From Clostridiales bacterium (GTDB lineage Bacteria > Bacillota > Clostridia > Monoglobales > WRBX01), in contig JAISIR010000018.1 in NCBI GenBank assembly GCA_031261985.1, positions 55,343 to 119,342 on the forward strand: a stretch of 64,000 nucleotides of DNA, written 5' to 3'. The notes under the pieces are model-generated. The model worked only from the letters and a program-made list of their open reading frames with translations. It did not search any database and had not been told where the DNA came from. A program made the position numbers and the translations under genes. Of this stretch, positions 1 to 64,000 are shown piece by piece (within the stretch, counting starts at the first letter, position 1; the number at the start of each line of letters is the position of its first letter).

Positions 1-524
1 ATTGGTAGAAGTTCACCTTTACTATAGATAGCAATTTCGCCAACGCTTAGCTTTTCCCTAGCAGCGGGGAAAATTGCAATATATCGGCTATCGAAATCGT
101 AATCGTGGGCGTTCCAGGCAAAGCAGCTGCCACTATTTAGCGGAACAGATTCGGTAATATCTCTGTTCAATCGATAAGGTGGAACGCTAATCCAACTTTG
201 GGCGTCGTTAGCTGCATAAATGTAGTATTTGCCTGTGTCGACGCCAAAATATGTGCTGATTCTATCGACATGGCGAACGCTTTTTAAATCTATAACAAGT
301 GGATTATTTGCATCTATTGTCTGAAAAGTTTGAGGCGCGCTTGTATCGCCTAGACGGATAAAAGCTAATGCCGCGTACACGATAATAATTGCGACTAAAA
401 TGGGAATAGTCCACGATGAACGCGAATTTTTAATGCTAAAAAACTTATTAGTTATTTGGTTTTTAATGTCAGCGATGTTTACTTTTGAAGTATTTTTTAT
501 GCTCTTTGTTTTAGTTTTTTTCAT
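1..524 (-). CDS. Membrane-anchored protein, N-terminal part (3' end outside window); possibly a PMT-type glycosyltransferase/discoidin-like protein
   Basis: Open frame read by hand on the minus strand from ATG at 524 (MKKTKTKSIKNTSKVNIADIKNQ...) with one TM segment (WTIPILVAIIIVYAALAFI); runs off the window. Confidence 0.55.
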   Translation of the reverse strand, partial: MKKTKTKSIKNTSKVNIADIKNQITNKFFSIKNSRSSWTIPILVAIIIVYAALAFIRLGDTSAPQTFQTIDANNPLVIDLKSVRHVDRISTYFGVDTGKYYIYAANDAQSWISVPPYRLNRDITESVPLNSGSCFAWNAHDYDFDSRYIAIFPAAREKLSVGEIAIYSKGELLP

Positions 525-639
525 AAGTCACACCTGTATAATTTTTTTGAAATAAGACAATAATAAAAGTAAATCTATTACATTTTGGGTAAATTTTTCT
601 ATTTTTATGAAAAATGCCCTACAAAAGGAGTATGAAATT

Positions 640-1143
640 ATGAGTAAAAGAATTACCGCAATTTTTAACAGTCAGCGCGCAGCGCATGAAGCAACCGAGA
701 GAATTCGCAAGTTTGGTATCCCTACCGAAAGCGTATCCATTGTTACTAAAGAAGATACCAAGGGTGAGGGGTTCAGGAATGAGCATAGTTTCGGCTCGAA
801 CCAATCAAGCGGTGAAAACATTAGTGATAACATTAGCGATGGCACGCGAAACGGTGCGCTAATTGGGGCGGCTGCAGGGCTACTTGCTGGTTTGGGAAGC
901 ATTGCTGTGCCTGGGCTTGGCGTTATTGCTGCGGCTGGGCCTATTGCCGGGCTACTAGGTGGCGCGGTAACAGGCGGAGTTGTTGGTGCGTTGGTAGATT
1001 TAGGTATCCCCGAGGAAAAAGCTCGCGAGTATGAGGGGGATATAAAATCTGGCAAAGTGTTATGGAGCATGGATTTCGACGACAGTTACGATGAAAAAGT
1101 AATGCATTGTCTGCGTGAATCTGGCGCCGAAAAGGTATACTAA
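640..1143 (+). CDS. General stress protein (17M-like, glycine-zipper central region)
   Basis: ORF 607..1143; ATG at 640 has RBS aaaggag; N-terminus KRITAIFNSQRAAHEATERIRKFGI typical of YflT/GSP17M-like proteins. Confidence 0.6.
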   Translation: MSKRITAIFNSQRAAHEATERIRKFGIPTESVSIVTKEDTKGEGFRNEHSFGSNQSSGENISDNISDGTRNGALIGAAAGLLAGLGSIAVPGLGVIAAAGPIAGLLGGAVTGGVVGALVDLGIPEEKAREYEGDIKSGKVLWSMDFDDSYDEKVMHCLRESGAEKVY

Positions 1144-1207
1144 GAATTTAAATTGATTTCTGGGTAACGCTAAAAATTGTTAAAACTGGATTGATTGTTT
1201 ACACATG

Positions 1208-1232
1208 CTCCCCTTTTTAGGGGAGTTTTTTT
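1208..1232 (+). terminator. Rho-independent terminator
   Basis: ctcccc-ttttta-ggggag followed by ttttttt. Confidence 0.8.
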
Positions 1233-1257
1233 GCCCAGTTTAAGCATTTGCTAAAAC

Positions 1258-2919
1258 CTACTCACTAACGCTGTCCTCTTTCTCAAGCAATTTAAGCTCT
1301 ATACTATCGATATCTTCAGAGTTCTCGCTAAAATGTATTCTACCTTTTTTGATGATTTTAATATCGGCAATCGGGAAGGTAAACAGCCCGTCGTTATTAT
1401 TATCAAGCTTAACTTTTACCAGCCCGCGCAAGACAGACATGCCTGTTACAACGCCTTTACCGCTAGGAGTTTCCACGATTGCATCGTACCCTGGCATTTT
1501 TTGAAGAAGCTCTGAGTAGGAATCTTGCTCGTACTTTAGGCAGCACATAAGCCTGCCACAAACGCCCGAAAGCTTGGTTGGGTTAAGCGAAAGCCCTTGC
1601 TCTTTTGCCATGGTAATAGATACCGATGTAAAATTATGCAGGAAGGAGCTGCAACATAACGGAACACCGCAAACACCGATTCCGCCAAGCATTTTAGCTT
1701 CGTCACGCACACCAATTTGCCTAAGTTCTATGCGCGTTCTAAAAGTAGATGCTAGCGTTTTAACTAATTCTCTAAAATCGACGCGTCCATCGGCGGTAAA
1801 ATAAAAGAGTAGTTTTTCCCTGTCTAACGTGTAATATGCAGAAGTAAGTTTCATGCTAAGGTTATGCTGACGAATTTTCTTGAGGCAAACATCAAACGCA
1901 TCTTTAGCCTTTTTGCGATTCTCGTGGGCATTGGTATCGTCAGCTTCGGTGGCTTTTCGCACAATTTGTTCAAACGGTTTAACCGAACGACGAATATTTA
2001 CCACTTCGCCAATTTCCATGCCTCGATTCGTGATAGCAACAACCCTGTCGCCCTGCTTGCACTCGACACCATCGCAAGGGGAGTAATAGGCAACTTTGTA
2101 CTTATTGCTGTCGAATTTTATTCCATAAATTGTGTAATCGCCAATGATTTCATCATTTCCATCGTCATCTGCTTGTTGCAAAAATGCTAAATTATGCTCG
2201 GCGACTATATCGCTTGTATCATCGGTAAACGCAGGGCTTGTCACAATATTTTCGCCACTTGTTGCATCAAAATTTTCAGCGTTTATGTAATCTTTATTAA
2301 ACTCATCGCTTTGCTTAGTGGCGTCACTTTGCTTAAAAGTGTCGCCTTGTTTAGTGAAATCGCTCTGCTTAGGCATAAATTGTTGATTGCGAAAACCCTT
2401 GGCAGGATTGGCATCGGAATTTCGATTCCCACCAAATTTTTGTCCGAACTTTTGACGATTCGGCTTGCGTTTGTTATAATTTGCATCTGAGTCCGTCGCT
2501 ACATTATTGCTATCGATTCTTTTGCGCGAATCGGTATTATTTGCAGAATTTTCTGACGTTTTTTTATTGAATCCTCTGCGTTTTTTATTATGAAAATTAT
2601 TTTTTCTAGAAAATGAATGCTTGCTTTCATCACTACCGTTTTCGGATTTAGCCGCCCAAGGCTTGCTATCTGGCTTTTTAAAACCCTGCGAATTTTTGTC
2701 GGCAACCCCTTTGTTGGCAACCCCGCCTTTAAAACGACTTTCGCCTTTTGAACCATCTTCATTTTTAGAACCGGTTTTAAAACCAGGCGCGCCTTTGTTA
2801 CCGGGCGCGTTTTTAAAGTTCGAGCCGTTTTTAGAGCCAAAACCGCCCTTGGAGCCAAAGAAAAATGGGCTTGCGGATTTATCTCGATTTTTATTTTTAT
2901 CCTTGTTTTCGTACATCAA
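1258..2919 (-). CDS. ricT: PSP1 domain protein (RicT/YaaT-like) with long low-complexity N-terminal extension
   Basis: C-terminal half has the PSP1 signature (GGIGVCGVPLCCSSFL, LSGVCGRLMCCLKYE); adjacent to holB as in Firmicutes. Confidence 0.85.
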   Translation of the reverse strand: MMYENKDKNKNRDKSASPFFFGSKGGFGSKNGSNFKNAPGNKGAPGFKTGSKNEDGSKGESRFKGGVANKGVADKNSQGFKKPDSKPWAAKSENGSDESKHSFSRKNNFHNKKRRGFNKKTSENSANNTDSRKRIDSNNVATDSDANYNKRKPNRQKFGQKFGGNRNSDANPAKGFRNQQFMPKQSDFTKQGDTFKQSDATKQSDEFNKDYINAENFDATSGENIVTSPAFTDDTSDIVAEHNLAFLQQADDDGNDEIIGDYTIYGIKFDSNKYKVAYYSPCDGVECKQGDRVVAITNRGMEIGEVVNIRRSVKPFEQIVRKATEADDTNAHENRKKAKDAFDVCLKKIRQHNLSMKLTSAYYTLDREKLLFYFTADGRVDFRELVKTLASTFRTRIELRQIGVRDEAKMLGGIGVCGVPLCCSSFLHNFTSVSITMAKEQGLSLNPTKLSGVCGRLMCCLKYEQDSYSELLQKMPGYDAIVETPSGKGVVTGMSVLRGLVKVKLDNNNDGLFTFPIADIKIIKKGRIHFSENSEDIDSIELKLLEKEDSVSE

Positions 2920-3592
2920 TATTCTCCATCTTTTGGTAAATTTTTAGAACTAAATTATTTACAACATTGGCGTACCCTACATTTTGCTTTAAATATCTAA
3001 CAGCATTTGAAATCTCTTTTAATGCGACACTTGCATGGAATTTTACGTTGTCATCGGCAGAATCTTCTAGTTTTTGAGCGTATAACTGTTCTAGATAACT
3101 CATAACCGCAAATTTATCGGTTTTTAACGAATTCAAGTAATTTATCGCCCTATAAGCGTTGGGATAATTTTTACATTCTAGTACATACGAAAGCTTATGT
3201 TTTGTGTCATCGTCTAGGTTTACATCGGTTTTATCATCACTTAGCATCAATTGGCAGCGCGAACGAATAGTCGGCAGCAAAAGATTATGGTTGCCTATTA
3301 AGAAAAAAGTACAAAACGCAGGTGGTTCCTCTAAAACTTTAAGCAAGGCATTTTGCGCCTCGGCAAGCATTAAATCTGCCTGAGGGATAACAAAAACCTT
3401 GGAATCGCCATAAGGTGCTATAGGCACGATGTCTAAAAAATTGCGCACACCCTCGACGGTAAGTGCGGGCTTATCCGCTTTATCGGCATCAAAATTTTGG
3501 TTAGTGACCTCTAAAAAATCGTAATCACTTGTTACCAAATTTTTAGCATGAGCGTATGCTTTATCTTTATTATTATAAATAAATGCGTGCAA
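2897..3592 (-). CDS. holB: DNA polymerase III delta' subunit
   Basis: AQNALLKVLEEPPAFCTFFLIGNHNLLLPTIRSRCQ motif; overlaps ricT start. Confidence 0.85.
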   Translation of the reverse strand: MHAFIYNNKDKAYAHAKNLVTSDYDFLEVTNQNFDADKADKPALTVEGVRNFLDIVPIAPYGDSKVFVIPQADLMLAEAQNALLKVLEEPPAFCTFFLIGNHNLLLPTIRSRCQLMLSDDKTDVNLDDDTKHKLSYVLECKNYPNAYRAINYLNSLKTDKFAVMSYLEQLYAQKLEDSADDNVKFHASVALKEISNAVRYLKQNVGYANVVNNLVLKIYQKMENIDVRKQG

Positions 3593-3729
3593 AAAGTATC
3601 ACCACTATTATTGTAATGGTTTATTGTCAATTTGTCAAGTGTAAACTCACATATTTTTTAATTTTACCATATAATAATTTAGATATCTAAAATAAGATTA
3701 CATTTATTGATATAAAGGCGGATGTTTTT

Positions 3730-4611
3730 ATGAAAACTTTCTTGATTTATGGAGGAGATATGCGTCAAATTATGTTGGCTAAGCTTTTAAAGGCTGATGG
3801 GCATAATGTGATTATTTGTGGGTTCGACATGCAAAATGTGCTTTCTAATAGTGGGTTCGAGAATACATCTAACGTCGATTTAGCCATTAAAGCTTCGGAT
3901 TATATTATTCTACCGCTGCCATCTACCATAAGTGATGATATTGTGAATACAAAGTTTAACGCTACAGAGCTGAGTTTTTCGGCTATATTAGGGTCATTAG
4001 GCAAAGCACAAGAGATTTACGCAGGCATGGTAACGCCGACGATGTACAATTTATGCAAAGCTAAAGATGTTTATATTTATGACTATTTTACGCGCGAAGA
4101 GTTGCAAGTTGCAAATGCTATCCCCACGGCAGAGGGCGCATTAGCAGTTGCAATTAAAGAGACACCTACAACAATTAACGGTAGTAAATCGATAGTGTTG
4201 GGGTATGGTCGGATAGGCAAAATTCTTTCTAAAATGCTATATAGTTTGGGTGGCGATGTTACCGTTTGTGCGCGCAAGCCAGAGGACTTCTCGTGGATTA
4301 AAGCTAATGGGTACACGCCGCTGCATATTGATGACTTGAATAAGGAAATCTGCAATTATTCGCTAATTTTCAACACGGTTCCTGCTAAAATTTTAAACCA
4401 TAAAATGCTAAAGCAAGTAAGCCGAAAAAGTTTAGTGGTAGACTTAGCATCTAAGCCAGGAGGGGTGGATTTTGAGGCAGCAGCACAGTTAGGGATAAAT
4501 GTGCATTGGGCGTTATCTCTGCCCGGGAAGGTTGCCCCCGAGACATCTGCGCTTATAATCAAAGACACGATATCTAATATGATAAAAGAAACAGAGGTGA
4601 AAAAGAGGTGA
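3730..4611 (+). CDS. dpaA: Dipicolinate synthase subunit A
   Basis: Rossmann motif VLGYGRIGKILSKML, DLASKPGGVDFEAA; followed by dpaB. Confidence 0.9.
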   Translation: MKTFLIYGGDMRQIMLAKLLKADGHNVIICGFDMQNVLSNSGFENTSNVDLAIKASDYIILPLPSTISDDIVNTKFNATELSFSAILGSLGKAQEIYAGMVTPTMYNLCKAKDVYIYDYFTREELQVANAIPTAEGALAVAIKETPTTINGSKSIVLGYGRIGKILSKMLYSLGGDVTVCARKPEDFSWIKANGYTPLHIDDLNKEICNYSLIFNTVPAKILNHKMLKQVSRKSLVVDLASKPGGVDFEAAAQLGINVHWALSLPGKVAPETSALIIKDTISNMIKETEVKKR

Positions 4612-5210
4612 AAATTGCTGGCAAAACAATAGGGTTCGCTATTACAGGCTCGTATTGTACTCACGCAAAAACTTTACCTATAGTTACACAATTTGTACAA
4701 AATGGTGCAAAAGTTATACCTATATTATCAGAGAATGTTGCTATTACTGACACACGTTTTGGACGTGCAGAAGATTTAATTGACCAACTTTTTAAGGCGA
4801 CGGGGTATAATCCCATCACTTCTATAAACGGGGCAGAGCCAATTGGACCTAAAGAAATGTTGGACGCGCTTGTGATTGCGCCATGCACAGGTAATACTTT
4901 AGCCAAAATGGCAAATGGTGTAACCGACACAAGTGTTACTATGGCAGCAAAAGCGCATATTAGGAATAATCGTCCTGTTATAATTGCAATTTCTACTAAC
5001 GATGGGTTAGGAAATAGCTGCAAAAACATAGGTGCATTACTTAATATGAAAAATATTTATTTTGTTCCTTTTGGGCAAGACGACCCTATAAATAAAAATA
5101 ATTCACTTGTTGCACATTTTGATTACATTTTACAATCTACCGAAAAAGCCTTGGATAGCTCACAGATTCAGCCAATTGTTAAAGAGTATGTGAGCGACGC
5201 TATAGTATAA
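4608..5210 (+). CDS. dpaB: Dipicolinate synthase subunit B (flavoprotein-like)
   Basis: GTG start overlapping dpaA stop; APCTGNTLAKMANGVTDTSVTMAAKAHIRNNRPVIIAISTNDGL. Confidence 0.9.
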   Translation: MKIAGKTIGFAITGSYCTHAKTLPIVTQFVQNGAKVIPILSENVAITDTRFGRAEDLIDQLFKATGYNPITSINGAEPIGPKEMLDALVIAPCTGNTLAKMANGVTDTSVTMAAKAHIRNNRPVIIAISTNDGLGNSCKNIGALLNMKNIYFVPFGQDDPINKNNSLVAHFDYILQSTEKALDSSQIQPIVKEYVSDAIV

Positions 5211-5266
5211 TTTAAGTATTTTATGTGTATGTTAATTTACTAGAATTTTATATCTTATGAATAATT

Positions 5267-5299
5267 AAAGCTCACGTGAAATTATACGCGAGCTTTTAT
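5267..5299 (+). terminator. Putative terminator after dpaB
   Basis: aaagctc...gagcttttatt stem. Confidence 0.5.
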
Positions 5300-5334
5300 T
5301 AATATTTTAATCATATAATATTTTTATTTTACTA

Positions 5335-5363
5335 TTGACATATTACGTATATTATGATATAAT
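5335..5363 (+). promoter_or_regulatory. SigA-type promoter of the type II TA operon
   Basis: TTGACA (5335-5340), 17-nt spacer, TATAAT (5358-5363). Confidence 0.75.
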
Positions 5364-5396
5364 TATTATGTAATATTAGTATGGGAGATGTTTTAT

Positions 5397-5684
5397 ATGA
5401 TTATAATTAAACCTTCGGCTGCTATCCGCAACAACTATAACGAAATCTCGCGCATTTGCAAAGAAACTGGCGAACCTGTTTACCTAACAAAAAATGGTGA
5501 GGGCGATTTGGTTGTGCTTGATATTAGAGCGTATACAATGCAAAAAGAAAAACTTGATTTAGAGGCTAAACTTATGCAGATTAGAGATGCTCGCAAAAAT
5601 GGTTCAATGAAGTCTTACACTTTAGAAGAATTAAAAGAGAACATGGACAATATCGTGAGAGAGGCCGAAGAGAATGAAAAATAA
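5397..5684 (+). CDS. Phd/YefM-family antitoxin
   Basis: IIIKPSAAIRNNYNEISRICKETGEPVYLTKNGEGDLVVLDIRAY; ATG at 5397 preceded by gggag. Confidence 0.8.
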   Translation: MIIIKPSAAIRNNYNEISRICKETGEPVYLTKNGEGDLVVLDIRAYTMQKEKLDLEAKLMQIRDARKNGSMKSYTLEELKENMDNIVREAEENEK

Positions 5685-5979
5685 CATTATAATCAGCCCT
5701 GATGCCTATAAGGATATTAGTCGACATGTAAAGTTTCTATCGATGATATCTGCTTCTGCTGCTAACAAACTTAATAATGAGTTTTATACCTATATTAAAA
5801 GCCTTGAAGAGAATCCATTGCGCAACCCTATTTTTTTGGTTGAAAATGTTGATATAAAATATCGCAAATTATTTGTTCCTAAGAGATACATAATTCTTTA
5901 CGAGGTAGAAGATGATAACGTGTATGTTGATTACGTTATCGATTGCAGGCAATCGAACTCGTGGTTGCTAGATTTTTAA
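5674..5979 (+). CDS. RelE/ParE-family toxin
   Basis: Overlaps antitoxin 3' end; RelE/ParE-like KYRKLFVPKRYIILYEVEDDNVYVDYVIDCRQ. Confidence 0.8.
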   Translation: MKNNIIISPDAYKDISRHVKFLSMISASAANKLNNEFYTYIKSLEENPLRNPIFLVENVDIKYRKLFVPKRYIILYEVEDDNVYVDYVIDCRQSNSWLLDF

Positions 5980-6025
5980 CTGGTTTCCCCTTATATTTTT
6001 TCTAATTATCATATACTTTAAACAA

Positions 6026-6057
6026 AAAAGGAGCAGGAAGAATTTCCCGCTCCTTTT
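6026..6057. terminator. Bidirectional terminator between TA and SLH gene
   Basis: aaaaggagc...gctcctttttt. Confidence 0.75.
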
Positions 6058-6104
6058 TTATAATATCCAAGTTTATTAACTCATGTAGTTAATTACTGAA
6101 GCTG

Positions 6105-8078
6105 TTATCTATCAAGATTAGCAGTTGCCCAAACACCATCTGTGCAAGTCCATTCTTCAAAGTCCAATATCGTTACCGTGCAGTTCTCAGCACTAAAGAA
6201 TCCTGGTCCATCAAGTGCTAGAGCTGTGGTGTAATCTCCTCCAGTTATACCAAGTAAAGCTGCAAAAGCTTCAAAATCTTCTACATTAGCAAATGTTAGC
6301 GCTCCATCTAGTCCAATTTTAGTCCCTGTTGCTAGAGATAATTGGTTAGCAGCATAATCTAGTGTCATCGAGATATTGCCACTTGTTAAATCTGCTTTCG
6401 GTGCAGCACCACCAAGAATTTCTGTAGAAGTATTGACTCTAAAGATAGCACTCGGGCTTAAATTAACAGTGACATCGTCTAGGGTAGCGTCTGTATCTAC
6501 CACAAGTGCGCTATCGGCAGCAGAAAGATTAATTTCGCCCGCACCGCTGGTTGTTATATCGCCAGTGATTGTTAATCCTGTATATGCAGGTACATTTATT
6601 GGTTTGGTAATTACTAAAGTACTAAATGCAGGGGCAGCAGGAGAAGGAGGTAAATCGATTTCTGTAACGGCAGGGTCTGCAAGTGCAGCTGCAAGCTCAT
6701 CGTTAAACTGATCTCCTTCTGATATAGTTGCAACATCCATTTTCTTCCAAACTAAGTCACCAGTGGCTCCAACTTCTTTTTCTGTATATAAGTATTTGCC
6801 AGTTTCGCTAGCGTTTACAGTGCTTGCGCCGTCCCAAATTGAGAATCCCGTAGGAACATTGGTAAACTCTATCGTTGCGCCTTCAGCAGGTAGCATGTTG
6901 CCAGTTCCTCTAAATTCAAGGCTACCTGTTACTAAATTACCTTGAAGGTTAAGTGTTGCATCGCGTACTTGTAAATGGGCAACTGATACCGTAACACCTG
7001 CACCGATAACTAAGTTATTGCCATCGTTAACCGCTATACCTTTTGTTGGGTATGTTAGGTCTTCATCTGCAGTTATAGGTTCCAATAACGCAACACCATT
7101 TGAGTAGCTTTTTGCCATTGCAGTTGCTAATTCTGCTTTATTTTTTACAGGAAGGTAGCAGCTACCGTTGTTGGTGATGAATGAATCGCCAGTTACGGTT
7201 ACACCATAACCAAAATCAACCTCGCCAAAATTACCTATAGTTAGCGTTCCAGCTTCAGTTGCAGTTAAGTCTTTGTTTATCTCTACAATTTCGTAGTTAT
7301 CTTCATCTGTGCCATTAATTGTAATTGGCGCACCTATGATAACTTCAGTGACGATGTCGTTAGTTTGTGCGGCAATTAATTCTTCTAGATTATAAACAGT
7401 TAAAGCTTCAGGCGAATTATTTTGGCCGTTATTGCCAGCGTTTGTACCGCCTGGGTAATAAATAATCACGTTTTTACCAGAGTTCTCGTGAGTTCTGTTA
7501 TAGCTAACTTGAGAGAACTCGCCAAAAGTGATGCTATCGTTAGGGTTAAAGTTGCCGTTCTCGTCGCCTTTTACAAAGCTATTCTCTGCCATTGCAATAA
7601 TTAAGCCTTTCGCCCAATCAGGAAGAGTGTCTTCGTCATTTAACAGCCCTGTTTTAGTGCTTGGTGCAATGCCATACGCACGCGCCATAACAACAACGCT
7701 TTCTACGCGAGAGATTGTTCCGTCGGGGTTGAAGGTTCCGTCGCCATTACCTTCGATTAAACCGCCCATAAGCCCTGCCATTATATAATTGTAGTACCAG
7801 GTGCCTTTATAGACGTCAGCAAAAGGATTATCGCCTAAAATTGTAGGTGTAAGCCCGCGCATTCTGCACATCATGGTAATAAATTCTGCTCTAGACATGG
7901 TGCCTTCTGGGTTAACGTTGCCGTTCTCGTCGCCAACTATCCACCCACGAGTTATTGCGTATTGAATCGGAGTGTTCGCCCAAGAGTTAGGGTCGGTTAT
8001 TTGAGTCGCTTGCACTTGAGCCGGAATTAAACCGATTATTAGCGCAAACAATGTAACCAATGCTGAGATTTTTTTCAT
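6105..8078 (-). CDS. S-layer homology (SLH) domain protein, secreted
   Basis: Signal peptide plus three SLH-type segments (W..I.YAI.RGWIVGDENGNVNPEGTMSRAEFITMM, FNPDGTISRVESVVVMARAYG, FNPNDSITFGEFSQV). Confidence 0.85.
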   Translation of the reverse strand: MKKISALVTLFALIIGLIPAQVQATQITDPNSWANTPIQYAITRGWIVGDENGNVNPEGTMSRAEFITMMCRMRGLTPTILGDNPFADVYKGTWYYNYIMAGLMGGLIEGNGDGTFNPDGTISRVESVVVMARAYGIAPSTKTGLLNDEDTLPDWAKGLIIAMAENSFVKGDENGNFNPNDSITFGEFSQVSYNRTHENSGKNVIIYYPGGTNAGNNGQNNSPEALTVYNLEELIAAQTNDIVTEVIIGAPITINGTDEDNYEIVEINKDLTATEAGTLTIGNFGEVDFGYGVTVTGDSFITNNGSCYLPVKNKAELATAMAKSYSNGVALLEPITADEDLTYPTKGIAVNDGNNLVIGAGVTVSVAHLQVRDATLNLQGNLVTGSLEFRGTGNMLPAEGATIEFTNVPTGFSIWDGASTVNASETGKYLYTEKEVGATGDLVWKKMDVATISEGDQFNDELAAALADPAVTEIDLPPSPAAPAFSTLVITKPINVPAYTGLTITGDITTSGAGEINLSAADSALVVDTDATLDDVTVNLSPSAIFRVNTSTEILGGAAPKADLTSGNISMTLDYAANQLSLATGTKIGLDGALTFANVEDFEAFAALLGITGGDYTTALALDGPGFFSAENCTVTILDFEEWTCTDGVWATANLDR

Positions 8079-8273
8079 TGTTGTACTCTCCTAAAAAATA
8101 TATTTGTAAATGTTAATTTACTTATGGTAAGTATATACTAATGGATTGAAATTGTCAATAGCTTTTTTAAAATTATGTATAGTTTGTTGGTAATTTTTGC
8201 AAATAATGTAATATTATATAAATAATACGCTTCGGCGAAATGAATCCGCCTGCGCTTCTAAAGTTATTTGGCT

Positions 8274-8305
8274 GTTTTTGGCGACAAGCTGCCAAAAACT
8301 TTTTT
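8274..8305 (+). terminator. Strong rho-independent terminator with no assigned upstream gene
   Basis: gtttttggc-gacaagct-gccaaaaac then tttttt. Confidence 0.6.
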
Positions 8306-8329
8306 ATATTATAATTTTTGCTAAAGCTA

Positions 8330-8457
8330 TTGACAAATCTATTTAAATTTGGTATAATATAAGTAGAGATAAAAAAGAGCAAGGCTCGAACGGTTATGCT
8401 CAAAAAACTTGGTTAATTAAAATAACCGCATCCTTTGTGCAGGGCGGTTATTTTTTT
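8330..8457 (+). ncRNA. Putative antitoxin RNA of a type I TA locus (promoter TTGACA-17-TATAAT at 8330-8358; transcript about 8365-8457)
   Basis: Consensus promoter, convergent with the small toxin ORF, ends at a shared bidirectional terminator (8419-8457). Confidence 0.65.
8419..8457. terminator. Bidirectional terminator between type I toxin and antitoxin RNAs
   Basis: aaaataaccgc...gcggttattttttt, U-tracts on both strands. Confidence 0.75.
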
Positions 8458-8564
8458 GTATGGGGGCGTTTCCTTTTAGCTAATTTATACAATACAATTG
8501 ATAAACATGCAATCGAAAACATTGTTAATGTAGCAAATGCCACAATAGCAACTATTATTTCCAT
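8448..8564 (-). CDS. 38-aa hydrophobic type I toxin (Fst/TxpA/holin-like)
   Basis: MEIIVAIVAFATLTMFSIACLSIVLYKLAKRKRPHTKK; RBS gggggtgag; promoter TTGGCA-17-TATAAT on minus strand (8647-8675). Confidence 0.75.
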   Translation of the reverse strand: MEIIVAIVAFATLTMFSIACLSIVLYKLAKRKRPHTKK

Positions 8565-8690
8565 ACGTTTTCTCACCCCCTTTTGTTAAAAATGAGGCGA
8601 GCATAACCGCCAGACTTCCGTCTGTTGAGCCTTACTCTTGATTTGCATTATATCATGTTTTATTAAATTTGCCAAGGTATCGTTGCGGAT

Positions 8691-9170
8691 TTATGTCAAC
8701 CCTAAGTATCTAATTTTTTCATAAGAATAGGTGCTTAGCAGACGCATCTGGCTATCGTAAGTATGCGTGCAAATAAGCGGAATTCCGTCTTGAAACCCTG
8801 TGATAATTAGCGAGTGATAGAATCCATCGTTTATGCTACCTAGCTGAATAATATCGCCTAATTGTGCATCTTGCGCGGCAATTTCGCTACCCTTAGCGCC
8901 CTCTTGGTTATTGCTTATGATGAACTTGTATAAATACTCCACGCCCGTCCACGCCGCCGTCCTAGAGTTTAAATTATTGTAATACCAGCCTGTTATTGGG
9001 GTGAAGTTCATCGCGCCATAACCTGCGAATAAACATTGCGAGATAAAATTTGTGCAATCGCCGCCTAGAGCATCAAAATTATAATACTTAGGGTTGCGTT
9101 TTAGCGCCCATTCCTGCGCATATTCTATTGCTAAATCTCTATTATACATAAAAAACTCTCCTTTATACAT
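8691..9170 (-). CDS. Amidase domain-containing protein (Amidase_6-like); likely start 9149
   Basis: YNRDLAIEYAQEWALKRNPKYYNFDALGGDCTNFISQCLFAGG-type motif; HSLIITG. Confidence 0.75.
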   Translation of the reverse strand: MYKGEFFMYNRDLAIEYAQEWALKRNPKYYNFDALGGDCTNFISQCLFAGYGAMNFTPITGWYYNNLNSRTAAWTGVEYLYKFIISNNQEGAKGSEIAAQDAQLGDIIQLGSINDGFYHSLIITGFQDGIPLICTHTYDSQMRLLSTYSYEKIRYLGLT

Positions 9171-9220
9171 AATTGTATGGAGAGTTTTGTTTTATAATGA
9201 CATTATAGATTGCGTGTTGA

Positions 9221-9946
9221 TTATTGAGCGGTAAAGTATTCGACAACACCTGCAGGAGTGCCAAAAATTTCACCTATAATTACAATATTTTTGCCCGATT
9301 TATCGACCGCGTACAAATTAAACACCTGGTTTTGCGTTCCTTTTTCGTACGAAATAACCGCCTGACCGCCAGGGATATTGACTACTTTTGCATTGGCAAA
9401 CTCTAGTTCCGTCTTAGAATGAGTAAACTTTTGGGTAATGGTTTTGCCGTTATAACTTGCGCTAATCGACATGTTATAAGGGTCAATAATTTTTACGTCA
9501 TAATTATTTGCTTTAGCAAAATCGACATATCTGCCGATATACTCGACGTCATCGCCATTTAAGGTGTAAAGCATAGTGGCGGTTGAACCCTCTTGAGGCG
9601 AAGTTACCCAAACAAAATTACCAAAAGGCTCGATGTTTTGAACGCCATAATCGCTGATGGCACCTACAATTTCGATGTTTTTGGTTACCGTTTTAGCATT
9701 ACTCGATTTAGGGTTGGTTGCGGTGATAGAAAGCGTGTTTTCGCCTGTTTTGTTTATGGTGTAGGTGGTTTGAGAGTTGGTATCGTCAGCAGTTGGGGAC
9801 GGGCTTGGAGTGGCAGAAACATCGGTAGATGCTGGCGCGTTTGCGATATCAACATTGGGTGCGATAGCTTTTTCGTAACAAAGGATTATCGCGATGATTA
9901 CTATTATTGAAGCAATTGCAATTAAGATTTTTGTTTTCTTTTTCAT
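9221..9946 (-). CDS. Hypothetical membrane-anchored extracellular protein
   Basis: N-terminal TM segment and Ser/Thr/Pro-rich linker; RBS-like sequence upstream. Confidence 0.5.
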   Translation of the reverse strand: MKKKTKILIAIASIIVIIAIILCYEKAIAPNVDIANAPASTDVSATPSPSPTADDTNSQTTYTINKTGENTLSITATNPKSSNAKTVTKNIEIVGAISDYGVQNIEPFGNFVWVTSPQEGSTATMLYTLNGDDVEYIGRYVDFAKANNYDVKIIDPYNMSISASYNGKTITQKFTHSKTELEFANAKVVNIPGGQAVISYEKGTQNQVFNLYAVDKSGKNIVIIGEIFGTPAGVVEYFTAQ

Positions 9947-9983
9947 TTTAATCCCTCATTTAAATATAATGCGTGTTGTTTAC

Positions 9984-11045
9984 TTAGATTTCTTGTAAAA
10001 ATTTATCGGTTAAATTGTACATACTTGTGATATCTTCAAGCATTGCAATGCTATTTGGTGCGTGGATATTCCTACACGGAACGGAAAGCGCAGCGGTTGG
10101 GATTCCACCTACATTAGTATGGATTGTGGCACTATCGTTTCCGCCAGTAACTCCGCGTTTAAACTGCGTTTTAATGTTATTCCGTCTGGCAATTTCGACA
10201 AGACTATTCACTAAATACCTAGGATTAATGCAGCCACTATCCATAAAAGTTAAAGCAACACCATCGCCTAAAACAGTAGAAACGTCCTCGTCTTTTACTT
10301 CAGGAAAGTCGGCGCAAGTGGTGCCTTCTAAAACAAGAGCAAGGTTGGGGCAGATAGTAAAACTTGAAGCTTTTGCACCGCGACAGCCTACTTCTTCCTG
10401 CACATTCCAGACAAAAAATATGTCTTTATTATAGTTATTTTGCAAAAGTTTAAGTAAAACAAAGCAGCCGATTCTATCGTCTAAAGCCTTGGATTTAATA
10501 CGATTATTAACGATTTTGAATTGCGAATTAAACGTGGCATAATCGCCTTTTTCAACCATGCTTTCGGCGTCAGATTTATCCTTGGCACCGATATCTATTT
10601 TCAAAGTTTTTTCGGTAACTTTCTTCCCGTCCTTTAGCATGTGCTTAGGAATCGTGGTAATTACACCGTTTATTGGCATATTATTTTTACCGTGAACAAT
10701 TACGCGCTTAGATGGAAGGATAGAATTGTCGATGCCACCAACACATTTAAAACTTAAAAAACCCTCGTTGTCTATGGATTTTATAATGAATCCAACTTCA
10801 TCCATGTGCGCGCAGAGCATTATTTTTTGCGCGATGGCTTCTGCAAAAGTCGCGGGTTTATGCGCAATAACGTTTCCAAGGACGTCGATAGATACGTCGG
10901 CTCCTGCTTCGCGGCATTTATCGGCTATAAAATTAGCAAGGGTGGATTCGTTACCAGAAGGAGCGTTGAACTCGCATAATTGCTGCAAAAGTTGAAGGTC
11001 GTAGGCGTCAAGATGCTTATTATTCTGCTCAAAATTATATTCCAT
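9984..11045 (-). CDS. M42 family metallopeptidase
   Basis: AHMDEVGF, ALDDRIGC, VQEEVGCRGA motifs. Confidence 0.85.
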   Translation of the reverse strand: MEYNFEQNNKHLDAYDLQLLQQLCEFNAPSGNESTLANFIADKCREAGADVSIDVLGNVIAHKPATFAEAIAQKIMLCAHMDEVGFIIKSIDNEGFLSFKCVGGIDNSILPSKRVIVHGKNNMPINGVITTIPKHMLKDGKKVTEKTLKIDIGAKDKSDAESMVEKGDYATFNSQFKIVNNRIKSKALDDRIGCFVLLKLLQNNYNKDIFFVWNVQEEVGCRGAKASSFTICPNLALVLEGTTCADFPEVKDEDVSTVLGDGVALTFMDSGCINPRYLVNSLVEIARRNNIKTQFKRGVTGGNDSATIHTNVGGIPTAALSVPCRNIHAPNSIAMLEDITSMYNLTDKFLQEI

Positions 11046-12096
11046 TTTGACATACCTCCTGCATCAATTTCAACGTCGAATCTATGCTATAAAGTTGAGC
11101 TACTTCGCTAGGCGAGTGCATATATCGCAATGGTATGGAGATTAATCCGCAAGGGATTCCGCCAGCTAAATTCTGCAAACTCCAGGCATTTGTGCCACTA
11201 TTAGCACCACAAACCTCAACCGTGTAAGGTATATTCGCATTGGTCGCAAGTTCCTTTAGGCGGTGGAAAATTTGTTTATCAAGCGTGGCACCCGCGCCAA
11301 TAGCAACGCCAGAATCCAGCTTAAAAGCATCGTCTTCTGCCGTGACATTAGGTGAAATCCCGTGGGTAACATCTATAACAATAGCTTTTTTAGGAAGAAT
11401 TTTGTATCCTCCCATCGCAGCGCCACGGCAACCTACTTCTTCTTGAACGCTAGCTAAAAAGGCGATTTTTTTGGGGGGATTATTGGTGGAATAAGTATTT
11501 TGGCTGACATATTCTGCAATTTTAAGTAAAAGGGCTATGCCGACACGATTGTCCAAGCTTTTAGAGGCGAATGTGTCGTTAGTTAATTCGGAAAATTCGT
11601 GGATATACGAAACATAATCGCCAATTTCAATTGAAGTAACGCCAAAGGTGTCGATGTATAAATCTTTAATTTGGGGAGGTTTATCGTCGGTAGTTTTATC
11701 CTTTAAATGTGGTGGAATCGAGCAGAAAACGCCAGGTATATCACCATTTTTAGTATGGATTACAACTTCGATATTTTGCAGAATGCCAGGGTCGACGCCT
11801 CCAACGGGGGCGACTTTTATAAAACCGTTATCGCAAACCTTTGTTACCATAAAACCCACTTCGTCGATATGTGCCTCGAACATAATATCGGGCTGAACAT
11901 CAGGGTCACGCGTGTTTTGAATGTTTGAATCTTGATGCGATTCTGCGGCATAATTATAAGCCCAAACATTGCCGAAGTCGTCCCTAAACGTGGCAAAATT
12001 TAAGCTTTTAAAGTGCGAATACACAAAATCGGTGAGTTTCTTCTCGTCCCCACTAATTGCAGGGATAGACGTTAGTTTTTTAAGTAAATCTTTCAT
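11035..12096 (-). CDS. M42 family metallopeptidase (tandem paralogue)
   Basis: AHIDEVGF, SLDNRVG, VQEEVGCRGA motifs. Confidence 0.85.
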   Translation of the reverse strand: MKDLLKKLTSIPAISGDEKKLTDFVYSHFKSLNFATFRDDFGNVWAYNYAAESHQDSNIQNTRDPDVQPDIMFEAHIDEVGFMVTKVCDNGFIKVAPVGGVDPGILQNIEVVIHTKNGDIPGVFCSIPPHLKDKTTDDKPPQIKDLYIDTFGVTSIEIGDYVSYIHEFSELTNDTFASKSLDNRVGIALLLKIAEYVSQNTYSTNNPPKKIAFLASVQEEVGCRGAAMGGYKILPKKAIVIDVTHGISPNVTAEDDAFKLDSGVAIGAGATLDKQIFHRLKELATNANIPYTVEVCGANSGTNAWSLQNLAGGIPCGLISIPLRYMHSPSEVAQLYSIDSTLKLMQEVCQNGI

Positions 12097-12137
12097 TTGT
12101 AGGTTCCTTTTTAAGTAACTCTTTTAGTATTATATAA

Positions 12138-13553
12138 TTATATCTCATTTACCAAGGTTTTAAATTTTTTGCCACGATGCTCGAAATCAACGAACATATC
12201 GAAGCTTGCGCACGCTGGAGAAAGCAGGATAACATCGTTATTCGTCGCATTTTCGTAAGCTGTTTGGACAGCACCTGCAAAACTATCGCAATTTAGAATA
12301 ATTAAACCAGAATTAGGGAAGCCGCTATGATTCATGACTTCTTTTTTAATTTTGGACGCGGTTTTGCCAATTAAAATCAACTTCTTTACATGCGCGATTA
12401 TATCTTCCGCTAAAGTATCAAACGGTATTTTTTTGTCGTATCCACCTGCGATTAGAACTACTTTTTGGTCGAAAGATTTTAGTGCTGCGCGCGTGCGAGT
12501 AGGGCTGCTTGCAATGCTATCGTTATAAAATTTAATGCCGTTTTTTGTTGCAACGTACTCGATTCTATGTTCTACACCTTTAAAACTTTTGGCAACATTT
12601 ATTATCGATTCGATTGAAACAATGCCCCAAACAGCCGCGATTGCAGCCAAAAAGTTTTCGACGTTATGCCAGCCCGGTACTAGAATATCGCTGATTTTAA
12701 TAACTTCGACATCGGCATCGCCATCGTTGACAAAAATTGCGTCATCACGCACAAATGCACGCTTATCAAGTGAGTTATCTAAAGCAGATGGCGTTGAACT
12801 GAACAAAAAAACTTCCGCCTTTTTATTTTCCGCAAAATTTTTAGTAATCGCATTGTCGTAATTAAGCACTAGCCTACAGTTTGGATTTTGCAAGTTAAAT
12901 ATGTTGCTTTTTGCATTAACATACTCTTCCATCGAGTTGTGCATATCTAAATGATTAGGCGAAACATTAGTAACCACCGCAATTTTAGGGCTGACAGATA
13001 TGTTTTGAAGTTGAAAGCTGCTAAGTTCTAAAACAACCATGTCGTGCGATGTGATTTGCTCTATTTTATCGATTAAAGGAGTCCCAATATTGCCGCCTAA
13101 ATGCGTGGTAATTCCTTGTGTTTTAATCATTTGGGCAATTAAAGTGGATGTTGTAGTTTTTCCGTCGCTACCTGTTACACCAATAATATCGCAGGCACAA
13201 AGCTGCATAAAAAGCTCAATCTCGCTGGTTATAACGCTTCCATTAGCTTTCGCTTTATTGATAAACGCATTATCGGCGCGCATGCCAGGAGTTTTGAAGA
13301 TATATTTGTACTTGCCGCCTACTAAATTTTCAAGGTATCCATCGCCTATTGAGAACTTAACACCTAAACTTTTAAGTTGTTTATAGGTTGTGCCAAGCGC
13401 GGTTGATGTTTTTTGGTCGTACGCTGTAACCTTTGCCCCATACTTAATTAATTGCTTAATTAAAGGGATATTGCTGACCCCTATACCAACCACCGCAACA
13501 CTTTCACCTTTAATTTGGCTTTTGAATTGCTCTAGTTTGTAATTAGGGTTCAA
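12138..13553 (-). CDS. murD: UDP-N-acetylmuramoyl-L-alanine--D-glutamate ligase
   Basis: GVTGSDGKTTTSTLI, VVLELSSFQLQ, FYNDSIASSPTRTRAAL. Confidence 0.9.
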   Translation of the reverse strand: MNPNYKLEQFKSQIKGESVAVVGIGVSNIPLIKQLIKYGAKVTAYDQKTSTALGTTYKQLKSLGVKFSIGDGYLENLVGGKYKYIFKTPGMRADNAFINKAKANGSVITSEIELFMQLCACDIIGVTGSDGKTTTSTLIAQMIKTQGITTHLGGNIGTPLIDKIEQITSHDMVVLELSSFQLQNISVSPKIAVVTNVSPNHLDMHNSMEEYVNAKSNIFNLQNPNCRLVLNYDNAITKNFAENKKAEVFLFSSTPSALDNSLDKRAFVRDDAIFVNDGDADVEVIKISDILVPGWHNVENFLAAIAAVWGIVSIESIINVAKSFKGVEHRIEYVATKNGIKFYNDSIASSPTRTRAALKSFDQKVVLIAGGYDKKIPFDTLAEDIIAHVKKLILIGKTASKIKKEVMNHSGFPNSGLIILNCDSFAGAVQTAYENATNNDVILLSPACASFDMFVDFEHRGKKFKTLVNEI

Positions 13554-13601
13554 GCAACATCCCTCCTTATACTATAAAGAATGATTACTCTTCAAAAAAT
13601 A

Positions 13602-15851
13602 TTACTCTTCGTCGGTTGATTCAGTTGAATCGGTTGGTGCAACAGGTTCTGCTGGCTCGTTAGGCTCAATCGCTTCGGTAGTAGTAGGCCCGGCATTCGG
13701 AACAGCAACATCGGTAGAATCTTTGGTACTTTTAGTAATGTCAATTCCGTTTATTTCATCCGCGTCGTCGCCGTCGGTTTCGATTGGCACATATTCCTCG
13801 GAATATCCAGGCATCATGGCAGCTCGGCTTAAACTGATTTTTTTGTTATCATAATCGATATCCAACACTTTACATTCAACAACATCGCCAATATTAACGC
13901 AAGATTGAACATTAGCCACGTGTTTAATATCTAGTTGAGAAATATGGATAAGCCCGTCTACGTTAGGCGAAACCTCGGCAAACGCACCGAAAGGAACTAT
14001 CCTAACAATTTTAGCATTGACAACATCACCAATATTTATGCTAACTTTTTTCCAAGGGTCCTCGTCAGGGTTTTTATGCCCAAGCGAGATGCGATTTTTT
14101 TCTAAATCTATCTCTTTTACATAAACATCAATTTCGTCGCCCTCTTTAACTACCTCGTCAGGCTTGCGAATATTGTTCCATGTAAGTTCAGAGATGTGAA
14201 CCAAGCCATCTACGCCGCCGATATCAACAAACGCGCCAAAGCTAGTTAGGGTTTTAACCTTGCCAGCGTAATGCTTGCCTACTTCTATATTTTCTAGCGT
14301 TTCGCTTTTTAATTTAGAGCGGTTCTCGTTTGAAGCTTGCTTAATAGAGCCGACGATTTTGCGACGTTTTTTATTAACCTCTGTAATCTTAAGCGACACA
14401 GATTTACCAACCAATGTGCTTAAATCTTCGACGAATCTGTTGCTTGCTTGCGATGCTGGCACAAAAACGCGAATATCTTTAACAGAAACAAGTAATCCGC
14501 CATTTATTGCGCGCTTAACAACGCCTTGAAGCACCGTTTTATTCTCGTACGCATCGTCAATCTCTTTGTATCCCTCGCGCTGCTCTAGCTTACGTAAAGA
14601 TAGCGCAACCTTGCCTTCCATATCATTAACGCGAATAACAAACGCTTCTAGTTCATCGCCCACTTTTGCAACGTCAGATGGCTTTTTGTTAGGGTCGGTA
14701 GATAGCTCATCGCTTGAGATAATACCATCGGATTTAAAGCCTAAATCTAACACGATTTCTGTTGGCGTAACCTCGATTACAACGCCTTTGACAATTTCGC
14801 CCGTGTAAAGTGAAACTAAAGATTTCTCGAATAAATCGGCAAAATCTTCGGTAGAATCGTCACTTGCGATAGCTGTTTTTGCGGTAGTTGTAGGTAGCGT
14901 TGAATCATCTGAAGCTGTAAAAGTAGCATTTGCCTCGGTTGTAGCAATTGTTTCGTTAGTAGTTTGTGTAGTCTGCAAATTTTCTTCTGTCATTTTTAAA
15001 ATAACCTCCTCAAGAATCCATTCCGGCGTCGAAGCCCCTGTTGTCACACCTATAGAATTATGTTGATTTAATTTTTCTATAGGCAATTGGCTAACATTTT
15101 CGGCAAAATATGTATTAGGCGAAATTTTAGCACATATATCAAATAATTTTTGCGTGTTAGAGCTGTTTTTGCCACCTATAATAAGCATGGCGTCCATTTT
15201 TTCTGCTAAGTCCTGCGCCTCGTTTTGACGATTTTCTGTCGCTGAACATATTGTATCAAAAACGTGGTATAAAATGCAAGCTTTTTTTGCAATTTTCTCA
15301 AAATTAATGCAAAATTCTTTAAATTTATTCTTATCCGCTGTTGTTTGAGCAACGACAATAACATTTTTATCGACAGGAACATCGCTTGCATCAGGTGAAT
15401 TTGTTATAAACGCGCTATTTTGCGCATAGCTGTTGGTCGCAATGACTTCGGGGTGACTTTTATCACCAAAAATGATTATTCTATAACCGTTATTATAGTT
15501 CTCTTCAACTATTCTATGAATTTTAAGCACCGAAGGGCAGGTTGCGTTAATAACCTCCACTTTCTTGATGGCCAGCTTTTGCATATCGTCTTTTGTTGCA
15601 CCATGCGAACGAATTACAACCACCGAATCATCGGCGATTTCGTCTATATTATTAGCAATTTTAACGTTTTTATTTTTAAGGTCTTCTAAAACATTTTTAT
15701 TATGTATAATTTCGCCATAAGTATAAATTTGACGGCTTGCATCACCGTTTTTTTTGGCTAAAGTATTATCGTCTATGGCTTGATAAATCATGTTAATTGC
15801 GCGTTTTACGCCATAACAAAAACCGTGATTTTTTGCCAATACTACTCGCAT
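13602..15851 (-). CDS. ispH: HMBPP reductase (IspH) fused to ribosomal protein S1
   Basis: N-term MRVVLAKNHGFCYGVKRAI...TTGASTPEWILEEV; C-term S1 repeats (FGAFVDIGGVDGLVHISEL, FGAFAEVSPNVDGLIHISQL). Confidence 0.9.
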   Translation of the reverse strand: MRVVLAKNHGFCYGVKRAINMIYQAIDDNTLAKKNGDASRQIYTYGEIIHNKNVLEDLKNKNVKIANNIDEIADDSVVVIRSHGATKDDMQKLAIKKVEVINATCPSVLKIHRIVEENYNNGYRIIIFGDKSHPEVIATNSYAQNSAFITNSPDASDVPVDKNVIVVAQTTADKNKFKEFCINFEKIAKKACILYHVFDTICSATENRQNEAQDLAEKMDAMLIIGGKNSSNTQKLFDICAKISPNTYFAENVSQLPIEKLNQHNSIGVTTGASTPEWILEEVILKMTEENLQTTQTTNETIATTEANATFTASDDSTLPTTTAKTAIASDDSTEDFADLFEKSLVSLYTGEIVKGVVIEVTPTEIVLDLGFKSDGIISSDELSTDPNKKPSDVAKVGDELEAFVIRVNDMEGKVALSLRKLEQREGYKEIDDAYENKTVLQGVVKRAINGGLLVSVKDIRVFVPASQASNRFVEDLSTLVGKSVSLKITEVNKKRRKIVGSIKQASNENRSKLKSETLENIEVGKHYAGKVKTLTSFGAFVDIGGVDGLVHISELTWNNIRKPDEVVKEGDEIDVYVKEIDLEKNRISLGHKNPDEDPWKKVSINIGDVVNAKIVRIVPFGAFAEVSPNVDGLIHISQLDIKHVANVQSCVNIGDVVECKVLDIDYDNKKISLSRAAMMPGYSEEYVPIETDGDDADEINGIDITKSTKDSTDVAVPNAGPTTTEAIEPNEPAEPVAPTDSTESTDEE

Positions 15852-16420
15852 AAAAGTTTAATCTCCTGCATCAGTTTTTGAGTTTTTGGGCGGATATCTT
15901 TCGACGGAGAATCGGGTTCTAAATCGTCAAAACTCATTAATTCACCCGGGTTTATAATTACTCGGCTGCGTAAAAACCTATATTTGCCATACATCCCTAT
16001 AGGTAAAATGGGCGCGCTTGTTTTTGCACTCAAAGCAACTGGACCATTTTTGCCTTTGTTTATGTCTACCTCTTTAGCTCGAGTACCTTGAGGGAAAATT
16101 AGCAGCGGCTCGCCATTTTCTAAAATTTTAATGGCTTCTTTATATGCGTCTTTATCGACAGAATTGCGTTTTATTGGTATAGCACCAAGGATAGAAATAA
16201 GCCAACCAAAGGGTTTAAACACAAAAAGTTCCGCCTTGGCAATAAACCTTACCTCTCGCGGAAGTAGTATTCCTATTAAAATTACCTCGAAAATACTTCT
16301 GTGATTAGGGCAGACTATGCAAGCACCGTCGGGCATAACGAGTGGTTTTTTGATTGAATAAACGCCAAAAATTTTGAATACAAACCTAAGCGTTCGCTTC
16401 AGCACCATACAGAAGCTCAT
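15842..16420 (-). CDS. plsC: 1-acyl-sn-glycerol-3-phosphate acyltransferase
   Basis: CPNHRSIFEVI, FPQGTRAKE motifs. Confidence 0.85.
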   Translation of the reverse strand: MSFCMVLKRTLRFVFKIFGVYSIKKPLVMPDGACIVCPNHRSIFEVILIGILLPREVRFIAKAELFVFKPFGWLISILGAIPIKRNSVDKDAYKEAIKILENGEPLLIFPQGTRAKEVDINKGKNGPVALSAKTSAPILPIGMYGKYRFLRSRVIINPGELMSFDDLEPDSPSKDIRPKTQKLMQEIKLLCE

Positions 16421-17108
16421 ATAATTTCTCCCTAATTATTTCTTTTAACAGTTCTATTGAAGTATCAAGAGAGTTATCGGAAGTATCGACAACCATTGCA
16501 TCGCGAGCCACCATTAAAGGTGCAAACGCGCGGCTAGAATCGTTTTTATCTCTAAATTTAATATCGCGTTTTACTTGTTCAAAAGTTGTAGCGCTTCCGC
16601 GTTCTTGAAGCTCTTTAAAACGTCTAACAGCACGGTCTTCAATTGTTGCAGTCAAGAATATCTTGATATTTGCATGAGGTAGCACGTAACTACCTATATC
16701 GCGGCCGTCCATTATTACGTTATCGGTAGCGGCAATTTTGCGCTGAAACTCTACCAATTTAATGCGGACAGATTGAATTGTAGCAACTTGAGATGCCGCT
16801 GTAGCAATATCTAGCGTTCGGATTAAGCTAGACACATCTTCGTCGTCAAGAAGGACTTGATAACCACCATCGGCAGTGGATTTTAGGTTTACAGAGGTAG
16901 TTTCTAACATATCGGTGATAGTATCTTCGTCGTTTAAATTTATGTGGTTGCGTATTGCTTTAAGCGCAACTGCACGGTACATTGCCCCGGTATCTACATA
17001 TAGGAATCCAAAAAATCTAGCAAGTTCTTTAGAGATTGTCGTCTTCCCTGCGCCGGCAGGACCATCGATAGCTATTTTAATTGTTTGCATGTTTTCTACA
17101 TTTTCCAT
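16386..17108 (-). CDS. cmk: Cytidylate kinase
   Basis: IAIDGPAGAGKTTISKELA, DGRDIGSYVLPHA. Confidence 0.9.
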   Translation of the reverse strand: MENVENMQTIKIAIDGPAGAGKTTISKELARFFGFLYVDTGAMYRAVALKAIRNHINLNDEDTITDMLETTSVNLKSTADGGYQVLLDDEDVSSLIRTLDIATAASQVATIQSVRIKLVEFQRKIAATDNVIMDGRDIGSYVLPHANIKIFLTATIEDRAVRRFKELQERGSATTFEQVKRDIKFRDKNDSSRAFAPLMVARDAMVVDTSDNSLDTSIELLKEIIREKLYELLYGAEANA

Positions 17109-17322
17109 TTGGAATCACGACCTATAAAAGGAGTTTATTGTGATATTTAGGAGCTTTGTGCCTTCTTAAATGCTATTTATTAAAAACAATTTATTACTCT
17201 ATATATTAAATTATATGTGGTGCGAAGGGGCTTATATCCCTTTTATGTTACTTTATCACAAGCGATTTAAAAAATCAATAGGATAAACATATTTGTAACA
17301 AAAATTTAATATTGGCTGATTT

Positions 17323-18186
17323 TTAATTATTTTGATTATACCCATTATAAATAAAAATCGTGCATAAACCGCGTAAAACTATGTTATCAACAAGTTCCAT
17401 TTTATTATCGAAAGCATCTTTGAATACATTAGCACAGCCGCCCGATATCAAAAATTTTGTGTCCGTTACATGATTTTCATCTATTTGATGAGTCAAATTA
17501 TGCTGGGTAAATTTATTTGCAATATGTTCAATTCCGCCGATTGTCGAATAATAAATCCCATTTTCGATACACTCAATAGTGTTTTCGGCTAAAAATTTAG
17601 TAGGCTTTTTAAGGTTGATTTCTGGCAAAGCGGCACATTTATCGGTTAAAGCTTCGGTCGCGGTGTTAACGCCAGACCATATAAGGCAGCCATCTAACCG
17701 ACCGCATAGGTTGCCATCGGCAGAGTTTTGAGGGACGATATTAATGCAGACCGAGGCTGTACCTAGCACGAAGGCAGCAGCTGGCGTGCCATAGTTTTGC
17801 CCAATTATATAATTAGCGGTGGCGATTATGTCGCCGCCTGTAAAGTCGGGCGCGCCAACAAGCATGTTCTTTGTTTGAGCTGTGACCACAAATGGTGTAA
17901 GCTCAGTAATCGTTTGTATCGCGCGGGTAAAAGGCTCAAGTGCATCTGCCATAACACACGATATAACCACGCTGTTTACTTTAATCTGCGACAAATTTAG
18001 TGCATTCAGGGCGGTTCTAACATAACTCTCGCTAGTGCATTTAGATGTCAAAAGAGTATACACCTTGCCCATCTCGTAATTACTCTCGCTAAATTTTTCC
18101 GCCAAAGTATTTGTATTATTCGGGGCAATATCAAAGATGCAAAGTTTAGTTAGGTTATTGCCTATATCTACGCATAAAATTTTCAT
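17323..18186 (-). CDS. coaX: Type III pantothenate kinase
   Basis: LCVDIGNNLTKLCIFD; GRLDGCLIWSGV; position/length fit CoaX. Confidence 0.75.
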   Translation of the reverse strand: MKILCVDIGNNLTKLCIFDIAPNNTNTLAEKFSESNYEMGKVYTLLTSKCTSESYVRTALNALNLSQIKVNSVVISCVMADALEPFTRAIQTITELTPFVVTAQTKNMLVGAPDFTGGDIIATANYIIGQNYGTPAAAFVLGTASVCINIVPQNSADGNLCGRLDGCLIWSGVNTATEALTDKCAALPEINLKKPTKFLAENTIECIENGIYYSTIGGIEHIANKFTQHNLTHQIDENHVTDTKFLISGGCANVFKDAFDNKMELVDNIVLRGLCTIFIYNGYNQNN

Positions 18187-18237
18187 AGTACTATTATATC
18201 AAATAAAAATAATTTGTCAAGCCCTGTTTAAGGTTGC

Positions 18238-19941
18238 TTAAAAGGTTATATTTCTATTCTGGCGAGCATTTGGGTTGACACTTGTGTTCGCCTTATTTTG
18301 CGGCGTTGTTTGCTTTGCATTTTTTAGCGCAGTTACGCCTCCTTTTGCTTTTTTGCTAGCTGCAACGCTTGCTTCTTTTTCTATCTTGTGCATTTCTTCA
18401 TACAACTTTAAAATTGCATACTTACTTATAAAGTACTTGCCTTTTTTAAAAGGAAGCGAAGTCTTTTTAAGGTTTATAGCCTCATCTGATTCTCTAGAAA
18501 AATAAATTTTAGCCTCTTTCTGACCGTAATCGCGGAAGATTCGATTTATTTCGTCGTCTGAAATGCCTTTTTCGATATATTGCTTGAACGCCTCGTACAC
18601 ATCATCAAAATAATCGACAGCCTTTAAGGTTGCAAGTATTTTAGCTGCAACAAATTTATTGTCTATTGAAACCTCATCTTTCTTTAAAAGCTCTCTTATG
18701 GTATCGGCAGCAAAGGTTTTCTCGGAAGGCGTCTCTAACTGCGAATTGCGCAAATAACCGACTAATTTATCGCCATTGCCACAATTCTTAATCGCAATTT
18801 TTATAACCGCATCTTTAATATCGTCCCCATCATAACGCACGGCGTCAAGATATTCAAGCCTTTCTTCTAAAACATCAAAAATTGGAACCTTAAAATGATT
18901 GCTGGTTTTGTCTAGAATTTTAGCGTTTCCCTCGCCTATTAGCTTATCGCGATTTTTAAGCTGCAAAATTTTGATTAACGCTTCAAAACGTTTCACGCGA
19001 GTCCCGGCATATCTAGCAGTTGCCAATAAAATTTCGTCGTTATATAAATTTGCATCGTCGCAATAATTAATTTTGCGCAAAACTTCTTCAACTTTTACCT
19101 TGTTGCGGTCTTTGATTAAATCGAAATATTTTAGAAAATTTTTAGCGGAATTTATCGCCATTGTATCCAAAGAATTTAGTATACCATTGCACGTTTCCAT
19201 AGAAAAAGTCTTGGTATTGTACATGTTCGTTCTAGAGTTCATGTAATCTTCGGTAACGCAATTGGTATGAAAAATCTTGTGCGAAAGTTTATTGCTAGCG
19301 GCGACAGTATCTAAAATAATCGACTGTTGCTCGTCATTCAAGCTCATAAAAGACGAAATATACAAAAATTTAGATAGCACTTCGCTTGTATTAGTAAGAA
19401 TTGCTTCAGAAATCTTGGATTCGCCATCATTGAGGTTGTCGCAAACACTTTCAAAAACACTTAGAAGCGATTCGTCGCGTGCAAAACCTGATGCGTTGTT
19501 TTGAGTGATTTTATTCAGCAAATTAAAGAGATTTTCTGATATAAACTGTTTATCTTCAAGATAATTTTGGACTTCATCTGCAAACTTTGTTTTGTTGGTT
19601 GCACTTTTTGAAAAATCTGTATTTGGATTATTTGCGTCGGGCGTAAAATGAGTGGTTAAAAGAGATTCAACTGGGTCGATATAATCGTGATTAATTATGG
19701 CATTTGCAAGAGTTTGCTGGATTCTAATTGTATTATTCGTATCAATTTCGTAATCTTCAAGATGCAATAGATTTTCGATTTTTGTGCGCAAAGATTTTTC
19801 GTCATCAAAAACTTCTCTGGCAATATTATAATTTTCTTCAGGAAAATCATTTATAAACTCAATTTTGTTTTCGTTGGTAATATTATAAATTTTTTCGGCA
19901 ATCAGTAAATTATTAAATAAAATTCGTTCAATTTCGTACAT
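18238..19941 (-). CDS. Hypothetical 567-aa, mostly helical protein with Lys/Asn-rich tail
   Basis: Long ORF with own start between rqcH and coaX; no family recognised. Confidence 0.6.
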   Translation of the reverse strand: MYEIERILFNNLLIAEKIYNITNENKIEFINDFPEENYNIAREVFDDEKSLRTKIENLLHLEDYEIDTNNTIRIQQTLANAIINHDYIDPVESLLTTHFTPDANNPNTDFSKSATNKTKFADEVQNYLEDKQFISENLFNLLNKITQNNASGFARDESLLSVFESVCDNLNDGESKISEAILTNTSEVLSKFLYISSFMSLNDEQQSIILDTVAASNKLSHKIFHTNCVTEDYMNSRTNMYNTKTFSMETCNGILNSLDTMAINSAKNFLKYFDLIKDRNKVKVEEVLRKINYCDDANLYNDEILLATARYAGTRVKRFEALIKILQLKNRDKLIGEGNAKILDKTSNHFKVPIFDVLEERLEYLDAVRYDGDDIKDAVIKIAIKNCGNGDKLVGYLRNSQLETPSEKTFAADTIRELLKKDEVSIDNKFVAAKILATLKAVDYFDDVYEAFKQYIEKGISDDEINRIFRDYGQKEAKIYFSRESDEAINLKKTSLPFKKGKYFISKYAILKLYEEMHKIEKEASVAASKKAKGGVTALKNAKQTTPQNKANTSVNPNARQNRNITF

Positions 19942-20040
19942 AAAAATGCTCCCCCATCTTTTACTATTATACCAAATTTTTTGGTGTTTGTCAAATGAAA
20001 AAGGTGGTTTTATGTTAAGTTTGTGTAAATTTTTAATGTA

Positions 20041-21744
20041 CTAATCAGCAAGCTTAACAACAATCGTTTTAAAATTATCGTAAATTACCATTCCAGGCTT
20101 GGCTCCACGAGGCTTTTTGACATTATTTATAGTTGTAAAATCTACCTCTACTTTACTAGAATTTTTGGCTTTACTATGGCGCGCACACGCGGTTGCTGCA
20201 AAGATTATATCGTCATCTGCAGGATTTTTGCCATCTAGCTGCAAAATACAATGGCTGCCAGGAATATTTTTTACATGGAACCACAAATCGCGTTTATCGG
20301 CTTGTTTAAGGGTTAAATGGTCATTTTGTAAGTTGTTTTTACCGATGTAAACGTTCGCACCATTTGGTGTTTTAAGATGAATTGGCTTTGACTTATTGTG
20401 CGAATTTTTGGCGCGTTTATGATTCTTGGCGTGGCTTAGAACGATGTATCCGCCTTGCGCAAGCTCGTCTTCCAGCTCAAAAATATCGTCCTCGTTGTCG
20501 CAATTCTCGATAGAATTAGCTACCGATGAGAGGTATTCTCTATCTTTATCGCAAACTTCAAGTTGCTTACTAAGTTGAACTAAGGCGTTCTTCTTTTTAT
20601 TGTAAATTTTGTAGTATTTCTCAGCGTTTTGGGCGATGTTTAGCTTAACATCAAGCGGAATTTCTATAATTGAATCGTCATAATAATTAAGCAGTTCAAT
20701 CTTACTTGCATTATCTGTTTTTTTGTAGATGTTCGCCGTTAAAAGCTCGCCAAAAAGCTTGTAATCATCATAGTCTTCGGCATTTTTAATGTCGTTTTGA
20801 ATGTTTTTGTACTTTCTATTTAGTCTAGCAATAATGGTATTTACTTTTTTGAGTAAATCGCTTGCGTTCACTAAGGAATTTGTGCTATTAAGTTTATAAT
20901 TATAAAAGGTTGATAGCATTTGTGAGATAGTTGGATAACTTAAAATTTTCGTGGTATCATCTTGATTTTTCCGCACCGATAAATCGTAAACGGCAAACTT
21001 TTTAGGCGTGTCGTCGTCAAACTCAATCGAAGGCTTGGGTGTCTTAAGACTTTCTAAAAAATCTTTTAAATTTAAAGTATTATTTGCTATATATTCCGAT
21101 GTATCGTTTGAAATTCCTATATATTTTTCAGCATAGTTTTGGAGCAGCGGTTGGTTGTCATTCAAATTTAGCGGGTTGATTTTGCCATCTTGAGGTGGCG
21201 CCAGTTGATATTTTACGCCACCTATAACGATGCGTTTGCTACTAACAGATAAATCTACAACCCTGTTAGCGCCTAGAATTTTTGATTCGTTATCCACCAA
21301 AATTATATTACTATATCGCCCCATCACCTCGATATATAAGCTTTTTTGCAGAATATCGCCTAATTCGCTGCGAGTTTCTACCTGAAGCTCGATAACTCTA
21401 TCGAAATTATGCTGTTTAAAGCCTAAAATTTTGCCGCCCAAAAGGTGCTTTCGCAAAAGCATGCAAAACATGGGGGGATTGTAGGGACGGTCAGGGATTT
21501 TTTCGGTCAAATAAATCCGCGGGAAGTTAGGATTGCAACTTAGAAGAAGATTGTATTTTTGCGTTCGAGAGGCATGGGTATCGTCAGATTGATTTGAATT
21601 TTGCTGGTTTTTTGGGGTGTAATTACGGACAGAAAAATAAACATCAAAATTAGCGGGCTGATGAATTTTGTCAATCCGCCCACCTATTAACCTAGAATTT
21701 AGCTCGTTTACAAGCGCGTAAATGGTTGTGCTGTCAAACGACAT
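20041..21744 (-). CDS. rqcH: NFACT family ribosome quality control factor RqcH
   Basis: DSTTIYALVNELNSRLIGGRIDKIHQP; DLWFHVKNIPGSHCIL. Confidence 0.85.
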   Translation of the reverse strand: MSFDSTTIYALVNELNSRLIGGRIDKIHQPANFDVYFSVRNYTPKNQQNSNQSDDTHASRTQKYNLLLSCNPNFPRIYLTEKIPDRPYNPPMFCMLLRKHLLGGKILGFKQHNFDRVIELQVETRSELGDILQKSLYIEVMGRYSNIILVDNESKILGANRVVDLSVSSKRIVIGGVKYQLAPPQDGKINPLNLNDNQPLLQNYAEKYIGISNDTSEYIANNTLNLKDFLESLKTPKPSIEFDDDTPKKFAVYDLSVRKNQDDTTKILSYPTISQMLSTFYNYKLNSTNSLVNASDLLKKVNTIIARLNRKYKNIQNDIKNAEDYDDYKLFGELLTANIYKKTDNASKIELLNYYDDSIIEIPLDVKLNIAQNAEKYYKIYNKKKNALVQLSKQLEVCDKDREYLSSVANSIENCDNEDDIFELEDELAQGGYIVLSHAKNHKRAKNSHNKSKPIHLKTPNGANVYIGKNNLQNDHLTLKQADKRDLWFHVKNIPGSHCILQLDGKNPADDDIIFAATACARHSKAKNSSKVEVDFTTINNVKKPRGAKPGMVIYDNFKTIVVKLAD

Positions 21745-22507
21745 TTTTATGCCCTGCTTCCCTGTTTACAATGTAATTATTAGCGATTTTTTCGTCGATA
21801 TCGTTAAGCGGCTCAAGTGTTAGCGCTGTAGCCTGATGCAAAATATAGTCGGCTAATTCAGGGTTTTTAGGTAATAGTGGTCCGTGTAGATATGTTCCAA
21901 TTACATTCTTATAATGCACGCCCTCGAACCCATCCTTCCCATTGTTTCCATTACCCTTAATAACTTTGGCAAATGGATTATGCCCGTTAATATTCGTGGC
22001 ACCGCCATGGTTTTCAAAGCCTACGATGTAGTTTTTCCCCTCGTTGTTTGTTAAAAAATCTGCCTCGACAACCACGTTGCCAATAAGTCTTTTATCGCCG
22101 CGAACCGTCTCGATATCAAGGATTTTTAACCCTTCTATTGTTTCATCACCAAGTTTATAGTAATTGCCCAAAAGCTGATACCCACCGCAAATTGCAATGA
22201 CGCTGCCATTATTTTCGACATAACTCTTAAACTCATCTTTAATTTTGTGCAAGTTTTGGCAAACAATAAGCTGCTCGCGGTCGGAACCGCCACCTAAAAA
22301 AACTAGGTTATACCGTGAGAAATCGGGCGTTTGGTTTACAGTGACATTTTCGACCACTACATTTATTCCGCGCCATTGCAGCCTTTTGGTTAGAGTTAAG
22401 ATGTTGCCTCTATCACCATATAAATTCAGCAAATCGGGGTATAAATGGGCGATAACTATAGTTTTGTTGTTGATTTTATTAGAATCTTTGATAGAATTTT
22501 TGCTCAT
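21734..22507 (-). CDS. gatD: Lipid II isoglutaminyl synthase glutaminase subunit
   Basis: HLYPDLLNLYGDRGNI; VIAICGGYQLLG; adjacent murT. Confidence 0.85.
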   Translation of the reverse strand: MSKNSIKDSNKINNKTIVIAHLYPDLLNLYGDRGNILTLTKRLQWRGINVVVENVTVNQTPDFSRYNLVFLGGGSDREQLIVCQNLHKIKDEFKSYVENNGSVIAICGGYQLLGNYYKLGDETIEGLKILDIETVRGDKRLIGNVVVEADFLTNNEGKNYIVGFENHGGATNINGHNPFAKVIKGNGNNGKDGFEGVHYKNVIGTYLHGPLLPKNPELADYILHQATALTLEPLNDIDEKIANNYIVNREAGHKNVV

Positions 22508-23926
22508 TTACGCCACCTCGCCTTTCGATTTTAAAATATTTTCGGTCGAAAACAGGGCGGTATAATTAACCAGAATGTAGGATATATCGTACTTTTTAGC
22601 AATAGCCTCGTCGATTGCTTGAGCCGTGGTATCAAAAACTTTATAGTTGGTAAATTCCGCATATTTTAGGCGCACAGCAACGTCGAAACGCCGCGTCCCG
22701 CTGATGAAAATCTCGTTAGGCGTAAGCCGTTCAAAATCGACGTCCCAAATCCACGATATATCGGTGCCATCTTGCTCGTTATCATTGATGACAATGACGA
22801 CACATTTTTGGCGCAAATCGTCCTCAACCGTGGCAATTGCTTGGTTAAACCCGGCAGGATTCTTCGATAGGTTAAAAACAAAAGGGAGTTTATTAATTAC
22901 ATAGGGTTGCATTCTACCGATTTGGGGCTTATATTCGGATAAAACTTCGTTGATATCTAGATTTTCCTCATTAGTTAAAAGTGCGACAGCAGAATAGGCA
23001 GCCAAAATATTATATATGTTGTAAAACCCTTTATAATGCACCGAAATTCTAGTGTCAGCAATGTTGAATTCTATCTTGGGATACAATTTTAAATTAGTGG
23101 CTTCAAAAGTTGGAGTTGGCCGCACAAAACCGCATTCGGGGCAAGAATATTTGCCGAGTTGATTGTAATAAACCTCGGAATATTCTAGCGCGGCACCACA
23201 TTGGCGACAAAAAAGTCCATCGGTAACCGATTTTGGCACACTTTTTAGCTTAATAGCTTCGGTGTTTTCATCGGTGTTTTCGTTCGTTTTTTCGACGGAA
23301 ATCGTATTTTGCAACCCGTTTGGCGCGTTAACCTGGTTTTTAAGATGAGTGTCGATTCCGTAATAAATAACCTCGCCATTTTCGAGCGAAAAGCTGCTAG
23401 AAAGGGGGTCGTCGGCGTTTAAAACTAGCTTTAAATTATTTGTTTTATCTATCGCCTCTTGAAGCGCGTTTATTGCGATGTCAATTTCGCCATATCGGTC
23501 AAGCTGGTCGCGAAAAAGGTTAGTAATTGCCATGATATCTGGCGTTAAGTGGTCAAAAACTATGCGCGCAGAAAATTCGTCAATTTCTAAAACGGCGACA
23601 TCTGCCTTCAACTTACCAAAAACGCTGGCAGTGCTTGCAAAAATTGTTGCAATGCCCGATAGCATGTTGGCTCCTAAATTGTTACAAACCGTGGTTTTAC
23701 CTTTGTTTTTTAGAATAGAATTTATTATATTATTAGTCGTCGTCTTGCCATTGGTTCCGCAGACGACTATAATTTTATCTATGTTTTTACTTAGAATTCT
23801 TATTATATTAGGGCAAATTTTTAGTGCAATTCCGCCTGGTGTCGCCGAGCTTTTTTTACCAATCGCTCTGCCTAGAATCGATGAAATTTTACACGTCCAT
23901 ATTGCCAATATAAGCCTTAAATTCAT
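22508..23926 (-). CDS. murT: Lipid II isoglutaminyl synthase, Mur ligase subunit
   Basis: VCGTNGKTTTNNII; DUF1727-like C-terminus; Cys4 insert CRQCGAALEY...CPECGF. Confidence 0.85.
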   Translation of the reverse strand: MNLRLILAIWTCKISSILGRAIGKKSSATPGGIALKICPNIIRILSKNIDKIIVVCGTNGKTTTNNIINSILKNKGKTTVCNNLGANMLSGIATIFASTASVFGKLKADVAVLEIDEFSARIVFDHLTPDIMAITNLFRDQLDRYGEIDIAINALQEAIDKTNNLKLVLNADDPLSSSFSLENGEVIYYGIDTHLKNQVNAPNGLQNTISVEKTNENTDENTEAIKLKSVPKSVTDGLFCRQCGAALEYSEVYYNQLGKYSCPECGFVRPTPTFEATNLKLYPKIEFNIADTRISVHYKGFYNIYNILAAYSAVALLTNEENLDINEVLSEYKPQIGRMQPYVINKLPFVFNLSKNPAGFNQAIATVEDDLRQKCVVIVINDNEQDGTDISWIWDVDFERLTPNEIFISGTRRFDVAVRLKYAEFTNYKVFDTTAQAIDEAIAKKYDISYILVNYTALFSTENILKSKGEVA

Positions 23927-24944
23927 TAAACAACCCTCGCATTTGCTCTTTTGTATTAGCTTTAACCAAGTTTTGCTTCAATTTTTGCGCATGCGCTACA
24001 CCTTTTAAATACCATAGCATGTGTTTGCGTGCCTCTTTAATGCCGATTCGCTCGCCTTTTATGTCAACCAAAACATCAAGATGTTTAAGGGCAAGCTCTA
24101 TCTTCGCATCCAAGCTTAGTTTCGGCAGCGCACCCAAGCCTTTATATTCCGCCTCAAGTTCCGCTAAAACTCTAGGATTTCCCAAGGCTGCCCGTCCTAT
24201 CATAACACCACTTGCATTTGTTATATCTAAAATTGTGTCGATATCTTCACTTGTTGCCACATCGCCGTTTGCAATTATAGGGATATCCACGCTTTTCACC
24301 ACATCGGCGATGGCGTTCCAATCGGCCTTCCCGCGATATTCTTGCTCGACGGTTCTTCCATGAACTGTAATTGCAGCTGCCCCATTTTTTGCGATAATCT
24401 CGGCAATTTCGGGCGCATTAATGGTATCATTTGTGCACCCCAAGCGAATTTTTGCAGTGACAGGAATATGATGCCCAAAATGCTGGCGCGTGCCCTCTGC
24501 CACTGCCGCGACAATCTCGCCAATCAAGGTTTTATCACGCATTAGCGCGCCACCGTCGCCATTTTTGATAATCTTTTTAGCAGGGCAACCCATATTTATG
24601 TCAATCACATTGGCGTAAGGTATATGCTCTACAGAATCGTGCATTACTTGCGGATTATTACCAAAAATTTGAACGCTTATAGGAGTTTGAGCCTTATATT
24701 CTGCTTCTGTCGGCAAAAGTTTACGTGTTTTTTGGTCGTTAAACACAAGGGCGCGGCTAGAAATCATCTCGGTACACATTAACCCTACACCACCGCAAAA
24801 GCGCACCATTTGCCTAAAGGGAGAGTCGGTAACGCCTGCCATTGGCGCGAGGATTATGTTGCTTTTAAGGCAAAGTTCGCCAATTTTTAAAATGCTATTT
24901 AGAGCATTATCGCTGCGCTCGCCTATGTTTTTATCGTTTATCAT
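23889..24944 (-). CDS. dusB: tRNA-dihydrouridine synthase
   Basis: LAPMAGVTDSPFRQMV; INMGCPAKKI; IIANGDV. Confidence 0.9.
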   Translation of the reverse strand: MINDKNIGERSDNALNSILKIGELCLKSNIILAPMAGVTDSPFRQMVRFCGGVGLMCTEMISSRALVFNDQKTRKLLPTEAEYKAQTPISVQIFGNNPQVMHDSVEHIPYANVIDINMGCPAKKIIKNGDGGALMRDKTLIGEIVAAVAEGTRQHFGHHIPVTAKIRLGCTNDTINAPEIAEIIAKNGAAAITVHGRTVEQEYRGKADWNAIADVVKSVDIPIIANGDVATSEDIDTILDITNASGVMIGRAALGNPRVLAELEAEYKGLGALPKLSLDAKIELALKHLDVLVDIKGERIGIKEARKHMLWYLKGVAHAQKLKQNLVKANTKEQMRGLFNEFKAYIGNMDV

Positions 24945-24951
24945 ATTAAAA

Positions 24952-26154
24952 CTATCTTCCGTTTAGAAATTCGTCAATGCGTGCGATGCCTTTTTCGATA
25001 GTTGAAATTGAGGTAGCATAAGACATTCTGCAATAATTTGGCGCATCAAAACCTTCGCCAGGAACAAGCGCAACCTTTTTAGCGTCTAGTAACGCGTTAC
25101 AAAAATCGGTAGCACTATTAATTTTAACACCGTTCAAAGTTGTGCCAAAAACTTTAGAAATATTTATCATAACATAAAATGCGCCATCTGCATTAAGGCA
25201 CGAAATTTGCGGAATTTTATTAATAGCCTCTACCACGTAATTTCGACGTTTTAGGAACTCGGCACGCATCTCGTCGACGCATGATTGGTCGCCCTCTAAG
25301 GCTGCAACCGCCGCAGCTTGCGAGATTGAACATGGATTAGACGTCATGTGGCTTTGAATATTACTCATAATTTTAGCAATTTGCGCGTTGCTGGCGGTGT
25401 AGCCTATGCGCCAACCTGTCATTGCATAACTTTTAGAAACGCCATTTACGATTATAGTTAAATCTTTAATCTGGTCGTTAAAGCTTGCAATAGACACATG
25501 TTTTCCGTTATAAATCAGTTTCTCGTATATCTCGTCCGAAATGATATAAATCCCTTTTTCGACCGCTAAATCGGCGATATCGCGAAGCTCGTCCTCGGTA
25601 TATATCATGCCGGTTGGGTTGCTTGGACTATTGATAATTATTGCCTTAGTTTTAGCGGATATCTTGTTTTTTAAGTCTTGCAATGTAAATTTAAAATTGT
25701 TTTCTTCAGTTGTAGGAAGCACCACGGGAACGCCATCTGCAATTTTGACCATCTCGGGGTAACTAACCCAAAACGGTGCAGGGATTATAACCTCATCACC
25801 AGGGTTTAAAATTGCGCTAAGTGCGTTTACCAAGCTATGTTTAGCGCCGTTATTAACTACAATTTCGGCAGGTGTATAGTCTAAATTATTATCGTTCTTT
25901 AGCTTGGCGCAAATAGCCTTTTTTAGCGTTAGCGTGCCGCTTGCGGGTGTATATTTGGTAAATCCGTCGTTAATTGCTTTAATTGCCGCTTGTTTAATAT
26001 GTAGAGGTGTATCAAAGTCGGGCTCGCCAACACCAAAGCCAAGTGCATCCTCGCCATTTGCCTTTAGCTCTTTAAATTTAGCATCGATTGCTAGTGTAGG
26101 GGAACCGCTGATTGCCATGTTTTTTGTTGATAGATTGTTTGAAGCATTTGACAT
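24952..26154 (-). CDS. aspC: Pyridoxal-phosphate aminotransferase (aspartate aminotransferase class I)
   Basis: GVGEPDFDTPLHIK, NSPSNPTGMIY, VSKSYAMTGWRIGY; start adjusted to RBS-proximal ATG. Confidence 0.85.
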   Translation of the reverse strand: MSNASNNLSTKNMAISGSPTLAIDAKFKELKANGEDALGFGVGEPDFDTPLHIKQAAIKAINDGFTKYTPASGTLTLKKAICAKLKNDNNLDYTPAEIVVNNGAKHSLVNALSAILNPGDEVIIPAPFWVSYPEMVKIADGVPVVLPTTEENNFKFTLQDLKNKISAKTKAIIINSPSNPTGMIYTEDELRDIADLAVEKGIYIISDEIYEKLIYNGKHVSIASFNDQIKDLTIIVNGVSKSYAMTGWRIGYTASNAQIAKIMSNIQSHMTSNPCSISQAAAVAALEGDQSCVDEMRAEFLKRRNYVVEAINKIPQISCLNADGAFYVMINISKVFGTTLNGVKINSATDFCNALLDAKKVALVPGEGFDAPNYCRMSYATSISTIEKGIARIDEFLNGR

Positions 26155-26246
26155 TTTAACCACACCTTTAATTAATTTGTGATTATTTTATCATTTACTT
26201 AAAAATTTGTCAACTTAAAATTTGTCGATTTTAAACTGAATACACG

Positions 26247-26280
26247 CAAAAAAGCCCTGGCGATTGTTTTACACCAAGGC
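26247..26280 (-). terminator. Terminator downstream of spoVAC
   Basis: Minus strand gccttgg...ccagggctttttt. Confidence 0.6.
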
Positions 26281-26296
26281 GAAATTTTTGTATATA

Positions 26297-26767
26297 CTAG
26301 GCGACTCCATACATTTTAAAGATGTAATACGCCAAGCCAATTGCAATAGACGTCATGGTTCCGTACAAAATGACAGGTCCTGCAATGTTAAACATTTTTG
26401 CGCCTACGCCAAAGATAAATCCTTCACTTTTAAACTCCATAGCAGGTGCTGTGATGGAATTTGCGAAGCCTGTTATAGGTACAAGCGTGCCTGCACCAGC
26501 GCGTTTGGCAATTTTGTCGAACCAACCTATGGCGGTAAAAAGTGCGCCTAAAAAGATAAATACCATGGTCGAAATTGTACGCGCAAGCTTTTCGTCTACG
26601 CCATTGTTAACCATGATTGCAAAAATTGCTTCGCCTGCTACACAAATTAAGCCACCGATGACAAACGCGCACACGATATTTTTGCCGAATTTTGACTTAG
26701 GAGCAATCTTAGAAACGTAATTTTTGTATTGCTCGTTTGACATTTTTTTGATTTCCATAAAATTCAC
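26297..26767 (-). CDS. spoVAC: Stage V sporulation protein AC
   Basis: AGAGTLVPITGFANSITAPAMEFKSEGFIFGVGAKMFNIAGPVILYG. Confidence 0.85.
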   Translation of the reverse strand: MNFMEIKKMSNEQYKNYVSKIAPKSKFGKNIVCAFVIGGLICVAGEAIFAIMVNNGVDEKLARTISTMVFIFLGALFTAIGWFDKIAKRAGAGTLVPITGFANSITAPAMEFKSEGFIFGVGAKMFNIAGPVILYGTMTSIAIGLAYYIFKMYGVA

Positions 26768-26875
26768 CTAATTTAATAATTGACAAATTGGGTAGTTTTT
26801 ATGTATAATATATATGTGAGTTTTTTAGCGATGCTAAATTACCGGCTTTTAACTTTATAGAATATTGGTGATTAC

Positions 26876-27811
26876 ATGAAATTTTCGGAAAAAGGCAGCG
26901 AGTTTTACATTGATGAAATTAATAATAAGGCGATAGACGACTGCCAAAGTTTAATTTTGAATAGCGAGAAATATTACTCTAATTGTATTGACGAGGCGAC
27001 AGATTACATCATTAACCATCGCAATAATTTTGTTTTGCTAACGGGGCCGTCATCGTCGGGCAAAACCACTACCTCTATACTTTTAGAGCAAAGTTTAATT
27101 AAAAAAGGTAAAGATGCGATAAGGATTTCGCTTGATAATTTTTATAAGAACAGAGATGACCTTCCTTTTTGGGAAGATGGAACGCGTAATTACGAGGCGA
27201 TTGAGGGGTTAGATTTAGATACCTTTAACGACTGCATGTACGAACTTACAAGCAAGGGCGTTGCTACCTTCCCCGTCTTCGACTTCTCTGTTGGCAAGCG
27301 TAGCCTAACCGATAATTTTAGCGTTAAATATGACGACGATACCTTTATAATTTTCGAGGGGATTCATGCGCTTAACCCTATGCTTATCAACCTTATCCAT
27401 AGTAAAAAATTTATTAAAATGTATGTTAGCGCGCATTCTAACTTTTACATAGGCGACGAGAAGGTTCTGCCCAAGCGATATGTTAGGCTTATGCGTAGGA
27501 TAATGCGCGATAAATCTACCAGAAACACCGAGGCATTGGTTACCCTTGACATGTGGCGTAAAGTTGTAATTGGCGAGGATAAATATATCTTCCCTTACCG
27601 TGATAGTGCTGATTGGCAGATAAACTCGACGCATGCGTATGAACCGTTAGCGTATAAAAGTAAAGTTTTGCAAATTTTGCGCCCTATTTGCGATGACCCA
27701 ACGCATGGCGAGATTATTACATCGTGCATTAATGCGCTGGAACCCTTTGTCGCGCTTGATTCTGATGTGATTCCTAAGACATCGCTGTTAAGGGAATTTG
27801 TAGTTAACTAA
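26876..27811 (+). CDS. Uridine kinase-like nucleoside kinase
   Basis: LLTGPSSSGKTTTSILLEQSL; phosphoribulokinase/uridine kinase family. Confidence 0.75.
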   Translation: MKFSEKGSEFYIDEINNKAIDDCQSLILNSEKYYSNCIDEATDYIINHRNNFVLLTGPSSSGKTTTSILLEQSLIKKGKDAIRISLDNFYKNRDDLPFWEDGTRNYEAIEGLDLDTFNDCMYELTSKGVATFPVFDFSVGKRSLTDNFSVKYDDDTFIIFEGIHALNPMLINLIHSKKFIKMYVSAHSNFYIGDEKVLPKRYVRLMRRIMRDKSTRNTEALVTLDMWRKVVIGEDKYIFPYRDSADWQINSTHAYEPLAYKSKVLQILRPICDDPTHGEIITSCINALEPFVALDSDVIPKTSLLREFVVN

Positions 27812-27838
27812 TGAAATCGCGAATGGAGCAAAATTAAA

Positions 27839-29629
27839 ATGTCACAACAAGATAAAATTAGAAATTTTTGTATAATTGCGCATATCGACCACGGGAAATC
27901 TACGCTTGCAGATAGGTTGTTAGAGCAAACGGGGGCGGTTGAATCACGCGATATGGAGAGCCAATTGTTAGACGATATGGACCTAGAACGCGAGCGCGGG
28001 ATTACCATAAAAGCTAGGGCGGTGCGCATGGAATATAACGGTTGCGTGCTTAATTTAATTGATACGCCTGGGCATGTCGATTTTGGGTATGAGGTGTCGC
28101 GTAGTTTGGCGGCGTGTGAGGGGGCGATATTAATCGTCGATTCTTCGCAAGGGATAGAGGCGCAAACCTTGGCGAATACTTACTTGGCGTTGGAGCATGA
28201 TTTGGAATTGCTTCCTGTGTTGAATAAGATTGACCTGCCTAGTGCGCGACCTGAGGAGGTTAAGCGTGAGATTGAGGAAATTATCGGGTTAGATGCGAGT
28301 GATGCGCCGCTGATTTCTGCTAAAAATGGGATAGGGATTCAAGATGTTTTAGATGCGATTATCGATAAAATTCCACCGCCCGATGATGAGAACTCTAGCG
28401 ATAAACCCTTGCAATGCCTTATATTCGACAGCGTGTATGATTCGTACAAAGGCGTGATAATTTATGTGCGTGTGGTGAATGGCTCGTTGCGCGTGGGCGA
28501 TAAAATTCGCATGATGGCGACTGGGGCAGAATTTGAAACTGTCGAAGTTGGGTATATGCTGCCTAGTGGCTTAAAACCTAGTGATTCGCTTGAGGCGGGC
28601 GATGTTGGGTATATCACGGCATCGATTAAAAAAGTTACCGATACACGAGTGGGCGACACCGTTACAAGCGTGGAAAATCCTGCGGATGCGCCGCTAGAGG
28701 GCTATAAACAAGTGCAGCCGATGGTGTATTGCGGAATTTACCCTGCCGATGGTGCTAAATATGACGATTTGCGCGAGGCGTTGGGTAAACTTCAACTTAA
28801 CGATGCGTCGCTTCAGTACGAGCCAGAAACCTCTATTGCGCTAGGGTTTGGCTTTAGGTGCGGGTTCTTAGGGCTTCTTCATATGGAGATTATTCAGGAG
28901 CGATTAGAGCGCGAGTACAACCTAGATTTGATTACAACTGCGCCGAGTGTTATTTACAAAGTGACTACTAAAGATGGGGCGGTTACAATGGTGGATAATC
29001 CTACTAATTTGCCCGACCCAGGGTTTATTGAATACATTGAAGAGCCAATTTGCAAGGCGCATATTATGGTGCCGACCGAGTTTGTCGGCGGTGTTATGGA
29101 GCTGTGCCAGGAGCGGCGAGGCGAGTATATTGGCATGGAATATATCGACCCGACGCGTGCGAATATTGAGTATAATTTGCCGCTGAACGAGATTATTTAT
29201 GACTTTTTTGATGTGTTAAAGTCGCGGTCGCGTGGGTATGCCTCGTTCGATTATGAGGTGTCGGGGTATCAAAAATCTAAGCTGGTTAAGCTGGATATCT
29301 TGCTAAATGGCGATATGGTGGATAGTCTATCGTTTATTGTGCATGAATCGAGTTCGTATGCGAGGGGCAGGCGGATTGCTGAGAAGTTAAAGGAAGTAAT
29401 TCCGCGGCAGATGTTTGAAGTGCCGATTCAGGCAGCAATAGGCGGCAAAGTTATAGCGCGCGAGACGGTTAAGGCGATGAGGAAAGATGTGCTGGCGAAG
29501 TGCTATGGTGGCGATATAACCAGGAAGAAGAAGCTGCTAGAGAAGCAAAAAGAGGGTAAAAAACGGATGCGTCAGGTGGGGCAGGTGCAGGTGCCACAGG
29601 AGGCGTTTATGAGCGTGCTGAAATTGTAA
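27839..29629 (+). CDS. lepA: Elongation factor 4
   Basis: [20 protein letters not shown]; full-length LepA C-terminal domain. Confidence 0.95.
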
Positions 29630-29642
29630 TGCAGAATTAATG

Positions 29643-29680
29643 CAAAAAAACAGAGGGCAAAATTGATTGCTCTCTGTTAA
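29643..29680. terminator. Bidirectional terminator-like hairpin
   Basis: aaacagagggca...tgctctctgtt. Confidence 0.5.
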
Positions 29681-29695
29681 ATTATCTAAATTTGT

Positions 29696-30187
29696 CTATT
29701 TATTTGGTCCTTGATTAGACTTAGAAATTGGCGTTTCCTTAGCTTGTGGAGCGGTTGTTAGGTTTTCAGCACCTGTCTTGGCAGCCTCAAAGTTATCTTT
29801 TAGGCTCTTTCTTTTTATACCAGTAATACCTACAGCTCCATGTAATTTCACCTCAACGCTTATTTGACCACCAGGAATTTTGCTAAACATATCGTAAATC
29901 TCGCGTATCCGTTCTTTGTTTGCTTCTTCGCTAGCTGCTTTTTCGATCGCATCAGCTAGTAGATGCTCTTTTGCGCGTTCGGCCGCAAGGAATTCTTCGG
30001 TCATATCTATCACTGATGGCATAATACCTAGCTCATCTTCTATCTTTTGCATCGTCTCGTGCGGTGAGCAGCCAATAACACATGCATATGGTTCAAATTC
30101 ATTTACCATTTTAAGTATCTTTTCGCGTTTTTCTTTGTCAAAATTATTAGATTCTACCGTAAGTTTTGTTTCTGACATTTTATTCAC
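29696..30187 (-). CDS. Hypothetical protein
   Basis: 163-aa ORF, RBS aggtga upstream; flanked by terminators. Confidence 0.5.
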   Translation of the reverse strand: MNKMSETKLTVESNNFDKEKREKILKMVNEFEPYACVIGCSPHETMQKIEDELGIMPSVIDMTEEFLAAERAKEHLLADAIEKAASEEANKERIREIYDMFSKIPGGQISVEVKLHGAVGITGIKRKSLKDNFEAAKTGAENLTTAPQAKETPISKSNQGPNK

Positions 30188-30325
30188 CTCGTAAAATTTA
30201 TAATAATCGTAATTATTCTTATCATATTCTCATTTTACCACAAAAAGCAGAGGATTGCAATAGGCGAATCCTCTTTTATGTTAAATTTATGTTAAATTTT
30301 AATTGATTACGCGTTAAAAAATAAA

Positions 30326-31528
30326 TTACTCCTCGGCAACTATATACCCCGAATCTGCCAGCGATTGCATCACTTTTTTACCATGGTCAAAGCCACTAAC
30401 CTCGCACACCAAATGCACCATGGTATTGGTCAAAGCCAGGTGGAGCTTATCTTTATCGTACATTACCGAAACGATATTTGCATTAGCAGCGCCGACGACA
30501 TGCGCTAAATCGGCAAGCGCGCCAGGCTGGTCGGCTAGAACAATGCTAAGCTTTAACATTCTGCCGCGGGCAACCAAGCCCTGGCGGATAATTTTGTTCA
30601 TAAAACCGACATCGATATTGCCGCCGCTTAAGATACACACGACTTTTTTACCAGGCAAGTTGATTTTTTTGTTAATCATGGCAGCCACCGCCACCGCGCC
30701 GCTTGGCTCCACCGCCTGTTTGCTACGTTCTAGCAATAACAAAACAGATTCGGAAATCTCGTCCTCGGTAACGGTTACCATATCATCGACGCAATTTTTA
30801 ATTATTTCAAAGTTTACATCGCCTGGGTGTCGCACCGCAATTCCATCGGCTATAGTGTTAGATTTATCTGCATTGACCAGGCTTTTCGCCTTGTACGAAC
30901 GCACCAAAGGGTCGCAACCTTCTGCCTGAACGCCAATTACCTTAACGTGCGGGCAAACTTCTTTGACAGCGAACGAAATGCCAGAGAGTAATCCGCCGCC
31001 GCCAACGGGAACAACAATGGCGTCAACCGTTGGAAGCTCCTGCAAAATCTCTATCCCAATAGTCCCCTGACCTGCAATAATATCCTCGTCGTTGTAGGCG
31101 TGAACAAAGGTGGCATTAGTCTCTTTTTGCACATCTAACGCTTTCTCGTAAGCATCGTCGAACCCTGCGCCATGCAGAATAACCTGCGCGCCATAACCCT
31201 TTGTAGCAGCAATTTTAGCCAGCGGCGCGCTTTTAGGCATGCAGATTATAGAATTTATCCCCTTTTGAGCGGCTGCATAAGCCACGCCTTGTGCATGGTT
31301 GCCAGCAGATGATGCGACGACGCTTTCTACATCTTGATTCTCGGTCAGCTTTGCAATTTTATTGTATGCGCCACGAATTTTGAACGAGCCTGTGCGCTGC
31401 TGATTCTCGCATTTAAAATATATCTCGGCGCCGCTTAATTGCGAAAAAGTGCGGGACGATAGCAATGGAAGCTTGTGAATTACACCTTTTAACCGCTGCG
31501 CTGCGTCTTGGATTTCTTTAAATTCCAT
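30326..31528 (-). CDS. ilvA: Threonine ammonia-lyase
   Basis: KCENQQRTGSFKIRGAYNKI; PVGGGGLLSGIS; C-terminal ACT-like domain. Confidence 0.9.
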   Translation of the reverse strand: MEFKEIQDAAQRLKGVIHKLPLLSSRTFSQLSGAEIYFKCENQQRTGSFKIRGAYNKIAKLTENQDVESVVASSAGNHAQGVAYAAAQKGINSIICMPKSAPLAKIAATKGYGAQVILHGAGFDDAYEKALDVQKETNATFVHAYNDEDIIAGQGTIGIEILQELPTVDAIVVPVGGGGLLSGISFAVKEVCPHVKVIGVQAEGCDPLVRSYKAKSLVNADKSNTIADGIAVRHPGDVNFEIIKNCVDDMVTVTEDEISESVLLLLERSKQAVEPSGAVAVAAMINKKINLPGKKVVCILSGGNIDVGFMNKIIRQGLVARGRMLKLSIVLADQPGALADLAHVVGAANANIVSVMYDKDKLHLALTNTMVHLVCEVSGFDHGKKVMQSLADSGYIVAEE

Positions 31529-31691
31529 GGTAAATCTCCTTTTTTTATACATTAGATATTATTGACTACTTGATAATTTTTATATGTAAAATATGGCAGG
31601 CGCAAAAATTTTCTTGACAATTGCTATAAAAAATGATAATATAAATTTACACTTATGTTACACTGTTGCGAATTGTGGGAGGGGGATGACA

Positions 31692-32642
31692 ATGAGTGGT
31701 GATTTGCTATTCTATTTAGACGGGAAGAATGAGTACTCGCGCGTGGCTTTTGCTGATGGCGGGCGCACGTTTACTAATCAATTGGGCTGCTTGCTTTTTT
31801 CGTTTATCTCTATCGATTTTTCTGATATCCTTGCTCAGACTAAGGATATGTCTACCATTAATTTCGCAAATAATTCTAAAATTCTGGAGCTGTTTTACAA
31901 AAGTATATATAACAAAATGGGCGCGATTCACCCGCTTTTGGCTGAGGATTTAAAGCAAAATTATTTGGCGTTGCTTGATAATCATTGTACTATGTCACAC
32001 GATAATGTTCGCGAGTTTGACGCTGATACAATTGCCAATTTTTTTGATGATTTTTATAATTATGTTCTAAAGCTTTCGGCATTTAAGTCTAAAATTGTAG
32101 AAATTATGAAGCTATGCCTTACTTATCACCCTATAGAAAGCACCGTTTTAAGGTATTATAATTGGAGCAAGCAGGTTAACCTTGAATACATAAATAACCT
32201 TGGAATTAATCAGGTTTTTGACGAGTCGGGCGGTGATATTGCTTGGCAAACATTTTATAGTGCTAAAAATGTGGAATATTTAATCTTTTACGAGCTAGAG
32301 TATATGTGTTTGAATAATTTTTGCATTAAGCGATGTGCCAATTGTGGCGAGTATTTTCTGCCATTCTCGCGCAAGACGCAATATTGCGATAATGTTTTTG
32401 AGGATACGAATTTAACTTGCAAAAAATATGCGCAGAAATATTTGGCGGGGACGAACCCTGCGCGTGCGCTTTATAATAAAAAGAATAATTTGCACCAGAT
32501 GAGGAACGCGCGCAAACCCGAGGAGTTACCTAAAGAAAAATTGAATGAGTGGCGGGCGTTTGCGCAAAATTTGCTAGCGGAATATGAGCGAAAAGCCATT
32601 AGTTTAGATGAGTTTGCCGAGAGGATTGGAATCGATAATTGA
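31692..32642 (+). CDS. DUF6076-like protein with C-terminal Zn-ribbon-like motif
   Basis: CIKRCANCGEYFLPFSRKTQYCDN...CKKYAQKYL...NARKPEELPKEKLNEWRAFA; RBS gggaggggg. Confidence 0.6.
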   Translation: MSGDLLFYLDGKNEYSRVAFADGGRTFTNQLGCLLFSFISIDFSDILAQTKDMSTINFANNSKILELFYKSIYNKMGAIHPLLAEDLKQNYLALLDNHCTMSHDNVREFDADTIANFFDDFYNYVLKLSAFKSKIVEIMKLCLTYHPIESTVLRYYNWSKQVNLEYINNLGINQVFDESGGDIAWQTFYSAKNVEYLIFYELEYMCLNNFCIKRCANCGEYFLPFSRKTQYCDNVFEDTNLTCKKYAQKYLAGTNPARALYNKKNNLHQMRNARKPEELPKEKLNEWRAFAQNLLAEYERKAISLDEFAERIGIDN

Positions 32643-32935
32643 GAATGCAGAATGCAGAATGGAGAATGGTTGTAATTAAAATTTGCAAGTAAATTTTAAT
32701 CAATTAATAAAACAATTTCCTTAAACGTTCTGTACATCAAATTCGCATTTTCTTGTCATTGCGGGCTTGACCCGCAATCTACACACTAATTGAGAATGAC
32801 ATAGGTCGATTACAACTTAGCGTGTAGATTCCGCGTCGGAGCGCGGAATGACGCGGCTTGATTTTTAAATTCGAGATTTATCGAGAATTTATTTCCTAAA
32901 TTCTGCATTCTGCATTATTCATTCTGCATTGCCTT
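32640..32935. repeat. MITE-like palindromic intergenic element
   Basis: aatgcagaatgcagaat inverted at both ends; internal 30-bp imperfect inverted repeat gtcatt..cg...atctacac (32755-32784 / 32822-32852). Confidence 0.6.
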
Positions 32936-33618
32936 TACAATGTTTTCATCGGCAACACGTTCAACTCGCTGCCGCCTAGTTTTACAGCCTCGCACAAAAA
33001 TAACGATGGTGATTTTTTTATATCACCTGTTATAAACTGAATTTTTTTAGGCTCTAGCGAGTTTTCGCGCAATCCACAAATAACGTCTACTAATCTATCG
33101 GCGCGATGCACCAAAAATAGTCTGCCGCGAGTTTTAAGCGACCTGTTTGCCGCCGCGCAAAAATCGTTTACCGTGCATTCTACTTCGTGACGCGCGATAG
33201 TTTTAACGTCGTTAGCGTTGGTTGCACCAGATAAAACTGGCTTATAAGGCGGGTTAATAGTTACAACATCGTAAAAATCGCTTTTAATGGCGGTTTTATT
33301 TTTTATGTCACCCAGGCGAATCTTGACCCGCTCGTGCAGATTATTATAATCTATCGATTTATTGGCAAGCTCTAGCATTTGCGGCTGAAGCTCGATTCCT
33401 TCAATTATATCAGCATTAGTTTTGGCGGAAAGTAAAATAGGGATAACACCGCAACCGCTGCAAAAATCTATAATTTTAGTGGTCGGTTTGATGTTTGCGT
33501 TATCGGCGACAAAGTTGGCTAGGCAAACCGAATCGACCCCGAAGCAAAAGTAATCGGTGTCTTGATAAATCATTAAATCATTCAATTGAAGGTCGTCTAA
33601 TTTAAGCAATATTATCAC
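32935..33618 (-). CDS. tRNA1(Val) (adenine-N6)-methyltransferase family
   Basis: FCSGCGVIPILLSAKT; VTINPPYKP (NPPY motif). Confidence 0.8.
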   Translation of the reverse strand: MIILLKLDDLQLNDLMIYQDTDYFCFGVDSVCLANFVADNANIKPTTKIIDFCSGCGVIPILLSAKTNADIIEGIELQPQMLELANKSIDYNNLHERVKIRLGDIKNKTAIKSDFYDVVTINPPYKPVLSGATNANDVKTIARHEVECTVNDFCAAANRSLKTRGRLFLVHRADRLVDVICGLRENSLEPKKIQFITGDIKKSPSLFLCEAVKLGGSELNVLPMKTL

Positions 33619-33759
33619 TTCTACAAAAAAATTTTTAAAACGTGTATATTTTTTGCCGGTATGTGCAAAATATCAATACAACGCAGTGAGATTTAGAAAA
33701 ATTATGATTTTTGTTATAGTTTTTCGACTTCTCCTGATATAAAAAGGAGTGAAAAAGAG

Positions 33760-33966
33760 ATGGCTAAAACATCAGCTAAATCAGCTAAATCGTTAGTTCC
33801 TAAGGCTCGTGAAGCTTTGAATAAGTATAAAATGGAGGCTGCTAGAGAAGTAGGCGTTAACCTTAAACAAGGTTATAATGGCGACCTAACTGCTCAGCAA
33901 GCAGGTTCTGTTGGCGGTCAGATGGTAAAGAACATGATTAAGAAGGCAGAAAACAGCATGAACTAA
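33760..33966 (+). CDS. Alpha/beta-type small acid-soluble spore protein
   Basis: ALNKYKMEAAREVGVNLKQGYNGDLTAQQAGSVGGQMVKNMI. Confidence 0.95.
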   Translation: MAKTSAKSAKSLVPKAREALNKYKMEAAREVGVNLKQGYNGDLTAQQAGSVGGQMVKNMIKKAENSMN

Positions 33967-33999
33967 CTGTTATCAACGCCATATCAATTGTGGTGGCCG

Positions 34000-34123
34000 A
34001 CTATTATTAGCTCGGCTTGGGATAAGGTTGCAAAGTGTACGCACGATAGGCATTGGTAGCATTGGCGAAGATGTTGTGTGCGCTACCTTTGAGCGTTATT
34101 CCCAAGTTAGCATTTTAATAGTT
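34000..34123. ncRNA. Long imperfect stem-loop, candidate structured RNA
   Basis: Paired arms actatta/taatagt, cttgggataa/ttattcccaag, caaag/ctttg, tacgcac/gtgtgcgcta in an intergenic region. Confidence 0.4.
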
Positions 34124-34229
34124 TAAAAGACAATAGTTGATTGTATTTCTCCTAATACAAGTTTAATTAGACGCGCCAATTTTGTTGAGCGTCAAAAAAG
34201 TTGTAATTTTGTAAATTTGCTTCGCATAA

Positions 34230-34279
34230 AACAGTCAAGTTAGGCGTTTATCCCCCTTTGCGCTCTTGGCTGTTTTTGT
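34230..34279 (+). terminator. Rho-independent terminator with C-rich loop
   Basis: aacagtcaagttaggcg / loop tttatccccctttg / cgctcttggctgtttttg. Confidence 0.65.
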
Positions 34280-34470
34280 GTTGAGGTGTACTATTATTAT
34301 GTTGGCAACATTTTATCATACATTAAAAATAAAATCAAGAAATTTTTTACGAGTTATGTTAGATACATTCGGTAATTTAACATTTCTTTAACATAATGCT
34401 TCAAAAAAAGCTTGCAATTTAAAAGGATATATGATATAATTGCGGTGATATTTATACAGGGGGATGCGTT

Positions 34471-35706
34471 ATGTATTTAGACGGTTTAAAAACAGATGAA
34501 GAAAAGGTAAATAAAATTTGCGAACTGTTAGATAGCGATTATGCTAAAGGTAAAGCGGCTTTTGATGAATTAGCCTATCCGTTGGGTTATAATAATTTTG
34601 ACGGTGTTTCAAGGGCATTGCGCAGTGGTTTTTATTATAACTTAGCGCAAATTACAGACGACGAGAAAATTTGGGCTTTAGTTTTTAAGCATTACAACGT
34701 TGACAATACAAGGGAGTTAACCGAAACTATATTAAATAAAATACATTCTGTTGATAAATTACAGGATTGTGCTGACTTTTATGGTTATGATGAAAGCCCT
34801 AACGACTGGTTTTTGAATGCGTATTATGTTAACAAAAAATTGTTTCAAGTAAAAACTGGCAAGCGACCTTATTCTTACGCAAAAGATTATGCTTTTTTAG
34901 ATAGTTTTGTTGATAAATTTTTAGAAAATAAAAGTATAAACGAGATTAACGACTCTATATTTGTAATGCTTAAGGAAGGGTTTGATTTTGAGGATATTGC
35001 ACGACGTATAAAGAACCCTGAAACATTAGAGAAGTTATTTAAGTACGCTTCTAAGCATGATTTTAATGAACGTGCTAGAAGTGCTGTTAATAGCATGACA
35101 GATGTGAATAGTTTGCGCGCTCATGCGAGCAACCCAGTTGACATGCATGTTGGGAAGTTTTGGTGTATAGAGAAATTGCTGCGTCACGATTTATATAATA
35201 AGCCGCTTGATGCGCGCATGGCAGACGAGAAGACTATTTTTGCTAACTCTATGATTTATCTTAATAAAGCTAAAACAAGTGCTATTTTGTTATTAAACGA
35301 CGACAGAAGCCCAAGTAGCATTAAAAATAAGCTTAGTCAAAACATTGCGTTGTTAGAAAAAGGCAAACCTATAAAGCGAATCGAAAAGCTATCGCCTAAA
35401 AAATTGCAAGAGGTGGCTGCCGCTGCAAATAAACTGACTGATGTGGACGATAGGAATTTTAACAACGGTTGCAATCTTTTTAAAGATACGATACAAGTCA
35501 TTAATAATTATGCTGAATCTAGGGCTAAACCCGAGAGTGTGCGCGGGAAAATTGGGGCAGACGAGGGCGATTCCGCTAAAGGGAGCGTCAAAATTGATAG
35601 AAAGCTAGAGAGCTTTAAAACAGCTTGCAAACAGGCAGGCGTTGATGATGCGCAACTAGCAAAGATTGTGGAGAATTATAATAAATTGGTTAGTGTACAT
35701 AGATAA
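34471..35706 (+). CDS. Hypothetical protein, lineage-specific paralogue A
   Basis: 411 aa; RBS agggggat; promoter TTGCAA-17-TATAAT upstream; C-terminal tail shared with next ORF. Confidence 0.65.
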   Translation: MYLDGLKTDEEKVNKICELLDSDYAKGKAAFDELAYPLGYNNFDGVSRALRSGFYYNLAQITDDEKIWALVFKHYNVDNTRELTETILNKIHSVDKLQDCADFYGYDESPNDWFLNAYYVNKKLFQVKTGKRPYSYAKDYAFLDSFVDKFLENKSINEINDSIFVMLKEGFDFEDIARRIKNPETLEKLFKYASKHDFNERARSAVNSMTDVNSLRAHASNPVDMHVGKFWCIEKLLRHDLYNKPLDARMADEKTIFANSMIYLNKAKTSAILLLNDDRSPSSIKNKLSQNIALLEKGKPIKRIEKLSPKKLQEVAAAANKLTDVDDRNFNNGCNLFKDTIQVINNYAESRAKPESVRGKIGADEGDSAKGSVKIDRKLESFKTACKQAGVDDAQLAKIVENYNKLVSVHR

Positions 35707-35735
35707 AGTGATTTTTAAAAAAGGGGGAAAACTTC

Positions 35736-36635
35736 ATGGCAAAATTCGACATATCTCATTATTCAATATATAACACGTATTTTATAGAAAAACGTAATTT
35801 TCAATTAAACGATGACAGGAAAGTAGATTTGGACACACTAGATTATGACTTTATCAACAGTCTTTTTGAGGGTAAAAGCGTAGGCGGTATTTGGGGAGTT
35901 TTGAAAGAAGTATCTAGAGCTGAAAAAATAAGCATGAAAAAAATAATTACAAATATTAAAGACCAAAAAGTCTTGGAAACTATGCTAGAGAATAATTCTA
36001 ATTTTTATAAAGGCTTTAGAGATTTTGAGGAATTTGAAGAACAAATTGTTAACAATATAACAGACGAGAATGTATTGCGTAAATATGCTTATCGCAAAGA
36101 TAGCTCTCAAAAATTCACCGCATCTGTTTGTTGTATAAAAAAGCTTTTAGCATACGATTTAAAAAACCGTCCTTTAACCGAACCTATCGACGATGAACAA
36201 TTACATATAATTGGACCTTTTACTAGCTATGATGAAAATAATACGATTTTATCGCTATATACACAAGATAATCAACCATATCTTGAAGGATATGCTTACC
36301 TAGAAGAGGGCAAACCGATAAGATATATTACTGATTTACCAGCGGAAAAATTGAATTCTATAGTTAATTTTTTAGGTAAATTGCATTTTGAGGAATCTGC
36401 AGAACAAAGGCATTTAAAAGACACGCGTCGCGATCTCGTTCCGTATGCTTCTCTATTAAATAATAAAAATAGTGTTATAGAGAAAATGAAATCTTGCGAA
36501 TCTGAATCTATATCGCAAGAAACAAATTCAAATCTATCTGCTTTTAAAACTGCTTGCAAACAGGCGGGCGTTGATGATGCGCAACTTGCAAAGATTGTGG
36601 ATAATTATAATAAACTGATTAGTATACAAAGGTAA
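35736..36635 (+). CDS. Hypothetical protein, lineage-specific paralogue B
   Basis: 299 aa; tail SAFKTACKQAGVDDAQLAKIVDNYNKLIS shared with paralogue A. Confidence 0.65.
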   Translation: MAKFDISHYSIYNTYFIEKRNFQLNDDRKVDLDTLDYDFINSLFEGKSVGGIWGVLKEVSRAEKISMKKIITNIKDQKVLETMLENNSNFYKGFRDFEEFEEQIVNNITDENVLRKYAYRKDSSQKFTASVCCIKKLLAYDLKNRPLTEPIDDEQLHIIGPFTSYDENNTILSLYTQDNQPYLEGYAYLEEGKPIRYITDLPAEKLNSIVNFLGKLHFEESAEQRHLKDTRRDLVPYASLLNNKNSVIEKMKSCESESISQETNSNLSAFKTACKQAGVDDAQLAKIVDNYNKLISIQR

Positions 36636-36651
36636 ATTGTCTTGTTTAAAA

Positions 36652-36683
36652 AAAGTGTGTCCTTTTGCTGGGCACACTTTTAT
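36652..36683 (+). terminator. Rho-independent terminator
   Basis: aaagtgtgtcc-ttttgct-gggcacactttt. Confidence 0.75.
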
Positions 36684-36700
36684 ATTGCATTAAGTTTGCA

Positions 36701-37615
36701 TTAAATTTTCATCACATCAAAAGGTGTAATTTGGTACACGTAATAGTTAAGCCAATTGGCAAAAAGTAAGTTAGAATGCGCGTTCCAGGTGTTAACTGGC
36801 TTTAATTTATCGTCATCGTTAGGGTAATAATTATATGGCAAATTTATACTCTTACCCTCGGATTTATCGCGATTGTACTCGTCTGCGATTCTAGTGGTTT
36901 CGTACTCGGGGTGACCTAGCACAAAAATTTGCTTGCCACGTTTGCTAGAAATTAAGTAGCTGCCCGCGCGGTTTGAGTATGCTAACACCTCTAAATCTTT
37001 GCAATTTGCTAGCTGATTTTCGTCGATTCCAGACCAACGGGAATGCGGCGCGTAAAAAGTATCAGAGAAACCGCGCAGCAGAATTTTAGGCTTAGAAATA
37101 ATTTTATGTTGGAAAATGCCGAACATTTTAAAGTCTAACATAACTTTATCGATTCCGTAATGGTAGTTAAGCCCAGCCATTGCGCCCCAACAAATATGTA
37201 GCGTAGACGTAACATTTGTAGTCGACCAATCCATAATTTTACATAGCTCGTCCCAATAGATAACGTCGGTAAATGCAAGGTTTTCGACTGGCGCACCATT
37301 TATAATTAGCCCGTCGTACTTGCTATTTTTAATCTCGTCGAAAGTTTTGTAAAAAGTTGCCATGTGCTCGGGCGGAGTGTGTTTATGCTCGTGATTTTTA
37401 ATTTTAATTAGGTCGATATCCACCTGAAGCGGAGTGTTGCCCAAAAGCCTCATTAGTTGAATTTCGGCTGAAATTTTAAATGGCATTAGGTTTAAAATGG
37501 CAATTTTAAGTGGGCGGATATCCTGCTTAACGGCGCGATTCTCGGTCATTACAAATATATTTTCTTTGGTTAGAGTTTTGGTCGCTGGCAAATTATTAGG
37601 AATTTTAATCGGCAT
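36701..37615 (-). CDS. metA: Homoserine O-acyltransferase
   Basis: MPIKIPNNLPA..LTKENIFVMTE; ICWGAMAGLNYHYGI. Confidence 0.9.
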   Translation of the reverse strand: MPIKIPNNLPATKTLTKENIFVMTENRAVKQDIRPLKIAILNLMPFKISAEIQLMRLLGNTPLQVDIDLIKIKNHEHKHTPPEHMATFYKTFDEIKNSKYDGLIINGAPVENLAFTDVIYWDELCKIMDWSTTNVTSTLHICWGAMAGLNYHYGIDKVMLDFKMFGIFQHKIISKPKILLRGFSDTFYAPHSRWSGIDENQLANCKDLEVLAYSNRAGSYLISSKRGKQIFVLGHPEYETTRIADEYNRDKSEGKSINLPYNYYPNDDDKLKPVNTWNAHSNLLFANWLNYYVYQITPFDVMKI

Positions 37616-37647
37616 TATGTTAACCCCATTTGACTATTAAATAAATT

Positions 37648-38886
37648 TTAGGTATTGCTTGCGTGGCGAGTGATATAGTGCGGAACACCATGCTTAAACC
37701 TTGGGTAGCTCTCGCCTTCTAGAAGCGGACGGATGTACTCAACCACATCATTAGTTACATCGTTACCGTCTTTTGTAATCCACTCTAGTGGCACCTTGCG
37801 CTCGACATTTGCGATTTCTGCCACGTTAAACGTACACAATTCCACGATATATGGGTTGGTAGAAAGTCGTTTTACAATTATCATCACGCCCGTTGCGCCA
37901 TCTATTGCAGCGCTAACAGCAAATTCGCCAATCTCGATAGCCTCGTTTACATCGGTAAGGCTAGCGATATGTGCAGAAGAACGCTGAAGCAGGCTAAACT
38001 CGATAGCGCGAATTTTGATATCCATTTTTTTGCGTACTTCGTGCGCTAAAGCTTGAGCGGTGCCTGTTAGTTGTGTATGCCCAAAAGCGTCGGTCTCGCC
38101 TGGCGTGCCACCTTCACAAATGTATCGACCGTCTTTATCTTTAACACCTTCACTAACGGCAACAACCACATTGCGATGCTTTTTAACCGCCTTAACCATG
38201 TCATCAACAAATTTATCAACATCCATTGCAACTTCGGGTAGATAGATATAATGCGGTGCGCAAATTTTGTGGCGTTCGCTACGCGCCAAAGCACTTGCAG
38301 CGGTAAGCCAACCAGCGTTACGTCCCATAATTTCTACAATTGTAAGGGTAGGGATATCGTAAACTTGGCTATCCAGAACGATTTCGCGCATAGAGGTAGC
38401 AATGTACTTGGCAGCGCTGCCGAATCCAGGTGTATGGTCGGTTACAGCAAGGTCGTTATCTATAGTTTTAGGCACGCCGATAAACTTAATATCGCTGCCG
38501 ATTTTTTGTGCATACTTATTTAATTTGTCAACGGTGTCCATGCTATCGTTACCGCCGATATAGAAAAAGTAACCTATATTATGCTTATCAAAAGTTTTAT
38601 AAATTTTTTCGTACACTTCTGCATTATCGTCTTCTAAAGGCAGGCGATGGCGGCAAGTACCAAGGTAAGATGCAGGTGTGTGAACAAGGCGGTTTATTCG
38701 GCTATCCTTATAAAAAATGCTAGATAAATCGATTAAATCGTCGTTTACCACGCCTTCGATGCCATGAACGGCACCATAAATTTTGTCAATCTCTTGGCTG
38801 GCAATTACTCCGCGAATAACCCCCGCTAACGACGCGTTTATGACAGCTGTCGGTCCACCACTTTGAGCAACTATGCAATTCTTCAT
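37648..38886 (-). CDS. 6-phosphofructokinase family (probably PPi-dependent)
   Basis: SGGPTAVINASLAGVI; GGNDSMDT; GVPKTIDNDL; start at RBS-linked ATG 38886. Confidence 0.85.
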   Translation of the reverse strand: MKNCIVAQSGGPTAVINASLAGVIRGVIASQEIDKIYGAVHGIEGVVNDDLIDLSSIFYKDSRINRLVHTPASYLGTCRHRLPLEDDNAEVYEKIYKTFDKHNIGYFFYIGGNDSMDTVDKLNKYAQKIGSDIKFIGVPKTIDNDLAVTDHTPGFGSAAKYIATSMREIVLDSQVYDIPTLTIVEIMGRNAGWLTAASALARSERHKICAPHYIYLPEVAMDVDKFVDDMVKAVKKHRNVVVAVSEGVKDKDGRYICEGGTPGETDAFGHTQLTGTAQALAHEVRKKMDIKIRAIEFSLLQRSSAHIASLTDVNEAIEIGEFAVSAAIDGATGVMIIVKRLSTNPYIVELCTFNVAEIANVERKVPLEWITKDGNDVTNDVVEYIRPLLEGESYPRFKHGVPHYITRHASNT

Positions 38887-39013
38887 GTTATTTCTCCTTA
38901 AAAATATATATGTTTTTTGCAATTATTCTTTTTGTAGCTTTCGTTATGATGTGACTTAATTTTTATCACAATAATATTTATATCATAACTAAATTTAAAA
39001 TGCAAGAGTTTTT

Positions 39014-40447
39014 TTATCTAGCGTGTAGCTTGTTTTTTTGTTTAAGCAAATCTATAACTTGATTGTGTAAAACTTTATTAGTGACAACAATTGTGTTTCT
39101 ATCGGTAGATGCCCAATCAATATTGTTTCCGTTTTTATCGGTTATTTTGCCGCCTGCTTCTGTAATCAAAACCGAGCCTGCAAGAATATCCCAAATACTA
39201 TATCGATAAGCCGAGATATCGTAGCCACCTTTAGCGGTTAATGCAAGCTCGCCCGCGGTGGTGCCTAGGTGTTTGCACGAACCCGCGCGCGCAATAAGCT
39301 CACGCATCATCGTCTCGGTTTCGGAATCTTTAGAGCGGCGGATAGAAATGTTGCATTTAGATATATCTTCTTCCGCCGAAACTTTTATGGGCGTATTATT
39401 GCAATAGGCTCCCTTGTTTTTCTCAGCGATAAACAGGGTTCCTTGCTTGCCAATCTCGGGCATATAAACAACGCCAAAAAGTGGCTCGCCATTGTGCATG
39501 CAACCAATCGAGATAGAGTAAGCCGGGATTCCTTTAGAAAAATTTCGCGTACCGTCTAGCGGGTCAATCGCCCAAGAATAGCCGCTGTTCCCTATAATAT
39601 TGGCACCTTCTTCACCAATTATACTATCGTTAGGGAACTTCTCTCGCAACGCTTGAGTTATAAGGCTTTCGCTCATTTTATCGGCAATGGTTACAGGGCT
39701 GTTGTCAGTTTTAAACTCGGTGTGCAACTCGGTTTTATTATTAAAAATTTTAGATAACTCATCGCCTGCTTGCCTTGCTAAATCCCTAGCTAAAGCCGCG
39801 CGCTCGCAAAAAATTTCTGGCATGGGTAAGTCTAAAATTATTTCGTCTTTTATTGCGCGATTATCCAAGAAATACTCGCGAACTTGCCTATTGCCTTTTT
39901 CGTCATAAGCATATCCATCGCCAGAATATAGCTCGCGTAATTGCATACTAAAATACATAAACGCACGTGCATTTGCAAGGGTATCGGGCGCGGTTTGGTA
40001 CTTATCTACCGACATAAACCTAGAATCTGCCTCACCTTTTTGATTAACTTCGGCAAACGTGTATCCGGCTTGATTTTCTATTTCGTCATATGGCGTTTTA
40101 GTAAGCAAATCTGCCCATTTGGCAAACTTATCATACACTTGCGGGTAATGATTCTTGACTACCTTTAAAAGATTATCCCAAGTAGCAGGCAGCGGATTTT
40201 CATCATTAAGCAAGACAATTTTAAACTTAGTTCCATTTTTGACCAGCCATGTTAAATACGCCTCGTCATAGCCAATTGAGTCAAACATTTCCTTAGAACT
40301 TTTGCCGCTTATTGCGTTAATTCCATCCTCGCCCATAACCATAATTATCTCGCGGTTTGGGTCGTTAGATAGATGCAAAAAATCGCTATCATTTTTGCCG
40401 CGTATAATTCTTGCATAATAGCCCGATTTATATTGTGATAAATCCAT
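39014..40447 (-). CDS. Inositol monophosphatase/CysQ-family phosphatase with uncharacterised N-terminal domain
   Basis: C-term IIGEEGAN, WAIDPLDGTRNFSKGIP, SIWDILAGSVLITEAGG; about 200 aa N-terminal extension; likely start 40447 (RBS aggtgg). Confidence 0.75.
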   Translation of the reverse strand: MDLSQYKSGYYARIIRGKNDSDFLHLSNDPNREIIMVMGEDGINAISGKSSKEMFDSIGYDEAYLTWLVKNGTKFKIVLLNDENPLPATWDNLLKVVKNHYPQVYDKFAKWADLLTKTPYDEIENQAGYTFAEVNQKGEADSRFMSVDKYQTAPDTLANARAFMYFSMQLRELYSGDGYAYDEKGNRQVREYFLDNRAIKDEIILDLPMPEIFCERAALARDLARQAGDELSKIFNNKTELHTEFKTDNSPVTIADKMSESLITQALREKFPNDSIIGEEGANIIGNSGYSWAIDPLDGTRNFSKGIPAYSISIGCMHNGEPLFGVVYMPEIGKQGTLFIAEKNKGAYCNNTPIKVSAEEDISKCNISIRRSKDSETETMMRELIARAGSCKHLGTTAGELALTAKGGYDISAYRYSIWDILAGSVLITEAGGKITDKNGNNIDWASTDRNTIVVTNKVLHNQVIDLLKQKNKLHAR

Positions 40448-40649
40448 TAAAAGCTGCCACCTTTTTAAGGTTTTTGTTGTATAATCAATATTATCATACA
40501 CGTTAAAAAAAGTCAAGGCATTAAAAATACTAAATTGTAAATATTATTTACTTGATTGCGATTAAATTTCGCAAAAATTAATTTTTGCGAGTTAAGGACA
40601 CAAGTAAGGGCTGCCGGCGTTTTATGATTAACTAATGCCGACAGCCTTC

Positions 40650-40678
40650 TTGACATTTTATTCGGTTTTTGGTATAAT
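40650..40678 (+). promoter_or_regulatory. SigA promoter of rsgA-rpe
   Basis: TTGACA 40650-40655, 17-nt spacer, TATAAT 40673-40678. Confidence 0.8.
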
Positions 40679-40717
40679 AGTTTTAAGAACAAAATTTTGG
40701 ATTATTGGGGACTTTTA

Positions 40718-41590
40718 ATGGATAGTTTTAGAGTTGGCACAATAATTAAGGCGATTTCGGGCTTTTATTACGTTGTTTGTGATGGCAAAGTTCACGAGTG
40801 CAAGGCACGAGGTAAGTTTAAAAAGCTTGGTATTTCGCCAATGGTAGGCGATGTTGTTGAGTTCTCGCAAAACACTGTAACTAACGTTTTGCCTAGGCGC
40901 AACCACATAATTCGACCTAAAGTTGCAAATGTAGAGCAAATGATAATCGTTATTGCCACTTGCGCGCCGAATCCTGATTTTTACCTTATTGACCAACTGA
41001 TTGTTATGTGTCTGTTTTTGGACGTTAAGCCTATTTTATGCTTTAATAAGGCAGATTTATCATCTACCGACGAATTGCGCCAAATTTATAAGGTATTCGA
41101 TTGTATTGACTGTTGCGCGGAGGAAAATGATTTAGGTAATTTAATTGAAATTTTACAAGGTAAAACAAGTGTTTTCGCAGGTAATAGCGGCGTTGGCAAG
41201 AGTACAATTTTGCAAAATTTAGGGTTAGACACGCCCAAAGGCGATATCAGCAAAATCAATCGCGGCAAGCATACAACGCGCGTGGTTGAGCTTTTCCCCC
41301 TGGATAATTCTATTTTTGCTCAGCCTTTACACACCGACAACCCCTCTTTTGTTATTGATACTCCTGGATTTTCCGTCCTTACTTTGGAACATTTAAAATC
41401 CGATATTTTACAGGCGAATTTAGCCGATTACTTTCCTGAGTTCCAAGATTTTTCGTGCGAGTTTCGCGGTTGTTTACATGATAACCCAAGGTGTGATATT
41501 TATAGGGCAGTGCAGGATAAAATCATTCCTCAAACTCGATATAACAGTTACTTAAAAATTTTAGATAGTTTAGAGGTTACTTATGACTAA
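40718..41590 (+). CDS. rsgA: Ribosome small subunit-dependent GTPase A
   Basis: FAGNSGVGKSTILQNL, FVIDTPGFSVL; circularly permuted GTPase, CEFRGCLHDNPRC. Confidence 0.9.
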   Translation: MDSFRVGTIIKAISGFYYVVCDGKVHECKARGKFKKLGISPMVGDVVEFSQNTVTNVLPRRNHIIRPKVANVEQMIIVIATCAPNPDFYLIDQLIVMCLFLDVKPILCFNKADLSSTDELRQIYKVFDCIDCCAEENDLGNLIEILQGKTSVFAGNSGVGKSTILQNLGLDTPKGDISKINRGKHTTRVVELFPLDNSIFAQPLHTDNPSFVIDTPGFSVLTLEHLKSDILQANLADYFPEFQDFSCEFRGCLHDNPRCDIYRAVQDKIIPQTRYNSYLKILDSLEVTYD

Positions 41591-42332
41591 TTTTTCCGAA
41601 ATCCCTAGTGAAAACCTAAATTTGTCGCCTAATACGCAAGTGGTTAAAATTTCACCATCTTTACTTTCTGCCAACATATCAAACCTTGCTGATGACATAA
41701 AAGCCTTGGAAAACGCTGGTGTTGAGTATGTTCATGTTGATGTTATGGATGGGCATTTTGTGCCTAACTTAACTTATGGTGTGCCGCTTGTTAGTGCTTT
41801 GAAAAATATGACGAAAATCACGCTTGATGTTCATTTAATGATTGATAATCCCGAACTTTTTATCGAGCCTTTTGCAAAAGCGGGCGCGGATTTAATTGTC
41901 TTTCATGTAGAAGTGGTTGAATTAAATAAAATTGAAGAAATTATCGACAAAATTTTACGCTGTGGCAAGCTTGCAGGCATTGCGATTAAACCTTCTACTT
42001 TACTTTCGAGCGAATTATTAGCGACGCTGCAAAAAGTTTTACCTAAACTTAGTTTAATTCTACAAATGACGGTAGAGCCAGGGTTTGGCGGGCAAAGTTT
42101 TATCGAAGACACTACCGATAGTTTAATTAAATTACGCGAGGCTATAAATAATTTTAACCCAAATTGCGATTTAGAAGTCGATGGCGGAATCAACCCTTCC
42201 ACCGCCAAAATTGCGATTAATGCAGGCGCGAATGTGCTTGTTGCTGGTTCGTCGATATTCCAAAATAATGGTGTGCAAAATAATTCTGAAGAAATTAATA
42301 AAGCTATTAAACTGTTACGCAATAATCAATAA
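41583..42332 (+). CDS. rpe: Ribulose-phosphate 3-epimerase
   Basis: VHVDVMDGHFVPNLTYG; VEPGFGGQSFI; VDGGIN. Confidence 0.9.
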   Translation: MTNFSEIPSENLNLSPNTQVVKISPSLLSANISNLADDIKALENAGVEYVHVDVMDGHFVPNLTYGVPLVSALKNMTKITLDVHLMIDNPELFIEPFAKAGADLIVFHVEVVELNKIEEIIDKILRCGKLAGIAIKPSTLLSSELLATLQKVLPKLSLILQMTVEPGFGGQSFIEDTTDSLIKLREAINNFNPNCDLEVDGGINPSTAKIAINAGANVLVAGSSIFQNNGVQNNSEEINKAIKLLRNNQ

Positions 42333-42347
42333 ATCGAGGTGCTTACT

Positions 42348-42662
42348 ATGTTTAAGTGCAAAAGTTTTAAACCTTTCTGGCTTCGTTATACCGTTTTAAT
42401 TCTGCTGATTACTCTTCATGCGTCACCTGTTTTTGCTGCCGATGGTGTGCTAAGCGAAACTTTAAAGTGGGTGGCACAGGGTTTAGTTTATGTTGGCAAT
42501 TTCTTGCTTTTTTGTGGTTTATTCCAACTTATGCTTTCGTTTGCGCAATCCGATAGCGATTCTAAAGTTAGCGCACTAATAATGGTAGTTTCTGGAATAA
42601 TGATTGCTGCTTCTGCTGCCATCGTACCTGATATTCTGGATATGACTTGGTTCACACCATAA
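42348..42662 (+). CDS. Small secreted/membrane protein (pilin-like or Maff2-like topology)
   Basis: Signal peptide plus two TM segments (GLVYVGNFLLFCGLFQLML, ALIMVVSGIMIAASAAIV). Confidence 0.5.
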   Translation: MFKCKSFKPFWLRYTVLILLITLHASPVFAADGVLSETLKWVAQGLVYVGNFLLFCGLFQLMLSFAQSDSDSKVSALIMVVSGIMIAASAAIVPDILDMTWFTP

Positions 42663-42730
42663 TTTTCAAAATCGCTTTAATTTGCTAATTTATCAATATT
42701 CTAATTATTATGTAAAGGAACGTTTATTCT

Positions 42731-44260
42731 ATGAATCATCAAACCGTTATTGTTCTAGATTTTGGCGGGCAATATAATCAACTAATTGCAAGGCGCGTGC
42801 GCGAAAATAATGTCTATGCCGAGGTTATGCCTTATAATACTCCGCTTGATGTAATTATGTCTAAAAACCCGAAAGGGATAATTTTTACAGGTGGTCCAAA
42901 TAGTGTTTACGACGCTACTACACCCAAGGCAGACCCTAAGATTTACGAGTGTGGTGTGCCTATTTTGGGGCTGTGCTATGGCATGCAGCTTATTGCTCAT
43001 CAGCTAGGGGGCGAAGTTGAATCTGCCTCTGTGCCTGAATTTGGCGCGACAATGACCGATATGTTCGATAGTGTTTTAAGTAAAAATGTGGTTTCTAAGA
43101 CTATGTGTTGGATGAGCCATAACGACTATGTTTCAAAGGCTCCTGCAGGGTTTAGTGTTATTGCATCTACCGAGGCAACTAAGATTGCTGGTTTTGCTAA
43201 TGATGCGCGCAAAATCTACGCCCTACAGTTTCATCCAGAGGTTAACCACACCCCTCAAGGCAGGCAAATGCTGCATAACTTCCTGTTTGACGTTTGCGGT
43301 TGCGATGGTGATTGGAAGATGTCGTCGTTCGCCATCGACTCGGTTAACGCTTTAAAAGCTAAAATTGGCGATAAAAAGGTGCTTTGTGCTATGTCGGGCG
43401 GTGTCGATTCATCTGTTGCTGCGCTGATGTTACATAAGGCGGTGGGAACTCAGCTAACTTGCGTGTTTGTCGACCATGGGTGTTTGCGCAAAAACGAGGG
43501 TGATGAAGTGCGTGCGGCGTTTGAGAAATTTGGGCTTAATTTAATTTCGGTTGATGCAGGCGAGCATTTTTTGAGTAAATTGCAAGGTATAACGGAACCT
43601 GAACAAAAGCGCAAGATTATCGGCGAGGAGTTTATTCGCGTGTTCGAGAAAGAAGCGAAGAAGCTAGGCACCGTCGACTTTTTGGCGCAAGGTACAATTT
43701 ACCCAGATGTTATCGAAAGTGGTCAGGGCGATGCCGCCGTGATTAAGAGCCATCATAACGTGGGTGGGCTTCCAGATGTTGTGGATTTTAAAGAGATTAT
43801 AGAGCCGCTTCGCGATTTGTTCAAGGACGAGGTGCGCGCTGTTGGCGAAGAGCTTGGGCTGCCTCACGACTTAGTTTGGCGTCAACCTTTCCCTGGGCCT
43901 GGCTTGGCTATTCGCGTTATCGGCGATATTACACCCGAGAAAATTGATATCCTACAAAACGCTGACTATATTTTTAGGGAAGAAGTTGCTATAGCTGGAA
44001 TCGCCGAGGATATTAATCAATATTTTGCCGTGCTTACCAATACAAAAAGTGTAGGAGTAATGGGCGATGAGCGAACTTATGACTGGACAATTGCCCTGCG
44101 CGCGGTAACGACGGACGATTTTATGACTGCCGATTGGGCGAAAATCCCTTACGATGTTTTAGGCCGCGCATCTAACCGAATTGTTAACGAGTGCGCACAT
44201 GTCGGCCGCGTCGTCTATGACATTACTACAAAACCCCCTGCTACTATCGAGTGGGAGTAG
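42731..44260 (+). CDS. guaA: GMP synthase (glutamine-hydrolysing)
   Basis: [38 protein letters not shown]-terminal TIEWE. Confidence 0.95.
44249..44260. repeat. Left copy of 12-bp direct repeat (candidate attL) at guaA 3' end
   Basis: gagtgggagtag including the guaA stop codon. Confidence 0.65.
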
Positions 44261-44356
44261 TTGTTAGTGGTTTCGATGTATAACGCAGAAGCTATGCCCC
44301 ACGAATGGTATGAGGCATTGGCAGAAAGAGTGTAGCTGAAAAAATGAGGTGTATAA

Positions 44357-45325
44357 ATGAGAAAAGCTTTAGTGGTAGGTATCGATAATTACGGTGGAAA
44401 TCATAATCTAAATTCTTGCGTTAACGATGCCAATGAAGTTGCAAGATTACTCGCTCGTCATGAAAATAATGAGCTTAATTTCGATGTGAAGTTAGAAACA
44501 AATATTCATGGTGTCCCTGCTCTGCGTGAGAATGTTAAAAGGTGCTTTGAAACGGAATGCGAAACAGCGCTATTCTATTTTTCGGGGCATGGAGCAATTA
44601 ACGAATTTGGTGGAGAGCTTATTCTTGCTGATTATTTGAAAGATCAAATAGGGTTTTCGATGAATGATATTATTGCTGTGATTAGCACTTCAAAAGCTCA
44701 AAACAAAGTTGTGATATTGGATTGTTGCCATTCTGGATATGCAGGGAGTATGCCAACATCAGGTACAACAGCTACTATTGAGAACGGCGTTACAATTCTG
44801 ACTGCTTCAAAATCTAATGAAACCGCACTCTCTGGAAATCCTTATAGTTTGTTTACTTCGCTTTTGGTAGAAGCATTGAGAGGTGGAGCGGCGGACATTA
44901 TGGGGCATATAACTCTTGGCGGAATATACTCGTATATCGATAAATCGCTGGGGTCTTGGGGGCAACGACCTCTATTTAAAACAAATGTTAGTAGTTTTAT
45001 GTCTATCCGAGAGGTAGCCCCGCCAATTGACCCTAATATAATTAGAGCTTTGCCCATATATTTTAAGAACTATTATGATATTCTTGCGTTAGACCCTTCT
45101 TTCGAACCCACCAACACAGAAAGCTTTGAACACGAAGTTTTACCGCCTTTTGCAGATGAGAAAAATGTTAAAGTATTCGATGATTTGCAAATGTTAGAAA
45201 GCGTTGGGCTCGTCGTCCCTCACGACGAAAAACATATGTATTATGCAGCGATGAAATCGAAAGGGTGCAAATTAACGCTTCTTGGGCAACACTATTGGAA
45301 TTTAGTGAAAAATAATAAAATATAA
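44357..45325 (+). CDS. Caspase-like (C14) protease with C-terminal extension
   Basis: MRKALVVGIDNYGG...LNSCVNDANEVARLL; catalytic His in ALFYFSGHGA, Cys in VVILDCCHSGYAGS. Confidence 0.85.
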   Translation: MRKALVVGIDNYGGNHNLNSCVNDANEVARLLARHENNELNFDVKLETNIHGVPALRENVKRCFETECETALFYFSGHGAINEFGGELILADYLKDQIGFSMNDIIAVISTSKAQNKVVILDCCHSGYAGSMPTSGTTATIENGVTILTASKSNETALSGNPYSLFTSLLVEALRGGAADIMGHITLGGIYSYIDKSLGSWGQRPLFKTNVSSFMSIREVAPPIDPNIIRALPIYFKNYYDILALDPSFEPTNTESFEHEVLPPFADEKNVKVFDDLQMLESVGLVVPHDEKHMYYAAMKSKGCKLTLLGQHYWNLVKNNKI

Positions 45326-45339
45326 AGGAGAACAAGATT

Positions 45340-45714
45340 ATGGCAAAAAGAGTATTTATTAGCTTTGCAGTAGAAGACAAAAATCTCAGAGATTTACTTG
45401 TGGGACAAGCAAGAAATGAGAATTCCCCCTTCGAGTTTATTGATATGTCCGTCAAAAAACCTTGGGATAGTCAATGGAAAACGAATTGCAGAACAAAAAT
45501 AAAAAGTTGCGATGGCTTATTAGCGATTGTAACAAGCAATACGAAAAATGCAGATGGTCAATTATGGGAAATAGGCTGTGCAAAGGATGAAGGTATTCCA
45601 CGCAGAGGAATTTGGGGAAGTACTAATGATAATAAAACTAGCAATGATATTTCTGGTTTATATATTACTAATTGGACTTGGGATAACATTAAGAACTGGA
45701 TTGAAAGCCTATAA
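45340..45714 (+). CDS. TIR-like (DUF1863/ThsB-like) domain protein
   Basis: KRVFISFAVEDKNLRDLL...CDGLLAIVTSNTKNADGQLWEIGCAKDEGIPRRGI. Confidence 0.8.
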   Translation: MAKRVFISFAVEDKNLRDLLVGQARNENSPFEFIDMSVKKPWDSQWKTNCRTKIKSCDGLLAIVTSNTKNADGQLWEIGCAKDEGIPRRGIWGSTNDNKTSNDISGLYITNWTWDNIKNWIESL

Positions 45715-45837
45715 TCTCTGGCAACGGTTTGGCAACAAAATGGAGGATAGCCGGTGTAATATTGATAATATAGATAATAGATATAATGAATAGAATATTT
45801 CTTAAACAAATCAGTTTAAGAAAAGATTATCAGCGTG

Positions 45838-45849
45838 GAGTGGGAGTAG
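45838..45849. repeat. Right copy of 12-bp direct repeat (candidate attR)
   Basis: gagtgggagtag identical to guaA 3' end. Confidence 0.65.
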
Positions 45850-45918
45850 CGCTCGGAGGATTAGAGTACTGAAATAACATATGCAATTTAATAATTTGTT
45901 GTACAAAAGGAGAGCATT

Positions 45919-46347
45919 ATGAATTACAATGAAACGCACAAATTTGTTGCAATAGTTAATGAGAAAGTCGAAGTCGGCAAGATTATGAACGCGGTCAGCC
46001 ACGCAAGTTTAGGGCTTGTGAATAAGGTATCTGAGGGCGAGCGAGAGAAAATCTCGTTTATTAGCTATACCGATAAAGACGGCGTGGCACACGATAATAT
46101 CTCTGCTCTCTCGCTAATTGTTTTAAAAGGTCGCAATGGTGAGATTAAAAAGTGTCGCAAAGCGTTCGTCGAAGAAGGTATCCCTTTTGTTGATTTTTTA
46201 GAAACTATGACGGGCGATACATATAAGGAACAACTTGATAAAACCGCCGAAATCGCAACGGACGAGCATAATTATTTTGCCTTAGTTGCCTTTGGCGAAA
46301 TCGAGAAAATCAACCCGATAACAAGAAAGTTGTCGCTGTATAAGTAG
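45919..46347 (+). CDS. DUF2000 family protein
   Basis: KFVAIVNEKVEVGKIMNAVSHASLGL; PTH2-like fold family. Confidence 0.7.
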   Translation: MNYNETHKFVAIVNEKVEVGKIMNAVSHASLGLVNKVSEGEREKISFISYTDKDGVAHDNISALSLIVLKGRNGEIKKCRKAFVEEGIPFVDFLETMTGDTYKEQLDKTAEIATDEHNYFALVAFGEIEKINPITRKLSLYK

Positions 46348-46358
46348 GTGTAATTTTT

Positions 46359-47201
46359 ATGCGAATTACAGTTGCAAGTGCATTTAGTAAAAACAATAGC
46401 GGTGGGAACAAGGCAGGCGTTTTCTTAGAAAGCGAAGGCTTATCACGCACGCAAAAGATGCAAATTTCAAAAGAATTAGGCTATGCCGAAACTGCCTTTG
46501 TGTCCGCTCCAACAGAGCCACAAGCCGATTTCAAGTTCGAGTATTTCACGCCGAGCGAAGAAGTGCCCCTTTGCGGACATGCAACCGTTGCAGCTTTTAC
46601 CGTCTTGCGTGAAAAAGGCTTGCTTACAAAAGAAAATATCCGTCTGCAAACTAAAGAGGCAACGCTCGATATTGTCGTAACCGCCGATAAAGTTTTAATG
46701 CAACAAAACAATCCGATTTTTGCCGAAACCCTCCAGCCTGATGAGTTTAAAAATTGTTTTGATATAGAAGTTACAAATGAAAGCCTGCCTATTCAAGTCG
46801 TATCAACTGGTTTGCGTGATATTATGTTGCCAATAAAGAGTCGTACCACTCTTGACGCTATGAACCCAAACTTTACTGAAATCACAACGATTAGCGAAAA
46901 ATACGATACCGTTGGCATACACGCATTCGTCATAGATAATGGCAAAATCGTGTGCAGAAATTTCGCCCCGCGTTATCATGTCCCAGAAGAATCCGCAACA
47001 GGCACGAGCAATTGCGCGCTGGCTTGCTATTTGTATCACAACGGAATAATCAAGCAGAATAATTACACCTTTGAGCAAGGCTATTCGCTGAATTCTCCTA
47101 GCGTGATAAATGTTACGCTTGCGACAAATGGCGATGACATTACCAAAGTTGTCGTAGGCGGGAGCGGTTATGTGGTTGAGGATAAAGTGGTGAAGATATG
47201 A
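46359..47201 (+). CDS. PhzF family isomerase
   Basis: NKAGVFLESEGLS..MQ.I..ELGYAETAFV; VPLCGHATVAAF; ESATGTSNCALACYL. Confidence 0.85.
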   Translation: MRITVASAFSKNNSGGNKAGVFLESEGLSRTQKMQISKELGYAETAFVSAPTEPQADFKFEYFTPSEEVPLCGHATVAAFTVLREKGLLTKENIRLQTKEATLDIVVTADKVLMQQNNPIFAETLQPDEFKNCFDIEVTNESLPIQVVSTGLRDIMLPIKSRTTLDAMNPNFTEITTISEKYDTVGIHAFVIDNGKIVCRNFAPRYHVPEESATGTSNCALACYLYHNGIIKQNNYTFEQGYSLNSPSVINVTLATNGDDITKVVVGGSGYVVEDKVVKI

Positions 47202-47494
47202 TACAACACATAGTTTTATACAAATTCGAGGGTATTTCAAGCGGAACGCTGGCGCAAATTAAGAATAAATTTGAGCAATGCAAAGCCGAGCTTAGTGGCA
47301 TAAAAGAGCTACACTTTGGCGAGAACGTCAGCCTCAAAAAGCATTTAGACCACGGGTTTAATTATGCTTTGTTTATGGTTTTTGAAAATGTTGATGTGAT
47401 AAAAACTTACAATGAACTGCAAGCACACAAAGATGCACAAACTTTAATGGCTGATTATCAAAACGGTGTTTTAGTCTTTGATATTGAGTGCTAA
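47198..47494 (+). CDS. Dabb (stress-responsive alpha/beta barrel) protein
   Basis: MIQHIVLYKFEG...DHGFNYALFMVFENVD. Confidence 0.8.
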   Translation: MIQHIVLYKFEGISSGTLAQIKNKFEQCKAELSGIKELHFGENVSLKKHLDHGFNYALFMVFENVDVIKTYNELQAHKDAQTLMADYQNGVLVFDIEC

Positions 47495-47509
47495 ATAGGA
47501 TGGAATTTT

Positions 47510-47890
47510 ATGCAAGTAATTAAAAAGTCTAATGTTCCTGTTCGTGATTTTGGCGAGGGGCTGAAATTGCAAATTTTATTAGACAAACAGAATAATGCTA
47601 AAAACCTTGATATGGGGACGGTCGAGATTGCACCGAATAGCAAAACGGGTATGCACTCACGCAGTTTTGAAGAAGTCATTTATATGCTAAAAGGCGAGGG
47701 GCAAGTTGTGCTTGAAAATGGCGAGGTTTACACTTTGCAAACTGGCGATAGCATACTAATTCCGCCTGGCATAACGCATTGCCACGCTAACGCAACTAAT
47801 GAGCCGTTAGAGCAATTATACATTTTTGCACCGCAAGCAGGCGATAAAATTCAAACGCAACTTCGTGAGCTTAGGATTATTAAGGGCTGA
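47510..47890 (+). CDS. Cupin domain protein
   Basis: GMHSRSFEEVIYMLKGEGQVVLENGEVYTLQTGDSILIPPGITH. Confidence 0.85.
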   Translation: MQVIKKSNVPVRDFGEGLKLQILLDKQNNAKNLDMGTVEIAPNSKTGMHSRSFEEVIYMLKGEGQVVLENGEVYTLQTGDSILIPPGITHCHANATNEPLEQLYIFAPQAGDKIQTQLRELRIIKG

Positions 47891-47898
47891 GAAAAGAC

Positions 47899-48303
47899 AT
47901 GAACAAGCACAAAACTGAAGCTATTAAAGCGTTTATATCTGGGCCGAATTGTTGCCAAGCGGTTTTAGGTTCGTATGCAGAAGAGTTAGGGCTTAGTGCA
48001 AAGCTTGCTAAAAATATCGCTCGCCCTTTTGGTGGAGGTATAGTAAACACAAGGAACATTTGTGGTGCAGCAAGCGGTATGGTTATGGTGTTGGGCTTGA
48101 AATATGCTGATGAGTTAGAGAAAGTGGAGTTTAATTCTATGGTGCAAAAGGCACTTTTGGAGTTTGAAAGGCTGGCTGGTGCATTAGATTGTTATAGTCT
48201 TACCCAAGTGCCTTTTGGCGAGAAGATGCCACCCGAACATAAACACACTTGCTCGAAATACATACGCATCGCTTGCGATATTATTGACGATTTGGAGGAA
48301 TAG
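47899..48303 (+). CDS. C_GCAxxG_C_C family redox protein
   Basis: GPNCCQAVLGSY, ARPFGGGIVNTRNICGAASGMVMVLG. Confidence 0.8.
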   Translation: MNKHKTEAIKAFISGPNCCQAVLGSYAEELGLSAKLAKNIARPFGGGIVNTRNICGAASGMVMVLGLKYADELEKVEFNSMVQKALLEFERLAGALDCYSLTQVPFGEKMPPEHKHTCSKYIRIACDIIDDLEE

Positions 48304-48307
48304 TAAC

Positions 48308-49252
48308 ATGATAGACCTTACACCGCAATATTTAATATCGCAAGCCTTTGTTTTAAGCGTTTATGTTTTAATATGCATAACATTTTTTGCGCATAAAAGT
48401 AAAACAATATTATGGCTTAATACCGCATCAAACTTCCTCTACATAATAGGGTTTTTCTTGCTTGGCGCTTACTCTGGAATGGCGGCAGTTGCGGTGGCTT
48501 TTGTGCGAAATTGCTTGGTGATGCTTACAAAAAGCGAGAAATCTAACAGCATAATAACTTGGCTTTCTATTGTTGCTCTTGCTATTTGTGGCTACTTTAC
48601 TTTTAATGGAATTTTCAGCACATTTATTATAATTGCGACAATGCTCTACTCTTACGCTATCTGCCAAAAAAATGTGCTAACTTATAAAAAACTAAATGTA
48701 ATCATCTCGCTTTTAAGGCTAATCTATAATATTTTTGTGTTCTCAATAATCGGGATAATCTTTGAATTATGCTTGCTTATTTCGGTTATTATCGGCGTTA
48801 CAAAGCATATAAATGACAAGCAAATTACAACAAAAATTGGCGGATATGACGAGCTTTACAATAGCGCATATTCCGTTCGAGAAAAAGTGTTTGTGAACGA
48901 AGATAACGAGGTTTACGATTTTGGCGATGATATCGATAAAATAGCTACACATTTTGTATTGTTTGATGGCGATAACCCTATTGCAACGGCTCGTCTATTT
49001 TTTAAGGATAATGTGTATCAAGTTGGCAGGGTTGCGGTTTTGAGGGAGTATCAAGGGCAAAAGCTTGGCGCGAAAGTTATGCAGGAGTTGCTTGAATTTG
49101 CGCAAAAACAAGCGATAGACGAGGTACATCTGCACTCGCAATGCCACGCGCAAGGCTTTTATGAGAAGCTTGGCTTTACCTCGTATGGTGATATATTTCA
49201 AGAGGCGAATATTGACCATATAAGTATGGTTTGGCGGGAACAATTAAGTTAA
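48308..49252 (+). CDS. YgjV-like membrane protein fused to GNAT acetyltransferase
   Basis: Multi-TM N-terminus; C-term ATARLFFKDNVYQVGRVAVLREYQGQKLGAKVMQELL; RBS ggagg before ATG 48308. Confidence 0.75.
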   Translation: MIDLTPQYLISQAFVLSVYVLICITFFAHKSKTILWLNTASNFLYIIGFFLLGAYSGMAAVAVAFVRNCLVMLTKSEKSNSIITWLSIVALAICGYFTFNGIFSTFIIIATMLYSYAICQKNVLTYKKLNVIISLLRLIYNIFVFSIIGIIFELCLLISVIIGVTKHINDKQITTKIGGYDELYNSAYSVREKVFVNEDNEVYDFGDDIDKIATHFVLFDGDNPIATARLFFKDNVYQVGRVAVLREYQGQKLGAKVMQELLEFAQKQAIDEVHLHSQCHAQGFYEKLGFTSYGDIFQEANIDHISMVWREQLS

Positions 49253-49271
49253 TCAAAAACAGGAGGATACT

Positions 49272-50036
49272 ATGAAACTTAAATTTTTAGGGACGGGTGG
49301 CGTATTAGGGACGCCTGTTTGGAATTGCAACTGCAAGGCGTGCACAAGTGAGGATGCTCGTAACGTTCGCATGCGTCCGTCGTTTTTGGTTCAATTGGCG
49401 AACACAAATATTATCATAGATTTTGGCAAGGATTTTCATCAACAAGTATTGAAATATTCACTTCCTCATATAGATTTTGCGTTTTTAACACATGCGCACC
49501 AAGACCACATTGGCGGGTTTGAGCAATTTTCATCTAACGGAAAGTGCATTGTTACAATGCCTACAAGCGTATTTAACGATTTTTGGAAGGATTCTTCGGC
49601 AGATTGGATAACGGCGCGCAATCCCGAGATGTTACTTTCTGCTTTTCAAGGCGTTAGAAAAATCGAGAACTTTAGCATTTCCCCTGTAAAGCTTAATCAT
49701 AACAAAGATTTTTCTCCCAATTATGTTCCTGCTTATGGCTATGTTTTTAGAAGTGATGATTTTAGTTTTGCATATTTGGGCGACCATGATAAGGTTTTAG
49801 AGCCAGAAAAACTTGAAAATTTGGATTTGCTTATAACCGATGGCAACCGTTGGGAGGATAATGGTTGGGGGCATGCAGGAATTGCTGGTGGTTTAAAGGA
49901 GTACGAAAAATACAAGCCCAAGCGAATGATTTTTACGCATTTATCTCATGATATTGAGCATAACGATGCGCAATGGCACGTCCGTCAAATTGGGAATATT
50001 GATATTGCCTATGACGGTATGGAAGTTGAGTTTTAG
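49272..50036 (+). CDS. PhnP-like metallo-beta-lactamase-fold hydrolase
   Basis: LGTGGVLGTPVWNCNCKACTS; FLTHAHQDHIGG. Confidence 0.8.
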   Translation: MKLKFLGTGGVLGTPVWNCNCKACTSEDARNVRMRPSFLVQLANTNIIIDFGKDFHQQVLKYSLPHIDFAFLTHAHQDHIGGFEQFSSNGKCIVTMPTSVFNDFWKDSSADWITARNPEMLLSAFQGVRKIENFSISPVKLNHNKDFSPNYVPAYGYVFRSDDFSFAYLGDHDKVLEPEKLENLDLLITDGNRWEDNGWGHAGIAGGLKEYEKYKPKRMIFTHLSHDIEHNDAQWHVRQIGNIDIAYDGMEVEF

Positions 50037-50184
50037 GGCTGCGCCGAATTTAGTAAGTTTCTAGCGATAAAATTTAACATGAATTTAACATAAAACGCCA
50101 TAACGTCATTGACTTTTACATATAAAAGTAGTATAATAGTTGTATGGGTGAATGTTTACATCTACAATTTTAGGGGGAAAACTT

Positions 50185-51729
50185 ATGCAAATGTCAAAAG
50201 AAGAGGCACTAAAAAGTATAGAAGATTTCGGGACTAAATTTGTTGAATTAGTACCAGAGAGATTTTTTGATGACGAAAATTTCGCTATCAGATTTATTCA
50301 AACTGAAGCAGTGGATTGATTAAAAGTGCCAGAGAGAAACCGCACGGAATTGGTTTGTCTTGCTGCTCTTAGTAAAAACCGCTCTAATATTGCTAAGGTT
50401 TACGAGGCTATACCAGAGCGTGCTAAAGGTAAGTTGATTTTTGATTTTCTGCTAAAAATTGGAGCGTATGAAAATGTTCCAGATTTTATGGAGTTAGCTA
50501 AAAAAGTTGGGTCGTTAGAAAAAGCTACCCAAAAAGTTGAATATGACAAGCTTAATAAGACCGATAGAATTTTACTCGATAACGAAACACCCGAGGCGCG
50601 TGAGAACGCTTTTTACGAGGCGTATAGTGCTTTTATGAAAAAGTCGGACGATTACAAGAAAAACTGTTTTTGCATGCAACGCAACGAGAAAGAGGATATT
50701 TACCGCCTTTCACAAATTCCAAAATATTATCGCTCTGACAGGATTTGTGAGCTAGCTGTTAAAGCAAGAGATAAAGATTTAATCTTAATTCCTAGAGCTA
50801 TTCTTAGTGAAAAATTTATAAACTTAGCCTTTAACGACAATGGCGAAACTTTAAAAAAACCGTGCGATGGCTTTTATAGAATGAAAGATGTTTTTACAAT
50901 GCTATGTTGCGCACGTGGTATGGCAGCAGATGAGATACATCCTAGCTTTTTCGACGGCGCGCAGGTTAATACTTCGGTTTGGGATATTGAAAAGGTTAGG
51001 ACAAAAATTTTTAAAACAATGAGGGAATTAACATCTCAAGTACCTTCTCCAGAAGCACATGGCAGAGTACTCGAAATAATTGATACCGCGTGGGACTTAA
51101 TAACAAGAAAGAAAACTAGCGATAAGCTTAAGGCTAACAGCGCAGATTCTTTAGACTCTTTAGAAAATGAAACTTTATTTAAAGCCAAAGTTTTAGACGC
51201 AGCTTTGTTATGTGAAAAGGTTAATCTTGGCGAAGATATATCTAAATATGACAACCACTTTAAGAAGATTATGCAAGAGATTAAAGAAATTGACATCGAC
51301 CCACGTTTGAAGCATGGCGTTGTTTATGAAGCGTTATTAAAAACCTGCCCAGGAGAATGGATTAGCGATACGCTTGATGTATTGGATTCTATAAAGCTTA
51401 CTGACCTGCCACCTATAACTGTTTACCAAATGAATAAATCGGGAATAGTTGCGCAAGAGCGTTCGTCTGAATCCTCTGACTCGCCTAGTTCGCCTGAATT
51501 TAGCATAAACACGGGCGGCACTAACATCAAAATTAGTAACCAAAGACTATATATTAATGGCAAGATGGCGTACGATGGCGATTATCCTTTAGTTATAAAA
51601 GGCACAAACACAAGTTTTGATTCAACCTTGGAAGCTATTACTGTTGGCAACACAAAAATTGAGGCTAAAAATGGTGTTGTAAAAGTGAATGGCGTCGCAC
51701 CAAAATTTGCTCCGTTGCAGCAACGTTAA
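50185..51729 (+). pseudogene. Hypothetical protein interrupted by an in-frame TGA (50317-50319)
   Basis: MQMSKEEALKSIEDFGTKFVELVPERFFDDENFAIRFIQTEAVD*LKVPERNRTELVCLAALSKN...; same frame on both sides; RBS aggggg only before the upstream ATG. Confidence 0.6.
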
Positions 51730-51761
51730 GGCAAGTAATTTATGCAAATTTAAAAAAATGC

Positions 51762-51946
51762 TTGACAAAGTTTTAGATATGTGTTATAATATTGTAAATT
51801 TGAAAATTGAGGTTATTACATGAATTTTATTAAGACAAATATTAACATTTATGTCGTGGTCGGACGCTGTTCGGCTTATTTGTCTATATAAAAATATAGT
51901 TAAAACCAAGCCGAACACAGAAAATCAAGTTTTCTGTGTTTTTTTT
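51762..51946 (+). promoter_or_regulatory. Promoter, 23-aa leader peptide and terminator/antiterminator (attenuator-like leader)
   Basis: TTGACA-17-TATAAT (51762-51790); leader ORF 51820-51891; gttcggctt/aagccgaac and acacagaaaa-tcaag-ttttctgtgttttttt. Confidence 0.6.
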
Positions 51947-52001
51947 ATTCATTTTTAAACAAGACCTTTGTTTTCAAATACAATTTAAGGAGTAGGTAAA
52001 A

Positions 52002-53729
52002 ATGGGCTCGAAAATTATCGAAATGCCGAATGGGCAAAAGGGATTCTCATCACGTAAAACGTTGGCGGAAGAACGTTTTATTAAGACAGAAGAGTTTGAC
52101 AAAAATGGGTTGCTTACTAAGTTTGAGTTTAACAATATTCCGCGTAATTTTAATTTTTCGTACGATGTCATCGACGTTTTAGCCAAAAAAATCCCTGATA
52201 AACCAGCACTTTTGTACTATAGCGATTCGTGCGAGAAGATGTTTACTTTTGAAGAAATCTCTAAACTCTCTAACCAAGCGGCGAATTATTTTAATGATAT
52301 TGGCATAAAATCGGGCGATAAAGTTTTGGTTGAGGTGCGCAGCAATTATCAGTTCTGGATTATTTTTGCCGCGCTGCATAAGGTTGGAGCGATAATGATT
52401 CCTAATTCTTTTTTATCTTCTGCTGATGATTTAGTGCATAAAATAACAACCGCCAATGTTTCGCACATTATAGCCAGCGATAAAGCGCATGTTTTAGAAG
52501 AGTTTGACAGGGCGTTTGCTCATAAGGGCATTGCTGGCATGATTAAGAACAAGCTGCTAACTAATGCTACAAATCTTGACGATGGCTGGGAATCGTTTGA
52601 TGATAATCTTGTTAAATATAGCGATAGTTTTGAGCGGATTCAGACTAATGTGGACGACCCTATGATAATATTTTTTACATCGGGAACTACGAATCGCCCT
52701 AAAATGGTTGTGCATACATACTCGTACCCTTTGGCGCATATCGCAACCGCTAAGTATTGGCAAAATGTTCAGCCAGATGAGTATAATTTTATCATTGCTG
52801 ATAGGGCGTGGGCGTTCTCGGCTGGTGGAGGTACTTATGGGCAATGGCTTATGGAATCGCCTAACTTAATCTACGATTACGAGCGGTTCGATAGCGCGGC
52901 GGTAGATAAAGCATGGCGGCTTATAGAAAAAAACAAGGTTAGTGCCATCGCGGCTTCGACACCTATTTATTCGCTGCTGCTAAAGGGCTTAAACGATTTG
53001 CTTGCGCGAGGGGAAGAGATTGATTTATCTCACTTGAAAAATTGCGCGGGAGCGGGGCAGGCTTTACCTAAACAATTGCTAGATGAGTTTTACAAAAAAA
53101 CGGGAGTTAAAATTCGCAACGCGCTGTGGCAGACCGAGACGATTCCTGAATTTTGCATCCAAGCCTCTGATAAAAATATTGACACGAGCATAGGTACTAA
53201 GCTGCCATTTTTTGATATTGAGGTGCTTAAAGAGAATGGCGAGGCGGCTGGTGTAGGCGAATTAGGTGAGATTTGCATTAGGCATAAGAATCACACTCAA
53301 ATTGGGTTATTTAAAGGGTATGCCAATAATCCTGAGGCGAATGCTAAAATTTTTGACGACGAGTATTATCACACAGGAGATTGGGCTTATAAAACCAACG
53401 ATGGGCATTGGAATTTTCACGGTAGAATGGACTCGTTGATTAAAGCCTCGGGGTATAGGATTGCGCCCGAAGAAGTTGAAGAAGCCTTAAACACGCACCC
53501 TGCTATTAAAGATTGCCGAGTTTATGGCGAGGCTATGGATAATGGTGACACTCAATTAGTCGCTGATGTTACTATCAAAAAAGGTGTTATTTGGACGAGT
53601 GAATTAGAAAAAGAGATTAAGAACTATGTGGCAGAGCTTACGACGGCGTATAAAAAACCGCGAAAATTTAACGTCTGCAGCGAGATTCCGCGCACGATAA
53701 CCGGGAAAATTATGCGTAAGGCGATTTGA
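52002..53729 (+). CDS. AMP-dependent acyl-CoA synthetase (medium-chain-like)
   Basis: MIIFFTSGTTNRPKMVVHTY; YHTGDWAYKTNDGHWNFHGRMDSLIKASGYRIAPEEVEEAL. Confidence 0.85.
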   Translation: MGSKIIEMPNGQKGFSSRKTLAEERFIKTEEFDKNGLLTKFEFNNIPRNFNFSYDVIDVLAKKIPDKPALLYYSDSCEKMFTFEEISKLSNQAANYFNDIGIKSGDKVLVEVRSNYQFWIIFAALHKVGAIMIPNSFLSSADDLVHKITTANVSHIIASDKAHVLEEFDRAFAHKGIAGMIKNKLLTNATNLDDGWESFDDNLVKYSDSFERIQTNVDDPMIIFFTSGTTNRPKMVVHTYSYPLAHIATAKYWQNVQPDEYNFIIADRAWAFSAGGGTYGQWLMESPNLIYDYERFDSAAVDKAWRLIEKNKVSAIAASTPIYSLLLKGLNDLLARGEEIDLSHLKNCAGAGQALPKQLLDEFYKKTGVKIRNALWQTETIPEFCIQASDKNIDTSIGTKLPFFDIEVLKENGEAAGVGELGEICIRHKNHTQIGLFKGYANNPEANAKIFDDEYYHTGDWAYKTNDGHWNFHGRMDSLIKASGYRIAPEEVEEALNTHPAIKDCRVYGEAMDNGDTQLVADVTIKKGVIWTSELEKEIKNYVAELTTAYKKPRKFNVCSEIPRTITGKIMRKAI

Positions 53730-53747
53730 TTTTAAACTATATGAAGT

Positions 53748-53787
53748 AAATACCCAAGGTGTTAAACTTTCCATCTTGGGTATTTTT
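53748..53787. terminator. Bidirectional terminator
   Basis: aaatacccaag...cttgggtattttt. Confidence 0.75.
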
Positions 53788-53803
53788 ATATTCACAATTT
53801 AAT

Positions 53804-54925
53804 TTACTTTAACAATTCTAACGCTTTATTTAGCTGTGAATCAACATTTGGGTCGGTAATTTCTACCTCTACATTAGGGTCTATTCCAACTTTATCGATG
53901 CACACACCGCTTGGGATAAAGTATCGCGCAATTGTAACTTTAACATACGCACCATTTATAGGGAAAACTTGCTGCATAATGCCCTTGCCGTAAGTTTTGG
54001 TGCCTACTATGGTTGCGCGGTTGTTATCCTTTAGCGCGCCAGTTAATATCTCGGCTGAGCTGGCACTGCCACCATCGGCTAGCACAACCATTGGGATTGT
54101 ATCTTGGTTACCATCGCTGCGGGTGCTCTGTTTATCGCCCGATTTTTCTTGGCTATACATAATCTCTGCCTCGGGTAAAAAATAATCGGCAATATTGCAT
54201 GCAACATCTACAACTCCGCCAGGATTATTACGTAAATCTAGTATTAAACCCTTAGGATTGTTAGCTTTTAGTGCCTCGTATTCTCGTTTAAAATCCTTCT
54301 CTGTATTTGTATCAAACGATGCGATGCGAACGTATGCGATATTATCCTCAAGCATCTCGGCAGTGACAGACGGAACCTCGAACTTGGCGCGTGTAAAAGT
54401 CATATCGGTTGGGGTGGTGGCATCCTTTTTAAGTATGCTTAAAACCACATCAGTTCCTGCGGTGCCTCGAACCTTTGTCACAGCTTCATCTAATTGATTT
54501 GCGCTATATGGCACACCGTCGACGGCTAAAATTTTATCGCCTGTTGCGATTCCAGCTTCTTTAGCAGGCGTTCCATCAATTGGTGCCACAACAACGATTG
54601 TGTTGTCTGCTTCATCGGCAGAAAGTTGCACGCCAATACCAGAGATTTCGCCTGAAACCGCCTGATAAAACTCGTCAAACTCTTGCTTATCCATATAAGT
54701 AGAATAAGGGTCATCTAACGATTGAACGATGCCGCGAGCCGCGCCTTCCATTGCTTTATCGTAATCTACATTATCGTAATATTTAGTACTGATTAGCTCG
54801 TAAGCTTGTTTAATTCGATAATCTGCCGCTATGTTTTTAGAAAATGTAACGGTAGAAAAAAATGTTATTACAGAGGATATGATGGCTACAACAATGGTGT
54901 AAATTACTAGGTTTTTTTTGTTCAA
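53804..54925 (-). CDS. ctpA: S41 family C-terminal processing peptidase
   Basis: ISGIGVQL..., PDZ, LILDLRNNPGGVVDVA, ADGGSASSAEILTGALKDN. Confidence 0.9.
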   Translation of the reverse strand: MNKKNLVIYTIVVAIISSVITFFSTVTFSKNIAADYRIKQAYELISTKYYDNVDYDKAMEGAARGIVQSLDDPYSTYMDKQEFDEFYQAVSGEISGIGVQLSADEADNTIVVVAPIDGTPAKEAGIATGDKILAVDGVPYSANQLDEAVTKVRGTAGTDVVLSILKKDATTPTDMTFTRAKFEVPSVTAEMLEDNIAYVRIASFDTNTEKDFKREYEALKANNPKGLILDLRNNPGGVVDVACNIADYFLPEAEIMYSQEKSGDKQSTRSDGNQDTIPMVVLADGGSASSAEILTGALKDNNRATIVGTKTYGKGIMQQVFPINGAYVKVTIARYFIPSGVCIDKVGIDPNVEVEITDPNVDSQLNKALELLK

Positions 54926-54956
54926 AATTAAGGACCTCGTTTAATTATAATTATGT

Positions 54957-56114
54957 CTATCGCGCGCTAAACTGGTTCATTGGGTTGCTGGTTGCTCCGT
55001 TTATCAAAACTTCAAAATGCAAGTGTGGGCCTGTAGAATTACCAGTGCTGCCTACCTTCATGATAGCTTGACCTTTAGAAACTTTTTGCCCAGAAGAAAC
55101 TAACAACGCACTTGCATGAGCATATAAAGTCGCATATCCGCCACCATGATCGATAACAACCATGTTACCATATGCCGAGTTGTAGTAGGCTTTTGTTACT
55201 GTTCCGCCATTAGCGGCAACTACTTGCGCGCCAGTTGGAGCCGAAATATCTACGCCTGTGTGTAGCTTATTAACCTTTAAAACAGGGTGAAGGCGATACC
55301 CATATTGCGAAGTAATGTTGCTATACCCAGGGATAGGCCAAGTGAAGGTTCCGCCTACATATTTTACGCTTCCGTTAGACGAGCTTAGCGAACCAGAAAG
55401 CTGACTTTTAAGTGCGTTCATAGCTCTCTCGGCTGCTTCATATTGCTTTTGATATTCTTCCACATTTGCTGTAATATTATTAATTTGTTGCTGACGTTGA
55501 TTGCTTAAATACGAAAGATTGGATTTTTTGCTTGCCAATTCATCTTTATCGGCGGTTACTTCGGCTTTATTACTTTCGATACTTGCTTTGCTATCTGCAA
55601 TTACTTGTTTTGCTTCTTTCATTGTATTCAATAAATTTTTATCGTATGATAGCAGCTCGGTCATAATCTCGTAATTAGAGAAAAAATCGTTAATAGAGCT
55701 AGAGCTAAAAAGAATCTCGATATAGTTCCAGTTGCCTTGCTCGCTCATTACTTGAATGCGCTTTTTGAATAAATCGTCCTGCATATTAACCTTAGCCTCG
55801 GCAGCTTCTAGTTCTGCCTGTTTTTTGCCAATCTCAGAATCGAGTTTAGAAATATTATCGTTTAAAACCGAAATCTCGGAATGAAGGGCGGTAATTTGAT
55901 GGTCCAACTTCTCTTTCTCGGTAGCGACTTCATCTTTTTTCTCTTCTTCTGCATCTATCTTTTTTTGCAGCTCTTCTTGTTTTTGTTTAAGTTCCTTCTC
56001 GGTTGCAGCTTGGACGGTGCCAGAGAATAATGGCAATATAACTAAAAGTAACATTACTAAAACAATTACCACTGCAACTATAGCTTTAATTTTAGACTTT
56101 GTTTTGTTCTTCAT
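54957..56114 (-). CDS. Coiled-coil M23 peptidase (EnvC-like)
   Basis: Long coiled coil then HPVLKVNKLHTGVDISAPTGAQVVAA...HLHFEV. Confidence 0.85.
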   Translation of the reverse strand: MKNKTKSKIKAIVAVVIVLVMLLLVILPLFSGTVQAATEKELKQKQEELQKKIDAEEEKKDEVATEKEKLDHQITALHSEISVLNDNISKLDSEIGKKQAELEAAEAKVNMQDDLFKKRIQVMSEQGNWNYIEILFSSSSINDFFSNYEIMTELLSYDKNLLNTMKEAKQVIADSKASIESNKAEVTADKDELASKKSNLSYLSNQRQQQINNITANVEEYQKQYEAAERAMNALKSQLSGSLSSSNGSVKYVGGTFTWPIPGYSNITSQYGYRLHPVLKVNKLHTGVDISAPTGAQVVAANGGTVTKAYYNSAYGNMVVIDHGGGYATLYAHASALLVSSGQKVSKGQAIMKVGSTGNSTGPHLHFEVLINGATSNPMNQFSAR

Positions 56115-56169
56115 TTTTAAAATCCTCCTTCGTCGTTGCTTCAAGAGTTCGCAGAACAGTAGGCTATGA

Positions 56170-57069
56170 CTAAACTTTTAAGTGTTTGCGAACAGAAATT
56201 GCACTGCCTAGCGAGCCAATAACCACGCCAAAACCTACTAGGCAAACAAGTAGTATCGGTGCCATTTGGTTGGCGGTTTTTAATGCCTCGAAGATATTAA
56301 AGTTAGACATAAATTTAGAAATCGAGTTGGTCGCCATAGAATATCCTTGCCAAACAACTAAAAAGGCGAGCAGGCTACCCACTAGACCTATAACGATTCC
56401 TTCTATTATAAATGGCCAGCGGATAAACCAATCGGTCGCGCCGACGAACTTCATTATATTGATATCTTTGCGACGGTCGAAAACTGTCATTTTTATAGTG
56501 TTAGAAATTATGAATATAGAAATGGCAATTAAAAGCGTCATTAGAATTAACACGCCATATTTAATGCCGCGAGTTGTCGCAACAATTTTATCTATTTTGT
56601 CTTTGCTGCTAGTTGTCGATTGAACGCCAGGGATATCCATGATTTGTTGGATAGTACTATCGGCTTGTTCTAAATTGGCGAAGCTTACTTTATAAGAATT
56701 ATTAAGCGGATTATCGTGCTCGTAACCTGCGGCTGCACCATCGGTTTTAGCGTTAAAGTCTGCTAAACGCGAATCTTTACTATAATACTCTACTTTGGCA
56801 ACGTTATCTAGCCTATTCATGCGCACGCCAATATCCTCGATATCTCTGTCAGTGATTTCTTTACTTAAAAACACATCGGCTTGATAATCGTTCTCTAACT
56901 TTGCACCTAAATAATCGACATTAGCCGTGAATACCATGTAAATTCCAAAGAAAATTAGGCATGCAGCAACGATAACAACGCAAGCTAGGCTCATCGATAT
57001 ATTCGACCAAAAGCTTTTGCCGCCCTCTTTAATAAAATATTTTACAGAATTAAATCTCAAACAAAACAC
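56170..57069 (-). CDS. ftsX: Cell division protein FtsX
   Basis: FtsX topology, adjacent ftsE; FVGATDWFIRWPFIIEG. Confidence 0.9.
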   Translation of the reverse strand: MFCLRFNSVKYFIKEGGKSFWSNISMSLACVVIVAACLIFFGIYMVFTANVDYLGAKLENDYQADVFLSKEITDRDIEDIGVRMNRLDNVAKVEYYSKDSRLADFNAKTDGAAAGYEHDNPLNNSYKVSFANLEQADSTIQQIMDIPGVQSTTSSKDKIDKIVATTRGIKYGVLILMTLLIAISIFIISNTIKMTVFDRRKDINIMKFVGATDWFIRWPFIIEGIVIGLVGSLLAFLVVWQGYSMATNSISKFMSNFNIFEALKTANQMAPILLVCLVGFGVVIGSLGSAISVRKHLKV

Positions 57070-57158
57070 CCCATTTTACAACTTATTTATGTAACCCTTT
57101 GTATGCTTTTAATAATTAATTTGAAGATTATTTGAAGCAAGTTAATTATGCTGATTAA

Positions 57159-57839
57159 TTATGCTGAATATGCACCAAACTTTTGGTCGCGAACAATGAC
57201 TCCGCGGTCTATCTCTATAACGCGGCGGCGCATTTTATCTACGATTTCGCTAGCATGAGTAACGATTAAAATCGTTGTCCCGCTTTTATTTATCAAGTTC
57301 AAAATTTTCATTATCTCGGCTGCGTTAACCGGGTCTAGGTTACCGGTCGGCTCGTCTGCTAATAAAACAGGAGGGTTATTAATTATAGCACGCGCCAAGG
57401 CTACACGCTGTTTTTCACCGCCCGAAAGCTCGTCTGCACGCACTTTTGCTTTATGCGTAAGCCCAACGATGCTTAAAACCTCGGGGACTTTGCGACGAAT
57501 CTCGCGGCTAGATGCCCCTGTAACTTGCAGGGCAAACGCGACGTTGTCGAATACACTTTTGTTAGAAAGCAGGCGGAAATCTTGAAACACAACGCCAACG
57601 GTGCGACGGTAATATGGAAGCTCTTTATTAGGAATTTGGGTAATATCGGTAGTATTAATTGTAATGCTGCCAGAGCTTGGCATCTCTTCACGTAAAATTA
57701 ATTTAGTGATGGTGCTTTTGCCTGCGCCAGATGCGCCGATTATAAACACAAACTCGCCCTGCTCGACAAAAAAATTGACGTTGCTTAAGGCTTTTGTGCC
57801 ATTATCATAAGTTTTTGTTACATCGGTAAAAAGAATCAT
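57159..57839 (-). CDS. ftsE: Cell division ATP-binding protein FtsE
   Basis: IIGASGAGKSTITKLI, LSGGEKQRVALARAIINNP; start at RBS-linked ATG. Confidence 0.9.
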   Translation of the reverse strand: MILFTDVTKTYDNGTKALSNVNFFVEQGEFVFIIGASGAGKSTITKLILREEMPSSGSITINTTDITQIPNKELPYYRRTVGVVFQDFRLLSNKSVFDNVAFALQVTGASSREIRRKVPEVLSIVGLTHKAKVRADELSGGEKQRVALARAIINNPPVLLADEPTGNLDPVNAAEIMKILNLINKSGTTILIVTHASEIVDKMRRRVIEIDRGVIVRDQKFGAYSA

Positions 57840-58059
57840 AATATCCCCCCGTTTAATTTTTTGCAATAAATCACTGTAAAAAATAGTAAATTTTAGCACA
57901 TTTTACATTTTATTGTAACATTATATCACAACTAAAAATAAATTGCAAGGGGTAAAATATTACATTTGTGTTAAATTTTGATGTTTTTTGTGTAATATAC
58001 TAGACAAAAAAAATTTTTTGTGATATTATTACATTATATTGTTATGGGGGCAAATTATA

Positions 58060-60348
58060 ATGAACAAAAAAGAGATTATTTCTATCGCGCAAGACTATGC
58101 TATGGATTTTGGACATTCTTCAATTGGAACGCTTCATTTAATGTTATCTATTATGAGTAGTGGCAAAACTGGCAGCGTTTTTTTTGAAAAGCACAACATT
58201 ACTATCGAAAAGATTTTGCAAAAGGCGGATAGTTTAGTTGGGATAACCTCTGCCACTAAGCCTAGTTCGACGCCTATTCCTCTTACCCCGCGCGCTGAGC
58301 ATGCCTTTAATTATGCCGAAAAATTAGCGTCTAAAACTACTAATCCCGAGTCGGGCACGCATCATTTGTTACTTGCTATAATTTGCGACCCAAACGCGCT
58401 TGCTTCTATTATTTTAATTGAGTTAGGCGCAGATATTGAGCTTATTTGCGAAGATGTAGTTAATTTTGATAATGCTAATACTTCTACCGATACCTCTTTA
58501 ACCCCTATGCTTAATAAATACAGCCGTGACCTAACTAAAATGGCGCGCATGGGTAAGTTAGACCCTATTACAACTCGCGAGAACGAAGTTCAAGAGCTAG
58601 CCGAAACCTTATGCCGTCGAAGCAAGAATAACCCTTGCCTAGTTGGCGTTGCAGGGGTAGGTAAAACCGCGGTGGTAGAAGGGTTTGCGCAGGCGATTAT
58701 CGCTGGGAATATACCTGATGTTTTAAGCAATGCTCGCGTTTTAGAGTTAGATATGCCTGCGATTCTTGCTGGGACTAAATATCGTGGTGATTTTGAAGAA
58801 CGTATAAAGGGTGTTTTAATCGAGGCAAAGGCTGATAAAAACATCATTCTATTCATCGATGAAATTCATGCGTATTTAAACAGTTCGGACGAAACAACCA
58901 GCAAGGCAAGCGATATTTTAAAGCCTGCCATGGCGCGTGGCGAAATTAAACTTATAGGCGCCACAACAACTGATGAATACAAGAAATTCATCGAGAAGGA
59001 TAGTGCGCTTAGTCGTCGATTCAATCAAATTACAATAGCCGAGCCTTCTATTCCTCAAACTATCGAAATTTTAAAAGGTGTCGCGCCTAAATATTCTCTA
59101 CATTACAGGATTGACCTAAGTGGTGAGGTTATAGAGCAGATTGTACACATGGCAGATAAATATATCCCAATGGGCGTTATGCCCGATAAAGCCTTGGATT
59201 TGCTTGATAATATTTGCAATTCTAAAGCTATTGATGGGCAGGATAACGACAGGATTTCGACTAAAATACTTAATTTGCGCACCGAAGCTGAGAATTGCAT
59301 CTTAAACGGTAACTTTAGCATGGCTCGAGAGATTAGCAAAAAAATCGCTATACTCGAGATGAATTCTACTTTGCCGAAAATCCAAGCTATTACCAAGGAT
59401 GATGTCATTAATTATGTCCGTCGTAAGACGAGTGTTCAAACCGATAGCATCTTAAATATAGAGTTCGAGTTGAACGATAAAGTGTTTGGTCAGCCCGAGG
59501 CTATTGCTACGATTTCTCAGACTTTACGTCGTGCGTACGCTGGGTTAAAAACGCCTAACTCTCCGCTTGCTAGTTTTATGTTCGTCGGTGAAAAAGGCAG
59601 CGGCAAGCAGCTTTTGGCGCAAAACATATCTAATATTTTGTTCCCTCACGATAGCGGGCTTGTAGTTATAAATTGCAGCGAATTTAGCGAGGAAAGCTCT
59701 GTTTCTAAGCTTATTGGCACCGCTCCCGGATATGTTGGATACAACGACAATAATAATCTGTTCGATAAAATTAAGCGTAACCCACGTTGCGTGCTATTTA
59801 TACAAGATGTTGACGTGGCTTGCAAAAGTGTCCAAAATTTATTTGCGCAAATTTTAAATAATGGTGTTTTTGAGCAGCCAAATGGTATTAAAATTGATTT
59901 TAGGAAGACAATAATTATTATGACAGCTAATGTTCCAGAGCGAAACAATCTAGGCTTCGGCGGCTTTAATAGCGATAGCAATTCTTATCCTCAACCGCAA
60001 AATAACGCGCTTAAGCCTATGTTTAGCGATGAGTTTTTAGATGCGTTTGATAATATAATCAATTTTTCACCTTTGCAGGGCGATGCGCTAACGTCCATTG
60101 CGCTTGACAAACTTAATACACTTAGGAATCAACTTTTGCAGAATTCTGATATTGAGTTTAATTTTACACCAGAAGTTGCTGAGCGCGTGGCTGAAATGGC
60201 GAAAAATCCTAAGGAAATTGACAAAGTCATCTGTGACAACCTAACTAATATGTTGGCGGATAAAATTTTATCGAAGGAATATTTGCCAGGAGATTGTGTA
60301 TTTATAGATAATAGTATATTTGATAATGAAATAGAGCAGGATGCGTAG
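58060..60348 (+). CDS. ClpC/ClpA-like AAA+ unfoldase with degenerate D2 ATPase
   Basis: D1 GVAGVGKTAVVE / ILFIDEIHA / LSRRFNQI intact; D2 GEKGSGKQ / VLFIQDVDVA / SDEFLDAFDN degenerate. Confidence 0.8.
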   Translation: MNKKEIISIAQDYAMDFGHSSIGTLHLMLSIMSSGKTGSVFFEKHNITIEKILQKADSLVGITSATKPSSTPIPLTPRAEHAFNYAEKLASKTTNPESGTHHLLLAIICDPNALASIILIELGADIELICEDVVNFDNANTSTDTSLTPMLNKYSRDLTKMARMGKLDPITTRENEVQELAETLCRRSKNNPCLVGVAGVGKTAVVEGFAQAIIAGNIPDVLSNARVLELDMPAILAGTKYRGDFEERIKGVLIEAKADKNIILFIDEIHAYLNSSDETTSKASDILKPAMARGEIKLIGATTTDEYKKFIEKDSALSRRFNQITIAEPSIPQTIEILKGVAPKYSLHYRIDLSGEVIEQIVHMADKYIPMGVMPDKALDLLDNICNSKAIDGQDNDRISTKILNLRTEAENCILNGNFSMAREISKKIAILEMNSTLPKIQAITKDDVINYVRRKTSVQTDSILNIEFELNDKVFGQPEAIATISQTLRRAYAGLKTPNSPLASFMFVGEKGSGKQLLAQNISNILFPHDSGLVVINCSEFSEESSVSKLIGTAPGYVGYNDNNNLFDKIKRNPRCVLFIQDVDVACKSVQNLFAQILNNGVFEQPNGIKIDFRKTIIIMTANVPERNNLGFGGFNSDSNSYPQPQNNALKPMFSDEFLDAFDNIINFSPLQGDALTSIALDKLNTLRNQLLQNSDIEFNFTPEVAERVAEMAKNPKEIDKVICDNLTNMLADKILSKEYLPGDCVFIDNSIFDNEIEQDA

Positions 60349-60387
60349 ACGTCTTGCGTTTGAACATTAAAAATAGGAGGATTTAAA

Positions 60388-60933
60388 ATGATTATTGCTA
60401 TAATAATTATTGCACTAATTTTACTTTTTGTTATTGGTATGTACAATGGTTTGGTTCAAACTAAAATGAGGGTAGAGAACGCTTTTGCGCAGATAGACAC
60501 TCAATTGCAACGCAGGTACGATTTGATTCCTAACCTTGTTGAAACAGTTAAGGGGTATATGGAGCATGAGCGTGAGACGTTATCGGCTGTAACCGAGGCG
60601 CGCGCAAGTGCCGAAAAGGCTGGAAGTGTTGCCGAGAAAGCAGAGGCTAACGATGCTTTAAGTGGCGCGCTTACACATTTGTTTGCTGTTTCAGAGAATT
60701 ATCCTAATTTAAAGGCTAACGAGAACTTTATGAGTTTGCAAACCGAGCTGACTAATACCGAGAATAAGATTTCGTTCTCTAGGCAATTTTATAACGATAG
60801 CGCAACCACTTATAACACAAAAATAATGGTATTCCCTACAAATATTATTGCTAACATGTTTAATTTTACTTCTGTTGAGTACTTTAAAATTTCGGCTCCA
60901 GAGGCTAAAGATGCGCCTAAGGTGCAATTTTAG
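60388..60933 (+). CDS. LemA family protein
   Basis: MYNGLVQTKMRVENAFAQIDTQLQRRYDLIPNLVETVKGYMEHE. Confidence 0.9.
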   Translation: MIIAIIIIALILLFVIGMYNGLVQTKMRVENAFAQIDTQLQRRYDLIPNLVETVKGYMEHERETLSAVTEARASAEKAGSVAEKAEANDALSGALTHLFAVSENYPNLKANENFMSLQTELTNTENKISFSRQFYNDSATTYNTKIMVFPTNIIANMFNFTSVEYFKISAPEAKDAPKVQF

Positions 60934-60981
60934 TTGATGCTATTTTAATTGAAGTTGTTTAAGTAAAGGTGGTGTGAGAAA

Positions 60982-61881
60982 ATGTTCGAGGCAGTTCAAA
61001 AAAACAAACGAAGAACTTACTTTATTGCTACTTTATGCTTTGTATTTTTAGGCGTTGTTGTATATTTTATTGCTGAGTTTAGTGGATTGGGTAATATTGC
61101 AATTCCTATTGCTGTTTTAGTAGCAATTTGCAGCACTTTTTTCTCATACTTCTTTAGCGATAAAATAGTTTTAGCAAGTAGCCATGCAAAGCCTGCCGAT
61201 GAAGAAACCGAGAAATATCTTCATAATATAGTCGAAGGTTTGTGCGTTGCATCGGGTCTACCTAAACCTAGAATTTACGTAGTTGACGACCCTGCGCCTA
61301 ACGCTTTTGCTACGGGACGGAACCCTCAAAAAGCGGTTGTATGCGTTACCACTGGCTTGCTTCAACGCTTGGATTATTACCAGTTGGAGGGTGTTTTAGC
61401 GCATGAACTAGCGCACATTAAAAATTATGATATTCTACTTTCTACCGTTGTAACTGTTATGGTGGGCATAGTCATTATTCTAAGTGATATTTTTACTAGG
61501 TTTATGTTCTTTGGCGGTGGTCGAAGCCGACGAAGCAATGACGACAACGGTGGCGGGATTCAAATTATACTTTTTATTATCGGTCTTATTTTTATAATCC
61601 TTGCACCGTTATTTGGGCAATTGTTAAAGATGGCATTAAGCAGGAATCGCGAGTATTTAGCTGATAGCACAGCGATAGAATTCACTCGTAACCCAGAAGG
61701 TTTGGCAACCGCTTTAGAGAAAATCTCACAAGACCCGATGCCTGTGGAGCATGCTAATAAAGCCACAGCTAACATGTATATTTGTAATCCGCTTAGAAAC
61801 AAAAAGGGCGAGTCGGTTGATTTATTTTCTACGCATCCGCCTATAGATAAACGCATTGAAGCTATACGCAACATCAGATAG
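60982..61881 (+). CDS. htpX: M48 family metalloprotease HtpX
   Basis: LEGVLAHELAHIKNYDI; PNAFATGRNPQKAVV. Confidence 0.9.
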   Translation: MFEAVQKNKRRTYFIATLCFVFLGVVVYFIAEFSGLGNIAIPIAVLVAICSTFFSYFFSDKIVLASSHAKPADEETEKYLHNIVEGLCVASGLPKPRIYVVDDPAPNAFATGRNPQKAVVCVTTGLLQRLDYYQLEGVLAHELAHIKNYDILLSTVVTVMVGIVIILSDIFTRFMFFGGGRSRRSNDDNGGGIQIILFIIGLIFIILAPLFGQLLKMALSRNREYLADSTAIEFTRNPEGLATALEKISQDPMPVEHANKATANMYICNPLRNKKGESVDLFSTHPPIDKRIEAIRNIR

Positions 61882-61926
61882 ATTTTTATGTAACTTATAT
61901 TACGAAAAACTTAGGGGAATAAACCA

Positions 61927-64000
61927 ATGAACATATTAATGACTCTTCAGAGCTTGGATATTGGCGGTGCAGAGACACATGTTGTCGAGCTTTGCATAGA
62001 GCTGAAAAAGCGCGGGCATAACGTTGCGATTGCCTCGAATGGTGGGACGTATATCCAAACGCTTATGGCGCATAATATTCCGCATTTTCAAGTGCCGCTA
62101 CATAATAAAAACCCGCTTAATGTAATTAAATCTTACCGAATGATTAAAGATTTAATTCTACAAAACAACTACGATATTGTTCATGCACATGCGCGAATTC
62201 CTGCGTTTATTTGCGGTCTGCTTGCGCGCAAAAAAAAGTTTAACTTTAAGTTTATTACTTCTGCTCATTGGGTATTTAAGGTTACTCCGCTTTGGCGGCT
62301 GATAAGCAATTGGGGCGATAGAACAGTTGCAGTTTCTAATGATATTAAAAATTATTTGATGGATAATTATAATACTCCCGCGCGGCAAATTGATGTAACG
62401 ATAAATGGAATAGACACGGTGCGTTTTAACCCAAAGACCGATTACGAGATGACGGCGCGGCAATTTGCCCTTAAACCCAAAAATATTAAGATTGTTTATG
62501 TTAGCCGAATGGATAGCGACCGAAGCATGGTTGCCTTCCAACTTATCGATGCGGTTAGTAGTTTAAAAAAACCGAATATTCAATTGTTGATTGTAGGTGG
62601 CGGCGATGATTTATTAAAGCTTCAGGCGTATGCGCATAAAGCCAATTTACAATCGGGGCGCGATGATTTTATTGTAGTGGCAGGTGCGAGGACGGATATT
62701 GATAAATGTGTATCGTGTGGTGATATTTTTGTTGGCGTAAGCAGGGCTGCGTTAGAGGCGATGTCTGCTGGCAAACCGACAATTGTTGCAGGAAACGAAG
62801 GTTACATCGGGATTATCAGCGATGAAACTTTGCCAATTTCTATCCAAACTAATTTTTGTTGCCGCGGGTGTGCGGCTTCAACCGTTGAGAAATTGACGGA
62901 AGATTTGCAAAAACTAATTGCACTATCACCTGAAGAACGCAAAAAAATGGGGGAATTAAATAGGAAAATAATTTTAGATAAATATTCAGCAAAAGCAATG
63001 ACAGACGATTACGAGCGTGCATATGCCAAGCTTTATCAACCTAAAATGTTAATTTCTGGCTATTATGGGCATAAAAACGCTGGCGATGATTCTATTCTTA
63101 ATGCCATGCTTAAAACTTTAGACGATAATGGTTTAGGCGGCAACTTATGCGTGCTTTCGCATACTCCTTACGACACTCAAAAAGCCTATGGAGTTATGGC
63201 GATAAATAGGTTTAACCCGTGCAAAATTATCGCTAAGATGAAGAGTTACAACGGGCTTATAAGTGGTGGTGGAAGTATTTTGCAAGATGTGACCAGCACA
63301 AAATCGTTACTTTACTACCTTAAAATTATACAAATGGCAAAGCACTATGGCATGAAGGTTTTTGTGTATGCAAACGGGATAGGTCCTATCTATAATCCTA
63401 AAAATATCAAGAAAACGCTGCAAACTTTAGAGCATGTCGACAAGATTACTTTGCGTGAAGAGAACTCGCTTAACGAGTTAAGAGTAATGGGCATGGACAC
63501 TAAAAATGTTGTAGTGACTGCCGACCCTGTTTTTGTAACCGATATGCCAACGGATGATGAGATTGCTGAAATTATCAAGGATTGTGGTATGAAATACGCT
63601 TCGTTACCAGATAAAAAGTTGCCCTCTAAAGGGGCATCTGATGAGAGGCAGGCTGCTGAGGGGCTGGCTGATAAATCTTTGACTGATAAATCTAAAAACA
63701 ACTTGAACAAAAATGTTAAAACTATTGCGAAAAATGATGATAATGACAAAAATTTCTTCTTAATTAGCGTTAGGGATTGGAAGGACAATTGCCCACATTT
63801 TGAGACGGTGTTGGCAGATGTTATCGACCATATTGCTAATAAAAATAATTTAGTGCCTGTTTTTGCCACGATGCAGCCGCAAAAAGATAGGATTATAACT
63901 AAAAAAATCATGTCGCGGTTAGCATGTAAATCTATTTTGCTTCCACCAGAATATTCGGTTAAAGAAATCTTGGCGGTTATGTCTAAATGTCGATTAGTTA
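61927..64000 (+). CDS. Glycosyltransferase (family 4-like) fused to CsaB-like polysaccharide pyruvyl transferase; truncated by window end
   Basis: Open frame read by hand: MNILMTLQSLDIGGAETHVVELCIELKKRGHNVAIAS...; second part LISGYYGHKNAGDDSILNAML...LISGGGSILQDVTSTKSLLYYL. Confidence 0.8.
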   Translation, partial: MNILMTLQSLDIGGAETHVVELCIELKKRGHNVAIASNGGTYIQTLMAHNIPHFQVPLHNKNPLNVIKSYRMIKDLILQNNYDIVHAHARIPAFICGLLARKKKFNFKFITSAHWVFKVTPLWRLISNWGDRTVAVSNDIKNYLMDNYNTPARQIDVTINGIDTVRFNPKTDYEMTARQFALKPKNIKIVYVSRMDSDRSMVAFQLIDAVSSLKKPNIQLLIVGGGDDLLKLQAYAHKANLQSGRDDFIVVAGARTDIDKCVSCGDIFVGVSRAALEAMSAGKPTIVAGNEGYIGIISDETLPISIQTNFCCRGCAASTVEKLTEDLQKLIALSPEERKKMGELNRKIILDKYSAKAMTDDYERAYAKLYQPKMLISGYYGHKNAGDDSILNAMLKTLDDNGLGGNLCVLSHTPYDTQKAYGVMAINRFNPCKIIAKMKSYNGLISGGGSILQDVTSTKSLLYYLKIIQMAKHYGMKVFVYANGIGPIYNPKNIKKTLQTLEHVDKITLREENSLNELRVMGMDTKNVVVTADPVFVTDMPTDDEIAEIIKDCGMKYASLPDKKLPSKGASDERQAAEGLADKSLTDKSKNNLNKNVKTIAKNDDNDKNFFLISVRDWKDNCPHFETVLADVIDHIANKNNLVPVFATMQPQKDRIITKKIMSRLACKSILLPPEYSVKEILAVMSKCRLV

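Follow-up and report, generated by a model that had tools for sequence, protein, structure and literature searches.

Our study reports on a natural variant of the HSP100 unfoldase ClpC in which the ATPase of the second ring (D2) is almost certainly inactive, while the first ring (D1) and the loop that docks ClpP are retained. The gene lies in the window, by which we mean the whole 64,000-nucleotide stretch of Clostridiales DNA analysed here, as an ATG-started open reading frame encoding a ClpC-type protein with the domain order of two Clp_N repeats, D1, a short M-domain and D2 (Table 1). An earlier note had proposed an ATPase-dead D2 with a retained ClpP loop; alignment supports this well and makes the predicted inactivity more secure than was claimed, since sensor-2 and the linker, which the note had missed, are lost too. 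Its 'single-engine ClpC variant' appears the best reading of the sequence, and its 'regulatory variant' is a possible rival. As to function, we lean towards a ClpC unfoldase or chaperone driven by D1, in which D2 would serve as a passive ring and ClpP dock, arisen after the loss of McsB and CtsR.

Table 1. Positions within the window of the clpC-type gene, its motifs and adjoining features.
Feature	Position	Strand	Evidence
Promoter-like sigma-70 site, TAGACA-17-TATTAT with TG, ~30 nt upstream of the ATG	58001..58029	+	consensus scan, 10/12
ClpC-type HSP100 gene, predicted dead D2, 762 aa	58060..60348	+	ORF, translation, Pfam, PDB matches
Clp_N repeat 1; S. aureus E32 equivalent is Leu25 (58132-58134)	58087..58242	+	profile search, alignment
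Clp_N repeat 2; E106 equivalent is His101 (58360-58362)	58315..58446	+	profile search, alignment
D1 Walker A GVAGVGKT (residues 196-203), intact	58645..58668	+	alignment
D1 pore loop KYRG, intact	58777..58788	+	alignment
D1 Walker B IILFIDE (D267, E268), intact	58843..58863	+	alignment
D1 arginines R319-R320, intact	59014..59019	+	alignment
Shortened M-domain (helices 394-415 and 419-435); Phe419 is S. aureus F436	59239..59364	+	alignment, model
D2 Walker A GEKGSGKQ (510-517); Lys516 kept, Thr to Gln517	59587..59610	+	alignment
D2 pore loop GYVGY (Y558), intact	59728..59742	+	alignment
D2 Walker B VLFIQD; Asp to Gln582, Glu to Asp583	59791..59808	+	alignment
D2 sensor-1 Asn624, kept	59929..59931	+	residue table
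LGF ClpP-docking loop motif (L631-G632-F633), kept	59950..59958	+	alignment
D2 arginine-finger position, Arg to Ala662	60043..60045	+	alignment
4-residue deletion at 717/718, removing D2 sensor-2 (YGAR)	60208..60213	+	alignment
lemA, 39 nt 3' of the clpC-type gene	60388..60933	+	ORF; name by own reading
htpX membrane metalloprotease, 48 nt after lemA, HELAH present	60982..61881	+	ORF; own reading

Identity of the protein and residues of its two rings

The protein matches the Pfam families Clp_N, AAA and AAA_lid_9 (D1), and AAA_2 and ClpB_D2-small (D2), and its closest solved structures in the PDB are the ClpC proteins of S. aureus and B. subtilis. The two Clp_N repeats score weakly, at 31.4 and 20.4 bits (20.7 with the frame neighbours), and above the cut-off; the NCBIfam models matched, ClpB and ClpA among them, are all below theirs. 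In a tree that carries a long-branch warning from the tool, the window protein pairs with the ClpC of the other genome of its family (the sister ClpC; G001, L008) at 100/99 on a long branch of 3.97 changes per site, and ClpE is set apart at 100/100. Identity as ClpE was rejected on this topology and on the lack of an N-terminal CxxC zinc finger, and identity as ClpB on the NCBIfam score (532.6 bits against a cut-off of 1232.1), the short M-domain and the presence of the LGF loop. The earlier note had proposed looking for a canonical ClpC in the same genome; no second ClpC was found there, and an extra paralog beside a canonical ClpC was rejected because the window gene encodes the sole Clp_N protein. 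As the other class-I HSP100 of the genome is a canonical ClpE, the window protein is this genome's own ClpC ortholog in modified form rather than an additional copy. Its M-domain, about 10 residues shorter in the alignment, keeps the aromatic residue at the F436 position. A G-rich stretch lies directly 5' of the ATG, and the sigma-70-like match upstream is by itself no evidence of function.

The catalytic set of D1 (K202, T203, D267, E268, R319 and R320) is intact, as is the pore-loop residue Y241, in agreement with the claim that Walker A, Walker B and the arginine region are kept in this ring. D1 has diverged in its Walker A, with GVAG in place of GEPG. The D1 pore-2 loop (58876-58908, residues 273-283) has lost the glycines of the canonical GAGAAEGAIDA, which may alter the grip of D1 on substrates.

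The D2 residues were read from an alignment of the window protein with 29 ClpC proteins from the same order and the ClpE of its own genome, and from a residue table of 43 HSP100 proteins (31 ClpC, the window protein included, and 12 ClpE). This comparison with ClpC and ClpE, which had been suggested, upheld the residue losses and corrected the register of Walker B. The Gln at the Ser/Thr position of Walker A is as described; for Walker B the loss stands, although not as a change of DE to DV, a reading one residue out of register, since VLFIQDVDVAC aligned to VILFDEIEKAH gives QD. The arginine is indeed gone, FLNRID having become FLDAFD with A662 at the finger position, and the WTGIPV motif of the D1-D2 linker is absent. 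The LGF motif falls where the note had placed the ClpP-docking loop, in the same alignment columns as the LGF of other ClpC. K-T, D-E and R occupy the D2 catalytic positions in every one of the 42 other proteins (30 ClpC and 12 ClpE), so chance is ruled out for the D2 losses, and the window protein is the only one of the 43 with a D2 that reads as dead; D2 is intact in the sister ClpC, which is 42% identical. In AAA+ proteins, losing the Mg2+ ligands, the water-activating residue, the finger and sensor-2 should exclude ATP hydrolysis. As the window protein has lost all of these, and with the finger its trans-activation, D2 should be unable to hydrolyse ATP, and it is doubtful that this ring would bind nucleotide.

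Constraint on D2

Among columns invariant in the order, the window protein keeps 75 of 103 in D1 (sister, 76), 56 of 129 in the large part of D2 (sister, 80) and 8 of 23 in the small part (sister, 20). As its retention in D1 is like that of the sister and its retention in D2 far below, it is D2 specifically that has changed, and this postdates the split from a sister with an intact D2. D2 contains no stop codons; neutral drift from the sister D2 to 38-63% identity averages 6 to 11, and none of 200 simulated runs was stop-free. Codon identity to the sister in the large part of D2, a figure that includes evolution on the sister branch, is 70% at position 2 and 25% at position 3. A plain pseudogene is disfavoured by both observations: D2 is not in neutral decay, and its frame is held open under constraint. 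An AlphaFold2 model built with 32 sequences gives the D2 core pLDDT values mostly of 80-90, and the best Foldseek matches to it are ClpC structures, including ClpC-ClpP and MecA/ClpC/ClpP complexes; D2 is thus predicted to be maintained as a fold.

McsB, CtsR and the genomic setting

The usual clpC context in this order, with McsB and CtsR assignments backed by family search, reads as ctsR-mcsA-mcsB-clpC (G002, G004, G016, G023 and G033; mcsA-mcsB with clpC in G003). This operon is absent at the window gene; in both genomes of the window's family clpC sits elsewhere, and the family search gave no match to McsB or CtsR in either (G000, the window genome, and G001). In S. aureus ClpC the pair of phosphoarginine sites is formed by E32 and E106, and the protein becomes active when Ala replaces both; activated ClpC is reported to be toxic (PMC12583610). 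The equivalent residues are L and H in the window protein and V and H in the sister, against E and E in every other ClpC of the order tabulated; by alignment, both phosphoarginine-binding glutamates are lost in both family members.

Among the 40 genomes of the order with a completeness of 80% or more, all 34 with McsB have Clp_N, as do 3 of the 6 without (exact probability computed by hand, 20/9880 or ~0.002, indicative only, as the genomes are related and incomplete). The three with neither a Clp_N nor an McsB match (G007, G011 and G009, genera g8 and g9) appear to have lost ClpC altogether, and in G007 and G011 ClpE is the only class-I HSP100 found. Their congener G020 keeps a fast-evolving ClpC (L032) with an intact D2. 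G006 has no McsB match, yet its ClpC (L064) has an intact D2 and both phosphoarginine glutamates; whether this is a draft gap or a genuine exception, McsB loss and a changed ClpC do not strictly go together.

The window genome is small, a draft assembly of 21 contigs. Its two class-I HSP100 proteins are the window protein and ClpE (G000:C9), the latter canonical, with its zinc finger and an intact ATP site in each ring; ClpX adjoins ClpP (C6), and no ClpB-like protein is found among the further AAA_2 matches. A second ClpP-family match (G000:C5:73341-73868, L049), in a 339-aa frame, we take to be TepA-like rather than a ClpP paralog. Downstream of clpC, on the same strand, the lemA-htpX pair that the note had placed there corresponds to two reading frames that we likewise take to be these genes; because the gaps are just 39 and 48 nt, clpC, lemA and htpX probably form one operon. 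The long ORF at the end of the window (61927-64000), which contains a low-complexity insert, resembles a glycosyltransferase fused to a polysaccharide pyruvyl transferase of the CsaB type; a comparable ORF of 730 aa lies near the clpE of G001 (L046:9957-12149).

Possible modes of action and relation to known systems

We infer an order of events in which the lineage would first have lost the CtsR/McsB regulatory system, then the phosphoarginine-binding glutamates of the N-domain, and last, only in this species as far as seen, catalysis in D2. The resulting ClpC is most likely still hexameric, with substrates threaded by the D1 motor alone through a D2 ring whose role would be structural and whose pore would be passive; the kept LGF loop may pass them to ClpP, and ClpE-ClpP and ClpX-ClpP would be the ones to carry out robust unfolding. 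Now that the N-domain lacks its repressing glutamates, a motor of reduced strength may counterbalance the toxicity of activated ClpC. The more specific version, a one-motor ClpCP protease in which D1 alone threads and a motorless D2 docks ClpP, arisen after control by arginine phosphorylation was lost, we advance tentatively. D2 is the principal motor of E. coli ClpA (PMC9663308), and that of B. subtilis ClpC is credited with ~85% of the ATPase (as cited in PMC10128030), so a ClpC working by D1 only is possibly too weak for stable proteins. In C. trachomatis ClpC, the D2 Walker B mutant E644A has ~70% of its ATPase left and unaltered chaperone activity, D1 being dominant (PMC10128030). By analogy, a D1-only machine is possible, perhaps a weak one. 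Against the D1-driven reading, nucleotide in D2 may be needed for hexamer assembly, and D1 itself has diverged, on a long branch and in one draft genome.

The protein could instead be a ClpP-independent chaperone or holdase, with D1 remodelling or holding clients and the LGF loop a remnant. The chlamydial D2 mutant still prevents aggregation (PMC10128030), the lack of any ClpB-type gene scored with AAA_2 leaves a chaperone niche open, and the gene adjoins lemA-htpX, which are membrane stress genes; the LGF motif has survived, however, although over half of the invariant columns of D2 are gone, and we consider this account unlikely. Less likely again is a regulatory subunit without threading of its own, which would cap ClpP unfed, sequester substrates, or mix into ClpE rings and slow them. 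A dead motor with a kept dock is the anatomy expected of a competitor, and Walker B-mutated HSP100 proteins trap substrates (PMC7966870), but D1 retains its full catalytic set, superfluous in a pure inhibitor, identity to ClpE is low at ~31-36%, and no partner is known. Early decay, with ClpC redundant after the McsB/CtsR loss and heading to its own loss with no current selected function, would fit the missing Clp_N of G007, G011 and G009 and the fast evolution of the window protein; it seems improbable given a far-diverged D2 that is stop-free and in frame, every D1 motif kept, and pore and LGF residues selectively retained. An artefact of assembly or sequencing, for which the single draft assembly, the only one of its genus in the comparison, leaves some room, is very improbable, as no usual error process yields several independent motif changes and an in-frame 4-residue deletion in an open frame.

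A search for close relatives by D2 patterns returned one distant match in GTDB 220 (32% identity) and none in viral contigs, and a class-wide sweep of AAA_2 scores for degenerate D2 found only canonical scores among the best matches listed, the low-scoring tail lying outside them. In the literature searched, which covered few subscription papers, no naturally occurring ClpC with a dead D2 came up. The variant is real and lineage-specific, so far in one species. How the rings of ClpA and ClpC share the work is unsettled, D2 leading in ClpA and B. subtilis ClpC and D1 in chlamydial ClpC, and a ClpC that in nature pairs a live D1 with a thoroughly dead D2 would put to an evolutionary test what the D1 motor manages alone. 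There is also a hint that what becomes of ClpC is bound up with McsB and CtsR: with the arginine kinase gone, the phosphoarginine sites, D2 catalysis or the whole of ClpC can go.

The window protein shares with the ClpC (MecB) of Bacillota its two Clp_N repeats, D1, short M-domain with the aromatic at F436, D2 fold, GYVG pore loop, LGF loop and grouping apart from ClpE (100/100). It differs in a D2 ATP site that reads as destroyed, in the lost phosphoarginine glutamates, and in a gene outside the ctsR-mcsA-mcsB operon of a genome with no McsB or CtsR match. The ClpE of its own genome is also a class-I HSP100 with a ClpP-type loop (YGF), but carries a zinc finger at its N-terminus and has lost neither ATP site. 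Pex1 is a two-ring AAA+ protein with a naturally degenerate D1 ring that pairs with Pex6; it has one dead ring, as the window protein appears to, whereas the latter has no known partner and the ring it has lost corresponds to the main motor of ClpA. Laboratory D2 Walker B mutants of ClpC, such as C. trachomatis E644A, likewise combine an active D1 with an inactive D2; these are single engineered changes, whereas the window protein is by nature devoid of its D2 finger, sensor-2, linker motif and Mg2+ ligands. Such losses beside a retained first ring, substrate pore and ClpP-docking loop suggest that it is nature's own single-motor form of a machine that ordinarily runs on two.
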